Part shown: in pieces, positions 1 through 57,309 of the stretch
Layout: every line of letters begins with the position of its first letter
How positions within the stretch are numbered: position 1 is the stretch's first letter
Assembly: GCA_021286645.1 (NCBI GenBank)
Contig: JAJTBZ010000055.1
Coordinates: 1 to 57,309, forward strand
DNA from: Ignavibacteria bacterium
Lineage (GTDB): Bacteria > Bacteroidota > Ignavibacteria > Ignavibacteriales > Ignavibacteriaceae
DNA length: 57,309 bases
Reading direction: 5' to 3'
Translations under genes and position numbers: made by a program
Notes under the pieces: model-generated
What the model saw: the letters and a program-made list of their open reading frames with translations, nothing else
Databases searched by the model: none
What the model was told of the DNA's origin: nothing

Positions 1-1099
1 TTCCTACATCTGCAAATGATGTACGCGTGCCTAAATCTTTACCAAATTTTCCCTTCCGGTAAAAAATCAGCGGTATGTATTCGCGGCTATGATCGGTACT
101 GGGTGTGGTAGGGTCATTTCCATGATCTGCCGTAAAAATCAGGGCATCCGTTTCATCAAGCTTATCCAACAACCGGGGAATAAACATATCCAATTGCTTT
201 AATGCATTGGCAAAACCAACAGTATCATTCCGATGTCCAAAGTACACATCAAAGTCAACTAAATTCGCAAAAATCAGGCTGTTTTTAACATTAGACGCTA
301 ATCGAAGCAAAATGTTGCTTCCTTCAGCATTCGATTTACTAACCTCTTTTTGCACTACGCCACGGTTAGCAAACAGTTCATTGACTTTCCCCACAGATAT
401 TGTATTAATTCTGGCATCGTATAAAAAATCCAGAACAGTTGCATCGGAAGGTTCCAACGAAAAATCTTTTCGGCTGGTGGTCCTTTTGTATTCTCCACTT
501 TTACCAATAAAAGGTCGGGCAATTACCCTGCCAACGACGTGAGGAGCAACCAAAACTTTTTCACGGGTAATTTTACATATTTCATACAGTTTTTCAAGCG
601 GGATAACATCTTCATGCGCCGCTATTTGGAAAACGGAATCAGCAGAAGTATACACTATCGGGAAACCCGTTTTAACGTGTTCATCACCCAATTCTTTAAT
701 TATTTCGGTTCCTGAAGCAGGCTTATTTCCCAAAAATCCTTTACAACCTGTTTCCTTAAGGAATGTATCCATCATCTCTTTCGGAAATCCGGTTGGATAA
801 TAGGAGAAGTCAAATTTCACATGTATACCCGCAAGTTCCCAATGCCCGGTAGTTGAATCCTTTCCTTTAGAGACCTCAGCGAGTTTTCCAAAGGAAGCTG
901 TAGGAAACGAAACAGGATCTACACCCTTTATATCGGTGATATTTCCCAGGCCTAAAGAACGCAAATTTGGCAAATCCAGGCCGTTTACTTTTTTGGCTAT
1001 ATTACCTAAAGTATTACTTCCGGAATCATAATAAGCAGCTGCATCCGGCAATTCTCCAACGCCCACGCCATCAAGCACTACTAAAAAGAAATTATTAAT
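1..1099 (-). CDS. deoB: phosphopentomutase, 3' end outside window
   Basis: Interconverts (deoxy)ribose-1-phosphate and ribose-5-phosphate in nucleoside salvage; a cytosolic two-metal enzyme of the alkaline-phosphatase superfamily. The translation starts with the metal-binding VVLDGVGVGELPDA segment, followed by GKDSTTGHWE, GNKPASGTEI, YTSADSVFQIAAHE, GRVIARPF, NLVDFD...GHR and TADHGNDPTTPSTDH, all DeoB hallmarks. The window edge cuts it at GTRTSFADVG, probably some 20 residues before the natural C-terminus. An in-frame stop at 1115-1117 leaves no ATG before the first motif. The SD-like GAGGTGG (1103-1109) precedes ATT at 1097-1099, which I take as the start; the only alternative is GTG at 1076-1078, which would remove the first beta strand. 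It begins 10 bases after the GAF/GGDEF gene and is probably cotranscribed with it. Confidence 0.93.
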   Translation of the reverse strand, partial: MNNFFLVVLDGVGVGELPDAAAYYDSGSNTLGNIAKKVNGLDLPNLRSLGLGNITDIKGVDPVSFPTASFGKLAEVSKGKDSTTGHWELAGIHVKFDFSYYPTGFPKEMMDTFLKETGCKGFLGNKPASGTEIIKELGDEHVKTGFPIVYTSADSVFQIAAHEDVIPLEKLYEICKITREKVLVAPHVVGRVIARPFIGKSGEYKRTTSRKDFSLEPSDATVLDFLYDARINTISVGKVNELFANRGVVQKEVSKSNAEGSNILLRLASNVKNSLIFANLVDFDVYFGHRNDTVGFANALKQLDMFIPRLLDKLDETDALIFTADHGNDPTTPSTDHSREYIPLIFYRKGKFGKDLGTRTSFADVG

Positions 1100-1109
1100 A
1101 ACCCACCTC

Positions 1110-2975
1110 TTAGTTTACATTTGTTGTTCTGTTGCCACCATTCTGCATGGCTTTGTTCAGCGCCAATTCTGCGTCTGCCAACACATCCTGCACACTCTTT
1201 CGTCCCAGAAGTGAGGCAATACCAATTGAAGCTGTAAACGTCGATTGCTTCGCGATAACCTGTAGGTTTAAACGCGCAATTTTTACACGCATTTTTTCAC
1301 CCCAGATGAATACATCCTGTGGTGTCATATTGAAGAAGTAAATTGCAAATGTTAAATCATCAATACGGCCCAGCATACCAGTCGAAGGAATTTCATCTTT
1401 CAAAAGATCTGCGACAGCCTTTACAATTTTGTGAACCGGACTTTCTTCAAATAACGATTCCTGCTGAACAAGATTATCTATCTTTACCATAGCTAATGAT
1501 GCAGGTATTTGAAGTAACGTAACCCGGTTATATTCAGTTTCCAATAATTGGTTGAAAAATTTCGGATTAAGTACCCTTGTTTCCATGTCGTAGGCCGCCA
1601 ACGAGCGGAGTAAAGTATTGGTAGTATACGAATACATTATATATGAAAGAACCGAAGTTATGCTCATGAGGAAACGTAAATCATCGGCTGAATAAGCATT
1701 TTCTTTCAGATTCTCAAAATACAATACACCATAGTTTTGCTTGTTAAACACCAGGGGAACTGCCAGTAACGATCCAATAAAACCGATATCTTCTATTTGA
1801 TTGAACCTCTTTACCGGTAAATCTGCGGTATTATCGTATTTTATGGGCTTACCACTGATAATACATTTTCCAACTACGGTACCCTTTAATTCGATTTCAA
1901 GATTTTCGCCAATAAACTTCAGATTCTTTTTATTAATTACTTTGGCAGTAACAAATTTCTGCTGTTCAGGCTGAAATAATACCAGGGCAAAAGCATCCCA
2001 ATGAAAAAGATCGGCGATATTCTGCTCAACAACATCAAGTACTTCCATATCGTTACGTATGCTGCTAAGCGGTGTAATAAATTCAATGAGTCCTTCAAGT
2101 CGTTTCTGCGATATATTCTCAACATATCTCTCCTCAAAAAGCTGAATCATCATCGTGATCAGACGAACGAACCGCCCCATCGAAAAGATTGTTTCGATTC
2201 CATAGATATCAGTCTCTTTGGAATCTATAAGTAAAATACCTATAACATTATTATTGAAAAATACCGGCACACCAACTGCACTTTTAATAGCCTGGGCATG
2301 TTCATAATATCGAATCAAATCACCCTCAACACTGGCCAGGATCCCATTAAGCAGCTTTGGTTCACCCTTTTCTACAATTTCACTCAACATGTCATCCTGA
2401 ATATCGAATCGCTTATTCTTTAAGTCATTCGAATTTGTAACATATTTTTCAATTGAAATTTTACCTTTTTTCTTAAGATGCCAAAAATAAATAGCTGAAT
2501 GAGCGTGGTAAGATTCTTTTAATATTGTAAGCAATTTTTCCAGAAAAAAGGAAAATTGCCCATCTTTTCCGATTTCCTGAGGAATATCCTCATTGGCAAT
2601 AGCGGCGTATTGCTCCTTAAGGTCATAAGGCATTTCCAGAATAGGTTCATATTTTCCGGTAATCTGAAAATCGGGAGTTAATGAAGGTTTTTTTCCTACT
2701 ACTTTGAATGAGCTTTCTTCTTCTTCGAATCCAATTTCGCCATTTGGCTCAACAAAGTCCTGTTCAGTTTCTTCATCAATTTTAGGTTCCGGAACTGGAG
2801 GTGGAAAGGGCGCAGCGGGTTGATCGTTGCGTAAAAAAATGAGGAATCCTACATAAATTACTACAATTACAGCGCTTAAAACTTTTAAGAACAGTGCTTC
2901 AGCAAAGAAGAACACTGCAATTATCAGCATAAACGAGGCAAAAATAATTATTCGTTTCTGTTGTTGGTTCAGCAT
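1110..2975 (-). CDS. membrane protein with two GAF domains and a degenerate GGDEF domain
   Basis: 621 residues. Two hydrophobic helices (about residues 8-27 and 30-48) are followed by an acidic, proline-rich linker (about 50-110). Two GAF-like regions follow (about 140-285 and 305-455), the second with the SLLAVPLVFNKQNYGVLYFEN signature split over its strands. The C-terminal 160 residues have the diguanylate cyclase fold pattern: an AAYDMETRVLN-type start, SIGIA, and an ADAELALNKA end. The catalytic GGDEF loop reads RIDDL (about 537-541), so cyclase activity is unlikely. The likely role is an inner-membrane sensor or scaffold; the ligand is unknown. It lies between engB and deoB. The AT-rich 84-base gap upstream could hold its promoter, but I see no clear -35/-10 pair. 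ATG start. Confidence 0.8.
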   Translation of the reverse strand: MLNQQQKRIIIFASFMLIIAVFFFAEALFLKVLSAVIVVIYVGFLIFLRNDQPAAPFPPPVPEPKIDEETEQDFVEPNGEIGFEEEESSFKVVGKKPSLTPDFQITGKYEPILEMPYDLKEQYAAIANEDIPQEIGKDGQFSFFLEKLLTILKESYHAHSAIYFWHLKKKGKISIEKYVTNSNDLKNKRFDIQDDMLSEIVEKGEPKLLNGILASVEGDLIRYYEHAQAIKSAVGVPVFFNNNVIGILLIDSKETDIYGIETIFSMGRFVRLITMMIQLFEERYVENISQKRLEGLIEFITPLSSIRNDMEVLDVVEQNIADLFHWDAFALVLFQPEQQKFVTAKVINKKNLKFIGENLEIELKGTVVGKCIISGKPIKYDNTADLPVKRFNQIEDIGFIGSLLAVPLVFNKQNYGVLYFENLKENAYSADDLRFLMSITSVLSYIMYSYTTNTLLRSLAAYDMETRVLNPKFFNQLLETEYNRVTLLQIPASLAMVKIDNLVQQESLFEESPVHKIVKAVADLLKDEIPSTGMLGRIDDLTFAIYFFNMTPQDVFIWGEKMRVKIARLNLQVIAKQSTFTASIGIASLLGRKSVQDVLADAELALNKAMQNGGNRTTNVN

Positions 2976-3059
2976 GCTTCCGGTTATACGTGTAATTCGT
3001 TTTGAGTCTTTTAAATCAACTACAAATATATAAAAATAATTGGTATTATTTACCAGTAG

Positions 3060-3641
3060 TTAAAGGAGGGAGTTGATAAATCTTTGTATTTCATTTTTCC
3101 CTTCACCACTAACCGATGAAGTAAAAAACACGGCTTGATCTGCCTGCTCCAAAAATCCATTTTCCTTTAATTGTTTTATCAGCACATTTCTTTCATTCCT
3201 TTTAATCTTATCGGTTTTGGTAAGGATTATTGCATAAGGAAGCCCGTAAAAATTTACAAAATCCCTCATTTCCTTATCAAGAGCCGTAGGGGCATGCCGT
3301 GAGTCAATTAAATGAAAAATTGTTTTTATGTACTGAGCCTGAGAGAGGTAAGAAATTATAAGTTTTTCCCATCGCTCGCGTTCAGTTTTTTCAACTTTTG
3401 CATATCCAAATCCTGGAAGATCTACCAGATAATACTGTTCATTAACAGAAAAGTAGTTCAATGCGCGTGTTTTACCCGGAGTTGAGCTAACCATAGCAAG
3501 TTTTTTACGACCCGTTAACATATTTAACAAAGAAGATTTCCCCACATTAGAACGTCCGGCCAAAACAAATTCTGGCAGACGGGGTTGGGGAATCTGGTCG
3601 AGTTTATAGACCGAAGTCAGGAATTGAACATTCTTAAACAT
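3060..3641 (-). CDS. engB: ribosome biogenesis GTPase EngB/YsxC
   Basis: 193-residue GTPase of the TrmE-Era-EngA-EngB group, needed for large-subunit assembly. G1 is GRSNVGKSS (residues 29-37), G3 is DLPGFGYAKV (about 75), G4 is TKTD (about 140) and G5 is SSVSGEG (about 175). Length matches the family. The gene follows rplQ, but a hairpin terminator with a T-rich tract ends right at its ATG, so no Shine-Dalgarno sequence is visible. Expression may depend on readthrough from the alpha operon or on a promoter inside rplQ. The link to ribosome genes fits its role. Confidence 0.95.
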   Translation of the reverse strand: MFKNVQFLTSVYKLDQIPQPRLPEFVLAGRSNVGKSSLLNMLTGRKKLAMVSSTPGKTRALNYFSVNEQYYLVDLPGFGYAKVEKTERERWEKLIISYLSQAQYIKTIFHLIDSRHAPTALDKEMRDFVNFYGLPYAIILTKTDKIKRNERNVLIKQLKENGFLEQADQAVFFTSSVSGEGKNEIQRFINSLL

Positions 3642-3675
3642 AAAATAAAAAAAGAGCAGCTATTTTGCTGCTCTT
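3642..3675 (-). terminator. Rho-independent terminator after rplQ, touching engB
   Basis: A perfect 9-bp stem, AAGAGCAGC / GCTGCTCTT (3652-3660 and 3667-3675), with a 6-base loop. On the minus strand it is followed by a T-rich tract (TTTTTTATTT) running straight into the engB start codon. It closes the 31-kb ribosomal cluster. Confidence 0.85.
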
Positions 3676-3700
3676 CAAGAATAAATAATGATTGGCAAAA

Positions 3701-4156
3701 TTATTGAGCTTGAGCTGCTTCAGCTTCTTTAGCTGCTTTTTCGCTTTTAGCTGCTTCTTTTTCATCTTTGCGTGCAGCTGCTCTATCATTAACAAGCGTA
3801 TTGAAATCAACTAATTCGATGAATGCCATTTCAGCACCATCACCAAGTCTTCTGCCGATACGGGTTATACGGGTATAACCACCTGCGCGTTCGCCAATAT
3901 GGCTAACGATATCGGTGAATAATTCTTTAACGACAGCTTTGTCTTTTAAAGAATCCATAACTAAACGCATGTTATGCAAATCGCCTTTACGAGCTTTAGT
4001 AATAATAGGTTCAATAAAGCCGCGTAATTCTTTAGCTTTTTCGGCTGTTGTTTTAATTCTTTTATGTTTCAATAAAGACACCGAAAGATTGCGTAATAAC
4101 GCATTGCGGTGGCTTGCGGTTCTTTTTAATTTTCTACCTTGAACACGATGTCTCAT
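3701..4156 (-). CDS. rplQ: 50S ribosomal protein L17
   Basis: Large-subunit protein at the exit-tunnel side. It begins MRHRVQGRKLKRTASHRNALLRNL, the L17 signature over its first 24 residues, and contains IEPIITKARKGD and GRRLGDGAEMAFIELV. At 151 residues it exceeds the common 115-130 because of an Ala/Lys/Glu-rich C-terminal tail (about residues 125-151) that is probably disordered. SD AGGTAA precedes the ATG. It is the last gene of the alpha operon, 20 bases after rpoA. Confidence 0.97.
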   Translation of the reverse strand: MRHRVQGRKLKRTASHRNALLRNLSVSLLKHKRIKTTAEKAKELRGFIEPIITKARKGDLHNMRLVMDSLKDKAVVKELFTDIVSHIGERAGGYTRITRIGRRLGDGAEMAFIELVDFNTLVNDRAAARKDEKEAAKSEKAAKEAEAAQAQ

Positions 4157-4176
4157 TTCTTTACCTGTTTCTCAAA

Positions 4177-5172
4177 TTAATTAGAATCGTTCTCTTCTTT
4201 AAGATATTTATCTATGTCCATACCGAATTCTAAGCCAAGACTTTCAACGATTTCGGTCAATTCAGCCAATGATTTACGGCCGAAGTTTCTGAATTTAAGC
4301 ATTTCTGCTTCATCTCTACGAACCAGTTCTGCAATAGATTTAATATTAGCAGCTTTCAGGCAGTTATGAGCGCGAACGCTTAATTCAAGATCGTCAACAC
4401 TGGTAAGTAAAATCTTGCGGATTTTTTCTTTTTCAGTATCCTTTTTCTGCTCAACCTGATTTTCTTCGGGTTCCAGATCGAGATTAATGAACAACTGCAA
4501 ATGATCGCGCAGAATTTTTGCTGCCTGAGTAAGGGCGTCATCCGGCGATATAGAGCCATCAGTAAAGATTTCCAATGTCAGTTTTTCATAATCATTATTA
4601 TCACCAATACGAACGTTTTCGATATCATAGCGAACGTTCTTAATCGGTGTAAAAACAGAATCAATCGCAATCATCCCGATAGGGAAATCGGACGATTTAT
4701 TTTCGTACGAAGGAACATATCCACGTCCCCTGCCGATGCGTAATTCCACATCAAATTTAGCACCTTTATTCAGAGTAGCAATATGCAATTCCGGATTAAG
4801 GATTTCAATATCGGTACTGTGTTTCTGAATATCAGCAGCAGTAAATTCCATATCGCCAGTTAACGAAAATTCTATTTTCGTCGGCTTTTTCGTAATGGAT
4901 TTTAAACGTACTTGTTTCAGGTTCAGAATGAGCTCTGTAACATCTTCAACAACACCGGGGATGGAGGTAAATTCATGTAAAACATCGCTGAATTTAACCG
5001 CAACAATAGCAGAACCCGGCAAGGAAGATAAAAGAACCCTGCGTAAAGAATTACCTATTGTAACGCCATAGCCTCTTTCCAAAGGCTGTAGGATAAATTT
5101 ACCATAAGTATTCGTAAAACTTGTTTCATCTAATACAACGCCTTCCGGCATTCTAAGATTTGAGACACTCAT
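4177..5172 (-). CDS. rpoA: DNA-directed RNA polymerase subunit alpha
   Basis: 331 residues. The N-terminal assembly domain shows FILQPLERGYGVTIGNSLRRVLLSSLPGS (in two overlapping motifs) and the VEDVTELILNLK region. The C-terminal DNA/activator-binding domain shows DDLELSVRAHNCLKAANI and FRNFGRKSLAELTE. An acidic linker (about 233-250) joins them. It dimerises and nucleates the polymerase core with beta and beta', both encoded upstream in this window. The position between rpsD and rplQ is the normal alpha operon order. Confidence 0.98.
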   Translation of the reverse strand: MSVSNLRMPEGVVLDETSFTNTYGKFILQPLERGYGVTIGNSLRRVLLSSLPGSAIVAVKFSDVLHEFTSIPGVVEDVTELILNLKQVRLKSITKKPTKIEFSLTGDMEFTAADIQKHSTDIEILNPELHIATLNKGAKFDVELRIGRGRGYVPSYENKSSDFPIGMIAIDSVFTPIKNVRYDIENVRIGDNNDYEKLTLEIFTDGSISPDDALTQAAKILRDHLQLFINLDLEPEENQVEQKKDTEKEKIRKILLTSVDDLELSVRAHNCLKAANIKSIAELVRRDEAEMLKFRNFGRKSLAELTEIVESLGLEFGMDIDKYLKEENDSN

Positions 5173-5198
5173 TTATTCACACCTCAAATTACTTGAAA

Positions 5199-5828
5199 TT
5201 ATTTGGAGTACAACTCGACCACTAACTGCTCATTAGCATTTAGCGGAATCTCTGCTCTTTCGGGAACCTGTAAAAATGTTCCGGTAAGCTGCGCTTTATC
5301 GACAGACAACCATGAGAACATGTTGGTATCTTTCATGCGCTTCAGAGAATTATGAATCATATCTAATTTTTTGCTCTTATCAGCAACTTTAATAACGTCA
5401 CCAGGTGAAACCATAAATGACGGTATATCAACTAAAATATCGTTCACTAAAATGTGACGATGACGAACGATCTGGCGAGCCGATTTTCTGGACGGGGCAA
5501 AACCTAACCGATAAACTACGTTATCTAATCTGCGTTCGAGAAGCTTAATAAGGTTCTCACCAGTTCTACCCTTCTGACGGCTGGCTTTTTCAAAACTGTT
5601 ATGGAACTGTGTTTCAAGTAAGCCATAAATTCTTTTGATTTTCTGTTTTTCACGTAACTGTACGCCATATTCAGAAATCTTTGCTCTGCGATTAACGCCG
5701 TGCTGTCCCGGAGGATAATTCCTACGTTCCAAAGGGCATTTTTCAGTAAGGCACTTCTGACCTTTTAAATATAATTTTTGCTTTTCTCTTCTGCACAGTT
5801 TACAAACTGATCCGGTATATCTTGCCAT
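5199..5828 (-). CDS. rpsD: 30S ribosomal protein S4
   Basis: 209 residues. Primary 16S rRNA binder on the body of the small subunit. The N-terminus carries four cysteines, C-x2-C and C-x5-C ([15 protein letters not shown]), typical of zinc-binding S4 paralogues. The S4 RNA-binding domain is seen at [25 protein letters not shown] and [20 protein letters not shown] stands before the ATG. In other bacteria S4 represses the alpha operon by binding its leader; that has not been shown here. Confidence 0.97.
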
Positions 5829-5847
5829 TTAAAAATAACTCCGTTAA

Positions 5848-6234
5848 TTAAACTCTACGTTTCTTAGGTGGTCTGCATCCGTTATGCGGAATTGGGGTTA
5901 CATCTTTAATAGATGATATTTCTAACCCTGCAGTTGATAGAGCGCGAATAGCAGACTCGCGTCCGGACCCTGGTCCTTTAATTTTAACTTCAACTTTGCG
6001 TAAACCCATTGCATAAGCTTCTTTTGCAGCTGCTTCGCAGGTTACCTGTGAGGCATAGGGTGTATTTTTGCGGGAACCTTTGAAATTGTTCCTTCCAGCT
6101 GAAGACCAAGAAATCGTATTTCCATAAATATCTGTTAATACAACAAGCACATTATTAAAAGTAGCTTTAATATGAGCTACGCCCATTGCATCAACTACTG
6201 CTTTTTTCTTCGTTTTTTTGGTTGTCTTAGCCAA
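5848..6234 (-). CDS. rpsK: 30S ribosomal protein S11
   Basis: 128 residues; platform protein contacting mRNA at the E site. Signatures are [55 protein letters not shown]-like and [13 protein letters not shown] at the end. The start is TTG (6232-6234), preceded by SD GGAGG about nine bases upstream; no ATG suits. Between rpsM and rpsD as usual. Confidence 0.97.
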
Positions 6235-6256
6235 ATGAAAAATCCTCCTTTAATTC

Positions 6257-6640
6257 TTATTTCTTGGCAATGGCTTTCTTCTTGCCAGCTACTGTTTTTC
6301 TCTTACCTTTTCTGGTACGAGAATTTGTTCGTGTTCTTTGCCCACGAGCAGGTAAACTTCTTCTATGACGGAGGCCGCGGTAACAACCGATATCCATCAA
6401 ACGTTTAATATTCATTTGTACTTCAGAACGCAACGCGCCTTCGACTTTATAGTCTGCCTGAATCACCGAACGGATTGCGGCTACTTCGTCTTCAGTTAGC
6501 GTGTTAACCCGTCTATTCGGGTCAATATTTGCTTTCTCTAAAATCTCTCCGGCAGTAAAAGTACCTATGCCGAAAATATACTGTAAGCCGTAAAAAATCT
6601 TTTTACTCTTTGGAAGATCAACGCCAGCTATACGTGCCAA
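6257..6640 (-). CDS. rpsM: 30S ribosomal protein S13
   Basis: 127 residues; head of the small subunit, contacting P-site tRNA. Shows [10 protein letters not shown], the helix-two-turn-helix region [35 protein letters not shown] over its core, and a Lys-rich tail. The start codon is TTG (6638-6640) behind SD GGAG. It follows rpmJ by 20 bases. Confidence 0.97.
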
Positions 6641-6660
6641 GAAATCACTCCTTTATTTTA

Positions 6661-6777
6661 TTAACCTTGACGCTGTTTATGTTTAGGATTTTTACTGCAA
6701 ATGACACGGACAACGCCTTTCCGTTTAATTATTTTGCAGTGTTCACAAATTTTACGTACCGATGAACGGACTTTCAT
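6661..6777 (-). CDS. rpmJ: 50S ribosomal protein L36
   Basis: 38 residues, too short for many gene callers. Translation begins [16 protein letters not shown] and ends NPKHKQRQG. Three cysteines and a histidine (CEHC, C, H) give the zinc-binding form of L36. SD GGAG lies five bases before the ATG. It sits between infA and rpsM, its usual place. Confidence 0.95.
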
Positions 6778-6787
6778 ATCGTCTCCA

Positions 6788-7006
6788 TTATTTATAACGG
6801 TATGTTATTCTACCTTTTGTTAAATCGTATGGCGATAGTTCAACTGATACTTTATCGCCTACGAGTATCTTTATAAAATGCATTCTCATTTTACCGGATA
6901 TATGTGCCAATATCTCATGCCCGTTATCCAAACGAATCTTAAAATGAGCATTCGGTAAAGTATCTTGCACAATGCCGTCTACTTTTATGGGTCCTTGTTT
7001 TGGCAT
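6788..7006 (-). CDS. infA: translation initiation factor IF-1
   Basis: 72 residues, a single S1/OB-fold that blocks the ribosomal A site during initiation. Clear signatures: [33 protein letters not shown] (split over strands 1-4), [24 protein letters not shown]-type ending. ATG start, one base after map. Gene order map-infA-rpmJ-rpsM is standard for the spc-alpha junction. Confidence 0.97.
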
Positions 7007-7007
7007 A

Positions 7008-7769
7008 TTATATTACTGTCAATATTTCCGGTTGTTTACCATTTACTAAAATTGTATGCTCGTAATGTGCCGATGCTAATCCATCCTGCGTAATCACCGT
7101 CCATTGGTCCTTTCCGGTGTACACTTTATACGAGCCGATATTTATCATTGGTTCAATTGCTAAAGTCATTCCCGTTTTTAATTTCGGGCCTATTCCTTTT
7201 CTTCCAAAGTTAGGAATTGAAGGATCTTCGTGGAGTTTCTTACCTACCCCGTGACCACACAGATCACGAACTACTGAAAAACCGTGGCTTTCTACATATT
7301 CCTGAACTGCCGCAGAGATATCCTGAACCCTGTTATCTTCTTTTGCTTGTTCAATCCCCAAATATAAGGACTTTTCAGTAACTTCCATTAACTTTTTCTT
7401 CTCTTCGGTAATATTACCTACTGCTACAGTAATGGCGGCATCGCCGAAAAACCCATTTTTTACTACCCCTATGTCTAAAGAAACTATATCACCATCATTT
7501 ATTACCCGTTCACCAGGTATTCCGTGTACCACTTCTTCATTAACCGATACACATAAAGCTGCGGGATAAGGTTTCCCATACGCGGCTCCGTAGCCCTTAA
7601 AGGCCGGCAGCCCGTCTTTACTCCGAATATAATCTTCGGCTATTCTATCCAACTCCAGCGTTTTCATTCCAGGTTGAATACTTCTTTTCAATAAATTTAA
7701 AGTTTCAGCTACTATTCGGGAGCTTTCTCTAATATAATCGATTGCTTTCCCGGTTTTAATATAAATCAC
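7008..7769 (-). CDS. map: methionine aminopeptidase, type I
   Basis: 253 residues. Removes the initiator methionine from nascent proteins. The two-metal site is visible: SLDIGV (Asp), FFGDAA (Asp), [10 protein letters not shown] (His), LAIEPM (Glu) and HYEHT (Glu). The HGIPG motif is also present. The start is GTG (7767-7769); no strong SD is seen. It is downstream of secY, as in many bacteria. The C-terminal stop is one base from the infA start, suggesting translational coupling. Confidence 0.96.
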
Positions 7770-7785
7770 GTTTCTATCGCTGAAA

Positions 7786-9120
7786 TTATTTTCTACCTTT
7801 AATCTTGCCAGATTTCATAAAGCCATCATAATGTCTCATTAATAAGTGGCTTTCGATCTGCTGCAAAGTATCTAATGCTACACCGACTGCAATCAAAAGA
7901 CTGGTACCTCCAAAGAACTGCGAGAAACGACCCGAAACTCCTAGCTTGACAGCTAATGAAGGAAGTACTGCAATTATTGCTAAGAATATAGATCCTGGCA
8001 ATGTTATCTTTGTTAAGATTGTATCGATAAAATCTGAGGTCTGTTTACCAGGACGAATTCCCGGTATAAAACCACCCTGCTTTTGCATGTTTTCACTAAC
8101 CTCTTTCGGGTTAAGAGCAATTGCAGTATAAAAGAATGTAAAGAGCACGATTATGATACCGTAGATAACCATATACACATACGATGTGTATGAAAGATAT
8201 TGAGCAATTCCCTGTAAAAAGCCGTTATTAGGGAAGAACGATAATATCGTGTTAGGGATAAACATAATCGACTGAGCGAAAATTATAGGCATTACACCTG
8301 CAGTATTAACTCTTAAAGGTATATACTGAGTTACTCCGCCATATACCTTGCGTCCAACAACTCTTTTAGCGTACTGTACCGGAATTCTTCTTGTGCCCTG
8401 AGTGATATAAACAACTCCGGCAATAATAAGAACCATTAAAAGTACAATTACGATTTCAACGATAAATTGTCTTTGACCAGAATTTACTAACTGATATTCA
8501 TCGAGTATCGCGTAGGGGAACCTATCGATAATACCAATAAAGATAATTAATGAAATACCATTGCCTAAACCTTTTTCCGTTATCTGCTCACCCATCCACA
8601 TCAAAAAGATAGTGCCGGCGATTAGAATAACAACTGCTGAGAAGATCCAGCCAAGTCCATGAATGCCTGCGGGAATAATTGAATTTCCACCAACTTCAAG
8701 GGAGTTAAGCTTTAAAGTTACACCGTAAGCCTGTAAACCAGCAATTAACACAGTTAAGTAGCGGGTCCACTGAGTAATTTTTTTACGTCCTTCTTCTCCT
8801 TCTTTTTGCATCTTCTGTATAGTAGGTACGAAAGCACCCATTAACTGAAGAATAATTGAAGAAGTAATGTAGGGCATAATACCGAGTGCGAAGATTGCAG
8901 CATTTGCAAAAGCACCACCAACAAACAAATCATACAATCCAAACAAATCGTTTGAATTATTTTTGCTCATTGCTTGTGCTAACAATTTACCATCAACGCC
9001 AGGTAACGTAATATGTGCACCTATACGAACAATAATTAAGAGAACGAGAGTATAAAGAATCCTCTGTCTCAGTTCGTGAATTTTGAATATATTCCGGAAA
9101 GAATCAACAAATCGTGACAT
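7786..9120 (-). CDS. secY: protein translocase subunit SecY
   Basis: 444 residues, about ten membrane helices; the channel for Sec-dependent export and membrane insertion. Signatures: FGLYDLFVGGAF plug region, LGIMPYITSSIILQLM (helix 2b), GEQITEKGLGNGISLIIF, the cytoplasmic loop ARRIPVQYAKRVVG-like, and PEEVSENMQKQGGFIPGIRPG-like. Its partner secE is also in this window; secG is not. It follows rplO by six bases. Confidence 0.98.
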   Translation of the reverse strand: MSRFVDSFRNIFKIHELRQRILYTLVLLIIVRIGAHITLPGVDGKLLAQAMSKNNSNDLFGLYDLFVGGAFANAAIFALGIMPYITSSIILQLMGAFVPTIQKMQKEGEEGRKKITQWTRYLTVLIAGLQAYGVTLKLNSLEVGGNSIIPAGIHGLGWIFSAVVILIAGTIFLMWMGEQITEKGLGNGISLIIFIGIIDRFPYAILDEYQLVNSGQRQFIVEIVIVLLMVLIIAGVVYITQGTRRIPVQYAKRVVGRKVYGGVTQYIPLRVNTAGVMPIIFAQSIMFIPNTILSFFPNNGFLQGIAQYLSYTSYVYMVIYGIIIVLFTFFYTAIALNPKEVSENMQKQGGFIPGIRPGKQTSDFIDTILTKITLPGSIFLAIIAVLPSLAVKLGVSGRFSQFFGGTSLLIAVGVALDTLQQIESHLLMRHYDGFMKSGKIKGRK

Positions 9121-9126
9121 TTAATC

Positions 9127-9588
9127 TTATATTTCTAGTTGAGAAATAGTACCACCAGCTGCTTCAATTTTTTCTTTTGCTGTAGCGCTGAAAGCGAAAG
9201 CTTCAATTTCAATTTTCGCTGTCAGGTTACCATCGCCTAAAATCTTATACGGTTTCAGGTTAGATAATAAACCATGCTTAATTAAATCTACAGCAGTAAT
9301 TTTATTCGATTCAAGTTTACCGCTATCAACTAAGTTTTGTAACTGATAGATGTTAACTGTTTGATGCACAACTTTAAAAGGGCTTTTAAAACCATTTTTA
9401 GGAATCCGGCGCTGTAATGGCATCTGACCGCCTTCAAACCAAGCTCTGTGCTTAGCACCAGAACGTGATAACTGGCCGTTCATACCGCGTGTAGCAGTTC
9501 CACCATGGCCCGAACCCTCACCGCGTCCAATCCTTTTACTCGATTTTACTGCACCTTTTGCATACTTTAAGTTACTGAGACGATCCAT
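9127..9588 (-). CDS. rplO: 50S ribosomal protein L15
   Basis: 153 residues. The glycine/arginine-rich N-terminus is typical (KRIGRGEGSGHGGTATRGMNGQ), followed by FEGGQMPLQRRIPKNGF and a C-terminal alpha/beta domain ending GAGGTISQLE-like. Binds 23S rRNA late in assembly. Normal spc position between rpmD and secY. Confidence 0.97.
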   Translation of the reverse strand: MDRLSNLKYAKGAVKSSKRIGRGEGSGHGGTATRGMNGQLSRSGAKHRAWFEGGQMPLQRRIPKNGFKSPFKVVHQTVNIYQLQNLVDSGKLESNKITAVDLIKHGLLSNLKPYKILGDGNLTAKIEIEAFAFSATAKEKIEAAGGTISQLEI

Positions 9589-9599
9589 CGAAATTCCTT

Positions 9600-9788
9600 T
9601 TACTCTTTAATATCTTCAACAACAACTAAGTGTTTAACTTTGTTTATCATGCCGCGAATCTGCGGATTGTCAACTTTAACTACTGAATAGTTTGGACGAC
9701 CTAATCCTAATGCTTTAATAGTTGCCTTCTGATCCTGTGGTCTGTCAATAATACTGCGTATCTGAGTAATCTTTACTTGCTTTGCCAT
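9600..9788 (-). CDS. rpmD: 50S ribosomal protein L30
   Basis: 62 residues: [30 protein letters not shown] and a C-terminal [11 protein letters not shown] match the single-domain bacterial L30. I start at the ATG before AKQ because it lies six bases from the SD AGG; the ATG immediately upstream (9789-9791) is possible. Its SD lies just downstream of the rpsE stop, so translation is probably coupled. Confidence 0.95.
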
Positions 9789-9799
9789 CATCAACCTCA

Positions 9800-10315
9800 T
9801 TAAGACATAAATAACTGATTGATTGTCATGCCTCGTTTTGTTGCCATAGATTTAGCATCAATAAGGCTTACCAATCCATTTAAGGTAGCTTTAACCTGGT
9901 TGTGAGGATTGCTCGAACCAAGTGATTTGGTTAAGATATCCTGAATACCAGCAGCTTCGAGCACTGCACGGACACCACCACCAGCAATAAGACCTGTACC
10001 AGGAGAAGCTGGTTTCAGTAGTACTCTACCGGCACCATATTTACCAATAATTTCGTGAGGAACTGTACCCTTGAAAACATTTACCTTTACTAAATTCTTT
10101 TTTGCATCATCGATACCCTTAGAAATAGCATCGGTAACTTCGTTAGCTTTACCTAAGCCAACACCAACGATACCTTCCTGATTACCAACAACAACAATTG
10201 CGTTAAAGCTAAAACGTCTACCGCCTTTAACTACTTTTGCGACTCTGTTGATATAAACTACTTTTTCTTTAAGATTTTCTATTTCAGTAGCTTTAATTGT
10301 GCGAACTTTCTTCAC
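9800..10315 (-). CDS. rpsE: 30S ribosomal protein S5
   Basis: 171 residues; decoding-fidelity protein. Signatures: [26 protein letters not shown] (over the double-stranded RNA-binding-like domain), [10 protein letters not shown], and the C-terminal domain [29 protein letters not shown] choose GTG (10313-10315) because SD GGAG stands six bases before it; an upstream TTG at 10327 would include that SD in the coding region. It follows tRNA-Gln rather than rplR directly, which is unusual. Confidence 0.96.
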
Positions 10316-10344
10316 AAGTTTCTCCAATCATCATTATGTTACTG

Positions 10345-10415
10345 CTGCCGGGGGAGGATTCGAACCTCCGCATACGGCTCCAAAGGCCGCTGTCCTACCG
10401 TTAGACGACCCGGCA
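10345..10415 (-). tRNA. tRNA-Gln (anticodon TTG)
   Basis: 71-base cloverleaf on the minus strand. The acceptor stem TGCCGGG/CCCGGCA is perfect, with discriminator G. The anticodon stem GCGGC/GCCGT closes loop CTTTGGA, giving anticodon TTG. The T arm is GGAGG-TTCGAAT-CCTCC. The weak T1-A72 pair and G73 agree with known glutamine identity elements. CCA is not encoded. It begins five bases after the rplR stop and ends 29 bases before the rpsE start, inside the spc operon. Confidence 0.95.
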
Positions 10416-10420
10416 ATAAA

Positions 10421-10786
10421 TTACATTACTATTCCGCCTTCGCGAACGCCTTCAGCAACGGCCTTAATGCGGCCATGATACTGATATCCGTTTCTATCGA
10501 AAACAGCTGTTTTAATATTCTGTTCAATAGCTTTTTTAGCTAATAACATGCCAACGAGTTTACTTTTACCAACTTTACCGGGCGCAGCTTTAAGCTGTTC
10601 AGCAAGTTCAGCCGATTTTGTTGATACTGCAAGCAAGGTCTTCCCTGCTTCATCATCAATCAACTGAGTATAGATATGGCTCAGGCTTCTGTAAACGGTC
10701 AATCTTGGTTTTTCAGCTGTACCGAAGATTTTTTTACGGATTTTCTGCTTTGAACGTTCTCTCGTAACTGATTTTTTCGTTATCAT
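10421..10786 (-). CDS. rplR: 50S ribosomal protein L18
   Basis: 121 residues. Binds 5S rRNA together with L5. Lys/Arg-rich N-terminus, then RLTVYRSLSHIYTQLIDDEAGKTLLAVST and a C-terminal VFDRNGYQYHGRIKAVAEGVREGG, both parts of the L18 family pattern. Between rplF and a tRNA-Gln gene that separates it from rpsE. Confidence 0.97.
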   Translation of the reverse strand: MITKKSVTRERSKQKIRKKIFGTAEKPRLTVYRSLSHIYTQLIDDEAGKTLLAVSTKSAELAEQLKAAPGKVGKSKLVGMLLAKKAIEQNIKTAVFDRNGYQYHGRIKAVAEGVREGGIVM

Positions 10787-10808
10787 ATCTTTTTACCTTA
10801 CTCTAAAA

Positions 10809-11348
10809 TTACTTACCGGCTGTCTTACCCGCTTTTCTACGGATAATTTCAGTGGAATACTTAATACCTTTACCTTTGTATGGTTCAGGTTCTCTGAAAG
10901 AACGAATTTTAGCTGAAATCTGTCCAACTAATTGTTTATCGATACCCGATATTACAATCTGAGTTGGCGTGTTAGTAGCTAATGTAATACCTTCGGGGGG
11001 CATAAAGTAAATAGGATGTGAATAACCAATTGTTAACAACAGGTTTTCACCTTTCATTTCTGCTTTATAACCAACACCAACGATATCAAGAACTTTCTTG
11101 AATCCTTCAGTAACGCCGATTATGTTATTCTGAACGAGCGCTCTGGTTAAACCGTGTAATGAACGGTTTTCCTTTAAATCATTATCACGGGTGAAGGTAA
11201 TTTCGTTATTTTCGATAACTACCTTAATATTGGGATTAACAGGGCTGGTTAATTCTCCTTTAGGCCCTTTAACTTTCAACTGACCTTCTGTTATACTAAC
11301 CGAAACACTGCTCGGAATAACAACGGGTTTTTTACCTATACGAGACAC
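10809..11348 (-). CDS. rplF: 50S ribosomal protein L6
   Basis: 179 residues in two similar domains. MSRIGKKPV start, LKVKGPKGEL, LHGLTRALVQNNIIGV, VGVGYKAEMKG and the C-terminal EPYKGKGIKYSTEIIRRKAGKT are diagnostic. It sits near the GTPase-associated centre of the large subunit. GTG start (11346-11348) with SD GGAG seven bases upstream. Confidence 0.97.
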   Translation of the reverse strand: MSRIGKKPVVIPSSVSVSITEGQLKVKGPKGELTSPVNPNIKVVIENNEITFTRDNDLKENRSLHGLTRALVQNNIIGVTEGFKKVLDIVGVGYKAEMKGENLLLTIGYSHPIYFMPPEGITLATNTPTQIVISGIDKQLVGQISAKIRSFREPEPYKGKGIKYSTEIIRRKAGKTAGK

Positions 11349-11366
11349 TATAAAACTCCTGCTAAA

Positions 11367-11765
11367 TTACCAAATTTCACAAATAACTTCGCCGCCAACA
11401 TTCTCTTTACGAGCTTGCTTGTCACTCATTATACCACGAGATGTGGAAATGATAGACATACCAAAGCCGTTAAATACGCGCGGTAAATTATCTACACCAG
11501 CATAAATTCTTAATCCCGGAGAACTAATTCTCTTAATTCCGGAGATTGCACTAACGCCATTCGAATATTTTAACAAAACTCGCAGAACATTCTGTTTGTT
11601 ATCTTCAATTTCAGTATAGTCTAAAACGAAGTTTTGTTCTTTTAATATTTTAACAATATTCTTTTTCATTTCAGATGACGGGATGTCTACACGGCGTTTG
11701 TTCGCCTTAATAGCATTCCGCACCCTGGTTAATAAATCTGCAATAGGATCTGTAATAGCTGACAT
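11367..11765 (-). CDS. rpsH: 30S ribosomal protein S8
   Basis: 132 residues from MSAITDPIADLLTRVRNA, the family N-terminus; it ends in the typical GVMSDKQARKENVGGEVICEIW-like stretch. An in-frame ATG 21 bases upstream exists, but SD GAGGAG stands properly before the ATG chosen here. A central 16S rRNA binder; in Escherichia coli it represses the spc operon, which is possible but untested here. Confidence 0.96.
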   Translation of the reverse strand: MSAITDPIADLLTRVRNAIKANKRRVDIPSSEMKKNIVKILKEQNFVLDYTEIEDNKQNVLRVLLKYSNGVSAISGIKRISSPGLRIYAGVDNLPRVFNGFGMSIISTSRGIMSDKQARKENVGGEVICEIW

Positions 11766-11779
11766 TCTAAATTTCTCCT

Positions 11780-12049
11780 CTACCAACTAGCTTTCTTAAC
11801 ACCAGGTAATTCGCCTCTAAGGGCTTTTTCACGGAAAACGAGACGCGAGATACCGAATTTACGGAAATAAGCGCGTGAACGTCCGGTATCAATGCAACGA
11901 TTCCTTTGGCGAATTGGTGCAGAATTCCTTGGCAACAACTGTAATTCGTCCCACTTGCCTTCTTTTTTTAATTGCTCGCGTTGTTCTTTATACTTTTCGC
12001 TTAAACGTTTTCTTTTCTCTTCACGGGCAAATAAACTTTTTCTAGCCAT
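11780..12049 (-). CDS. rpsN: 30S ribosomal protein S14, zinc-free form
   Basis: 89 residues. [27 protein letters not shown] is the S14 core, with the usual LPGVKKASW end. The CxxC pairs of the zinc-binding form are absent, so this is the longer C-minus type. Located between rplE and rpsH, the standard spc place. Confidence 0.97.
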
Positions 12050-12064
12050 TATTCAACCTTTATT

Positions 12065-12727
12065 TTATCTCATTTCTTTTTTTCTAAATGGTAAGCCGAA
12101 CGAAGCTAAAAGTTCATAGGCTTCAGCGTCTGTAGGTGCAGTAGTTACAAAAGTAATATCCATACCTACAATTTTATTTACCTTATCAACGTTAATTTCA
12201 GGGAAAATAATCTGTTCCTTGATACCGATAGTATAATTACCACGCCCGTCAAACGATTTGTCTGAAAGACCACGGAAGTCACGTACGCGAGGTAAGGCAA
12301 TATTAATTAATCTATCTAAGAACTCATACATTTTATCATTACGCAATGTAACTTTGGCACCAATGTTCATACCCTGGCGTAATTTAAAGTTCGAGATAGC
12401 TTTCTTAGCTTTTCTGATAGTCGCTTTCTGACCGGTGACAGCTTCAAGATCTTTCACTGCTTCTTCAAGCACTTTCTGATCACTCACAGCTTCGCCGACA
12501 CCCATGTTTACGACGATCTTTTCAATTTTGGGTACCTGCATAACACTCTTATACGCAAACTTCGTATTGAGTGCAGGAACGATTTCCTTCTTATATATAT
12601 TTAATAAACGTGAAGGAATCTTAACTTCTTTTTCATTAACAGCGGACTGCTTAATCTCTTCAGCAGCTTTATCCTGTTTTTCTTTTTTCCCTTTTGGGGC
12701 GGCTTTTACGCTTTTTTTATCTGCCAT
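12065..12727 (-). CDS. rplE: 50S ribosomal protein L5 with Lys-rich N-terminal extension
   Basis: Binds 5S rRNA and contacts P-site tRNA. Core signatures are [47 protein letters not shown] and [19 protein letters not shown]-like. The protein is 220 residues, against roughly 180 normally. The excess is an N-terminal tail of about 40 residues rich in Lys, Ala and Glu ([17 protein letters not shown]) and probably disordered. Next to rplX (19-base gap). Confidence 0.96.
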
Positions 12728-12746
12728 TTCGTGTCAATCCTGTTAA

Positions 12747-13070
12747 TTATAACATTTCACCGGTTTTTTTACTTACCCGTGCAATTTTTTTCTTGCCGGT
12801 TTTCTCATCCATAATAATTTTCGATCCGATCCGGGTTGCTTTACCGTCTTTATCGATAATCATCACATTAGAAACATGGATAGGCATTTCACGTTCGATA
12901 ATACCACCCTGGGGGTTAGCCTGCGAACGTTTGGTATGACGTTTCCGAATGTTTACACCTTCAACGATGACGCGCATCTTTTTCGGGAAAACTTTCAGAA
13001 CTTTGCCTTCCTTCTTATCATTACCGGATATAACTACTACTTTATCGTCTTTTTTAATTTTCATTTTCAT
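12747..13070 (-). CDS. rplX: 50S ribosomal protein L24
   Basis: 107 residues; assembly initiator near the exit tunnel. The KOW motif is [22 protein letters not shown] (split), followed by [12 protein letters not shown] and [15 protein letters not shown]. Start at the ATG seven bases after GAG; a second ATG two codons in is possible. Confidence 0.96.
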
Positions 13071-13083
13071 GAATAAACTCTGC

Positions 13084-13452
13084 CTATAATACTTCTGGAG
13101 CTAAAGAGACTATTTTCATAAATTGTTTCTCGCGCAATTCGCGAGCAACGGGGCCGAAAATACGGGTACCTTTAGGTTCATTCTGAGCATTGATCAGAAC
13201 AGCCGCATTTTCATCAAAACGAATATACGAACCATCTTTACGGCGTACTTCTTTCTTGGTACGAACGATAACAGCTTTTGATACATCGCCTTTCTTTACA
13301 GCACCATTCGGTATAGCTGATTTAACAGAAACAACGATCGTATCGCCAACAGTGGCATATTGTCTGCCGCTGCCGCCAAGGACACGGATACAGCGAACTC
13401 TTTTAGCGCCGGAGTTATCAGCAACGACTAAATTGGTTTCTTCTTGAATCAT
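13084..13452 (-). CDS. rplN: 50S ribosomal protein L14
   Basis: 122 residues, one of the most conserved large-subunit proteins. [22 protein letters not shown] start, [24 protein letters not shown] and [15 protein letters not shown] follow the family throughout. It lies at the subunit interface. Between rpsQ and rplX. Confidence 0.98.
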
Positions 13453-13469
13453 GAGTACTTTCTCCTATC

Positions 13470-13733
13470 CTATTTCGCCTTTTCAATAATCTCAACCAGA
13501 CGCCAGCATTTATTTTTGCTGAGCGGACGAGTTTCCATAATTTTTACAACGTCACCAATACTGCACTGGTTTTCAGAATCATGAGCCATAAGTTTGGTGG
13601 TTTTCTTAAAGTATTTCTTATAAATTGGGTGCGGAACCCTTCTTTCTATAGCAACAGTAATGGTTTTATCCATCTTATTGCTCACCACGGTACCAATACG
13701 AGTTTTACGTAATGCTCTGGTTTCTGACATCAT
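13470..13733 (-). CDS. rpsQ: 30S ribosomal protein S17
   Basis: 87 residues with the OB-fold signatures [33 protein letters not shown] and a [14 protein letters not shown]-containing end. Two adjacent ATGs serve as possible starts; the first overlaps the rpmC stop (ATGA) and is seven bases from SD GGAG. Translation is probably coupled to rpmC. Confidence 0.96.
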
Positions 13734-13957
13734 TTCTTATCTCCTTCAGCAGCTGTTTCCTGCTTGTTTTGCATTGACCGCTCATTCAATACCGTTTTCA
13801 AACGTGCGATAGTCTTTTTCGACTGACGCAGTTTAGCAGTGTTGGTCAAATTCTTTAAGGCGTGAGTAAACCGAAGATCAACTAACCCGGCTTCTTCTTC
13901 TTCTATACGCTTAATAATTTCGCTATCTTTTAACTGTTTTACTTCGTAAATTTTCAT
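13730..13957 (-). CDS. rpmC: 50S ribosomal protein L29
   Basis: 75 residues, two helices. [10 protein letters not shown]-like start, [15 protein letters not shown] and a TVLNER end place it as L29. It lies beside the peptide exit and trigger factor site. A charged C-terminal tail of about 12 residues extends it slightly past the common 65. Overlaps rpsQ by four bases. Confidence 0.95.
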
Positions 13958-13974
13958 TTCAATAACCTTCTGAA

Positions 13975-14394
13975 TTAACCTTCGTAATCAGGTCTTTTAC
14001 AAACCTTGGTCTTAATGGGTAATTTATGACCGCACATACTTAAAGCTTCAGCAGCTAATTCTGCAGAAACACCTGAAACTTCAAACATAACACGCCCAGG
14101 TTTTACGACTGCGACCCAAAATTCCGGGGCACCTTTACCTTTACCCATACGGGTTTCGAGAGGTTTTTTGGAAACCGGCTTATCCGGGAAAATACGAATC
14201 CAAATCTTACCATCTCTTTTCATTTTTCTTGAAAGAGCAACACGGCAAGCTTCTATCTGGCGGCTGGTAATCCAGGCTGGTTCAAGAGCTTTTAAGCCAA
14301 AATCACCAAATGCAATTGTGCTTCCGCGTTTTGCATTGCCTTTCATTCTACCACGTTGTGCTTTTCTAAACTTAACTCTTTTTGGCATTAACAT
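13975..14394 (-). CDS. rplP: 50S ribosomal protein L16
   Basis: 139 residues. [19 protein letters not shown] start is the family pattern, followed by [29 protein letters not shown]-like, [28 protein letters not shown] lies nine bases before the first ATG. Contacts the A site and 5S rRNA region. Normal S10 position. Confidence 0.97.
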
Positions 14395-14414
14395 AACAAG
14401 TCACTCCGGAACAA

Positions 14415-15056
14415 TTATTCTGAAACACGTTTACCTAAAATTTCCCCACGACAGATCCATACTTTAATTCCGATGGATCCGTATACTGTCTCGGCACGAC
14501 CGTTAGCAAAGTCGATATCAGCACGTAATGTATGCAATGGAACGCGCCCCTCTTTGTACTGTTCAGTTCTTGCCATTTCAGCTCCCCCTAAACGGCCTGA
14601 ACACATAATTTTTATACCTTCGGCACCCATTCTCATAGCAGAAGTAATTGCAGATTTCATCGCGCGTCTGAACGATACGCGTCCCTGCAGCTGAGTTGCA
14701 ACATTCTCAGCAACTAAATTAGCATCTAATTCCGGACGTTTAATTTCATTAATTTGAATTTTAACATCTTTACCGCTAACCTGCTTTAATTCCTGTTCCA
14801 GCGAGGTAATTTCTTTACCGCTTCTACCGATAACAACACCTGGTCTGGAGGTATGGATTGTCAGTTGTACGTTCTTTGAAGTCCGGTCTATTACAATACG
14901 AGAAATACCGGCTTTTTTCAAACGCTGTTTAACATAGGTACGAATTTTCTCGTCTTCTTTTAATTTCACTGAGTAAGAGCGTTTTTCGAACCAGTTAGAT
15001 TCCCATCCGCGATTAATTCCTACTCTAAAACCGATTGGATTAGTTTTTTGTCCCAA
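14415..15056 (-). CDS. rpsC: 30S ribosomal protein S3
   Basis: 213 residues. [13 protein letters not shown] start, the KH domain [14 protein letters not shown], and the C-terminal [23 protein letters not shown] are diagnostic; mRNA entry and helicase function. The start codon is TTG (15054-15056), right after SD GGAGG. Between rplV and rplP. Confidence 0.97.
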
Positions 15057-15065
15057 AATACCTCC

Positions 15066-15407
15066 TTAGTTTTTCGTTGCTACGATAATGGTGAGATGAC
15101 ATGAACGTTTCCGTATCCGATAAGCACGACCCATCGGAGCCGGTGAGATGCGTTTCATGGTTGGGCCCTGATCTACAAATGCTTCTTTCACATATAAATC
15201 AGATTCTTCCAAGCGATTCTCATTATTGTTTATCAAATTAGCTGCAGCCGAACGAAGAGTCTTTACAGCATCTCGTGCAGCATGCTTACTCTGGAAACTG
15301 AGAATATTGGTCGCGTTATCTACAGACAGACCGCGAATTAAATCGACAACTAATCTCATCTTTCGAGGCGATGAAGGTATATATCTATTTACTGCTTTTG
15401 CTTCCAT
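15066..15407 (-). CDS. rplV: 50S ribosomal protein L22
   Basis: 113 residues. [18 protein letters not shown] start and the long beta hairpin [24 protein letters not shown] that lines the peptide tunnel; HLTIIV near the end. No insertion or deletion is evident in the hairpin. Between rpsS and rpsC. Confidence 0.97.
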
Positions 15408-15430
15408 ACAACTTAATTACATTCTTTCAA

Positions 15431-15718
15431 TTACTTTGCTTTTGATGCTTTTTCAGCTTTTGTTCCCGGGTGCCCACGGAATATACGGGTCGGAGCAAAT
15501 TCACCTAATTTATGACCAACCATATTTTCTGTTACATAAACAGGAATCATTTTCTGGCCATTGTGAACACCAATTGTATGGCCAACAAACTCTGGAATGA
15601 TCATTGATGAACGAGACCAGGTTTTGATGATTTTCTTTTCGTTTTTCTTGTTTAATTCCTGAACTTTATCCAGAAGTTTGAACTCGATAAATGGACCTTT
15701 TTTAATTGACCTTGGCAT
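15431..15718 (-). CDS. rpsS: 30S ribosomal protein S19
   Basis: 95 residues. [40 protein letters not shown] and the [18 protein letters not shown] end are the family pattern. Head of the small subunit. ATG start, 11 bases after rplB. Confidence 0.98.
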
Positions 15719-15729
15719 AATTCACTCTG

Positions 15730-16560
15730 TTACTTATTAGTACGACGTTTAACGATATATTTGGTAGATTCTTTTTTGGGCTTACGAGTCTTAAGGCCTT
15801 TGGCTTTCTGACCCCATGGTGATACAGGATGTCCACCACCTGAAGTTTTACCTTCACCGCCGCCCATTGGGTGATCTACAGGGTTCATCGCAACGCCTCG
15901 GCTATGCGAACGCTTTCCTAACCAACGGTTTCTACCGGCTTTACCAATGCTAATGTTTTCGTGATCTGAGTTACCAATAACTCCATACGTTGCATAGCAT
16001 TCAACTCTGATCATACGAACTTCACCCGAAGGCATACGACACTGAGCAAATTTACCATCGCGAGCTACAATCTGTAACGAGCATCCGGCACTACGACCTA
16101 ACTGGCCGCCTTTACCAGGTTTCAATTCTACGTTATGAATGAAGCTACCGAGAGGTATTTCGCTTAACGGCAGTGAGTTACCTACGCGGATATCTGACCC
16201 AGGGCCGGAGACAACAGTTGCTCCAACTTTTAAACCATCCGGAGCCAAAATATAACGTTTTTCGCCGTCTTTATAAAATAATAATGCAATTCTTGCTGTT
16301 CTATTTGGATCATATTCAATCGATTGAACAACCGCAGGAACGCCTAATTTATTTCTCTTGAAATCAATAACTCTGTATTGTCTCTTGTGTCCACCACCAC
16401 GATGACGAGAAGTAACTCTTCCTAAGTTATTTCTACCACCGCTCTTGGTAATTTTCTTTACGAGAGATTTCTCCGGTGTAGATTTTGTGATTTCCTCAAA
16501 AGCAGGAAGTGTCATGTATCTTCTGCCCGGGGTAGTTGGTTTTAATGTTTTAATTGCCAT
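15730..16560 (-). CDS. rplB: 50S ribosomal protein L2
   Basis: 276 residues; needed for subunit joining and peptidyl transfer. [32 protein letters not shown], and the [17 protein letters not shown] loop with the conserved histidine are intact. Standard S10 place between rplW and rpsS. Confidence 0.98.
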
Positions 16561-16583
16561 GTATCAAACTCCGGATCCGCTTA

Positions 16584-16877
16584 CTATACAGTTTCAAATA
16601 AATCTATCTTATCGCCCTTTTTCAGAACGACGTACGCTTTTTTATAATCTGGGCGCTTTCCTTCAAATCTGCCGGATTTTCTGAAGATCATTTTCTTCTT
16701 GCCCATATAATTTGCTGTGGTAACGTGAACTACGGTCACATTAAATTTCTTTTCCACGGCACGTTTAATATCGATTTTATTAGCTGCTTTATCAACTATA
16801 AAACCGTACTTATTTTGCTCCTCGGTAAGGTGCAAAACTCTTTCGGTAATAACAGGTTTTACTAAAATGTTATGCAT
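16584..16877 (-). CDS. rplW: 50S ribosomal protein L23
   Basis: 97 residues. VKPVITERVLHLTEEQNKYGFIVDKAANK (over the N-terminal half) and RAVEKKFNVTVVHV match L23, the docking site for trigger factor and signal recognition particle at the tunnel exit. Overlaps the end of rplD by eight bases. Confidence 0.96.
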   Translation of the reverse strand: MHNILVKPVITERVLHLTEEQNKYGFIVDKAANKIDIKRAVEKKFNVTVVHVTTANYMGKKKMIFRKSGRFEGKRPDYKKAYVVLKKGDKIDLFETV

Positions 16878-17523
16878 TAGCTACCTCTTTAACTTTGTCG
16901 CCGTACGCGGAATTTAAGTATTCAACTGCGCTTTTTTGAACTACCAGGATCTGGTTATTTAACAGATCGTAGGTAGAAGCAGTTTTAACTTCCTGTACAA
17001 AACAACGGTCTATATTTCTACCGGATTTATAAACAATTTCATCGTGTTTACCGGTTAATAATAAAACTTTTTTACCGGTAAGTTTCAGTGCATCTAATAA
17101 TGCAGCAAACTTCTTTGTTTCCGGTTTGTCGAAAGAAAAGTCTTCAACAACAACAAACTGCTGATCAGCAACTTTATATGATAAAGCTGAGACTTTAGCA
17201 AGGAAACCAACCTTTTTCGGTAATTTCTGACGGTGATCGCGTGGTTTTGGGCCAAAAATTGTACCGCCACCAACCCATACGGGTGATCTGGATGTACCAG
17301 CTCGTGCGCCGCCTCTGCCTTTTTGTTTCCAGGGCTTTTTACCGCCGCCGTTTACTTCAGCGCGTTCTTTAGCTTTGCTAGTACCCTGTCTCTGGTTGGC
17401 TAAATACCTTTTAACTGCTAAATAAATAGCATGGTCATTAGGATCAGCGTTAAAAACATTTTCTAATAGTTGTACTTTTTCAGTAGAAACAGTACCATCA
17501 ATTTTATAAACATTAAATTCCAT
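16870..17523 (-). CDS. rplD: 50S ribosomal protein L4
   Basis: 217 residues. The extended loop is conserved: GGGKKPWKQKGRGGARAG, followed by SPVWVGGGTIFGPKPRD. C-terminal Rossmann-like domain with KVLLLTGKHDE. In Escherichia coli L4 also represses the S10 operon through its leader; that leader type is not recognised here. Confidence 0.97.
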   Translation of the reverse strand: MEFNVYKIDGTVSTEKVQLLENVFNADPNDHAIYLAVKRYLANQRQGTSKAKERAEVNGGGKKPWKQKGRGGARAGTSRSPVWVGGGTIFGPKPRDHRQKLPKKVGFLAKVSALSYKVADQQFVVVEDFSFDKPETKKFAALLDALKLTGKKVLLLTGKHDEIVYKSGRNIDRCFVQEVKTASTYDLLNNQILVVQKSAVEYLNSAYGDKVKEVANA

Positions 17524-17535
17524 AGTCGTAGAGAA

Positions 17536-18156
17536 TTACTTCTTAATCAATTCAACATATGAGTTAACTGCGCCTGGTATTGCTCCCTTAACAAGCACAA
17601 CATTTTTATCGAGGATAACTTTCATAACTTTTAAATTAGCTATGGTTACCTTATCGTTTCCTGTGCGTCCCGCCATGCGCTGGCCACGAAATACGCGGGA
17701 TGGATATGAAGAAGCACCGATTGAACCGGGAGCGCGAAGACGGTCACTTTGACCGTGGGTAGTTCCACCAACACCACCGAAACCGTGGCGGCGCATAACG
17801 CCTTGGAATCCTTTACCCTTGCTCATACCGCGAACTTTAATCTTTTCTCCTTCAGTAAAGAAATCTGCTTTTAATTCATCACCAGATTTCAGTTCACCTA
17901 CTTCATCTAAACGAAACTCTCTTACTACCACTGCAGGTTCGAGATTTAATTTCTTATAAAGACCTGCATCGGGTTTTCTTACTCTTTTAGCTTTTACACC
18001 AAACCCTAATTGAACAGCATTATACCCATGCTTTTCAATAGTACGGACCTGTAAAACTTTGCATGGTCCAACTTCGATAACGGTAACGGGAACGATATTT
18101 CCATCTTCTGTATAAATTCTCGACATTCCCAATTTTTTTCCTATCAGTCCGGGCAT
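17536..18156 (-). CDS. rplC: 50S ribosomal protein L3
   Basis: 206 residues from MPGLIGKKLGMSRIY. Other signatures: GPCKVLQVRT, VRGMSKGKGFQGVMRRHGF, and SIGASSYPSRVFRGQRMAGRTG near the peptidyl transferase centre. An in-frame ATG 15 bases upstream is ignored because SD GGAG fits the ATG used here. Confidence 0.97.
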   Translation of the reverse strand: MPGLIGKKLGMSRIYTEDGNIVPVTVIEVGPCKVLQVRTIEKHGYNAVQLGFGVKAKRVRKPDAGLYKKLNLEPAVVVREFRLDEVGELKSGDELKADFFTEGEKIKVRGMSKGKGFQGVMRRHGFGGVGGTTHGQSDRLRAPGSIGASSYPSRVFRGQRMAGRTGNDKVTIANLKVMKVILDKNVVLVKGAIPGAVNSYVELIKK

Positions 18157-18172
18157 TTTATCTCCATTCAAC

Positions 18173-18481
18173 TTATAGCTTTATCTCAATGTCTACACCC
18201 GCAGGTATATCTAATTTACTTAAGGAATCAATTGTCTTTGAATTTGAATTATGAATATCAATGATCCTCTTATGAGACGACAACTGAAATTGTTCGCGAG
18301 ATTTTTTATCAACGTGCGGGGACCGTAATACAGTGAAAATAGTTCTCTTTGTTGGCAATGGTATAGGACCCGAAACTACTGCTCCGGTACTTCTTACAGT
18401 CTTGATAATTTTCTCGGTAGATTTATCAATAAGAATATGATCATAAGACTTTAACTTTATTCTTATTTTTTGTCCTGGCAC
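18173..18481 (-). CDS. rpsJ: 30S ribosomal protein S10
   Basis: 102 residues; also the NusE transcription antitermination factor, which binds NusG (encoded upstream at 33241). [46 protein letters not shown] (two motifs) and [12 protein letters not shown]-like end are diagnostic. GTG start (18479-18481) behind SD GGAG. First gene of the S10 cluster, following tuf with a hairpin in the gap. Confidence 0.97.
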
Positions 18482-18508
18482 AATTAACTCCTTAGTTTTA
18501 TTTTTTGT

Positions 18509-18534
18509 AGCAGGGAACCCGAAGATTCCCTGCT
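18509..18534 (-). other. hairpin between tuf and rpsJ without T tract
   Basis: A 9-bp perfect inverted repeat, AGCAGGGAA / TTCCCTGCT, with an 8-base loop, in the 67-base tuf-rpsJ gap. In the minus-strand transcript it is followed by an A-rich, not T-rich, stretch, so it is not a standard terminator. It may be a processing, pausing or stability element. Confidence 0.6.
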
Positions 18535-18548
18535 TATATCACTTAATT

Positions 18549-19754
18549 TTATTCAATAATTTTGGTTACGAATCCTGCACCAACGGTACGGCCGCCTTCG
18601 CGAATAGCGAATTTGAGACCTTCTTCCATAGCGATCGGTGAGATTAATTCGATTGATAATGTAACGCTATCACCAGGCATAACTACATCATAACCTTCAG
18701 GTAAGGTAGCAACACCGGTAACGTCGGTTGTTCTGAAATAGAACTGAGGACGGTATCCGTTAGCAAACGGAGTATGACGGCCGCCTTCGCTCTTTGACAA
18801 GATGTAAACTTTACCTTCAAATTTCATATGAGGGGTAATTGAACCCGGTTTAGCAAGAACCATACCGCGTTCGATTTCTTTCTTGTCAACACCACGCATT
18901 AACAAACCGGCATTATCGCCAGCCATTGCGAAGTCTAATTCTTTACGGAACATTTCAACACCGGTAATAACGGTTTTCTTGTGTGCGCCTAAACCGATTA
19001 ATTCAGCTTCTTCGCCAACTTTTACAGATCCTCTTTCTACTCTACCGGTAGCAACGGTACCACGACCAGTGATCGAGAACACGTCTTCAACAGGCATAAG
19101 GAAAGGTTTATCTTTATCACGTTCCGGGGTAGGAATGTATGAATCTACATTATCCATGAGCTCCCAGATACAGCTAAAACGTTCGTCGGTAGTAGGAGCA
19201 TCGCTTGCACCAGCTTCCAAAGCACGGAGAGCTGAACCGCGGATGATCGGAATATCGTCACCAGGGAATTCATATTTGCTTAATAATTCGCGAAGTTCCA
19301 TTTCAACTAAGTCGATCAATTCAGGATCGTCCATAGCATCAACTTTATTCAAGAATACAACGATTCTCGGTACACCTACCTGGCGAGCCAAGAGGATATG
19401 TTCGCGAGTCTGAGGCATAGGACCGTCAGTAGCAGCAACAACTAAGATAGCGCCGTCCATCTGTGCAGCACCGGTGATCATGTTTTTAACATAGTCAGCG
19501 TGACCAGGACAGTCAACGTGTGCATAGTGACGTTTTTCAGTTGCATACTCTACGTGAGCGGTTGCAATTGTTATACCACGAGCTTTTTCTTCGGGTGCGT
19601 TATCGATAGAATCGAATGTACGAATTGCTGCTGTACCTTTGCGGGCTAAAGCCATGGTGATAGCTGCAGTCAATGTCGTCTTTCCATGGTCAACGTGGCC
19701 GATCGTACCGACGTTAACGTGCTCTTTACTACGATCAAATTTTTCTTTTGCCAT
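18549..19754 (-). CDS. tuf: translation elongation factor Tu
   Basis: 401 residues. GTPase that delivers aminoacyl-tRNA. G1 GHVDHGKTT (residues 19-27), switch [14 protein letters not shown]3 [10 protein letters not shown]4 NKVD, G5 GSALRAL. Domains 2 and 3 show [17 protein letters not shown] and the [13 protein letters not shown] and [16 protein letters not shown] segments. It is the only tuf in this window; the tRNA-Tyr/Gly/Thr cluster that carries a second tuf in many bacteria has none here. Confidence 0.98.
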
Positions 19755-19798
19755 TATTTATTCTCCTTAATGATACTGTAATTTTGCGTCAATTTAAC

Positions 19799-21889
19799 TT
19801 AGGTTGACTTTTTACCGGAAGATTTTTCTGCAATCTCTTCGGCAATTGACTTAGGTACCTCAGCATAGTGTGCGAACTGCATTGAGTAAATCGCCCTTCC
19901 TTGAGTCATTGAGCGAAGTACAGTAGCATAACCAAACATTTCTGCTAAAGGAACAATCGATTTAATTACCTGTGCATCTTTACGGGCTGAGAAACCTTCA
20001 ATACGTCCTCTACGGCTGTTTAAGTCTCCCATTACATCACCCAAATATTCTTCAGGTGTTATAACTTCTACAGACATAACAGGTTCGAGTAATACCGGTT
20101 TAGCTTTTCTTGCACCGTCTTTAAAGGCAATGGAGCCGGCAACTTTAAATGATATTTCATCCGAATCTACATCATGATAAGAACCATCGTATAGCTTTAC
20201 CTTCACATCCACAACAGGGAAGCCGGCGATAACTCCATTACGCATTGCCTCTTGAACTCCGGCAGAAACGGCCGGGATATACTCTTTAGGCACAACACCG
20301 CCAATAATACCATTGGTGAATTCATAACCTTTACCAGGTTCGTTCGGTGCAAGTTCAAGCCATACATGACCAAACTTACCACGACCACCCGATTGTTTAA
20401 CGAATTTACCTTCGATATTAACAGACTGAGTAATTGTTTCTCTGTAAGCAACCTGGGGTTTACCCACGTTTGCTTCAACCTTAAATTCTCTTTTCATACG
20501 GTCGATGATAATTTCAAGGTGCAACTCGCCCATTCCGGCTACAAGAGTCTGGCCTGTTTCATCATCAACACTTACTCTAAATGTCGGATCTTCATCAGAC
20601 AATTTTACTAAAGCGTCAGATAATTTATCCTGATCGGCTTTGGTCTTCGGTTCAATGGCAATCTGAATAACTGGTTCAGGGAATGTCATTTTTTCCATAA
20701 TAACCGGGTCATCTTCAGTACATAAAGTATCACCGGTACGGGTAAATTTAAGACCTACAGCTGCGGCAATATCACCGGCACGAACAAAGTCGATATCTTC
20801 ACGGTGGTTTGCATGCATCTGAACTAAGCGCGAAATTCTTTCTTTTTTACCGCTGATCGGGTTATAGATATACGAACCAGCGTTTAACCGACCTGAATAC
20901 ACTCTGAAATACGTGAGTTTTCCAATAAACGGATCACTCATTAACTTAAAAGCAAGAGCTGTAAACTGTTCGTTTTCATCAACTTTACGGGTAACCATAT
21001 CATTTATGCCCACATGATGAGCTTCAATGGTAGGTGTATCTACCGGTGAAGGTAAGAAATCAACGACTGCATCGAGTAAGCGTTGAACACCCTTATTTTT
21101 GAATGAAGCACCGCAAAGAACCGGAATAATGGTTAAGCTAACAGTTGCAGCACGTAAAACAGTATTAATTTCAGCTTCGGTAATTTCTTTACCATCTAAA
21201 TACTTTTCTAATAATGTATCATCTACATCAGAAACAGCTTCGAGCATCTGAGTACGATATTTCGCAGCAATTTCCTGTAAATCTGCAGGGATATCCATTA
21301 CATCAAAAGTAGTACCTAAAGAATCTTCATGGTACATGAAAGCTTTATATGAGATCAGGTCAATAATACCTGAGAACATATCGCCTTCACCTATTGGCAA
21401 AGTAATAGGAATAGCATTGGCACCCAAACGTTCGCGGATCATATCCACGGCATGGTAAAAATCGGCACCAATACGATCAATTTTATTAATAAAAGCTATT
21501 CTGGGAACACCATACTTATCAGCCTGGCGCCATACGGTTTCAGACTGAGGTTCTACACCGCCAACAGCGCAGAACAAAGCGATGGCACCATCTAACACGC
21601 GCAACGAGCGTTCAACTTCAACGGTGAAGTCAACGTGCCCGGGGGTGTCGATGATATTAATTTGATGATCACGCCAAAATGCTGTTGTAGCAGCACTGGT
21701 AATTGTAATTCCTCGTTCTTTTTCCTGCTCCATCCAGTCCATGGTAGCCGCACCGTCATGTACTTCTCCTATACGGTGCAATTTACCGGTATAAAACAAG
21801 ATACGCTCGGTAGTCGTAGTCTTACCGGCATCAATGTGTGCCATGATGCCAATATTTCTAACTTTTTCTATCGGGGTATTTACTGACAT
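19799..21889 (-). CDS. fusA: translation elongation factor G
   Basis: 696 residues, translocase GTPase. G1 [28 protein letters not shown]3 [10 protein letters not shown]4 [10 protein letters not shown]. Domain [17 protein letters not shown], domain [15 protein letters not shown] and domain [27 protein letters not shown] complete the factor. Standard str order rpsL-rpsG-fusA-tuf. Confidence 0.98.
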
Positions 21890-21940
21890 TTATCCTTACA
21901 AATCCTAACTAATCAAATCTAATTATTAAATCTTATAATC

Positions 21941-22408
21941 TTACCACTTAAAATGCGCGAAAGCTTTATTAGCTTCGGCCATTTTATGTGTATCTTCACG
22001 TTTTTTAATCGCGTTACCTTCGTTATTCGAAGCAGAGATTAACTCAGCAGCTAATTTAGCTGACATGCCTTTTTCTCCACGTTTTCTGCTATAATCGCAT
22101 AACCAGCGGAAAGCTAAAGCTAACCGGCGTTCCGGACGAACTTCCATAGGCACCTGATAGGTAGCACCACCAACTCTACGACTTCTAACTTCAATAACTG
22201 GTTGCAGGTTCGAGATTGCTTTTTTGAAAACATCGTAACCAGGTTTGCTAACTTTGCTCTCGATAATTTCAAAAGCACCATACACAATCTGGCGGGCAGT
22301 AGTCTTTTTACCATCATACATGATAGCATTGACAAATTTTTCAACTACCAAATCGTTAAACTTTGGATCTGGTTTTATATATCGCTTTTCTGCTCTTTTC
22401 TTTCTCAT
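21941..22408 (-). CDS. rpsG: 30S ribosomal protein S7
   Basis: 155 residues, primary binder of the 16S 3' domain. [19 protein letters not shown] start, [40 protein letters not shown] and the [11 protein letters not shown] end are diagnostic. Five bases after rpsL. Confidence 0.98.
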
Positions 22409-22413
22409 AATCC

Positions 22414-22794
22414 TTACTTACCTGCTTTTGGTTTTTTTGCACCATACTTGGAGCGTGCCTGCCTTCTGTCTTCCACTCCACCTGAATCGTGTGAACCACG
22501 AATAATGTGATAGCGAACACCAGGAAGGTCTTTTACTCTACCACCACGAATCAGCACAATCGAGTGCTCCTGAAGATTATGACCTTCTCCAGGAATGTAC
22601 GCGGTAACTTCAATGTTGTTCGTTAAGCGAACACGAGCAACTTTACGTAATGCTGAATTTGGTTTCTTAGGAGTAGTTGTATATACTCTCGTACAAACAC
22701 CACGTTTCTGCGGACAAGCAGAAAGGGCTGGTGCCTTGTTCTTTTTTGTAATCTGAACTCGTCCTTTTCGAACTAATTGATTTATTGTTGGCAA
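22414..22794 (-). CDS. rpsL: 30S ribosomal protein S12
   Basis: 126 residues from [12 protein letters not shown]; decoding-centre protein. [19 protein letters not shown] and [17 protein letters not shown] carry the lysines whose changes give streptomycin resistance; they are wild type. The aspartate in VKDLPG is the residue modified by RimO, encoded at 47763. The start is TTG (22792-22794), six bases from SD GGAG; an in-frame ATG at 22815 would add seven residues alien to the family. Confidence 0.97.
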
Positions 22795-22838
22795 AGGTTG
22801 CTCCGTAAATATCAAAAATCAAAAAAATTTAGCCTTAT

Positions 22839-22867
22839 AATATAAGTAAATATGTGACTATTGTCAA
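22839..22867 (-). promoter_or_regulatory. sigma-70-type promoter for rpsL (str operon)
   Basis: TTGACA (22862-22867), a 17-base spacer, then TATATT (22839-22844), on the minus strand in the 80-base gap between the rpoC stop and the rpsL TTG. The -35 is consensus and the -10 differs by one or two bases. It would give the rpsL-tuf and S10 genes a start independent of rpoBC. Confidence 0.7.
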
Positions 22868-22874
22868 ATTATTT

Positions 22875-25800
22875 TTATTCATCAACAGGTTCATTGGTGA
22901 ATTCGTCACTATTTATTTCTTCCACCAAGGTTTCCTCGGGGTCGTTAACTACGGCAGCACTGTATTTTCTCAGTCCTGTACCGGCCGGGATCAAGCGTCC
23001 CATCACTACGTTTTCTTTCAGGCCGCGAAGTTCATCAACTTTTGCTGCAATTGCTGCATTGGTAAGAACTTTCGTCGTTTCCTGGAATGAAGCTGCTGAA
23101 ATAAAGCTTTCGGTTGAAAGTGCAGCGCTGGTAATACCAAGTAGCATATTTTCGAAAGTAGCCGCTTCCGCATCACGGAATTCTGCCGGCTTCTTGTTTT
23201 TACGCTTCAGATCGCTGTTTAATTCCCGAATTTTATTTTTTGCAACTAATTGCCCGTCACGGAACTTTGAATCACCTTTACTGGTAATAACAATAGAGTT
23301 TTTCACTCTGTCGTTTTCTTCAAAGAATTCGAAACGGTCTACTGCATCCTCTTCGAGGAAGCGGGTATCTCCTGCTTTAATTACTCGAACCTTCTGCAAC
23401 ATTTGACGTACGATAACTTCAATATGCTTGTCGTTAATCTTTACACCCTGTAGGCGGTATACGTCCTGAATTTCATTAACCAAATATTCCTGTACGGCTT
23501 TCGGACCTTTAATACGCAAAATATCATGCGGATTAATTGGGCCATCGGTAATTTTTTCACCTACCGGTATTTCGTCACTATCCTGAACAAGAATATGTTT
23601 TGTTAATGGAACTGAATATTGCTTTTCATCGGATCCGTCAAGAGACTTGATGTGGATTACACGCGAACCTTTCTTGCGGGTACCAAATTCAATAATACCA
23701 TCGATATCCGAAACAATTGCCGGATCCTGCGGGCTGCGAGCTTCAAATAATTCCGTTACTCGTGGAAGACCACCGGTAATATCACGGCTTTTTGAAGTCT
23801 GTTTGTTAATCTTAGCCAATATTGTTCCCGGAGGTATTATCTCCCCTTCTTCTACAGAAAGGTATGCTTTGGCTGGCAATGAGAATGTTTTTACTGTACC
23901 ATCAGCATTTTCAACCAACATACTGGGGGTTAATGTTTTATCCTTTGGCTCAATAACCACTTTTTGCACGTGACCGGTTTGTTCATCGGTCAACTGCTGC
24001 ATGGTTAGGTTTTCAATAAGATCTACAAAACGGATTCTACCCGGAATATCAGATAAAATTACATCATTGTACGGGTCATGGCTATAGAGAACTTGTTTTT
24101 TGCGAACTTTTTGACCTTCATTAACCAAGACAATTGCACCATACGGCAAATTGTATTTTTTAATTAAGGTATCGTCAACATCAACAATTTCAATAACACC
24201 GCGACGGCCGGTAACAATTTTTTCTACAAATGAACCGGTTTTACGTTCAACGAAGGCAACTCTTGAATAACGAACGGTACCTTCTACGTTAGTTTCAACC
24301 TGCGATTGCGTAGCAATACGGGAAGCAGCACCACCACCGTGGAATGTACGAAGTGTTAACTGTGTACCAGGTTCACCGATTGACTGTGCCGCGATAACAC
24401 CTACAGCTTCACCAACCTCTACCATCTTTCCGTTGGTAAGGTTTCTGCCGTAGCATTTCGCACAAACACCGTGTTTCGATTCACAGGTTAGAACGGTACG
24501 GATTTTAACAGCTTCTATATTCGATTCTTCAATCTTTTTAGCAATTTCTTCATCGATCATTTCACCAAGAGCTACTATCAACTCATCAGTGCGAGGATCA
24601 TAAATATCTTCTAATGTAACACGACCAGTAATGCGCTCTGCCAATGGTTCGCGTTCTTCTTCAACATCTTTAATTGCGGAAATATCTACACCAAGAATGG
24701 TTCCACAATCCAATTCACTAATAATAACGTCTTGAGCAACGTCTACAAGCCTGCGGGTAAGGTATCCGGCATCTGCTGTTTTTAATGCGGTATCTGCCAA
24801 ACCTTTACGCGCACCGTGTGTAGAGATAAAGTACTCTAACACTGAAAGGCCTTCTTTGAAATTAGCGATAATCGGGTTCTCGATAATTTCACCAGCCTGA
24901 CCGGAAAGGGTCTTCTGTGGTTTCATCATCAGACCACGCATACCTGCCAACTGACGAACCTGCTCCTGAGAACCTCTAGCACCTGAGTCAACCATCATGT
25001 GAATGGAGTTAAATCCGCCATCTGCATCACGCAATTTTTTCATAAGAGCGTTTGATACATCGTTGGTTGTGTGGGTCCAGGTATCTATAATAATATTGTA
25101 GCGCTCGTTATCGGTAATAACACCCATTTCGTGCTGCTCTAATACATGACCTACTTTTTCATTAGCCGAGAGAATCAGTTTGCTTTTCTCTTCAGGAATA
25201 AGCAAATCGCTGAAGCTGATTGATAAACCACCAGCTGTAGCGTAACGGAAACCGAGGTCTTTAAGATCATCAAGGAATTTGGCAGTAACTTTATTGCCTA
25301 ATTTGATAAACATTTGACCAATAAGTCCGCTAAATGCTTTTTTAACCAATACCTGGTTAATATAGCCCATTTCTTTCGGAACTATCTGGTTGAAGATTAC
25401 GCGGCCGGTAGTAGTTTCAGTAAACTCACCATCCATACGCACTTTAATCTTCGTATGCAGATTAATAACTCTGTGATTATAGGCAACAATTACTTCTTCC
25501 GATGAGCCAAAAACCATACCTTCACCAATATCGCCATCGCGTTTTTTGGTAAGATAATATACACCAAGAACGATATCCTGAGTAGGTACTACAATCGGGC
25601 TTCCGTTCTGTGGAGAAAGGATGTTATGACTGCTAAGCATAAGTAAATGAGCTTCAAGCTGAGCTTCATGAGAAAGAGGTATATGAACCGCCATCTGATC
25701 ACCGTCGAAATCCGCGTTGAATGCGGTACAAACCATCGGGTGCAAACGGATAGCTTTCTCATCAATAAGGATCGGCTGGAATGCCTGTATACCTAACCTG

Positions 25801-27122
25801 TGCAATGTAGGGGCACGGTTAAGCATTACTGGGTGCCCGTCAATAATCTTTTCAAGGATTTCCCAAATGATTGGGTCCTTGCGTTCAACAACTTTTTTTG
25901 CGCTCTTAACTGTTTTATTATTACCGCGTTCAATTAATTTACGAATAATGAACGGTTTGAATAATTCTACTGCCATATCCTTTGGCAAACCGCACTGGTG
26001 AAGGCGTAATTCCGGACCAACAACGATAACCGAACGGCCGGAATAATCAACACGTTTACCAAGAAGGTTCTGACGGAAACGACCCTGTTTACCTTTCAGC
26101 ATATCGCTCAAAGATTTTAACGGGCGGTTACTATCGCTTCGAACCGCGCTGCCTCTACGGCTGTTATCGAAAAGAGCATCTACTGCTTCCTGAAGCATAC
26201 GTTTTTCATTTCGAAGAATTACTTCAGGTGCTTTAATATCGATCATTCTACGCAGACGGTTATTGCGAATAATCACTCTGCGGTATAAATCATTCAAGTC
26301 GGAAGTTGCAAACCGTCCACCTTCAAGAGGAACCAACGGGCGTAATTCTGGCGGAATAACCGGAATATAGCCTAAAACCATCCACTCAGGTTTATTTAAT
26401 GGTTTGTTTTCTTTTTCACGGAATGATTCAATAACTTTTAATCTTTTCAGTATTTCATCTTTTTTCTGCTGTGAAGTCTCAATTCGGAATTGTTCATGTA
26501 ATTCAATGAATAATTCTTCAATTTTTGACTGTTTCAACAGTTCTTTAATTGCTTCACCACCGATCTTCGCATAAAACTTGTTCGGATCAGAATCGGGCAA
26601 TTTCTCATTACCTGCCGGTAACGAGCTAATAATTTCGAAATACTGTTCTTCTGTAATCAAATCTTTGCGTTTCAAGCCGGTAGGACCCGGATTTAACACA
26701 ACGTATGATTCATAATAAATAATTCTTTCAAGTTCTTTTGAGCTAAAACCTAAAAGGTTACCAATTTTTGATGGTAAGGATTTGAAGAACCAAATGTGTA
26801 CAACCGGAACAGCAAGGGCAATATGGCCCATTCTTTCACGGCGAACACTTTTTTGCGTTACTTCAACACCGCAACGATCGCAAATGATACCTTTGTAACG
26901 AATTCTTTTATATTTACCGCAATAGCATTCCCAATCGCGGGTAGGACCGAATATTTTTTCGCAGAACAAACCATCTTTTTCCGGTCTGAACGAACGATAA
27001 TTAATAGTTTCCGGTTTGGTTACTTCGCCATGCGAACGATTTAAGATATCATCCGGGCTGGCAAGAGTAATAGATATTTGATGAATATCTTTAATTATGT
27101 TCTCTTGGGTTCTCATTATCAT
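22875..27122 (-). CDS. rpoC: DNA-directed RNA polymerase subunit beta'
   Basis: 1415 residues. N-terminal zinc site [20 protein letters not shown]; clamp helices; active-site [12 protein letters not shown] around residue 465; bridge helix [19 protein letters not shown]; second zinc site [15 protein letters not shown]; trigger-loop region [16 protein letters not shown]. Start at the first ATG, eight bases from SD GGAG. Cotranscribed with rpoB (40-base gap). Confidence 0.98.
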
Positions 27123-27162
27123 ATTAAAAACTCCTGCTTACTTAAAAAAAGTTGTTTAACGT

Positions 27163-30100
27163 TTATTCGATTTTGAAATCGAGCCCAAGACCCTGGAGCT
27201 CTTTAATTAAAACGTTAAACGCTTCCGGAACGTTTGGTTCCTGAATATTCTGTCCCTTGACAATTGCTTCATAGACTTTCGAGCGTCCTGGAACGTCATC
27301 ACTCTTAATGGTAAGAATTTCCTGAAGAATATGGGAAGCGCCATAAGCTTCAAGCGCCCAAACTTCCATTTCTCCAAATCTCTGTCCACCGAACTGGGCT
27401 TTTCCGCCTAGTGGCTGCTGAGTAATTAAGGAGTATGGACCAGTAGAACGGGCATGAATCTTATCATCCACTAAGTGGCTGAGTTTCATCATGTAAATGT
27501 ACCCGCAAGTAACTTTTTGATGGAATTTTTCACCGGTTCTACCGTTTACCAATTGGGTCTTACAACCAACATCAATACCGGCTTTATTTAACCAATCATC
27601 AACATCACTTGCCTTTGCACCGTCAAATACCGGTGTGGCAAACTTAACACCTATTTTGCGTCCTACCCAGCCAAGTGCAGTTTCATATAACTGTCCAAGG
27701 TTCATTCGGGAAGGTACGCCAAGCGGGTTAAGAATAATATCAACAGGGGTACCATCGGCTAAGTGAGGCATATCTTCAATAGGTACAACCTTTGAAACAA
27801 CACCTTTGTTACCGTGACGACCCGCCATCTTATCACCAACCGAGATTTTACGCTTTTTGGCAACATATACTTTGGCTAACTGAACAATACCCGGAGGCAG
27901 CTCATCGCCGCTCTGTATTTTCAGTTTTTCACGTTTATAGTCCTCTTCAACATCGGTATCGAAGTTGAAATAATTCCGGAATACGGTTTTTATAAGACTA
28001 TTTGTTTTCTTGGATTCAAACCAATCCAATGTATAATCTAATTTACCAACATCTTCCATGTCAGCAAATGTACGATCTTTTATTACTGTACCGTTACGTA
28101 AAACAACCGAACCATCCTGATCGCGAACACCGGTTGTAACCTGGTTCAAACAGATGGTTGTAAGTTTTTCTACCAAACTCTGGTACAATTCTTCTTTTTT
28201 CCGTCTATAATCGGCTTCGACTGCATCGAGCTGACGTTTTTCCTGTTTCTTAGCATCAGTATCTTTTTTCTTACGGCTAAAGAGACGGGTTTTAATAACA
28301 GTACCGCGTAAACCAGGGGTTGCACGCAGTGAAGCATCCTTCACATCGCCTGCTTTATCGCCAAAGATAGCACGGAGCAGTTTTTCTTCAGGAGTAGGAT
28401 CGGTTTCACCTTTTGGAGTAATTTTACCAATAAGGATATCACCTTCTTTTACTTCTGCACCTACACGAACAATACCATGCTCATCAAGGTTTTTAACTGC
28501 TTCATCGCTCACGTTCGGAATTTCACGGGTTAATTCTTCTTCACCCCGTTTGGTTTCGCGAACCTGCAATTCGAATTCTTCAATATGGATAGATGTAAAT
28601 ACATCTTCTGCAACTAAACGTTCACTTAAAATAATAGCATCTTCGAAGTTATAACCTCTCCAGGGCATAAACGCTACAAAAACGTTCCGACCCAAGGCAA
28701 GTTCGCCACCCTGGGTAGCAAAACCATCGGCTATAACATCACCTTTCGTAACTCTTTGACCAACAAATACAATCGGTTTTTGATTAATACATGTTTCCTG
28801 GTTGGTACCGCTAAATTTAATTAAGCGATAGGTTACTTTTTTAACTTCATGGAAGCTGGTAAGAACTTCCGGCGAATCTGCTTTTATATCATAGTTAATA
28901 ATTACTTTTTCAGCATCAACAAAATCAACTACGCCATCGCCCTCGGCAACAACAACAGCTCTGGAATCACGTGCAAGGCGACCTTCGAGACCGGTACCAA
29001 CGAGCGGAGCTTCCGGTTTAATAAGAGGTACTGCCTGGCGTTGCATGTTCGAGCCCATGAGCGCGCGGTTAGCATCATCATGCTCAAGGAATGGAATTAA
29101 TGCTGCTGCAGCACTTACAATTTGTGCCGGAGCAACGTCCATATACTGAACAAAATGTGGAAGCACAACCGGGAACTCACCACGAAGACGTGATTTTACG
29201 CGTTCATTAACAAATGCGCCACTATCATGCAGCGGTTCATTTGCCTGGCCGATTGTGAATAAGTCTTCTTGTTCTGCTGTTAAATGTTCAACTTCATCGG
29301 TAACTTTACTATTAACAACCTTACGATAAGGCGATTCGAGGAAACCGTACCGGTTTACACGAGCATAAATTGTTAATGAGGAAATAAGACCAATGTTCGG
29401 GCCTTCCGGTGTCTCAATCGGGCATAAGCGTCCATAATGGGTGTAATGAACGTCACGAACCTCGAAACCGGCTCTTTCACGTGTAAGACCGCCTGGTCCT
29501 AATGCAGACATTCTGCGTTTGTGAGTGAGCTCAGAAAGCGGGTTGGTCTGATCCATAAACTGTGATAACTGGTTAGTTCCGAAGAACTGATTTATTACAC
29601 TCGTAATTGTACGTGCATTAACCAATTCCTGGGGAGTGAAGTTTTCCGTATCACGAATGTTCATACGCTCTTTTATTGTTCTTGCCATACGGGCAATACC
29701 AACGTTGAACTGTAACTGTAACTGTTCACCGACAGTTTTAACTCTTCTGTTACCAAGATGATCGATATCATCATATGATTCCAGACCATCTTTTAGGCGC
29801 ATTAAATGCGCAATAATTTCAATAATATCTTCATTTGTGAGAATTGTCACATTTTCAGCAACGGTTAATTTCAGCTTATTGTTCATCCTATGACGACCAA
29901 CTTCGCCTAAATCATAACGTTTGTCATTAAAGAACATTTTTTCGAGTAATGACTGTGCAGTTTCAATATCCGGAGCTTCACCGGTACGTAACTGACGATA
30001 AATATAGAAAAGTGCTTCTTCCCGTGTATGGGTTGTATCTTTCTGCAGAGTGTTGAGTATAAGATTTTGCTCAACATTCAGATCTTTCCGGATAAATTTA

Positions 30101-30921
30101 ATGCTATCTACCTCGGCTTCGCTGATTCGATCCAGGTCTTCTTCAATCAAAACTTTACCGCGAGTCATAAAGATTTCACCGGTAGTCATGTCAAAAACAT
30201 CATTACCGATTGTACGACCGATATATTCAGTCATATCAACATCTTGTACGTTAATTTCTTCGGTTAATTTGAAAAGATCGAGGATTGATTCATCAGTTTC
30301 ATAGCCTAAAGCGCGGAGGAGAGTAGTTGCCGGGAATTTTTTCTTTCTATCAACATAACAGAATAATGTGTAGTTGATATCAGTTGAAAACTCTACCCAG
30401 CTACCCTTTAACGGAATAATTCGGGCTGCATAGAGCGGAGTTCCGTTTGGGTGCAGATTCTGTGAGAACGCTACACCGGGAGAACGATGTAATTGGGTTA
30501 CAATAACACGTTCCGCGCCATTAATAATAAAGGTAGCCTTTTCAGTCATGAACGGAAGGTTTCCTAAATACACTTCCTGTTCAACGGAATTCACAAACTC
30601 TTCGGTGTCGGGGTCTTTTGCAGAAAGGCGTAATTTTGCCTTTAAAGGAGCAGAAAACGTAAGGCCTTTTTCGAGGCATTCCTGAATTGAATTGCGGGGT
30701 TTGTCTATGAAATATTCTACATAGTCAAGCCGATAATTCTCTTTATTATCAAAGATAGGAAAATTTGTGAGGAAAACGTTTTCTAAACCCTTGTTTTCTC
30801 TTTCGGCCGGGATTATACTAAATTGTAAAAACTCTTCAAATGAATCTTTTTGCACGGCTAATAAATCCGGCATATCCAAAACCGATTTTATTCGTCCGAA
30901 CGAAATTCTATTTTTATCCAA
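27163..30921 (-). CDS. rpoB: DNA-directed RNA polymerase subunit beta
   Basis: 1252 residues. The rifampicin region reads FFGTNQLSQFMDQTNPLSELTHKRRMSALGPGG (over two blocks) with the wild-type Asp, His and Ser, so no resistance change. GLISSLTIYARVN, GRNVFVAFMPWRGYNFEDAI, and the C-terminal KMAGRHGNKGVVSKV and GGQRFGEMEVWALEAYGA motifs are intact. The start is TTG (30919-30921) with SD GGAGG eight bases upstream. A strong hairpin lies in the gap to rplL. Confidence 0.98.
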   Translation of the reverse strand: MDKNRISFGRIKSVLDMPDLLAVQKDSFEEFLQFSIIPAERENKGLENVFLTNFPIFDNKENYRLDYVEYFIDKPRNSIQECLEKGLTFSAPLKAKLRLSAKDPDTEEFVNSVEQEVYLGNLPFMTEKATFIINGAERVIVTQLHRSPGVAFSQNLHPNGTPLYAARIIPLKGSWVEFSTDINYTLFCYVDRKKKFPATTLLRALGYETDESILDLFKLTEEINVQDVDMTEYIGRTIGNDVFDMTTGEIFMTRGKVLIEEDLDRISEAEVDSIKFIRKDLNVEQNLILNTLQKDTTHTREEALFYIYRQLRTGEAPDIETAQSLLEKMFFNDKRYDLGEVGRHRMNNKLKLTVAENVTILTNEDIIEIIAHLMRLKDGLESYDDIDHLGNRRVKTVGEQLQLQFNVGIARMARTIKERMNIRDTENFTPQELVNARTITSVINQFFGTNQLSQFMDQTNPLSELTHKRRMSALGPGGLTRERAGFEVRDVHYTHYGRLCPIETPEGPNIGLISSLTIYARVNRYGFLESPYRKVVNSKVTDEVEHLTAEQEDLFTIGQANEPLHDSGAFVNERVKSRLRGEFPVVLPHFVQYMDVAPAQIVSAAAALIPFLEHDDANRALMGSNMQRQAVPLIKPEAPLVGTGLEGRLARDSRAVVVAEGDGVVDFVDAEKVIINYDIKADSPEVLTSFHEVKKVTYRLIKFSGTNQETCINQKPIVFVGQRVTKGDVIADGFATQGGELALGRNVFVAFMPWRGYNFEDAIILSERLVAEDVFTSIHIEEFELQVRETKRGEEELTREIPNVSDEAVKNLDEHGIVRVGAEVKEGDILIGKITPKGETDPTPEEKLLRAIFGDKAGDVKDASLRATPGLRGTVIKTRLFSRKKKDTDAKKQEKRQLDAVEADYRRKKEELYQSLVEKLTTICLNQVTTGVRDQDGSVVLRNGTVIKDRTFADMEDVGKLDYTLDWFESKKTNSLIKTVFRNYFNFDTDVEEDYKREKLKIQSGDELPPGIVQLAKVYVAKKRKISVGDKMAGRHGNKGVVSKVVPIEDMPHLADGTPVDIILNPLGVPSRMNLGQLYETALGWVGRKIGVKFATPVFDGAKASDVDDWLNKAGIDVGCKTQLVNGRTGEKFHQKVTCGYIYMMKLSHLVDDKIHARSTGPYSLITQQPLGGKAQFGGQRFGEMEVWALEAYGASHILQEILTIKSDDVPGRSKVYEAIVKGQNIQEPNVPEAFNVLIKELQGLGLDFKIE

Positions 30922-30978
30922 ACTACACCTCCGTTTGTGTATACCTAAGGCTTCTATTTATGTCTCAAAACAATACAA

Positions 30979-31014
30979 AAAGTGATAAGACGGAGTTATC
31001 CGCCTTATCACTTT
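30979..31014 (-). terminator. hairpin attenuator between rplL and rpoB
   Basis: An 11-bp perfect stem AAAGTGATAAG / CTTATCACTTT encloses a second 4-bp stem (CGGA/TCCG). On the minus strand it is followed by TTTTTGTATTGTTTT. The form is that of a Rho-independent terminator, but it sits inside the rplJL-rpoBC unit 57 bases before the rpoB start. Partial termination or processing, lowering polymerase relative to L7/L12, is the likely role. Confidence 0.75.
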
Positions 31015-31060
31015 AACTGCGAAAAGTGAATGTACAAATAATTAATATATAGAATATAAA

Positions 31061-31441
31061 TTATTTGATTTCTACTGTTGCACCAGCTTCTTCAAGCTCT
31101 TTCTTTACTTTTTCAGCTTCGTCTTTAGAGACAGCTTCTTTAACTGCTTTCGGAGCACCGTCTACTAAATCTTTAGCTTCTTTCAAGCCTAAGCCTGTGT
31201 GAGCACGAACAACTTTAATAACGTTGATTTTGTTAGCGCCTGCAGTAGCGAGAACAACATCAAATTCAGTTTTTTCTTCAGCTGGAGCAGCTGCAGCAGC
31301 AGCAACCGGCATAGCACCCATCATAACAGGGGCAGCAGCGGAAACGCCAAATTCTTCTTCTAAAGCTTTTTTTAATTCTGCAGCTTCAACAAGGGTTAAC
31401 CCTTTAATTTTTTCTACTAATTCAGCAACTTTTTCAGTCAT
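31061..31441 (-). CDS. rplL: 50S ribosomal protein L7/L12
   Basis: 126 residues. N-terminal dimerisation domain ([20 protein letters not shown]), an Ala/Pro hinge (about residues 38-56) and the C-terminal factor-binding domain [39 protein letters not shown]. Forms the stalk with L10. Confidence 0.98.
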
Positions 31442-31476
31442 TTTATAACTCCTAACTATAATTATTTACAAAATTA

Positions 31477-31998
31477 TTATGCAGCTTTTTGCTTGGCAAT
31501 TTCGTCAATAACGCTTACCAAATCCCTCATAACTGCATTGAGAGCACCAACAATACCGGATGCAGGAGCGTTTACGCTGCCAATAATACCGGCAATGATG
31601 TCTGCCTTCGAGGGGAGATTCGACAATTCTTCGAGTTTATCACCCGTATAGTATTGTGATTCAACATAACACGCTTTGAGCGCAAACTTCTGCTTGTCAT
31701 CAAAATATTTTTTGATAACTTTTGCCGGAAGTGATACATTCTCGCCGCTGAATACATAGCCTGTCATACCTTTAAGATGATTAGCTAACAACGGATATTT
31801 ACCAGATTCGTCAAGTGCACGTTTGAATAAAGTATTTTTAATTACTTTATATTCTACGCCTTCTTTACGAAGATCTTTCCGGAGTTTGCTGATGTCCTCA
31901 ACATTAATTCCGCTGTAATCAACCAGGAATACAGCATAACTATTGTTAATAGAATCTACAACCTGGGCAATTACTTCAGCTTTTTCAGTTCTGTTCAT
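31477..31998 (-). CDS. rplJ: 50S ribosomal protein L10
   Basis: 173 residues. Anchors L7/L12 to 23S rRNA. SYAVFLVDYSGINVEDISKLRKDLR and KVIKNTLFKRAL are L10 signatures; the C-terminal helix that binds L7/L12 dimers is present. SD GAG precedes the ATG. Follows rplA by 76 bases, a likely regulatory leader. Confidence 0.97.
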   Translation of the reverse strand: MNRTEKAEVIAQVVDSINNSYAVFLVDYSGINVEDISKLRKDLRKEGVEYKVIKNTLFKRALDESGKYPLLANHLKGMTGYVFSGENVSLPAKVIKKYFDDKQKFALKACYVESQYYTGDKLEELSNLPSKADIIAGIIGSVNAPASGIVGALNAVMRDLVSVIDEIAKQKAA

Positions 31999-32074
31999 TG
32001 CACTCTCAAAATTAAAATTAAATTAAAATCGTAACCTAGAAGCATTTATCTTTATATATGTGCGTAATGCGTAA
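31999..32074 (-). promoter_or_regulatory. leader of rplJL, possible L10 autoregulation site
   Basis: This 76-base gap between rplA and rplJ is longer than the neighbouring gaps and very AT-rich, with repeated TTTTAATTT units. In many bacteria L10 bound to L7/L12 represses this leader. I see no clear consensus fold, so the role is by position only. Confidence 0.3.
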
Positions 32075-32773
32075 TTATGCGCTGATTGATACTTCATCTT
32101 TAACGATGCGTAAACCAGGGCCCATTGTACTTGAAAGATAGATACTCTTTACATACTGGCCTTTAGCCGTGGTCGGTTTCAGCTTCATAATCATGTTCAG
32201 AAACGCGCGGGCATTTTCAGCCAAATCTTTTGTTTCGAACGATAATTTACCAACTGAAGTGTGAACGATACCGGCTTTTTCAACACGGAATTCGATCTTA
32301 CCAGCCTTAACTTCTTTTACTGCTTTTGCAACATCCATAGTTACTGTACCGCTTTTCGGGTTCGGCATTAAGCCTTTAGGACCGAGAATTTTACCTAACT
32401 TTCCTAATTCGCCCATTACATCCGGTGTAGCAACTACAACATCTACATCAGCCCAGCCGCCTTTAATTTTTTCAAGATAGTCTTCAAAACCGGCGAAATC
32501 TGCACCGGCATCAAGAGCTTCCTGAGCTTTTGGACCTTTAGCAACAACCAGTACTTTTACTTCTTTACCAGTACCATGCGGTAAAGAAACAGTACCTCGA
32601 ACCATCTGATCGGCATGGCGAGGGTCTACACCCAGGCGGATAGCACAATCTAATGATTCAACAAATTTAACATTTGACTTATCTTTCAATAACTGTATTG
32701 CTTCTTCAATCTGATATTCTTTTTCAATATCAACATCTTTTTGAAGCTTCACAACTCTTTTCGATACTTTCAT
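32075..32773 (-). CDS. rplA: 50S ribosomal protein L1
   Basis: 232 residues; mobile stalk at the E site. [34 protein letters not shown] (over two motifs), [32 protein letters not shown] and SVGKLSF are diagnostic. Follows rplK by 20 bases. Confidence 0.98.
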
Positions 32774-32793
32774 TTCTAAATCGGCTCCTTACA

Positions 32794-33219
32794 TTAACCT
32801 TCTACAAGAATTCCCATGCTGCGGGCTGTACCGGCAACCATACTTGCTGCTTCTTCAATCGTATTAGCGTTCAGGTCAGGCATTTTCAGCTTGGCAATTT
32901 CTTCTACCTGAGCTTTGGTAACTTTCCCTACTTTATTTCTGTTCGGTTCAGCTGACCCGCGTTCAAGTTTAGCAGCTTTCTTTAATAAGATAGCAGCCGG
33001 AGGCGTTTTCGTGATAAAAGTAAATGATTTATCAGAAAAAACGGTAATGACGACCGGAATAATGAGACCTTCTTTTTCGGCAGTTCTGGCATTAAATTGC
33101 TTACAGAACTCCATAATATTAACACCCTTTTGGCCAAGGGCAGGACCAACCGGCGGTGAAGGATTAGCCTTACCGGCAGGTATCTGTAATTTTACATATC
33201 CAACTATCTTTTTTGCCAT
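32794..33219 (-). CDS. rplK: 50S ribosomal protein L11
   Basis: 141 residues; GTPase-associated centre. [30 protein letters not shown], then [18 protein letters not shown] and a C-terminal [17 protein letters not shown]. Target of the PrmA methyltransferase in other bacteria. Between nusG and rplA. Confidence 0.98.
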
Positions 33220-33240
33220 TTGCTATAAACCTTTCGGAAC

Positions 33241-33777
33241 TTATTTTTCTAATTCAGCCTGAACAAAATCGATCTCAACCGGTGTTTTTCTGCCAAAGAT
33301 CGAGACCAATACTTTTATCTTCATTTTTTCTTCGTTTACTTCTTCTACAGTACCCGAAAAAGTATTAAAGGGACCGTCAACAATCTTGACTAAGTCACCT
33401 GTTCTAAAGATAGTATCGATACGTTCGCTTTCAGCGCTTTGGCGGATTCGGCCTAAGATTCTTTTAACTTCATCAGGATGTAACGGCCCCGGATTATTTT
33501 TGGAGCCAAGGAAGCCCATAACGGATGGTGTGTTCAGAATAAACTCTTTCACCTGCGTGTCTATCTCGGCCTGAACCAAAACATAACCGGGGAAAAAGTT
33601 CTTTGTACGGGCGTGCTTTTTACCATCTTTGACTTCAAAAACCCGTTCAGTAGGTACCACAACCTCAATGATCTTCGCACGCAATTTTTCACTATTGCGT
33701 ATTTCAGCATCAAGTAGGTTTTTTACCTTTACTTCATGTCCAGAAAACGTCTTTATGACGTACCATTTGGGTTCCAT
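33241..33777 (-). CDS. nusG: transcription elongation/antitermination protein NusG
   Basis: 178 residues. The NGN domain (WYVIKTFSGHEVKVK start, FFPGYVLVQAE) binds the polymerase clamp; the C-terminal KOW domain (GDLVKIVDGPFNTFSGTVEEVN) can bind S10 or Rho. Downstream of secE as in most bacteria. Confidence 0.97.
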   Translation of the reverse strand: MEPKWYVIKTFSGHEVKVKNLLDAEIRNSEKLRAKIIEVVVPTERVFEVKDGKKHARTKNFFPGYVLVQAEIDTQVKEFILNTPSVMGFLGSKNNPGPLHPDEVKRILGRIRQSAESERIDTIFRTGDLVKIVDGPFNTFSGTVEEVNEEKMKIKVLVSIFGRKTPVEIDFVQAELEK

Positions 33778-33783
33778 GGGTAC

Positions 33784-33966
33784 TTAAAATATCATTTTAA
33801 ATATATAAGAAATACCCATGTCTATGACATAGGTGAAGCAAGCGAGAATAATACACATGACTACAACAACCATGGTAGATTCCTTCAGCTCTTCTTTCGA
33901 AGGCCAGGTAACTTTTTTGAGCTCTTTTGTAAAGTCGTTAACAAAAGCTACAATTTTCTCTTTCAT
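33784..33966 (-). CDS. secE: preprotein translocase subunit SecE
   Basis: 60 residues with one membrane helix (about 31-55). The amphipathic segment FTKELKKVTWPSKEELKEST is the SecE signature. I start at ATG 33964-33966; a GTG 21 bases upstream lies at the tRNA-Trp 3' end and is improbable. Partner of SecY (7786). Immediately before nusG. Confidence 0.93.
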   Translation of the reverse strand: MKEKIVAFVNDFTKELKKVTWPSKEELKESTMVVVVMCIILACFTYVIDMGISYIFKMIF

Positions 33967-33984
33967 ATCAGTTTCTTTCAGTTG

Positions 33985-34057
<73 letters not shown>

Positions 34058-34067
34058 ATAAACAACT

Positions 34068-34217
34068 CTATTTTGTTTCTTTATGAATGATATGTTTTTT
34101 ACACCAAGGGCAATATTTTTTATATTCTACGCGCGACGGATGTGTCCGTTTATTTTTCGTCGTAGTATAATTGCGCCTCTTGCATTCTGTACATTCTAAA
34201 GTAATAATTTCTCGCAT
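34068..34217 (-). CDS. rpmG: 50S ribosomal protein L33, zinc-binding form
   Basis: 49 residues: [21 protein letters not shown], then [21 protein letters not shown] (positions about 29-49). Two CxxC pairs give the zinc form. The longer reading frame upstream runs through tRNA-Thr, so the ATG at 34215-34217 is chosen. It sits between tRNA-Thr and tRNA-Trp, the usual rpmG-(tRNA-Trp)-secE-nusG order. Confidence 0.95.
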
Positions 34218-34241
34218 TATGGTCTCTATACTTTTTAGTTG

Positions 34242-34314
34242 AGCTGATGACCGGGATTGAACCGGTGACCTCATCCTTACCAAGGATGTGCTCTACCAAC
34301 TGAGCTACATCAGC
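34242..34314 (-). tRNA. tRNA-Thr (anticodon GGT)
   Basis: 73-base cloverleaf: acceptor GCTGATG/CATCAGC, anticodon stem CATCC/GGATG with loop TTGGTAA, T arm ACCGG-TTCAATC-CCGGT, discriminator T. No encoded CCA. Between tRNA-Gly and rpmG. Confidence 0.95.
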
Positions 34315-34331
34315 ATGAAGAAAACTCTCTG

Positions 34332-34404
34332 AGCGGGAGACGGGACTCGAACCCGCGACCAACAGCTTGGAAGGCTGTGACTCTACCAACTGAGTTACTC
34401 CCGC
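34332..34404 (-). tRNA. tRNA-Gly (anticodon TCC)
   Basis: 73-base cloverleaf: acceptor GCGGGAG/CTCCCGC, anticodon stem ACAGC/GCTGT with loop CTTCCAA, T arm GCGGG-TTCGAGT-CCCGT, discriminator T. No encoded CCA. Confidence 0.95.
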
Positions 34405-34422
34405 GTGCGGTTCTTACAATAC

Positions 34423-34465
34423 TTAAAACCTGGCAATTCCTTATAGCGGTATTGCCAGGTTTTAA
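34423..34465 (-). other. 15-bp hairpin between tRNA-Tyr and tRNA-Gly
   Basis: Perfect inverted repeat TTAAAACCTGGCAAT / ATTGCCAGGTTTTAA (34423-34437 and 34451-34465) with a 13-base loop, filling most of the spacer between the two tRNAs. No long T tract follows on the minus strand. Candidate processing or partial termination element. Confidence 0.65.
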
Positions 34466-34470
34466 TGGTG

Positions 34471-34554
34471 TGGGCGGCGAGGGATTCGAACCCCCAAAGG
34501 CGTTTGCCAACGGATTTACAGTCCGCCCCGGCTCTCCAACTCCGGCGTCCGCCC
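34471..34554 (-). tRNA. tRNA-Tyr (anticodon GTA)
   Basis: 84-base tRNA with a long variable arm (class II). Acceptor GGGCGGA/GCCGCCC has one mismatch at the inner pair (A7-G66). Anticodon loop CTGTAAA gives GTA; T arm GGGGG-TTCGAAT-CCCTC; discriminator A. First gene of the tRNA-secE-nusG unit. Confidence 0.93.
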
Positions 34555-34563
34555 GCATATTCA

Positions 34564-34592
34564 TAAATACAATGAACAACAAACTTAATCAA
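34564..34592 (-). promoter_or_regulatory. promoter of the tRNA-Tyr...secE-nusG unit
   Basis: TTGATT (34587-34592), 17-base spacer, TATTTA (34564-34569) on the minus strand. The start point would fall within a few bases of the tRNA-Tyr 5' end. Confidence 0.5.
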
Positions 34593-34824
34593 ATTCTCAG
34601 CTATATCCAAATACTTTTTTGCGATTTATTTTCTCAAAAAAGCTTCATAATATATGGATTTTTCCGCTAAAACTCCAATACTTTTCATGCTTTTTTTTTC
34701 GTTTACCTTTTTTTTTCTGGCTGCATATTTTTCGCATAATCTCACTATAAGTGCTAACTGCTTATGTTGTAATACCTTATATACTCCCCTTCTCCGCGGC
34801 TCTACAGAGGCATTCCTTTAAAAC

Positions 34825-34858
34825 AAACCGGGGCATCCAGTAATGAATGCCCCGGTTT
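34825..34858 (-). terminator. Rho-independent terminator of the T9SS protein gene
   Basis: Perfect 12-bp stem AAACCGGGGCAT / ATGCCCCGGTTT with a 10-base loop, followed on the minus strand by TTTGTTTT. Lies 46 bases after the stop codon. Confidence 0.88.
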
Positions 34859-34903
34859 TATGAAATTGATTACCGGCACTTTATGTGCAAGTACCGTAAG
34901 AAA

Positions 34904-37900
34904 TTACTTCATTAAGACTAATTTCTTAACTGATGTAAATTTATCAGTTCTGATTTCATAGAAATAGATTCCTGATGCCATCTGCGAAGCATTGAATATT
35001 TGCTCGTGGTATCCGGCTTCTAACTGTCCATTTATTAATACAGCAACTTTCTGGCCTAACTGATTATAAACCGTAAGACTTACATTAGCCTTTTCAGGTA
35101 ATGCAAATTTAATTGTTGTTGTTGGGTTAAATGGATTAGGATAGTTCTGGAACAACTGATAGCTGCTTGGTAATGTATTATTCGAAACTTCAATTGATGT
35201 AATTGAAGGATCGGTAATAGTTACAGAACCTTTAACTACCTGGTTCAATAAACGACCGGTTGTAGCTTTATCGCGTACAATTAAGGTCATTCCATCAACA
35301 CTGATAGTTACAGGGTAAGCTGCGCCATTTAATGAGATTTCTTTGAAATCAGCGCCTAAAGCTTCAGCTGAACGTCCGGTACTGAAACGGGCATCAAATA
35401 CGCCTGTAGGAGGTACTGGAGGCAGATCAAACGAAGCTAAATTAACTGAACCTTTTGCTGCGTAAAGAACTGCAGAAGCGCCGTTCTTATCAGCTATGGT
35501 AATTTTACCCCAGTCTTTCTGGATGTTCTGGCTTACAGCAATTGATTTCTCAGCTGTTGCTGCGAGATTCAATGTACCTGCTGCACTCGTACGGATCCAG
35601 TAACCTTTACCAGGTTCAAGATTGGTCGGGGTTGCATAACCATTGTTATAACCATAGAATGGTGATGTTAAGATGCCTGAAGGCGTAGTAGTAAGACCTG
35701 ATACAGCTACACTGGTCATATGCGGACCAATGAGGTTCCAGCCGGCTACTAATGGAACGGTATTCGATGCAGGAGCGGAACCGCTTAAGTTAACGGTAGC
35801 AGCCTGTGGATAACGAACCCAGTAACCTTTATCTACAGCTAATGAAGTAGCTACAGAATAGCCATTGCTATAGCCATAAACCGGTGAAGTTGCTGCCGGG
35901 AATAACGTAGCTGTTGTCATATCGGAAGCGGTAACAGGAGCACTGATAATGTTCCAACCGGATGCCAGGTTGATTGCGCCGCTGGCAGCGTTCTGATATA
36001 CAATCTGTAATGTGGTAATACCGGTATTCGAAACAGTTAAACTGCTCTGAGCCTTCATATCCACATTATATACAGTACCAGTTACAGCATCTTTCAATGT
36101 GAAAGAACCGGCAGGTAATGACGCAGGAGTCCAGGTAAATGTGAATGGATATCCACCTGTACCAGGCTGGAATGATAAGTTCCAGGTAATCTGCTTCAAT
36201 GTATCAACACGGAAGTCTTTCAATGAAGCATCAGCCGGGGTAACCGGTAAGTTGAAACGGGTATCAAAAACGCCACTTGGAGGAGCCGGAGGAAGTGATT
36301 GTTCACCTAATGCAGCATCGATACCATTAGTTGCGCCTTGTTTCTGACCGAAAGTAAGAGTATTCGTACCGGTAGTAGCATCTTTAACTACTAAATTAGC
36401 TTCCCATCCGGTTGGAGGAGGAGGTGTACCAGCACCAACTACCTGAACCCAATCGAGTCCCCAGTAATCAGAGTTAGCACCTGCTGAACCACCGTTATAG
36501 ATGATGTAGCGTAATGCAAAACGAATTGTACCAGCCTGTGGGAAGGTATTCTTCCATTGTACCCATGGTCCGTTCGGAACACGGTATTTACCCCAAATCT
36601 GGGTAAATGAAGCAAGAGCGGTATCACCGGTAGGTGACCAGCGTACTTCAACAGAATCAGGATAGTTTGTTGTTGCAACATCGGTAGATCTCCACCAGAA
36701 GGTTAAGCTATCACCGGCAGCAACTGCAATTTGTTTAGAAATTAACCATTGATCGATATACAGGCCATTGGCGCCATTGAAGTTCTGGCCAACATAACCG
36801 GTATCAGGACCTTCAAATGCAGCGAATACATCTACTGCATTACCATTAAATGTTGTTGTTGTTCCACCACCATCGTAGTTGACAAATTTCCAACCGTTTA
36901 ATGCTAAACCTTCAGGTGTGTTCAAACCATTAAATTTATCTTCAAATTTAATATTTGAGACCGGAGCAGTTTTAATAGTAAATACCGCGTCACTTACATC
37001 AGAGATAACCACGTTGTTAGCCGAAACTTTAACGAGGCAGCTTGTTGATGCTGTATTCGGTACTGTCCATACATAAGATGTAACGCCTTTTACGCTCTTT
37101 TCAGCAGTTCTGGAAGTAGCACTGGAGGTACGAGCTGATTTTTCTTCAACAGGAACACTGGCTGCTATTGTAGTCCAGCTGGTTCCGTTATTGGTTGAAT
37201 ATTCAATCTTTGCAGATGTAACAAGGGTGCTGGCCCATTTAATTGTCTGCTGTGAACCAATATTCCAGCTTTCACCGCCGTTAGGTGTAACAACAGTAAG
37301 AGTAGGATTGGTAGAAGTAGAAAGGTTTAACTTATCTAAGTTACCAACGCCCGCGGTACCATTGTAACCAGCAACCGCGAAGAAAATATCGGTACCATTA
37401 CCGGCAGCCTTGAAGTTCGAACGAGCAACAGGGAGTGTAGGTAAGGTTGTGAAAGCATCGGTAGCAAATTTATAATAATAGGTTAAATTGGTAGGTGTTG
37501 CACCGCCAATTGAACCGCCTGTGAATACGATACCTGCATCAGCAGTACCGGTAGCTACCGGGTAAGAAGCTGTACGGCAGATTGTGCCGGCAGGATATTT
37601 CTTTGTTGAATAAGCCCAGGTAATCTGTGTAGGATCACTGCCAATAGTACCAATAAGGCTACTATCTATTGCAGCATTGCCATTCCAGCCACCGCTTATA
37701 AATATTTTATTGCCTACTAAACCACCTGCAGCCATCGCCAATGAATATGGCAGTGGGGTACATGCAGTATAGGTATTAGTGAGTGTGTTATATAATTGTA
37801 CGTTGTTGTAAACAATTCCACCGGAAGTAAATGTACCGGCACCACCGCCAATGATATATACGTTAGTACCGGACTTACATGCTAATACGTCTGTTACAGG

Positions 37901-39208
37901 AACAAGCATATCTGCTAACTGAGTCCAGGTATTTGTATAATAATTATATTTTACGGTCTTGCCAACACCGGTAGATGATGAGTCACCACCGAAAACATAA
38001 ATACAGCTATCGCCAACGGCTATAGATGAGCTGGTTGAAAATTGAATAGGAGCTGCAGCTAAACCGGTTGACCATGTATCAGCAGTAACATCGTACTGAG
38101 AAACAGCCATGGTAGCAGGAGAAGCGCCACCACCAACCTGATAGATGTAGCCCTTACCGCCTTTTACAACGTAAGCAGCACTTGAGCGTGATACAGCAGC
38201 AGGAGAAGCGGTTAAGCTTGTCCAGAATACTGTAGAGATTGTTGTGTGTTTTGTGGTAGTATCATTAGCAGGGTTTGCATCGCCGGCTAACTGGGTATAA
38301 ACTTTTACATCATAATCACCAACTGTTGCTGTCCAGTTATCGAATGTAACTTCAACGGTTGCATTCGGGTCCAGATTGGTAACAGTTTTGGTTGAAGTAA
38401 AAGAACCTGGGGTTACAACGGCTTTAACGGTAAATGAAGGTTGTGAAGCACTACCAAAGTTTTTAACGTTTGCTTTAATTGCAATTGTACCAGGAGCAGT
38501 ATAAGTAGGAACAGTAACAGCATAGACACCAACATCATTAGCAGGCGGTGTGCCTAATTTAATATTGTCGATATACAGGTTGTTACCCCATGCGCTAATA
38601 GCAGTGAAGCGTAGTTTATTGGTTCCAACGGGTAAAGCAAATGATTTGCTCTTCCACTGTGTAGCAGTTGGAAGGAACGCGCCTGACTGACCGGCAGCGG
38701 TAACTAATTCACCACTTGCGCCACCATTTAACAGCACGAGCTGAGTCCAGGTGGTACCGGCATCGGTAGAATATTCAAGTTTCAACTGATCATTCTCGCC
38801 GCCGGTATAGGTAGCATACGCATGATCGAATTTAATTGAGTCGCCTGCAACGCTTGCAGCGAATCCCGGGGTAACCAATGATTGGGTTGTTCCCGTAGAA
38901 GCTGAATAGAATGCAAATTTAGCGCAGGCAGTTCCAACGCCATAACCACTGGCCGTAGCAACGCGTGACCAGTAATTGGTTGTACCTGTATAAGCAATGG
39001 TCCAACCTGTTGGCGGGAATGTCGCATCCTCAAAATCTACACCAAGATATGCTTCCGTAAATGACTTTGCAAAGCCAACGGTACGAGCAACTTGGTCCAT
39101 CTTTTGATCGTTTATTGATGCACTGGCACGTTTATCCTGGGCGAAATTCGACCATGATAACATAAGCACGAATGCAGCTAATAAAAGGGTAGAAAAGGAT
39201 TTCTTCAT
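34904..39208 (-). CDS. large secreted protein with beta-propeller and T9SS sorting domain
   Basis: 1434 residues. A signal peptide (MKKSFSTLLLAAFVLMLSW, cleavage near NFAQ) opens it. The order is: a jelly-roll domain beginning VDFEDATFPPTGW (about 50-215); a CARDB-like domain (about 218-325); a Kelch-like propeller with repeats such as YVFGGDSSS and IIGGGAG (about 330-630); an NGGESWNIGSQQTIKW domain; a second jelly roll (EDKFNGLNTPEGL); then two copies each of an LPPxPPxGVFDxRF segment and a GWNxI...GYxNGY...KGYWIR module. The last 85 residues contain FQNYPNPFNPTT and end SVKKLVLMK, a type A T9SS sorting domain. Expected outside the cell or on its surface; ligand unknown. The ATG with SD GAGGAAGG is used, not one 60 bases upstream. 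Confidence 0.85.
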   Translation of the reverse strand: MKKSFSTLLLAAFVLMLSWSNFAQDKRASASINDQKMDQVARTVGFAKSFTEAYLGVDFEDATFPPTGWTIAYTGTTNYWSRVATASGYGVGTACAKFAFYSASTGTTQSLVTPGFAASVAGDSIKFDHAYATYTGGENDQLKLEYSTDAGTTWTQLVLLNGGASGELVTAAGQSGAFLPTATQWKSKSFALPVGTNKLRFTAISAWGNNLYIDNIKLGTPPANDVGVYAVTVPTYTAPGTIAIKANVKNFGSASQPSFTVKAVVTPGSFTSTKTVTNLDPNATVEVTFDNWTATVGDYDVKVYTQLAGDANPANDTTTKHTTISTVFWTSLTASPAAVSRSSAAYVVKGGKGYIYQVGGGASPATMAVSQYDVTADTWSTGLAAAPIQFSTSSSIAVGDSCIYVFGGDSSSTGVGKTVKYNYYTNTWTQLADMLVPVTDVLACKSGTNVYIIGGGAGTFTSGGIVYNNVQLYNTLTNTYTACTPLPYSLAMAAGGLVGNKIFISGGWNGNAAIDSSLIGTIGSDPTQITWAYSTKKYPAGTICRTASYPVATGTADAGIVFTGGSIGGATPTNLTYYYKFATDAFTTLPTLPVARSNFKAAGNGTDIFFAVAGYNGTAGVGNLDKLNLSTSTNPTLTVVTPNGGESWNIGSQQTIKWASTLVTSAKIEYSTNNGTSWTTIAASVPVEEKSARTSSATSRTAEKSVKGVTSYVWTVPNTASTSCLVKVSANNVVISDVSDAVFTIKTAPVSNIKFEDKFNGLNTPEGLALNGWKFVNYDGGGTTTTFNGNAVDVFAAFEGPDTGYVGQNFNGANGLYIDQWLISKQIAVAAGDSLTFWWRSTDVATTNYPDSVEVRWSPTGDTALASFTQIWGKYRVPNGPWVQWKNTFPQAGTIRFALRYIIYNGGSAGANSDYWGLDWVQVVGAGTPPPPTGWEANLVVKDATTGTNTLTFGQKQGATNGIDAALGEQSLPPAPPSGVFDTRFNLPVTPADASLKDFRVDTLKQITWNLSFQPGTGGYPFTFTWTPASLPAGSFTLKDAVTGTVYNVDMKAQSSLTVSNTGITTLQIVYQNAASGAINLASGWNIISAPVTASDMTTATLFPAATSPVYGYSNGYSVATSLAVDKGYWVRYPQAATVNLSGSAPASNTVPLVAGWNLIGPHMTSVAVSGLTTTPSGILTSPFYGYNNGYATPTNLEPGKGYWIRTSAAGTLNLAATAEKSIAVSQNIQKDWGKITIADKNGASAVLYAAKGSVNLASFDLPPVPPTGVFDARFSTGRSAEALGADFKEISLNGAAYPVTISVDGMTLIVRDKATTGRLLNQVVKGSVTITDPSITSIEVSNNTLPSSYQLFQNYPNPFNPTTTIKFALPEKANVSLTVYNQLGQKVAVLINGQLEAGYHEQIFNASQMASGIYFYEIRTDKFTSVKKLVLMK

Positions 39209-39526
39209 ACCTTCCTCTATTTGGGTGATTGATGATGTATTTAATGTGATTCCAATATCTCTTCTCATAACGGAATCATGTGTTTAAGCTAAAAATCTAA
39301 CCAGTTAACTATTTATAAACAGGCAATACGGTTAACTAACTTCTGTTACCTGTCTATTCGTACTATAAAAAAATACTACTAAACCGGGCACCATATAATG
39401 TAACATTAAACTCAGTCCTTAAGCCAGCTCCAATTCGGGCTAAGAACCATCAAGCACTATAACTTCTGCGGGGGATCTCCATCTGAGTAGCGGCGGGACA
39501 GTTTTCAAGTTGTTCCCAATGTCTTG
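39209..39526 (-). promoter_or_regulatory. long leader of the T9SS protein gene with a GC-rich patch
   Basis: No gene fits here. About 39410-39510 is much richer in G and C than its AT-rich flanks. On either strand it can pair TTAAGCC (39419-39425) with GGCTAA (39438-39443). I do not recognise a known riboswitch. The region would be the 5' leader of the minus-strand gene. Confidence 0.35.
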
Positions 39527-39554
39527 TTGACAAAATAATATAAATACATAATAT
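39527..39554 (+). promoter_or_regulatory. plus-strand promoter-like sequence
   Basis: TTGACA (39527-39532), 16-base spacer, TAATAT (39549-39554). The start point would be near 39561, some 320 bases before dnaG. It may give dnaG a long leader or drive a small RNA. Confidence 0.4.
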
Positions 39555-39624
39555 CGTTGCCATTTGTATTACCATGTAACGTATTACTTACTATAAATTA
39601 TTGTGAAAAATCTCGAACCGAACC

Positions 39625-39639
39625 AGCACCACAGGTGCT
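39625..39639. repeat. short inverted repeat
   Basis: AGCACC-ACA-GGTGCT in the dnaG upstream region. Could be an operator or a small hairpin; no poly-T follows on the plus strand, so it is not a terminator. Confidence 0.4.
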
Positions 39640-39764
39640 TTCATATATGCACATTTATGATTGTTTTATACATTTATGAAAGGGCCTGAAACATCTACTC
39701 AATTATAATTTAAGTTAAATATTCTCGACTGAAATAGCAAGTAAAATAAAAGAAATAATCGCCC

Positions 39765-39793
39765 TTACAAATTTAGTACCAACTTTATAAAAT
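39765..39793 (+). promoter_or_regulatory. possible dnaG promoter
   Basis: TTACAA (39765-39770), 17-base spacer, TAAAAT (39788-39793). A transcript would begin near 39800 with a leader of about 80 bases. Confidence 0.35.
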
Positions 39794-39878
39794 ATACAGT
39801 ATTACGTACAGTTTGTTTTTTTTCTGTACCTTTGCAGGCACTATTTTTGCAAACTGTAATTTTAAAAAATCGAGATCC

Positions 39879-41762
39879 ATGAGAATTCCACAAGCGACAA
39901 TTCAACAGATTCTATCGAGTGTTAATATTGTCGATGTAGTCAGCCAATATGTTCCTTTACGTGTTAAAGGAAAAAACCACTGGGGTGTTTGCCCTTTCCA
40001 TTCGGAGAAAACTCCCTCCTTTAGTGTTAGCGAAGATAAACAAATATTCCATTGCTTTGGCTGCCACGCGGGAGGTAACGTTTATAAGTTCTTAATGGAC
40101 TACAAGAAAATTTCGTATGTTGAGGCGGTTCAGGAACTGGCACAGTTGCTCGGCATTCATATTTCTTATGAAGATCAGACCGACCAAAAAGAAATTTCCG
40201 AGCTTGAAGAACTATACGAGCTGAATGAAGAAGTTATAAAGCTGTACAATACAGAATTATACGAGAGCACCGCCGGTAAAACCGCTTTCGATTATTTACT
40301 TAACCGGGGCCTGAAGCAAGCTACACTTCGAGCCTTTCAAATCGGCTATGCCCCTGCTAACAGAATGTTCTTATCTGATTTCTTTGGCGCAAATTCTCGT
40401 AAAGCTTCTCTCGCCCTTAAAATAGGACTTCTCGGAAAAAATGACCAGGGACGGGTATATGATCGCTTTTCGGGTAGAATCATTTTCCCGATCTTCTCGA
40501 CCAATGGACGCGTAGTTGCATTTGCAGGCCGGATAATCGAAAAAAGTGAATATGCCGGTAAATATGTAAATTCACCCGAGTCCTCGATTTATTCGAAAGG
40601 AAAAATTCTATACGGTCTCTCCCACGGGAAGGATGATATCCGCAAAACCGGCAACGCGATTGTCGTTGAAGGTTATCTTGATTTGATCTCTCTGTACCAA
40701 AATGGAATCAAGAATGTAATAGCAGTTTCCGGCACAGCCTTAACAGAAGGCCAGGCAATGCTGCTCTCCCGGTACACGAAAGATGTCACCCTCTTGTTCG
40801 ACGCTGATGAGGCAGGCGTGAAAGCCTCTATGCGAAATGTGGATGTGCTATTACGACAGGGTATGAATATTCGAGTAGCCTCACTCCCCTCCGGCGAGGA
40901 TCCGGATTCCTTTATTCAGAAAAATACTCCTGCTGATTTCTTACACTTAATAAACCAGGCACAGAACTTCCTTGAATTTCAAACAATTTATTACGATAAA
41001 AAAGGCGATCTCCGGGATCCATTAAAGAGCGCGGATATTATTCGCGAACTGTTACGCCCGGTTGCGTTACTGGATGACCCCCTAAAACAATCACGGTTGT
41101 TATCTTCGCTTGCAGAACGTTTTAAGCTTTCGCAGCAATTACTCGAAGATGAACTTTATAAGATACAGCGGAAGAATCAGGATTTATACAAACCTGCTGT
41201 TGAGCCGCCCAAATCGCGCGTGCAGTCTGAAACTCCGGCATCAAAAGCTCCCTCAGCCCAGAGAATGAAATTTGAGCGCTTTATTCTTAAAGCACTACTC
41301 GAGGGTGAATTTGAAATTGTTGGATTCATAAAGAAAAATATTGAACTTTCGGAAATTGAAGATTCTCAAAATAAAAAAATAATTGAGATTTTTTATTCTT
41401 TGCATGATCAGGAACTGGATGTAACGCCTGGTGCTGTTGTAGATTTACTTCAGGATCAGAACCTTTTAGAGTATTTTACCGGTTTAGCTATTGAACCTTA
41501 TACCGTAAGTGAAGAATGGGAAAAGCAGTACCCTTCTCTGGAAAGAAATCTCAGGCTACAACAGATGGTTTTGGATATCGTAAAACGGTTTAAGATTTCG
41601 CGTATCCAGGAGGAACTGAAGCAGTTGCAACACTCGTTGGGAACAGAAACCAGTCCCGAAAAACAGTCAGTACTTCTCGGCGAGTATAAAGAGCTGCGTG
41701 ATACGATAAAGATAATTGAATCGAAATACAAGACTATTGATAACGAAGAAATTGAAGAGTAG
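39879..41762 (+). CDS. dnaG: DNA primase
   Basis: 627 residues. Makes RNA primers for replication. The zinc ribbon is C38-x2-H41-x17-C59-x2-C62 (CPFH...CFGC). The Toprim domain shows VVEGYLDLISLYQNG, AVSGTALT and LLFDADEAGVKA. The C-terminal half (about 430-627) should bind DnaB helicase. The ATG before RIPQATIQQIL is chosen on family length and motif position; a reading-frame extension of 22 residues upstream is hydrophobic and unlike DnaG. No rpoD or rpsU neighbours it here. Confidence 0.96.
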   Translation: MRIPQATIQQILSSVNIVDVVSQYVPLRVKGKNHWGVCPFHSEKTPSFSVSEDKQIFHCFGCHAGGNVYKFLMDYKKISYVEAVQELAQLLGIHISYEDQTDQKEISELEELYELNEEVIKLYNTELYESTAGKTAFDYLLNRGLKQATLRAFQIGYAPANRMFLSDFFGANSRKASLALKIGLLGKNDQGRVYDRFSGRIIFPIFSTNGRVVAFAGRIIEKSEYAGKYVNSPESSIYSKGKILYGLSHGKDDIRKTGNAIVVEGYLDLISLYQNGIKNVIAVSGTALTEGQAMLLSRYTKDVTLLFDADEAGVKASMRNVDVLLRQGMNIRVASLPSGEDPDSFIQKNTPADFLHLINQAQNFLEFQTIYYDKKGDLRDPLKSADIIRELLRPVALLDDPLKQSRLLSSLAERFKLSQQLLEDELYKIQRKNQDLYKPAVEPPKSRVQSETPASKAPSAQRMKFERFILKALLEGEFEIVGFIKKNIELSEIEDSQNKKIIEIFYSLHDQELDVTPGAVVDLLQDQNLLEYFTGLAIEPYTVSEEWEKQYPSLERNLRLQQMVLDIVKRFKISRIQEELKQLQHSLGTETSPEKQSVLLGEYKELRDTIKIIESKYKTIDNEEIEE

Positions 41763-41768
41763 TAATCT

Positions 41769-42005
41769 GTGGATACAATAAAAGAACAGTTAAGAATGGC
41801 GAAAAACGGGAAACTAATGATTGAGATACTTCCGGATAAATGTGATTTTTGCGGGTGCTGTGTATCTGTGTGCCCGGAAGATGCAATAGAATTAAAAGAA
41901 GCAAGTATTAATATAATCGATGCGCGGTGTACTAACTGTTCGAAATGTATTTATAGCTGCCCGATCGAAGTTATCGTCTTCAACCGGGCAGGAATAATAA
42001 AATAA
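41769..42005 (+). CDS. 2[4Fe-4S] ferredoxin
   Basis: 78 residues with two C-x2-C-x2-C-x3-C-P motifs (C25, C28, C31, C35 and C54, C57, C60, C64), the classic low-potential electron carrier. An extra cysteine, C30, lies inside the first motif. The GTG at 41769 has GAAGAG nine bases upstream; ATG codons at 41796 and 41817 are alternatives. Six bases after dnaG, so probably cotranscribed. Electron partners are not in the window. Confidence 0.85.
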   Translation: MDTIKEQLRMAKNGKLMIEILPDKCDFCGCCVSVCPEDAIELKEASINIIDARCTNCSKCIYSCPIEVIVFNRAGIIK

Positions 42006-42007
42006 AT

Positions 42008-42964
42008 CTATTGATTTCGAAGTTGGATTATCTGTGCGGCAATACTTATGGCAATTTCATCGGGAGTGCTGCTGTTAATATTTAGTCCAATTGGGGAAAC
42101 AACCCTGCAGATTTTTGCTTCATCTACACCTTTTTCACGCAATTCCTGATATATACTCTCTGCTTTCGCCTTACTTCCCATCAAACCCAGATAGCCAACC
42201 TCTTTGTTGATAACAGAATTCATTGCCAGTGCATCAGAATCTCTTTCTGAAGTCACAATCACTATGTTCACCCATGAACCTTCGGTAATATAATCGCCGA
42301 CTTTATCATAAGGCGTTATATACAATTCGTTGGCATACGTGTTATTACGAACAGAAAAGGCATCACTTCTGTTATCGAAGGCTACAACATAATAATCAAT
42401 GGCGCTAAATATTTTACTAACACATAACCCGACATGCCCTGAACCAATAACGTAAATAATAGCAGGCCGCCCTTCATTTTCATAAAACGACCAGTTGCCC
42501 TGTTCGCCGGGTTCATATAATTTATTTTGTTTAGTTTCCTGGCCAGGGAAAAAATTTACTCCTTCGTTGCTAAAAATCAAGGTCCCAATTTGCTTGGCTT
42601 CAACAGCGTGTAATATTTGCTCTATAATAGGAAGATCATTATAATCCAGGCTCATGATAGCGCATGACTGGGAACCGGCGCAAATTAAACCCGAGCTATC
42701 GGCGACATTTTTCTTATGCTTGAATGCTTTTATATAATTAAAATTTGTACCTTCATTAATGAGTCGCACTGAATCCTGTATAATATTCGACTCCATAATT
42801 CCACCGCCAACAGTACCCCTGAATTCGCCCTTGTTATTTACAATCATCCAAAAACCGGCTCTGCCCGGTGAGGAACCTTCAGAAGTTACTACCTTTACCA
42901 AGGCGGCCCTGCCAAAGTCTTCAATCGCATTTTTCGCGAACTGCCATATTATTCCATTTTTCAT
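42008..42964 (-). CDS. XdhC/CoxI family protein
   Basis: 318 residues. N-terminal XdhC domain (ALVKVVTSEGSSPGRAGFWM, GTVGGGIME) and a C-terminal Rossmann domain (IYVIGSGHVGLCVSKIF, GLMGSKAKAESI). Family members insert or mature the molybdenum cofactor of xanthine dehydrogenase-type enzymes. No such enzyme gene is present in this window. Start at the ATG behind GGCAGAG; an earlier ATG is part of the promoter region. Its end lies two bases from the ferredoxin end. Confidence 0.88.
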   Translation of the reverse strand: MKNGIIWQFAKNAIEDFGRAALVKVVTSEGSSPGRAGFWMIVNNKGEFRGTVGGGIMESNIIQDSVRLINEGTNFNYIKAFKHKKNVADSSGLICAGSQSCAIMSLDYNDLPIIEQILHAVEAKQIGTLIFSNEGVNFFPGQETKQNKLYEPGEQGNWSFYENEGRPAIIYVIGSGHVGLCVSKIFSAIDYYVVAFDNRSDAFSVRNNTYANELYITPYDKVGDYITEGSWVNIVIVTSERDSDALAMNSVINKEVGYLGLMGSKAKAESIYQELREKGVDEAKICRVVSPIGLNINSSTPDEIAISIAAQIIQLRNQ

Positions 42965-42998
42965 ATACTCTGCCTTTTTATATTCAATTAGGACATAG

Positions 42999-43027
42999 AA
43001 TATAAAAAAGCCTGAATTAGAGAACAA
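42999..43027 (-). promoter_or_regulatory. possible promoter of the XdhC-family gene
   Basis: TTGTTC (43022-43027), 17-base spacer, TATATT (42999-43004) on the minus strand in the gap after msrA. The -35 is weak. Confidence 0.35.
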
Positions 43028-43032
43028 GAACG

Positions 43033-43674
43033 TTAATTCTTTTTGGCCCGTTCCTTAAATAGTTTTTCAAACTTTTCCACCTTTGGAGTAATTACAAATC
43101 GACAATACCCCTGAAAGGTATTTCTGTTATAATAATCCTGATGGTATTTTTCGGCCGGGAAAAATTCTTCCAAAGCCATAATTTCCGTTACTACCGGATC
43201 TTTATAAATCTTCTCCTCATTAATCCTGTTTTTATAATATTCGGCAAGTTCTTTTTGTCGGCCGGACGTATATAAAATAATTGAGCGGTACTGTGTACCT
43301 ACATCATTACCCTGCCTGTTCAGTGTTGTCGGATCATGTGTTTTCCAGAAGATTTCCAATAAGTCTTCAAATCGCACTTTAGTTGAATCAAAAACTACAC
43401 GGCAGACTTCTGCATGGTTTGTTGCCCCGGAACAAACCTCTTCATACGTTGGGTCCTTTTGGGTACCGCCAGCATACCCCGAGGTAACCTCATAAACACC
43501 TTCTACTCTTTGGAAGATCGCTTCCAGACACCAAAAACATCCCCCGCCAAAAACAGCAGTATCCAAATTTTTACTATCCATCTTCTTTCCCATTTCATTC
43601 ATAACTTTTTGTTTAGAGCACGCGAATGAAAGGAGAACAAGAGTGGCGAGGAAAAACGTTCCAAATCGTATCAT
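43033..43674 (-). CDS. msrA: peptide-methionine (S)-S-oxide reductase, lipoprotein form
   Basis: 213 residues. Reduces methionine S-sulfoxide in proteins. The catalytic motif GCFWCLEA has Cys at about residue 46; GGTQKDPTYEEVCSGATNHAEV, DVGTQYRSIILY and a FFPAEKYHQDYY segment are canonical. Residues 1-19 form a signal ending LLSFAC, a lipobox with Cys19, so it is probably anchored in the envelope, unlike cytosolic MsrA. SD AAGGATG precedes the ATG. No msrB is seen. Confidence 0.92.
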   Translation of the reverse strand: MIRFGTFFLATLVLLSFACSKQKVMNEMGKKMDSKNLDTAVFGGGCFWCLEAIFQRVEGVYEVTSGYAGGTQKDPTYEEVCSGATNHAEVCRVVFDSTKVRFEDLLEIFWKTHDPTTLNRQGNDVGTQYRSIILYTSGRQKELAEYYKNRINEEKIYKDPVVTEIMALEEFFPAEKYHQDYYNRNTFQGYCRFVITPKVEKFEKLFKERAKKN

Positions 43675-43681
43675 AACATCC

Positions 43682-43695
43682 TTACATTTATGTAA
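43682..43695. repeat. inverted repeat just upstream of msrA
   Basis: TTACAT-TT-ATGTAA lies 8 to 21 bases before the msrA ATG. The placement would suit a repressor operator, but no regulator is identified. Confidence 0.35.
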
Positions 43696-43715
43696 CACTA
43701 CATAAAAAAGGAAAA

Positions 43716-45461
43716 TTAAAATTCATTTGCAAGACCAAAATGAATGAGCCCCTGCGAGAAACTGGTACCGGGAGAAAGTGCATAACTGACATTAATTATT
43801 CCCAATGAACTCTCAAAAGTTAAACCCATACCATATCCCTGAAGTGTGCCATTGACACGAGGTATTTTTAAACTACTATTCTCGTCCTGCCCGTAGATTG
43901 CGGCGTCATAAAAGATATGGGCGTACGCTCTGGGCCCCATTAAAAATCTGTGCTCATAATTAACCCAGGCAGCACGCTGAGTAATGAATTGATTTTCTCT
44001 ATACCCTCGAACCGTATTCGTACCGCCAATCCGGAAAAAATCACTTTGCTCAAGCATATCGCCCCGAAGATCCCGTACATTTAGGCTAATAGCAACCACC
44101 TGTTTTTGCAGGAACGGTATATACAGGTGCAAATCAAATAACATACGCTGCTGAGTTACACTCGTGTTCATTCCATCTTTTACATATTCGGCGGGCCCCA
44201 ATACTTTTTTTTGGATTATCTGATAACTATAATTTGAGTAAATACCAGAGTGCGGGAACCCGGGATCATCCCGGCTATCAAACTTTAATCTGGCTCCGGA
44301 AGCTAACGATGAAGAACTATACACCGTAAAAACCGGCACTTCCCGTAAAGTAGGGATTACGCGCTGATAGCCAAGTTGGAATCCGACAGTGATAAAATCC
44401 GAAAGTAGATAATCCACCCCGCAGTCAAACTGACGCTGCACATAACTGGAATCCTGTTGCCTTTGGAAAAATTTCAGATCAGCATTTAGATCATAGCCCA
44501 ATAACCATGGTTCTACATAATGGAGTTCCAATTCAGAAGATGCTGCATCGGTTTTTTGCCACCGTATTGCCGCGAGCCGGGCGGTTCCAAACAAATTCCT
44601 GAACTGTAAATTCACGAGCCCTGTAAAATACCCTGACTCTCCCTCTTTTGCAGAGGGTGAATATCCAATGATACCGTCGATAGTATTATTGTTCTTTTCC
44701 TTCACCTCAATCGAGAGTACGCCCTTATTGCTTCCGGCCATAAAATAGCGAGCTTCTTTTACAGCGGAAAAAAGCTTAAGACGAGAGAGTTGTTGGGGAA
44801 TAGCATCAATTTCTTTTTGCTTATAGGTGCGCCCCGGATAAAAGTGAATCTGACGGGCTATTACAAAATCTTTTGTGTCGGTGTTTCCGGAAACTCTCAG
44901 TTCATCAATAGTCGCATAGCGACCGCTGGAAAAGCGGAAATACACATTAACCATATTAAGGGAATCATCGAAATGTATCTGCTCGGTTGTTAAGCATGCA
45001 AACGGGTAGCCCTGATTCTCATATTGCTTCAATATTACGTCATACACCGCTTGCAGTTGCGGCAATGAGGCATATGTGCCCCTGAGAAATTCGAATTGTT
45101 CACGGGCTGCTGAAGTGAGTGCACTATCCCCTGATTCACTAACAAGCCTGCCAAATACAGCTCTTCTGCCGGCATTTACCCGCATTTTGATGGTTATCTT
45201 TGCACTATCAGTTTCATCAATGTTTAGTTGTGGCGATGATTGATAATAACCATTGGACTGGAGAAGCTTAAGTACCTGTTTATTTAATGTATCGGGCCTC
45301 CCGGGCAGCAGAATTGACTTTCCAAATGCTGTTATTAGCCCTGTGAACTCCTGAGTAGGGATTTCCGAATTGTTCTCAACAGTAACAGTCCCGATGGTTT
45401 GCGAGAAAACGATTGGGAAGCACATAAAAAAAAAGATAAATGTAATACCACGGGTGGTAAT
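43716..45461 (-). CDS. Omp85-family outer-membrane protein (POTRA plus beta-barrel)
   Basis: 581 residues from the ATT proposed as start. POTRA-like repeats (about 35-260; e.g. IDELRVSGNTDTKDFVIARQI) lead to a 16-strand-type barrel with the loop-6 signature TNTVRGYRENQF and a terminal phenylalanine (HFGLANEF), both expected for BamA/TamA relatives. From the only in-frame ATG (45423-45425) the signal peptide would lack its basic start. Reading from ATT (45459-45461), four bases after AAGGAGG, gives TTRG then ITFIFFFMCFPIVFSQ, a normal signal peptide. The likely job is insertion or secretion of envelope proteins. It follows the PfkB kinase gene directly; the SD overlaps that gene's stop. Confidence 0.83.
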   Translation of the reverse strand: MTTRGITFIFFFMCFPIVFSQTIGTVTVENNSEIPTQEFTGLITAFGKSILLPGRPDTLNKQVLKLLQSNGYYQSSPQLNIDETDSAKITIKMRVNAGRRAVFGRLVSESGDSALTSAAREQFEFLRGTYASLPQLQAVYDVILKQYENQGYPFACLTTEQIHFDDSLNMVNVYFRFSSGRYATIDELRVSGNTDTKDFVIARQIHFYPGRTYKQKEIDAIPQQLSRLKLFSAVKEARYFMAGSNKGVLSIEVKEKNNNTIDGIIGYSPSAKEGESGYFTGLVNLQFRNLFGTARLAAIRWQKTDAASSELELHYVEPWLLGYDLNADLKFFQRQQDSSYVQRQFDCGVDYLLSDFITVGFQLGYQRVIPTLREVPVFTVYSSSSLASGARLKFDSRDDPGFPHSGIYSNYSYQIIQKKVLGPAEYVKDGMNTSVTQQRMLFDLHLYIPFLQKQVVAISLNVRDLRGDMLEQSDFFRIGGTNTVRGYRENQFITQRAAWVNYEHRFLMGPRAYAHIFYDAAIYGQDENSSLKIPRVNGTLQGYGMGLTFESSLGIINVSYALSPGTSFSQGLIHFGLANEF

Positions 45462-45471
45462 AATGCCTCCT

Positions 45472-46440
45472 TTATATTGTCGGCGTAAAATCCACCAGTT
45501 GCAACTGTTTACCAGTTTGAACTATTGTAACCTGTTCTCTAATTTTCTCAATTTCATCCATAGTTACAGTACATACTTCTTCATGTTGAGCGTTACCCGC
45601 TCCTAAGCTTACGGCCAATTGAAGCATATGCTTAAATATTTGATCATGATAGAGAGCATAAACCAACCCTGCGGTAAATGCATCACCGCTGCCGGTGGAA
45701 TCAAATTGCTCAACCTTCGGGAAAGAAACATGAAAGAGAAAATCGTGATTGGCAGCATAAAAAGGCTCTGAGCCATTCGTTAAAAAGGCCTGTTTTATTC
45801 CTTTTGCATATAAACCCGCTAAATATGCAGCACATTCTTCTTCAGATTTTAATGAGCATCCTAAAGATTTTTCTGTCTCCTCAATATTATTATGAACGAT
45901 TGTCGGAGCAGCGTCCAGACAGGCCGCCAAGTGTTTTCCATACGTATCGAGAACGGAAACTTTATCATATTCGTGGGCTAATTTAATTCCATATGGGAAT
46001 ATATCATCCGTAGATGTTGATGGCGAACTGCCTGCAAAAATTACGAACTCGCAATTCCTGATCATTTTATCTAACTTGGACTTGAATTCCTGTGCTTCTT
46101 CAGCGGAGATGAGTGAGTCAGCGGAGAAAAACGAAGTAACTTCCCTTTTTTCTGAATCCACGATAACTGAAGCAACTCGAGTATCATCCTTCGTTCTGAC
46201 AAAAGCACAATCAAGTTGCTCAAGTTCCAGACATTCACGGTATTTTTTACCGTGGTATGGCCCGGCGAATGACAGATTAAAACTCTTTAAGCCTAACTGT
46301 TTTAGTTGTCTGCTCACATTAATACCTTTACCACCCGCAGTATAGGTGTAAGGAAGCGGACGGTTAGAAGTACCATGTACAAATGAAGAGGTTTTAAACC
46401 TCAACTCTAATAACGGATTTAGTGTGACTACAAGTATCAT
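45472..46440 (-). CDS. PfkB-family sugar (phosphate) kinase, 1-phosphofructokinase-like
   Basis: 322 residues. ATP-dependent kinase of the ribokinase/PfkB fold. Early signature YTAGGKGINVSRQLKQLG; active-site DSTGSGDAFTAGLVYAL near residue 250, with the catalytic Asp. The opening MILVVTLNPLLEL resembles 1-phosphofructokinase and tagatose-6-phosphate kinase (usually TLNPALD). The exact sugar cannot be read. No PTS genes are nearby. Its ATG overlaps the stop of the GWxTD gene (ATGA). Confidence 0.88.
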   Translation of the reverse strand: MILVVTLNPLLELRFKTSSFVHGTSNRPLPYTYTAGGKGINVSRQLKQLGLKSFNLSFAGPYHGKKYRECLELEQLDCAFVRTKDDTRVASVIVDSEKREVTSFFSADSLISAEEAQEFKSKLDKMIRNCEFVIFAGSSPSTSTDDIFPYGIKLAHEYDKVSVLDTYGKHLAACLDAAPTIVHNNIEETEKSLGCSLKSEEECAAYLAGLYAKGIKQAFLTNGSEPFYAANHDFLFHVSFPKVEQFDSTGSGDAFTAGLVYALYHDQIFKHMLQLAVSLGAGNAQHEEVCTVTMDEIEKIREQVTIVQTGKQLQLVDFTPTI

Positions 46441-47714
46441 CGGTAACGAAGTTCATCTCCGGATAATGGTTCTAAAAGTCGATAATCTCCGAATCCAAGA
46501 TTATCAACAAATACAAAAGATTTGTTTAATTCGTAATATTCCCAAATTTCATAGGGCTTACGATCGTAGTCGAAAGGATGTCTGTCTACATTGTTCGGCG
46601 GACCAAGCAGAATATAAACCATGCCCATATCCGATTTCCACCCTTCGACATAATGGCTGAAGTTTTTATTCGCAAACTCTATTCGACGATAGTATTCATT
46701 AAAAACCTCGTTTTCTTCAGTCGCTTCATTCGGATCTCTTTTTTTCCAGAATTGCATAAAACGAGCCAGTTTTTCATCGTATGATTTAGCATTCTTCAAA
46801 CTGTCGAGTTCACTGTGCGAAGCCAGATACATCAATTGCTCAACTGCCTTGTCCAGATCGTGAATAACGAAAGGAAGCCCTGAAAGTTTTATTGTGAACG
46901 ATTTCTTTACATAATTTAATGGGGGTGCAGAATTCAAATCGGTCAATTCAACACTCAGCATATAATCACCCGATCCATAGAATACCGAATCAATACTTGA
47001 GAGCACTTGATTTCTGCCACTTTTCAAGTTCATTGGTCGGCTCACCCGGGCGACTCTTTCTTTGCCTTTATACAATTCACTTACGACATTAATATTTTTT
47101 GCTGAGTCAGAGAAAATCTCAAAATAATAGGGTATAGTTTGCGTTCTTGTATGCACTATTCGAGAAACATTCGGTAGTATTTTCCCGCCATCCAGCGGGT
47201 TACCTGAAGCAATAAACAATAAATCCGAAATTTTCACACCCTTTTGAAGGTTTCGCACTGTGTGCCTTGCTTCAGCATTGTATTGCTGTCGCGATTCTTT
47301 ATCCTCAAACAAAAGTTTGAATTGATATTCACCCGGTGAAAGTTGAAAAACCTTTCGTGCAAGATTGAAGTTATTCTTTGTCATTGTTTCCTGAAAACTT
47401 TGGGCACTAATTTTATCAGTCCAGGTCCGCTCAAGAACAACTTTCTTTGAACTATCCATAATGCTAACAGAAAATGTATATTCTCCATGAAATTTCTCGC
47501 CGACCTTAACAAAATGTATTTGATTGTAAGGCACCTGAAGAAAGAGTTCAACACGTGTATGCACGGAATCAGCAATACCCATACTGAGGATATCACAATA
47601 GAAAGGCGGGAGTGCCGCGAATTCCGAGTGCTTCGGAGCAGGCAATTCCTGTGCAAACATTATAGCTGGCAGAAATGAACATAGCACAATGAATAGTACA
47701 CATAATCGTTTCAT
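46437..47714 (-). CDS. GWxTD-domain secreted protein
   Basis: 425 residues. Signal peptide MKRLCVLFIVLCSFLPAIMFAQ. A beta-rich central part (about 60-300) is followed by a C-terminal GWxTD-like domain, here GWKSDMGMVYILLGPP with a YEIWEYYELNKSFVFVDNLGFGDYRL end. The domain is known in FCB-group bacteria; its function is unknown. Ser replaces the usual Thr. The start at the second ATG is chosen for the signal peptide; neither ATG has a clear SD. Confidence 0.82.
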   Translation of the reverse strand: MKRLCVLFIVLCSFLPAIMFAQELPAPKHSEFAALPPFYCDILSMGIADSVHTRVELFLQVPYNQIHFVKVGEKFHGEYTFSVSIMDSSKKVVLERTWTDKISAQSFQETMTKNNFNLARKVFQLSPGEYQFKLLFEDKESRQQYNAEARHTVRNLQKGVKISDLLFIASGNPLDGGKILPNVSRIVHTRTQTIPYYFEIFSDSAKNINVVSELYKGKERVARVSRPMNLKSGRNQVLSSIDSVFYGSGDYMLSVELTDLNSAPPLNYVKKSFTIKLSGLPFVIHDLDKAVEQLMYLASHSELDSLKNAKSYDEKLARFMQFWKKRDPNEATEENEVFNEYYRRIEFANKNFSHYVEGWKSDMGMVYILLGPPNNVDRHPFDYDRKPYEIWEYYELNKSFVFVDNLGFGDYRLLEPLSGDELRYR

Positions 47715-47762
47715 AAATAGCCACATTACTTTGTATTAGGTGTTTTATAACGCATTATACTC

Positions 47763-49052
47763 TTATTTGGATAATTTTGCAAATAAATCATACTCATCTG
47801 CATCGTAAACCAAAACGTCAACCAATTTACCCGGTTTTAGTTTTTTCCCCTCTGCCTTCACCAGAATTTCACCATCGACTTCAGGAGCCTCACCCTGGCT
47901 TCGACCAATATAAAATTCACCTTCCTGGCGTTCAATCAAGACACGAATTTTTGTATCGACTCTTGACTGATTATACTCTGCTGAAATTTTTTGTTGCAGC
48001 TTCATAATCGTATCCCTTCGTTTGTTTTTCATTTTCTCAGGGATCGTATCGCCCAGCGGGAAGGCGGAGGTGTTTTCTTCAATCGAATAAGTAAAAACAC
48101 CTAATCGTTCGAATTTAAATTCTTTGATAAAATCATATAATTCTTCGTATTCATATTGGTGTTCTGCAGGATAACCGGTAATAAACGTAGTTCGAATAAC
48201 TATGCCGGGAATACGTTTTCGAAGTTTGTGAAGAAGATCGATAGTCCTGCGGCGCGTTATTCCCCTTCTCATGGACTTTAACACTTCATCATTAATATGT
48301 TGCAACGGGATATCGAGATACTTGCAAATTTTAGGGTTGTTTGCCATCTCTTCAATTAAATCGTCCGGAAAGTGAGATGGATAAGCATACATCAGTCGTA
48401 CCCATTCTATACCTTCAATACCGGAAAGTTTATGAAGCAATTCAGATATTATTCTTTTTCCGTAGAGATCAATGCCATAATCTGTTGTATCCTGACCAAT
48501 AATTACCAGTTCTTTGGTTCCTTTTTTAGCTAAAGAAGCAGCCTCACCAAGCAGCTCTTCAAGTGGCACAGAATGATGTTTCCCGCGTATCAAAGGAATT
48601 GCACAAAAAGAGCACGGGTGGTCACAACCCTCTGAGATCTTTAGGTAGGCAGTGTGCGAAGGTGTTGTTAACAGTCGCTCACCAAGCAGTTCCGATTTTA
48701 ATTCTCCGCCAATTTCCCGAATAACATTACCGTATTCCTCAGTACCAAAATACGAATCAACTTCCGGGATTTCTTTTCGCAGATCATCTTTATATCTCTC
48801 GGATAAACACCCGGTAACTATTACCTGGCCTATTCTTCCTTCTTCTTTTGCTTTCACCGCTTCAAGAATTGCGGCGATAGATTCCTCCTTGGCAGCTTCA
48901 ATAAAACCACAAGTATTTATTATTACCGCATCAACTTCGTCGGGCTCTTCTTGTATGGTAAAGCGATTTAGTTTTATTTGGTTAAGCAATCGTTCTGAAT
49001 CTACCGTGTTCTTTGAACACCCTAAAGTAACAACACTAATTTTTTTTTTCAT
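47763..49052 (-). CDS. rimO: ribosomal protein S12 methylthiotransferase
   Basis: 429 residues. Adds a methylthio group to an aspartate of S12, encoded at 22414. N-terminal domain VVTLGCSKNTVDSERLL with further conserved cysteines (NTCGF, VTGCLSERY); radical SAM motif EGCDHPCSFCAIP; GYPAEHQYEYEEL; a C-terminal TRAM domain. LGCSKNTVDSE favours RimO over MiaB. The ATG opens into a run of ten A; TTG six bases upstream is a weak alternative. Confidence 0.94.
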   Translation of the reverse strand: MKKKISVVTLGCSKNTVDSERLLNQIKLNRFTIQEEPDEVDAVIINTCGFIEAAKEESIAAILEAVKAKEEGRIGQVIVTGCLSERYKDDLRKEIPEVDSYFGTEEYGNVIREIGGELKSELLGERLLTTPSHTAYLKISEGCDHPCSFCAIPLIRGKHHSVPLEELLGEAASLAKKGTKELVIIGQDTTDYGIDLYGKRIISELLHKLSGIEGIEWVRLMYAYPSHFPDDLIEEMANNPKICKYLDIPLQHINDEVLKSMRRGITRRRTIDLLHKLRKRIPGIVIRTTFITGYPAEHQYEYEELYDFIKEFKFERLGVFTYSIEENTSAFPLGDTIPEKMKNKRRDTIMKLQQKISAEYNQSRVDTKIRVLIERQEGEFYIGRSQGEAPEVDGEILVKAEGKKLKPGKLVDVLVYDADEYDLFAKLSK

Positions 49053-49079
49053 TATCAAGGTAAAATGTAAATGGACGAA

Positions 49080-49901
49080 CTAGATGGACGCAAAATGTTT
49101 TAAGTAAAAATATACCACAGGAGCAACCGCTATCAGTGAATCAAATCGATCAAAAACCCCACCATGACCAGGAATGAGATTGGATGAATCCTTTACCCCA
49201 GCATCTCTTTTAATTAACGATTCTGCTAAATCACCGAGCTGCCCGATTGTACCCACAATTGCACCTATAATTATTGAGTCGGTTAAATCGAGTGATTTCA
49301 TAATAATATACTTGGCAGCTACCATTGTGAGTATAGCGAATACGAATCCAAATACTGCTCCTTCCCAACTTTTTTTCGGGCTGACCCTCAGAAAAAGCCG
49401 GTGTTTTCCAAAGGTTATTCCACCAAAGAATGCGGCTGAATCACAAACCCATATCGATGCCAATATAGAAATAATCAACCAACCACCCTGCTGATAATCA
49501 ATACCGGTAAAAAGCTCTCTGATAAGCACCAGCGAACTCATGGCTATACCAATGTACGTGATTCCCAACAATGTTGAGCCCAAATTGAGTATAGCAGATC
49601 CGCGATTTCGGAACATTTCGAAGAGTACAACAAAAAGAATCACCATGGTAAATACTGAATAAAGGTCACCAGGCTTTACCAGCGCAACTCCGGTAAGCAA
49701 AATCAGGCCTGCCTCTCCAACCCAAAGCAGGGGGTGCGTATGCTTATGCTTAGCCAAAGTAAAATATTCATAATACGCCACGCACCCAATTATAAGCGCC
49801 ACGGGCAAAAAGTAATACCCACCCAGATAACAGAGAGCTAAAATTATAGGTGCCGCTATCAGGGCTACTACTGTTCGAACTAATGTGTTATTTTTACTCA
49901 T
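49080..49901 (-). CDS. cdsA: phosphatidate cytidylyltransferase
   Basis: 273 residues, about eight membrane helices. Makes CDP-diacylglycerol for phospholipid synthesis. The CTP-transferase signature is complete: LIKRDAGVKDSSNLIPGHGG, then FDRFDS. SPKKSWEGAVFGF is also typical. Overlaps the upstream zinc-ribbon gene by four bases (ATGA). Confidence 0.95.
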   Translation of the reverse strand: MSKNNTLVRTVVALIAAPIILALCYLGGYYFLPVALIIGCVAYYEYFTLAKHKHTHPLLWVGEAGLILLTGVALVKPGDLYSVFTMVILFVVLFEMFRNRGSAILNLGSTLLGITYIGIAMSSLVLIRELFTGIDYQQGGWLIISILASIWVCDSAAFFGGITFGKHRLFLRVSPKKSWEGAVFGFVFAILTMVAAKYIIMKSLDLTDSIIIGAIVGTIGQLGDLAESLIKRDAGVKDSSNLIPGHGGVFDRFDSLIAVAPVVYFYLKHFASI

Positions 49902-50263
49902 TCAGTTTTTCCGGTATTCTCCTCAGGATTAACATTATTTTCTGATGTTTCATAATTCTTTAAGAATTCTTCTGCATCATTCTCGTCACTGATGTTTACA
50001 AACACTTTAACCAGACCGGTATTATTAAAACCAACATAGCTCCTGTCTGTCTGGTTCAAAATATACGCCTCAATACCGGCGCTTTCCAAATTGCTTTTCA
50101 GCATTTCAGCTTCAATAACCTGCGATGATTGGAAAATTAGTTTATAATTTTCCGGCGAGAAGTGTTCATCTTCATTGAGAACATCGACCAGGTCGACTTC
50201 ACAGTCAGAACACCGTGTGACTCCTTCAATATATTCGGATTTGCATTCAGGGCAGTATGGCAT
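49898..50263 (-). CDS. zinc-ribbon plus DUF2007 protein
   Basis: 121 residues. The N-terminus has CPEC (C4, C7) and CSDC (C18, C21), a small zinc ribbon. Residues about 40-105 match the DUF2007 pattern, LIFQSSQVIEAEMLKSNLESAGIEAYI and NDAEEFLKNY; the family is described as a putative signal transducer with no proven role. SD GGAGG is strong. Its overlap with cdsA suggests a link to membrane lipid or envelope physiology. Confidence 0.8.
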   Translation of the reverse strand: MPYCPECKSEYIEGVTRCSDCEVDLVDVLNEDEHFSPENYKLIFQSSQVIEAEMLKSNLESAGIEAYILNQTDRSYVGFNNTGLVKVFVNISDENDAEEFLKNYETSENNVNPEENTGKTE

Positions 50264-50273
50264 ATGACCTCCT

Positions 50274-51254
50274 TTATGAATGGTAATGATTTCTGGAAGT
50301 ATAGTACTTTCGAATAGAAAATACTACAATTATAAACGCACCTGTTAAAAATAATGAAGTAACAAAAGCACTTCGTAATGCATCGGGTTGCACAATGCTT
50401 CCCTGCTTAATCTCGCTTTCACCAAACAATACAAACAGTACTACAGCAGAAAAATTATTAAGAAAATGAAGCACCATTGGAACAACAATGCTATCTGACT
50501 GATATACTGCATAACCAAAAAACAGGCCGAGCATAAATAACCCGATTAGTCCCTGGAAATTTACATGGTATATAGAAAATAACAAGGCGGTAATTATTGC
50601 CCCGGTGAGTTTTCCAAATCGGTGTTCAAAACCCGTTTGCACATATCCACGGAATAACACCTCTTCACAAATAGCGGGTGTTAACGCAACGCTAATAACT
50701 ACAAGGGTAAAATCCAAAGGCGAATGGACCTGCATGAGCTGTTTGTATGCAGCCTCCATCTCGGTATTTAAGGTATCGAGTAACTTTTTTAGTGGTTGTA
50801 ATGAATTATGATTTTGCAGGAATGATGTAAAATAATGATCCTGAATAATCATTAAATTGTTTACCAATGGAATGAGTATAAACATTCCTATGATGAATAA
50901 CGTTAATTCTTTCCATTCCGGCATTCTGAAACGAATAACAGTAGTAACATCTTCATAAACAAATTTGGACAGGACTAATGAGGGCAGCAATAAAAACAGC
51001 ATCTGTGAGGCTGTTTGCATTAAGCGCAGGGAATTTGCATCGGCTGACTCTATTTTGAAGCCCAGCACCAATAAGGTAATCAGACCGCCCACAATTTGAT
51101 AGAGAAAGAACCCAAGAATCAACCCGATGACCGAGGCCGTTACCGGCGCCATTCGAGGCGCGAATTTCGGTAATGGAGGTACTTGTTCCGAGTCAAAGTT
51201 GCCCGGTTCAGACTCCGGTTGATCTATATCTGGTTTCTCGTTATCTTCACTCAT
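50274..51254 (-). CDS. CPBP-family intramembrane protease
   Basis: 326 residues, acidic proline-rich N-terminus (about 1-35) then about eight membrane helices. Active-site motifs of the Abi/CAAX family: EEVLFRGYVQ (EExxxR), FSIYHVNFQG (FxxxH) and HFLNN (HxxxN). The substrate is not predictable. Ten bases before the zinc-ribbon gene. Confidence 0.9.
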   Translation of the reverse strand: MSEDNEKPDIDQPESEPGNFDSEQVPPLPKFAPRMAPVTASVIGLILGFFLYQIVGGLITLLVLGFKIESADANSLRLMQTASQMLFLLLPSLVLSKFVYEDVTTVIRFRMPEWKELTLFIIGMFILIPLVNNLMIIQDHYFTSFLQNHNSLQPLKKLLDTLNTEMEAAYKQLMQVHSPLDFTLVVISVALTPAICEEVLFRGYVQTGFEHRFGKLTGAIITALLFSIYHVNFQGLIGLFMLGLFFGYAVYQSDSIVVPMVLHFLNNFSAVVLFVLFGESEIKQGSIVQPDALRSAFVTSLFLTGAFIIVVFSIRKYYTSRNHYHS

Positions 51255-51281
51255 ATAGTACTTGTCAGTGCAGAAAATTCT

Positions 51282-52079
51282 TTATTTTTTGGAACTAAGT
51301 TTGCCAAACACGCCCTCAAAAGCTGTTAATTCAGCGTCAATAGAACCTATAACAATTTTTGTTTTAACTTTTACAGGAATTTTTGCATCATCATTGGAGA
51401 GCCAAATTAAAATATTGCCATCGCTCTTAAACAGGCCGCCCTCGAGAACCATTGGTTCAACTATTATGCAATCAAATGTTCCTGCTGAAACTTTTATCCG
51501 CTCTTTTCCGACGTACTTCACATCCAGATCATATACCTTATCTTTAAAGAAGTTGTACAACTTTACCCTGTCGCCTGGTTTAGACTTGGAAAAATCCATT
51601 GTGCGCACGAGATAAAATGCTGAAACAACATCATTAACATATTTAGGAATTGTATAATCGCCTTCTGAGGTTTTTGCTTTCATCTTTCGATGGTCAAAAA
51701 AGGCTGAAAAATCACGGGAATAACTCCCCTCCCTCACGTGCTGTTCGAATCTCCAGGGGAATAATCCATCGGCATCGATGTAGGTTTCATATTTATCGCG
51801 AACCTTAAAAATCCAATCAAAACTGCTGACGGAATTCACCTCAAAAGTTACCTGGTAAGCATCGCGGGCAGAAATTTTACGCGCCCGGGGAACGGTCATA
51901 TAGGCAATACCGGCAGTAACAAAACCGTATTTTACATCAAAGGTTAGTTTTTCTCCCGGCCTAAATGCTTTATTTTCAAGTTTCCGGAATTCATCGCCGG
52001 GCCCAAGTGGGTACATTGCTTGAATGGTTATTCCAATAATACATAATGTAATAAATAACTTATTCCAATTCAGGGTCAT
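51282..52079 (-). CDS. DUF3108 exported protein
   Basis: 265 residues with an N-terminal signal (about 8-24). FRPGEKLTFDVKYGFVTAGIAYMTV and a C-terminal ILIWLSNDDAKIPVKVKTKIVIGSI match DUF3108, a beta-rich periplasmic family of unknown role. SD GGAG precedes the ATG. Between the CPBP protease and the GT9 gene. Confidence 0.82.
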   Translation of the reverse strand: MTLNWNKLFITLCIIGITIQAMYPLGPGDEFRKLENKAFRPGEKLTFDVKYGFVTAGIAYMTVPRARKISARDAYQVTFEVNSVSSFDWIFKVRDKYETYIDADGLFPWRFEQHVREGSYSRDFSAFFDHRKMKAKTSEGDYTIPKYVNDVVSAFYLVRTMDFSKSKPGDRVKLYNFFKDKVYDLDVKYVGKERIKVSAGTFDCIIVEPMVLEGGLFKSDGNILIWLSNDDAKIPVKVKTKIVIGSIDAELTAFEGVFGKLSSKK

Positions 52080-52095
52080 GCTGTGTCTCCCGATT

Positions 52096-53100
52096 TCATT
52101 TCGCGTTCGCGATATTCATAATTTGTGTATAAACAAGATTAATATCAATTGTATCCATACAGTTTGTTTCCATGCATTGTTGCCTGCTGCAATTAGTACA
52201 CGCAGCCGGTGGTACAAATACAGCCCGGTTTTGTGTATACGGGGCCCAGCGCTCTGGTGAACAAACCTTTATTTTGGGATAAAACCCAACAGTATATTTT
52301 CCAAGTGCCGCGGCAATATGCAACGGACCTGTAGAATTAGCAACAAAAATATCACATTTTCCGATAACAGCAATTAATTCTGTTAAATTTAATTTTCCGG
52401 CAAGATTAATCGCGCGAGTATTATTCTTTACTGTTTCGCATAATTCCCGTTCAGAGGGTGACCCGGTCAATAGAACCGTAATATTTTCATGATCACATAA
52501 CATTCCTGTAAGCATTTGCATTTTCGCAACCGGTAAATCCATCGCGCTGCCACCGCTACCCGGATGAATTATTAAAATCGGGCCGTGTAAATCAGGTATG
52601 TTATACTCCGCCAAATTTATTTTCGAAGTTGGAAGAATATTATAATTAACCGTTGTGACAGAAACTTCCGGATTCATATCAAAGGCAGAGAGAAGCCGGA
52701 TATTATATTCCAACTCGTGATAACGTACTTCTTTGCGGTGGTCATGGATCTTTTTATTAAAGAGAAACGAATACCATCGAAATGCTGTCCCGATCCTTAC
52801 AGGAATACGGGCTCGAAAACAAGCCCAGGCAAGTTCCGGACGCGGATAAGCCATGATAACTGCATCAAATTTGCGCTCTAATATCAGATTTAGGAATTTA
52901 GATTTATCAATTCTGCCATTTTTTTCGGGTAGTACCAACACTTCATCTATCGCTGTGCACATTCGAACCAATGGCGCCGTATATTCTTTTGCAAGGAAAC
53001 TAACTTTACATCCGCGGAAATGCTTTTTCACCTCTCCGGCAAGTGGAAGAGTAAGCACTACATCACCAATTCTGTCAGTTCTGCAAATAAGAATATTCAT
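52096..53100 (-). CDS. glycosyltransferase family 9 (heptosyltransferase-like)
   Basis: 334 residues, GT-B fold. N-terminal ICRTDRIGDVVLTLPL and C-terminal IIHPGSGGSAMDLP, NLAGKLNLTELIAVIGKCDIFVANSTGPLHIAAALG are GT9 signatures. Probably adds a sugar to the lipopolysaccharide core. The tail has four cysteines (CTNCSRQQCMETNC), known in several GT9 proteins. Overlaps the Mpg gene by four bases. Confidence 0.92.
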   Translation of the reverse strand: MNILICRTDRIGDVVLTLPLAGEVKKHFRGCKVSFLAKEYTAPLVRMCTAIDEVLVLPEKNGRIDKSKFLNLILERKFDAVIMAYPRPELAWACFRARIPVRIGTAFRWYSFLFNKKIHDHRKEVRYHELEYNIRLLSAFDMNPEVSVTTVNYNILPTSKINLAEYNIPDLHGPILIIHPGSGGSAMDLPVAKMQMLTGMLCDHENITVLLTGSPSERELCETVKNNTRAINLAGKLNLTELIAVIGKCDIFVANSTGPLHIAAALGKYTVGFYPKIKVCSPERWAPYTQNRAVFVPPAACTNCSRQQCMETNCMDTIDINLVYTQIMNIANAK

Positions 53101-53708
53101 ATTGCCTTTTTCCTTGAGACGTATGGATTACCTGAAAGATAGAAACGCCAGGGCAACTCAATCGATTTTGTAATACCAATACGAGTACTTACCGCAATTT
53201 CATCACTTTTCACCCGTCTCCCCTCGGAGATATAAATTTTATCACCTGTCAATAATTCACCATTAAGGCTGCCGTCTATAGCCAAAGCCTTACAAATTTT
53301 TCCCGGACCATTCGTTAGATTGATTAGATCATTTTTCTGATTTATATCTGAACCGAATCGATTCACCAGCATGGTGTCCACGCCGCTAATCGGTTCCAGC
53401 GCCCGTATAAGAACCGCCTCACCGCTACCCTTTTTCCCGGTAACTACATTGCAACAAAAATGATTCCCATACGTAAAATACACATAAAACGCACCACCTT
53501 CTTCAAACATCACCTTATTTCGGTTTTTCATTCCCCTAAAAGCATGTGATGCCTCGTCCTCCAGGCCTCCGTAAGCTTCCACTTCAACAATAATACCGGA
53601 AAGTAATAAATCATCAATCTGATGTGTCAGTACTTTCCCCAGCAGCCGTGGGGCCAGGGTAAGGGCATCCTTTTTATAAAAACCTGAATGTATTTTACGG
53701 AAGTTCAT
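53097..53708 (-). CDS. 3-methyladenine (alkyladenine) DNA glycosylase, AAG/MPG type
   Basis: 203 residues. Base-excision repair of alkylated or deaminated purines. PRLLGKVLTHQI, VEVEAYGGLEDEASHAFRGMKNRN with the catalytic Glu, MFEEGGAFYVYFTYGNHFCCNVV and LTNGPGKICKAL are family motifs. Its place in an envelope gene run seems incidental. Confidence 0.94.
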   Translation of the reverse strand: MNFRKIHSGFYKKDALTLAPRLLGKVLTHQIDDLLLSGIIVEVEAYGGLEDEASHAFRGMKNRNKVMFEEGGAFYVYFTYGNHFCCNVVTGKKGSGEAVLIRALEPISGVDTMLVNRFGSDINQKNDLINLTNGPGKICKALAIDGSLNGELLTGDKIYISEGRRVKSDEIAVSTRIGITKSIELPWRFYLSGNPYVSRKKAI

Positions 53709-53740
53709 CGTGAGTGTCTGGTAATAGGCATCACCGGGAA

Positions 53741-54418
53741 TTACAACCGCGATTGAAGGTCGGCAATAGCGCGTTGATATTCGACAGTTTTTTCCGGGCT
53801 CCGTTCCATTAACAACTCATATATATGAATTGCCTCTGTCATGTTTCCCTGCGATATATAAATGCGGGCAAGTGTTTCCGAAACAATCGGTGGTGACGCA
53901 ATTGTTTCATGTGCAGATACCAAAGGAATGTGTTCCTGATTCTCATCGGGAATATTAATTTTTGCTTTCGATAACCGCTCGGCTAAATGAGGTAACGTGT
54001 CTTCGAATGAGCCAGAAATTCTGGCTTCAGGAATACGAATAGAAAGATCCAGAGGTTCCTCAACGAAAGTAGAACGTTTCTTTATCGAAAATGGAGACCT
54101 GAGTTTTTTTACTTCCTCAACCTGCGCAAGGTAATAATTGAGTGAATCAGGGGAATCAATCAGTCCACAGCCGGTAGAATATGCCGCTTGCGCCTCATCA
54201 TACTTACCTTGCAATGCCAGTGCTTTGCCAAGCAAAATATATGCAACCGGATAATCGGGATAAATCTGTATGCCGTTATGGAGAATTGAAATTGCGGATT
54301 CTAAATTTTGTGACTCGATCTCCCTTTCGGCCTTACGGACGAATAAGGGAGATCGTGAGTCAAACTCGTAAATTAAATTCGCTTTTTCAGCGAAACTTTC
54401 TTCAAAAGTCTTTTCCAC
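53741..54418 (-). CDS. tetratricopeptide-repeat protein
   Basis: 225 residues. One TPR group at about 35-100 (AISILHNGIQIYPDYPVAYILLGKALALQGKYDEAQAAY split over helices) and another at about 185-225 (ARIYISQGNMTEAIHIYELL). The middle is low in repeats. No signal peptide. GTG start. Nine bases after the GT2 gene; may assist that enzyme or an envelope complex. Confidence 0.8.
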   Translation of the reverse strand: MEKTFEESFAEKANLIYEFDSRSPLFVRKAEREIESQNLESAISILHNGIQIYPDYPVAYILLGKALALQGKYDEAQAAYSTGCGLIDSPDSLNYYLAQVEEVKKLRSPFSIKKRSTFVEEPLDLSIRIPEARISGSFEDTLPHLAERLSKAKINIPDENQEHIPLVSAHETIASPPIVSETLARIYISQGNMTEAIHIYELLMERSPEKTVEYQRAIADLQSRL

Positions 54419-54426
54419 CCCGGTAA

Positions 54427-55878
54427 CTATTTTTTAGCGAACGCGTGGCGGATTGATGTTATCGATACAAACGAGAAACCGATAAAGAATAAGAATTGGA
54501 ATGGTAAGGCTGCAATCTCAAGGAAGTACAACGATGAGCAGATACCAATGAAGCAATAGATTGCCATTATCAATTCTACAATAACCGAAGTTTCTAATTT
54601 ACGGTTAACGTATTTCTTTTCAGTCCAGCTATCATTCTGATCGACAACTTTGAATTTTGGGGTACGAACGAATTCACTCTTACGAGAGAGTAAACCTTCG
54701 ATTACCGCGCGGGAATTATTAACAGCAAAGCCCATAGAGCCTGCCATAAACAACGGGAAGAGAACTATTTTCTTTCTCCAGTCTGCACGGATATCCTTCT
54801 GTGAATACAAATAAAACATGAATGACCCGATAAATGCCAATACAAATAATGACATTACAGCGAAATACGCTTCATGCGAGCCGCTATTTTTAACAAAAAT
54901 TAAAGGTACGTTTAAAATTGCTGCCAACAGGATGAAAGGGAAAACCAAGTTATTGGTCAAATGGAAAGTTGACTGCATTTTAACACGAAGCGGTAATTTT
55001 GATTTCCAAACCAACGGAAGAATTTTCTTTGAAGTTTCTACCGCACCTTTTGTCCAACGAAATTGCTGCGATTTTAATGCATTAATTTCTGAAGGCAATT
55101 CTGCGGGAGAAATAATATCGCGTAAGAATACAAACTGCCAGCCTTTTAACTGTGCACGGTAGCTCAGGTCAAGATCTTCAGTTAAGGTATCGGCATGCCA
55201 GTTACCTGCGTCAAAAATACACGATTTACGCCAAACGCCGCCGGTTCCGTTAAAGTTAATAAAGAAACCTGCCTTATTACGTACGTTCTGTTCAATTACA
55301 AAATGGCCGTCTAAAGCCAACGCCTGTGTTTTAGTAAGAATAGAATAATCTCCATTCAGGTGCTCCCAACGGGTCTGAACCATACCTACTTTATTTTCTG
55401 CGAAAAACGGAAGTGTTTTGCGGAGGAAATCTTTTTGAGGAATAAAGTCTGCATCAAAGATAGCAACGAACTCGCCTTTAGCGGTTTTCAGGCCTTCTTT
55501 TAACGCACCGGCTTTGAATCCTTCGCGATTTGCGCGGCGGATGTGAACAATATCATAGCCTTCGGCAGCTTTCTGAGCAACTGCACGGGCAACAATCTCA
55601 ACTGTTTCGTCTGTTGAATCATCCAAAACCTGAATTTCAAGCTTATCTTTTGGATACTCAATTTCGCATACATAATTAATTAAGCGTTCAATAACATATA
55701 ACTCATTATACAATGGTAACTGAATAGTAACCATTGGTTCCATAAACTTGCCAGCAGGGGCTTCATGTTTTTCATCACGATGCTTTCTGTAATAATAGAT
55801 CATGATGAAGCCGTGACAGCCGAAAATAAAAAGAATTGAAAGTGATATGAAATAAGAGACTAAAACTATCTCATCCAT
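54427..55878 (-). CDS. processive family-2 glycosyltransferase, membrane-bound
   Basis: 483 residues. One N-terminal helix (about 7-27) and four to five C-terminal helices enclose a cytosolic GT-A domain. Catalytic motifs: VLDDSTDETV, IFDADF, TEDLDLSYR and QQFRWTKGA, the D,D,D,QxxRW set of cellulose/mannan-synthase-like enzymes. Product unknown. No PilZ domain is seen. Follows lptE. Confidence 0.92.
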   Translation of the reverse strand: MDEIVLVSYFISLSILFIFGCHGFIMIYYYRKHRDEKHEAPAGKFMEPMVTIQLPLYNELYVIERLINYVCEIEYPKDKLEIQVLDDSTDETVEIVARAVAQKAAEGYDIVHIRRANREGFKAGALKEGLKTAKGEFVAIFDADFIPQKDFLRKTLPFFAENKVGMVQTRWEHLNGDYSILTKTQALALDGHFVIEQNVRNKAGFFINFNGTGGVWRKSCIFDAGNWHADTLTEDLDLSYRAQLKGWQFVFLRDIISPAELPSEINALKSQQFRWTKGAVETSKKILPLVWKSKLPLRVKMQSTFHLTNNLVFPFILLAAILNVPLIFVKNSGSHEAYFAVMSLFVLAFIGSFMFYLYSQKDIRADWRKKIVLFPLFMAGSMGFAVNNSRAVIEGLLSRKSEFVRTPKFKVVDQNDSWTEKKYVNRKLETSVIVELIMAIYCFIGICSSLYFLEIAALPFQFLFFIGFSFVSITSIRHAFAKK

Positions 55879-55923
55879 AGTGAATTAATAATCCTTACAT
55901 AAATAAAAAATAATTAAAAAAGC

Positions 55924-56490
55924 TTACCATCCGGAAACCGTATCGAGTAACACATCATTCGCGATCTGTTCAATTGCCACCCCAATGGCTTCATCACGCC
56001 CTGTTCTCCCTGATTCGGGCAGATACTCGGCATATGCAGAAAATTGCTTTTCATACATTACCTTCTTTTTTACCAGATCTTTGCACACCGCCTGTATGTA
56101 TACGGTAATTCGCCGTCTGGTAACCGATTCGCCTTGTCTGTTGCTACTACCAGCAGAAAATACTGCCGGACCATCAGTAATCTGAGTAATAACCGTCTCC
56201 AACAAAGCATCGGCCTTGCTCTTTTCCACTATTCGTAAACTGTTATCTTCAACGAATTTTTTGGTCAAGAGGGTCGAAAACTTCTCTCGTAAACCCGGCT
56301 CGGGCGATCCGCTCCTGTCATCCGTATAGGGTAACCCTATCGTTTTCAGGTGCGGCGGCACCGAAGAACCGGTAAATGAATAAGAACATCCGACACAACT
56401 AACAAAATTAATTAATACCATACTGAAAAACAAACCCCGAAAAACTAATATTTTTAAATAACGGGGGGTATTTTTTTTATTTAATTCCAT
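55924..56490 (-). CDS. lptE: LptE-family lipoprotein (LPS assembly)
   Basis: 188 residues. Hydrophobic leader with a lipobox near VSCVGC (about 31-36), then YSFTGSSVPPHLKTIGLPY, the LptE opening. It should be the outer-membrane partner of the LPS translocon LptD. An upstream in-frame TTG would extend it into the regulator gene; the ATG is preferred. The sigma-54 regulator-lptE pair is frequent in Bacteroidetes/Chlorobi. Confidence 0.85.
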   Translation of the reverse strand: MELNKKNTPRYLKILVFRGLFFSMVLINFVSCVGCSYSFTGSSVPPHLKTIGLPYTDDRSGSPEPGLREKFSTLLTKKFVEDNSLRIVEKSKADALLETVITQITDGPAVFSAGSSNRQGESVTRRRITVYIQAVCKDLVKKKVMYEKQFSAYAEYLPESGRTGRDEAIGVAIEQIANDVLLDTVSGW

Positions 56491-56512
56491 AAACACGGGA
56501 CTTTTTCTCAAT

Positions 56513-57309
56513 TTATTCAAAAGTAATATCAAATTCCTTTAATTTTCGGTATAAAGTCCGTTCACTTATACCTAATATTTTTGCTGCAAGCCGTTTATTG
56601 TTATTTGTCCGGTGCAGAGCGTTAACTATCGCCCGTTTTTCTATATCCTGCATCGCGAATATTTCTTCAGTTTTAACACTTTTATCCGATTCAATCTGCT
56701 GCTCATGCAACATATCCTTTAACTCAAGAATATCCTTCTTAATCTCGAATAACGCCCGCAAAATAAATTCCCGATCCATATCGGCAGGCGTTTTGCCCAG
56801 CGCTACCGGTAAATTTCGCGGCTCGGCCAGGGGACTGACATTATGCAAAATCGGATATAAATCTTCTGCCCGGATGATAGACGATTTTGCAAGTGCAGCC
56901 GCGGTTTCAACGGCGTTTTTCAACTCGCGTATATTGCCCGGCCATGAATAACGAATTAACACTTCCAGTGCTTCATCTGAAAGCCTCATTGAGCCAATAT
57001 TATTTTTATCCCTGAAACCGCGCAGAAAATGTACCGCAAGTTCTTCAATATCCGACTTCCTCTTGCGTAAAGGCGGAATATGTAAAGTAACTGCTTTCAA
57101 TCGGAAATACAAATCCTGCCGGAATTTCTTCTGATCTACCTCATTTTGTAAATCTTTATTCGTTGCGGCTATATACCGAACATCAACCTTTGTAACGGTT
57201 TCCGCACCAATTGGCATAAATTCTTTTAACTCAATTGCCCGAAGCAATTTAACCTGTGTCGTTAACGGCATTTCTGCTATTTCATCCAGAAACAGCGTTC
57301 CATGGTCTG
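56513..57309 (-). CDS. sigma-54-dependent transcriptional regulator, 5' part outside window
   Basis: The visible part, about 265 residues, begins at Walker B (DHGTLFLDEIAEMP) and continues through AATNKDLQ, FRQDLYFRLKAVTLHIPPLRKR, WPGNIRELKNAVE to a Fis-type helix-turn-helix (NNNKRLAAKILGISERTLYRKLKEF). AAA+ activator of RpoN polymerase. The Walker A, GAFTGA and any sensor domain are beyond the edge. An internal ATG at 57271 is not the start. Confidence 0.95.
   Translation of the reverse strand, partial: DHGTLFLDEIAEMPLTTQVKLLRAIELKEFMPIGAETVTKVDVRYIAATNKDLQNEVDQKKFRQDLYFRLKAVTLHIPPLRKRKSDIEELAVHFLRGFRDKNNIGSMRLSDEALEVLIRYSWPGNIRELKNAVETAAALAKSSIIRAEDLYPILHNVSPLAEPRNLPVALGKTPADMDREFILRALFEIKKDILELKDMLHEQQIESDKSVKTEEIFAMQDIEKRAIVNALHRTNNNKRLAAKILGISERTLYRKLKEFDITFE

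Follow-up and report, generated by a model that had tools for sequence, protein, structure and literature searches.

A gene for tRNA-Gln(UUG) lies between rplR and rpsE, which encode ribosomal proteins L18 and S5, in the spc operon of an Ignavibacteria bacterium. Across all sets of genomes that we analyzed, tRNA-Gln(UUG) occupies this gap in 161 genomes with ten family codes, and one further genome (G052) has a gap tRNA with another anticodon. Few gene strings of bacteria are as conserved as the spc operon, whose order is taken to reflect tight co-regulation and translational coupling. The stretch of DNA analyzed here, referred to as “the window,” comprises positions 1 to 57,309 of contig JAJTBZ010000055.1 (assembly GCA_021286645.1); other genomes, contigs, loci, and families carry our own codes (G, C, L, and f). 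From gene order, spacing, and comparison with relatives, we infer with a probability of about three in four that the tRNA is a co-transcribed cistron that is excised from the operon message, that it was gained once and early, and that it has been kept as the sole UUG glutamine tRNA.

The tRNA gene and its place in the operon

ARAGORN placed a tRNA-Gln(TTG) at 10344-10415 on the minus strand, and the Rfam tRNA model matched 10345-10415 on the same strand with a score of 64.7 bits (cut-off, 29; E value, 7.9e-12). The gene is taken here as the 71 nt from 10345 to 10415, with the anticodon UUG at 10383-10381. Upstream, rplR (10421..10786, minus strand; an open reading frame that served as the tblastn query) ends 5 nt before the tRNA (spacer at 10416..10420), which is too short a distance to leave room for a promoter outside rplR. 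Downstream, rpsE (9800..10315, minus strand; an open reading frame matched by the S5 query) is separated from the tRNA by 29 nt (10316..10344) that are predicted to become the 3′ trailer and rpsE leader when the tRNA is released. Two programs and the sequence itself thus agree with the original prediction of a well-formed tRNA-Gln(TTG) 5 nt after the rplR stop, 28 to 29 nt before rpsE, and in the same direction; the span first given for it, 10316-10423, takes in the entire gap and also the stop codon of rplR. The gap would measure ∼33 nt if the tRNA were taken out.

The spacing of 28 to 29 nt counts the GTG at 10315-10313 as the rpsE start. This codon is most likely the start, given the Shine-Dalgarno (SD)-like GGAG (10322..10325, minus strand) 6 nt upstream, a motif that would also allow rpsE to be initiated separately; the mechanically called open reading frame begins at TTG 10327. 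The tRNA has the discriminator G73 and the pair U1-A72, and CCA is absent from the gene, whose 3′ end is GGCAG followed by CAG. A chance match to the tRNA model is ruled out by the Rfam score and by covariation in relatives. Folding the window gap with its flanks gave a stability not above that of shuffles (z of −0.50), so stability alone is uninformative.

The gene shares its strand with a closely spaced run of genes, as a cistron of a protein operon would. This S10-spc-alpha run extends from rpsJ to rplQ (3701..18481, minus strand), with all open reading frames on one strand and with other junctions of −8 to 26 nt, infA-rpsM (147 nt) being the exception. Terminator-like sites on both strands between 3500 and 19000 were at chance level (13 found versus 12.1 expected), and the strongest (3676-3651) follows rplQ.

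The host genome (3.72 Mb in 108 contigs, 99.0% complete) yielded 43 tRNA matches, all of which were typed. The window copy is the single tRNA-Gln(UUG) among them, and one tRNA-Gln(CUG) is located on another contig. A search of the genome with the gap-tRNA model recovered no further Gln(UUG), the next match being a tRNA-Glu at 59.4 bits. The tRNA list is incomplete: Ile(GAU), Ala(UGC), and Ser(UGA) are missing, and scores were obtained for 150 of the 204 candidates. A second UUG copy could therefore lie in a missing piece. Regarding another tRNA-Gln, for which the original prediction had proposed to look, no other UUG gene occurs among the 43 tRNAs, but a tRNA-Gln with the anticodon CUG does exist. 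The lone UUG copy, together with conservation in relatives, rules out a recent duplicate limited to this strain, and an intact structure with no second functional UUG copy found rules out a pseudogene. The genome has a GlnRS gene (C94, 768 bits), and the gap tRNA, with its G73 and U1-A72, may be charged with glutamine.

Conservation in the order, the class, and the phylum

The S5 query matched in all 41 genomes searched (the host and 40 relatives), from which 30 rpsE loci were obtained. In 29 of these the gap holds tRNA-Gln(UUG), and in the remaining one the contig ends short of the gap. R1, a covariance model built on the gap tRNA, matched 122 of 136 genomes of the order at an E value of ≤1e-16, and at a relaxed threshold 4 of the 14 left over (G229, G243, G256, and G299) also proved to have tRNA-Gln(UUG) in the gap. 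Nine of the 136 gave no UUG match at the relaxed threshold; five of the nine are <90% complete, and G275, G281, G285, and G286 gave none although they are 94 to 98% complete. The place of the tRNA was read for 114 of the 122 matched genomes and is the rplR-rpsE gap in every case, and three further genomes agree by coordinates, the tRNA lying between rplR and rpsE in G031 and G135 and just before rpsE in G034. All 119 stretches tested, hand-picked for a tRNA of the gap type or for a UUG tRNA previously located in the gap (L338 of G238 was left out), have the tRNA between rplR and rpsE, 118 with UUG and one, from G052, with GUG. The gap tRNA, sought in the rplR-rpsE gaps of relatives as had been suggested, is conserved across the order and beyond.

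G238, judged from the 3.1 kb around its tRNA, is a member of the order with the UUG gene elsewhere: in this 100% complete genome, tRNA-Gln(UUG) (L338, C48:24210-24280) has neither rplR nor rpsE in the 3.1 kb read. The gap tRNA of G052 (L185/L261, C46:24847-24917) has a GUG (His) anticodon on a Gln body, one base change away; two congeners (L286 and L287) keep UUG, and none of the R1 matches typed in G052 is another UUG Gln. The GUG is probably a sequence error; if it is real, CAA may have no tRNA in that genome.

For the class, 60 stretches were chosen from 119 searched genomes to span genera, and 59 hold both genes. Of these loci, 26 have a gap tRNA (25 UUG and one GUG; families f8, f11, f13, f14, f15, f19, and f20) and 33 have none (f4, f5, f6, f7, f9, f10, f12, f16, f17, f18, f21, f22, and f23), and no family is split between carriers and non-carriers. 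ARAGORN found no tRNA beyond the gap tRNA in 37 longer class stretches, mostly of 9 to 13.5 kb. The four f6 gaps (L160-L163) are 120 to 132 nt long and contain no tRNA by ARAGORN or Rfam; three of the four have the motif TAnnTTTG.

Among 80 named loci, the 24 with a gap tRNA are 24 of the top 25 by rank, 55 are without it, and one is cut. The titles of the carriers name Ignavibacteria and relatives, Melioribacteraceae, or simply Bacteroidetes/Bacteroidota; within the top 25, only L093 (titled Cytophagales) is not a carrier. The 55 non-carriers are mostly Bacteroidia, plus one KSB1 locus (L104), which constitutes the coverage of KSB1 and other phyla. Outside the class, 54 of 56 genomes of the phylum have gaps that, by match coordinates, are smaller than the smallest carrier gap (90 nt), and two gave no match; the largest of these gaps, ∼70 to 80 nt by the same coordinates, are in family f26. 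ARAGORN found no tRNA in the gaps of G148, G149, and G195, and RNA in the long gaps of Hymenobacter was rejected on reading, as these reflect an N-terminal extension of rpsE. The statement that the rplR-rpsE junction is normally free of RNA genes therefore describes Bacteroidia and the other outgroups read, but not the Ignavibacteria-type clade.

A comparison with Chlorobi, also proposed originally, did not reveal a common slot. In all 16 genomes of f29, a Chlorobiaceae-type family, the rplR-rpsE gap is short (by match coordinates, with one read), so a tRNA-Gln slot shared with Chlorobi was rejected. These genomes have their own tRNA elsewhere in the operon: tRNA-Gly(UCC) is located between rplN and rplX in 16 of 16 read (for example, L250 at 5702-5775; also L357-L371), beginning 12 to 16 nt past the end of the rplN match. 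This tRNA-Gly was not found in the rplN-rplX stretch of five other non-class genomes and G148. The FMO protein, which we take to link f29 to green sulfur bacteria, was detected in all six f29 genomes tested (of 16); an earlier FMO search scored 0 of 40 class genomes, and that same search was silent in the controls too. The f29 arrangement is a second, separate instance of a tRNA inside the spc operon.

Bodies of the gap tRNA and history of the slot

In 16 gap tRNAs, hand-picked as diverse from 50 distinct ones, 99.1% of pair cells are standard. Changes on both sides occur at 11 of 21 pairs, six of them in the acceptor stem, and neither 500 shuffles (0/500) nor any slid register approached the observed covariation, which argues that the gap tRNA is under selection. 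In all 13 class non-carriers checked, the tRNA-Gln(UUG) is built differently and lies outside the gap. In the labels coined for this analysis, the non-carrier form, which has a CCAAGYGGTAAGG D-arm and reaches the discriminator after 72 nt, is type A, and the gap tRNA is type B. Type A scores 63 to 70 bits with the gap-tRNA model; in 11 carriers, the only other matches of at least 60 bits were to tRNA-Glu (G002 and G142) or tRNA-Gln(CUG) (G052 and G061). The body of the gap tRNA is 62 to 70% identical to tRNA-Glu and 65 to 79% identical to the older tRNA-Gln, and at these values it may derive from either. G73, an identity element for GlnRS, occurs in all 8 carriers that have GlnRS, and all 3 carriers that lack the enzyme have A73. 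This split is expected if G73 is kept for GlnRS, but it amounts to about two independent events because two of the three A73 carriers belong to sister families. Loss or gain of GlnRS as the explanation of carriage was rejected, since the enzyme scores above its threshold in 8 of the 11 carriers and also in 7 of the 13 non-carriers.

Genus g142 has type B in the gap of two species (L432 and L433) and a third tRNA body, also with the anticodon UUG, in the same gap of three others (L337, L349, and L350). The D-arm of the third body resembles that of the CUG isoacceptor, and the change is either an in-place replacement or a conversion from another Gln tRNA; the rplR-rpsE slot outlived a change of its occupant. 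The tRNA-Gln(UUG) that G238 has outside the operon stretch is of this third-body kind.

A tree of 16 proteins (15 ribosomal proteins and SecY) from 41 genomes, built by a quick method without a mixture model, requires at least three state changes of the gap tRNA. The AU test rejects a clade of all carriers (p of 5.9e-6), of carriers with f5 (3.2e-5), and of carriers with f5 and f7 (0.0115), while a branch with weak support (60) separates carriers with f5, f7, f10, and f18 from the remaining genomes. Our reading of this tree is one old gain followed by about three losses, with types A and B possibly coexisting for a while; this makes four events against the tree minimum of three, and several gains or transfers are possible. 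The arrangement is old and clade-wide. We propose that a single early event in a large Ignavibacteria-type clade brought the gene into the gap, that it displaced the older tRNA-Gln(UUG) of the other body type located elsewhere, and that it would then have been hard to lose as the sole UUG glutamine tRNA. The rejected carrier clade, the nine genomes without a UUG match, and G238 with its gene elsewhere would count against this proposal. Repeated insertion into a hot spot, or transfer of a tRNA-bearing rplR-rpsE segment between lineages, gains some weight from the carriers' failure to form one clade and from the presence in G302 of two gap copies of different types, one of which is probably foreign contamination (the listed contamination is 4%). 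We regard such traffic as distinctly improbable, because in the 59 class loci presence follows the family codes and no code is split, and a single old gain with losses needs few events.

Predicted maturation of the tRNA and possible meaning of its place

In bacteria, tRNAs mature when RNase P and a 3′ endonuclease cut them from the transcript. If the tRNA-Gln(UUG) is transcribed together with the S10-spc-alpha ribosomal-protein genes on one transcript, these cuts would split the message between rplR and rpsE. RNase P would cut the 5′ end and a 3′ endonuclease the 3′ end, with CCA added afterwards; RNase Z is expected to be that endonuclease because CCA is not encoded. The upstream piece of mRNA would end 5 nt after rplR and the downstream piece would start ∼28 nt before rpsE, which would be translated from its own ribosome-binding site and not by coupling from rplR. 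Consistent with lost coupling, an SD-like motif precedes rpsE in 53 of 74 distinct carrier loci versus 14 of 33 class non-carriers (Fisher p of 0.005, a value that ignores shared ancestry and uncertain start codons) and in 18 of 86 of all non-carriers, although this enrichment may reflect ancestry. The spacing on the two sides of the tRNA ranges from 4 to 54 nt and from 11 to 111 nt in carrier loci, and in 30 of the 74 it lies only 4 to 9 nt beyond rplR, which leaves no room for a promoter outside that gene. With such spacers, a ribosome terminating on rplR would sit over the beginning of the tRNA, and translation and folding may compete. The chance-level terminators, the 4- to 9-nt spacers, the SD excess, the covariation, and the number of carriers would all count for a co-transcribed cistron. 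Short copies of the acceptor 5′ strand occur just after the tRNA in about six loci of the f1 and f2 gaps (L045, L049, L067, L072, L084, and L088) and could pair with the tRNA 3′ strand in an alternative hairpin replacing the acceptor stem; the L084 copy resembles the altered stem of that tRNA.

A promoter inside rplR is possible, and the tRNA might be autonomous, with such a promoter of its own or with a separate rpsE promoter after it, so that co-transcription would be minor. TAnnTTTG, which resembles the −7 promoter element of Bacteroidota, is present in 13 of 74 carrier gaps, including all five f15 loci (L187-L191), where it lies in an AT-rich stretch between the tRNA and rpsE and might serve as a promoter from which operon transcription resumes past the tRNA. 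The motif also occurs in 5 of 86 non-carrier gaps, the f6 cases among them, and is absent from the rplR-rpsE gap of the window; promoter-like sites in the region are at chance level (41 found versus 40.0 expected). With these counts and the short rplR-tRNA spacers, we think autonomy quite unlikely. The place might instead be an adaptive device, in which excision creates a processing and insulation point that separates L18 from S5 and makes tRNA-Gln output depend on transcription of the ribosomal-protein genes, and in which the folded tRNA after the rplR stop further blocks re-initiating ribosomes. The slot has been kept across the ten family codes and its place is unchanged between g142 species with different bodies, tRNA-Gly(UCC) in rplN-rplX of the Chlorobiaceae-type genomes is a parallel, and stable structures after a stop are proposed to insulate against re-initiation (PMC7518266), as the tRNA might by analogy. 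On the other hand, f5, f7, f10, and f18 lie inside the same tree clade without a gap tRNA, G238 has its UUG gene elsewhere, and the spacing is highly variable. Moreover, CAG (119) exceeds CAA (53) over the 31 genes that run from fusA to rplQ, which indicates no high demand for CAA in these genes. The tRNA-less families, G238, and the wide range of spacing would speak against a finely tuned device, while the g142 body change and the Chlorobiaceae-type case argue mildly for some value of the place, and we consider an adaptive device unlikely overall. Regulation is possible, but the data do not demonstrate it and need not invoke it, since the only UUG tRNA of a genome is not easily lost from an essential operon. 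It is improbable, in addition, that two lineages independently put a tRNA in the middle of the spc operon and that the slot itself is selected, with RNase P maturation metering and splitting the message. If that were true, tRNA processing capacity would feed back on ribosome building, and the body swap within a fixed slot in g142 would be a mark of selection. When RNase P or Z is depleted in Bacillus subtilis, mRNAs for ribosome assembly factors change (PMC10100781); this source and PMC7518266 relate to the gap tRNA by analogy only.

Several known systems resemble parts of this arrangement. In the thrU-tyrU-glyT-thrT-tufB operon of Escherichia coli, tRNAs are excised from the tufB message; as we infer for the gap tRNA, they are co-transcribed with mRNA for the translation machinery (in that operon, a translation factor), but they precede the protein gene, whereas here one tRNA stands between two ribosomal-protein cistrons far inside the spc operon. 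The arrangement rpmG-tRNA-Trp-secE, widespread in bacteria and found in the window at 33784-34283, likewise has a single same-strand tRNA beside a ribosomal-protein gene, but in a different operon and with a different tRNA, and in our data only one group has a tRNA in the rplR-rpsE slot. It belongs to a series on the minus strand (33784-34554) of tRNA-Tyr, tRNA-Gly(UCC), tRNA-Thr, rpmG, tRNA-Trp, and secE, then nusG and rplK, which is the second tRNA-bearing ribosomal gene run within the window; runs of the rpmG-secE type that bear tRNAs are common in bacteria. In the tRNA punctuation of mitochondrial transcripts, excision of tRNAs separates the flanking messages, whereas here there is one tRNA in one bacterial operon, and the cutting is predicted. 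As with the ribosome termination structure (PMC7518266), a stable fold soon after a stop could limit re-initiation, but the fold here is a tRNA gene recognized from sequence. Within open PMC text, the scope of our search (subscription papers and annotation tables fall outside it), we found no report that places a tRNA between rplR and rpsE or between rplN and rplX, although such tRNAs may well be annotated in genome records.

A clade-wide tRNA in the spc operon would mean that cutting of the message in each round of expression is tolerated, or used, and the Chlorobiaceae-type case suggests that such tolerance or use is not a one-off. Cultured members of the group could show whether tRNA maturation limits the supply of ribosomal proteins.
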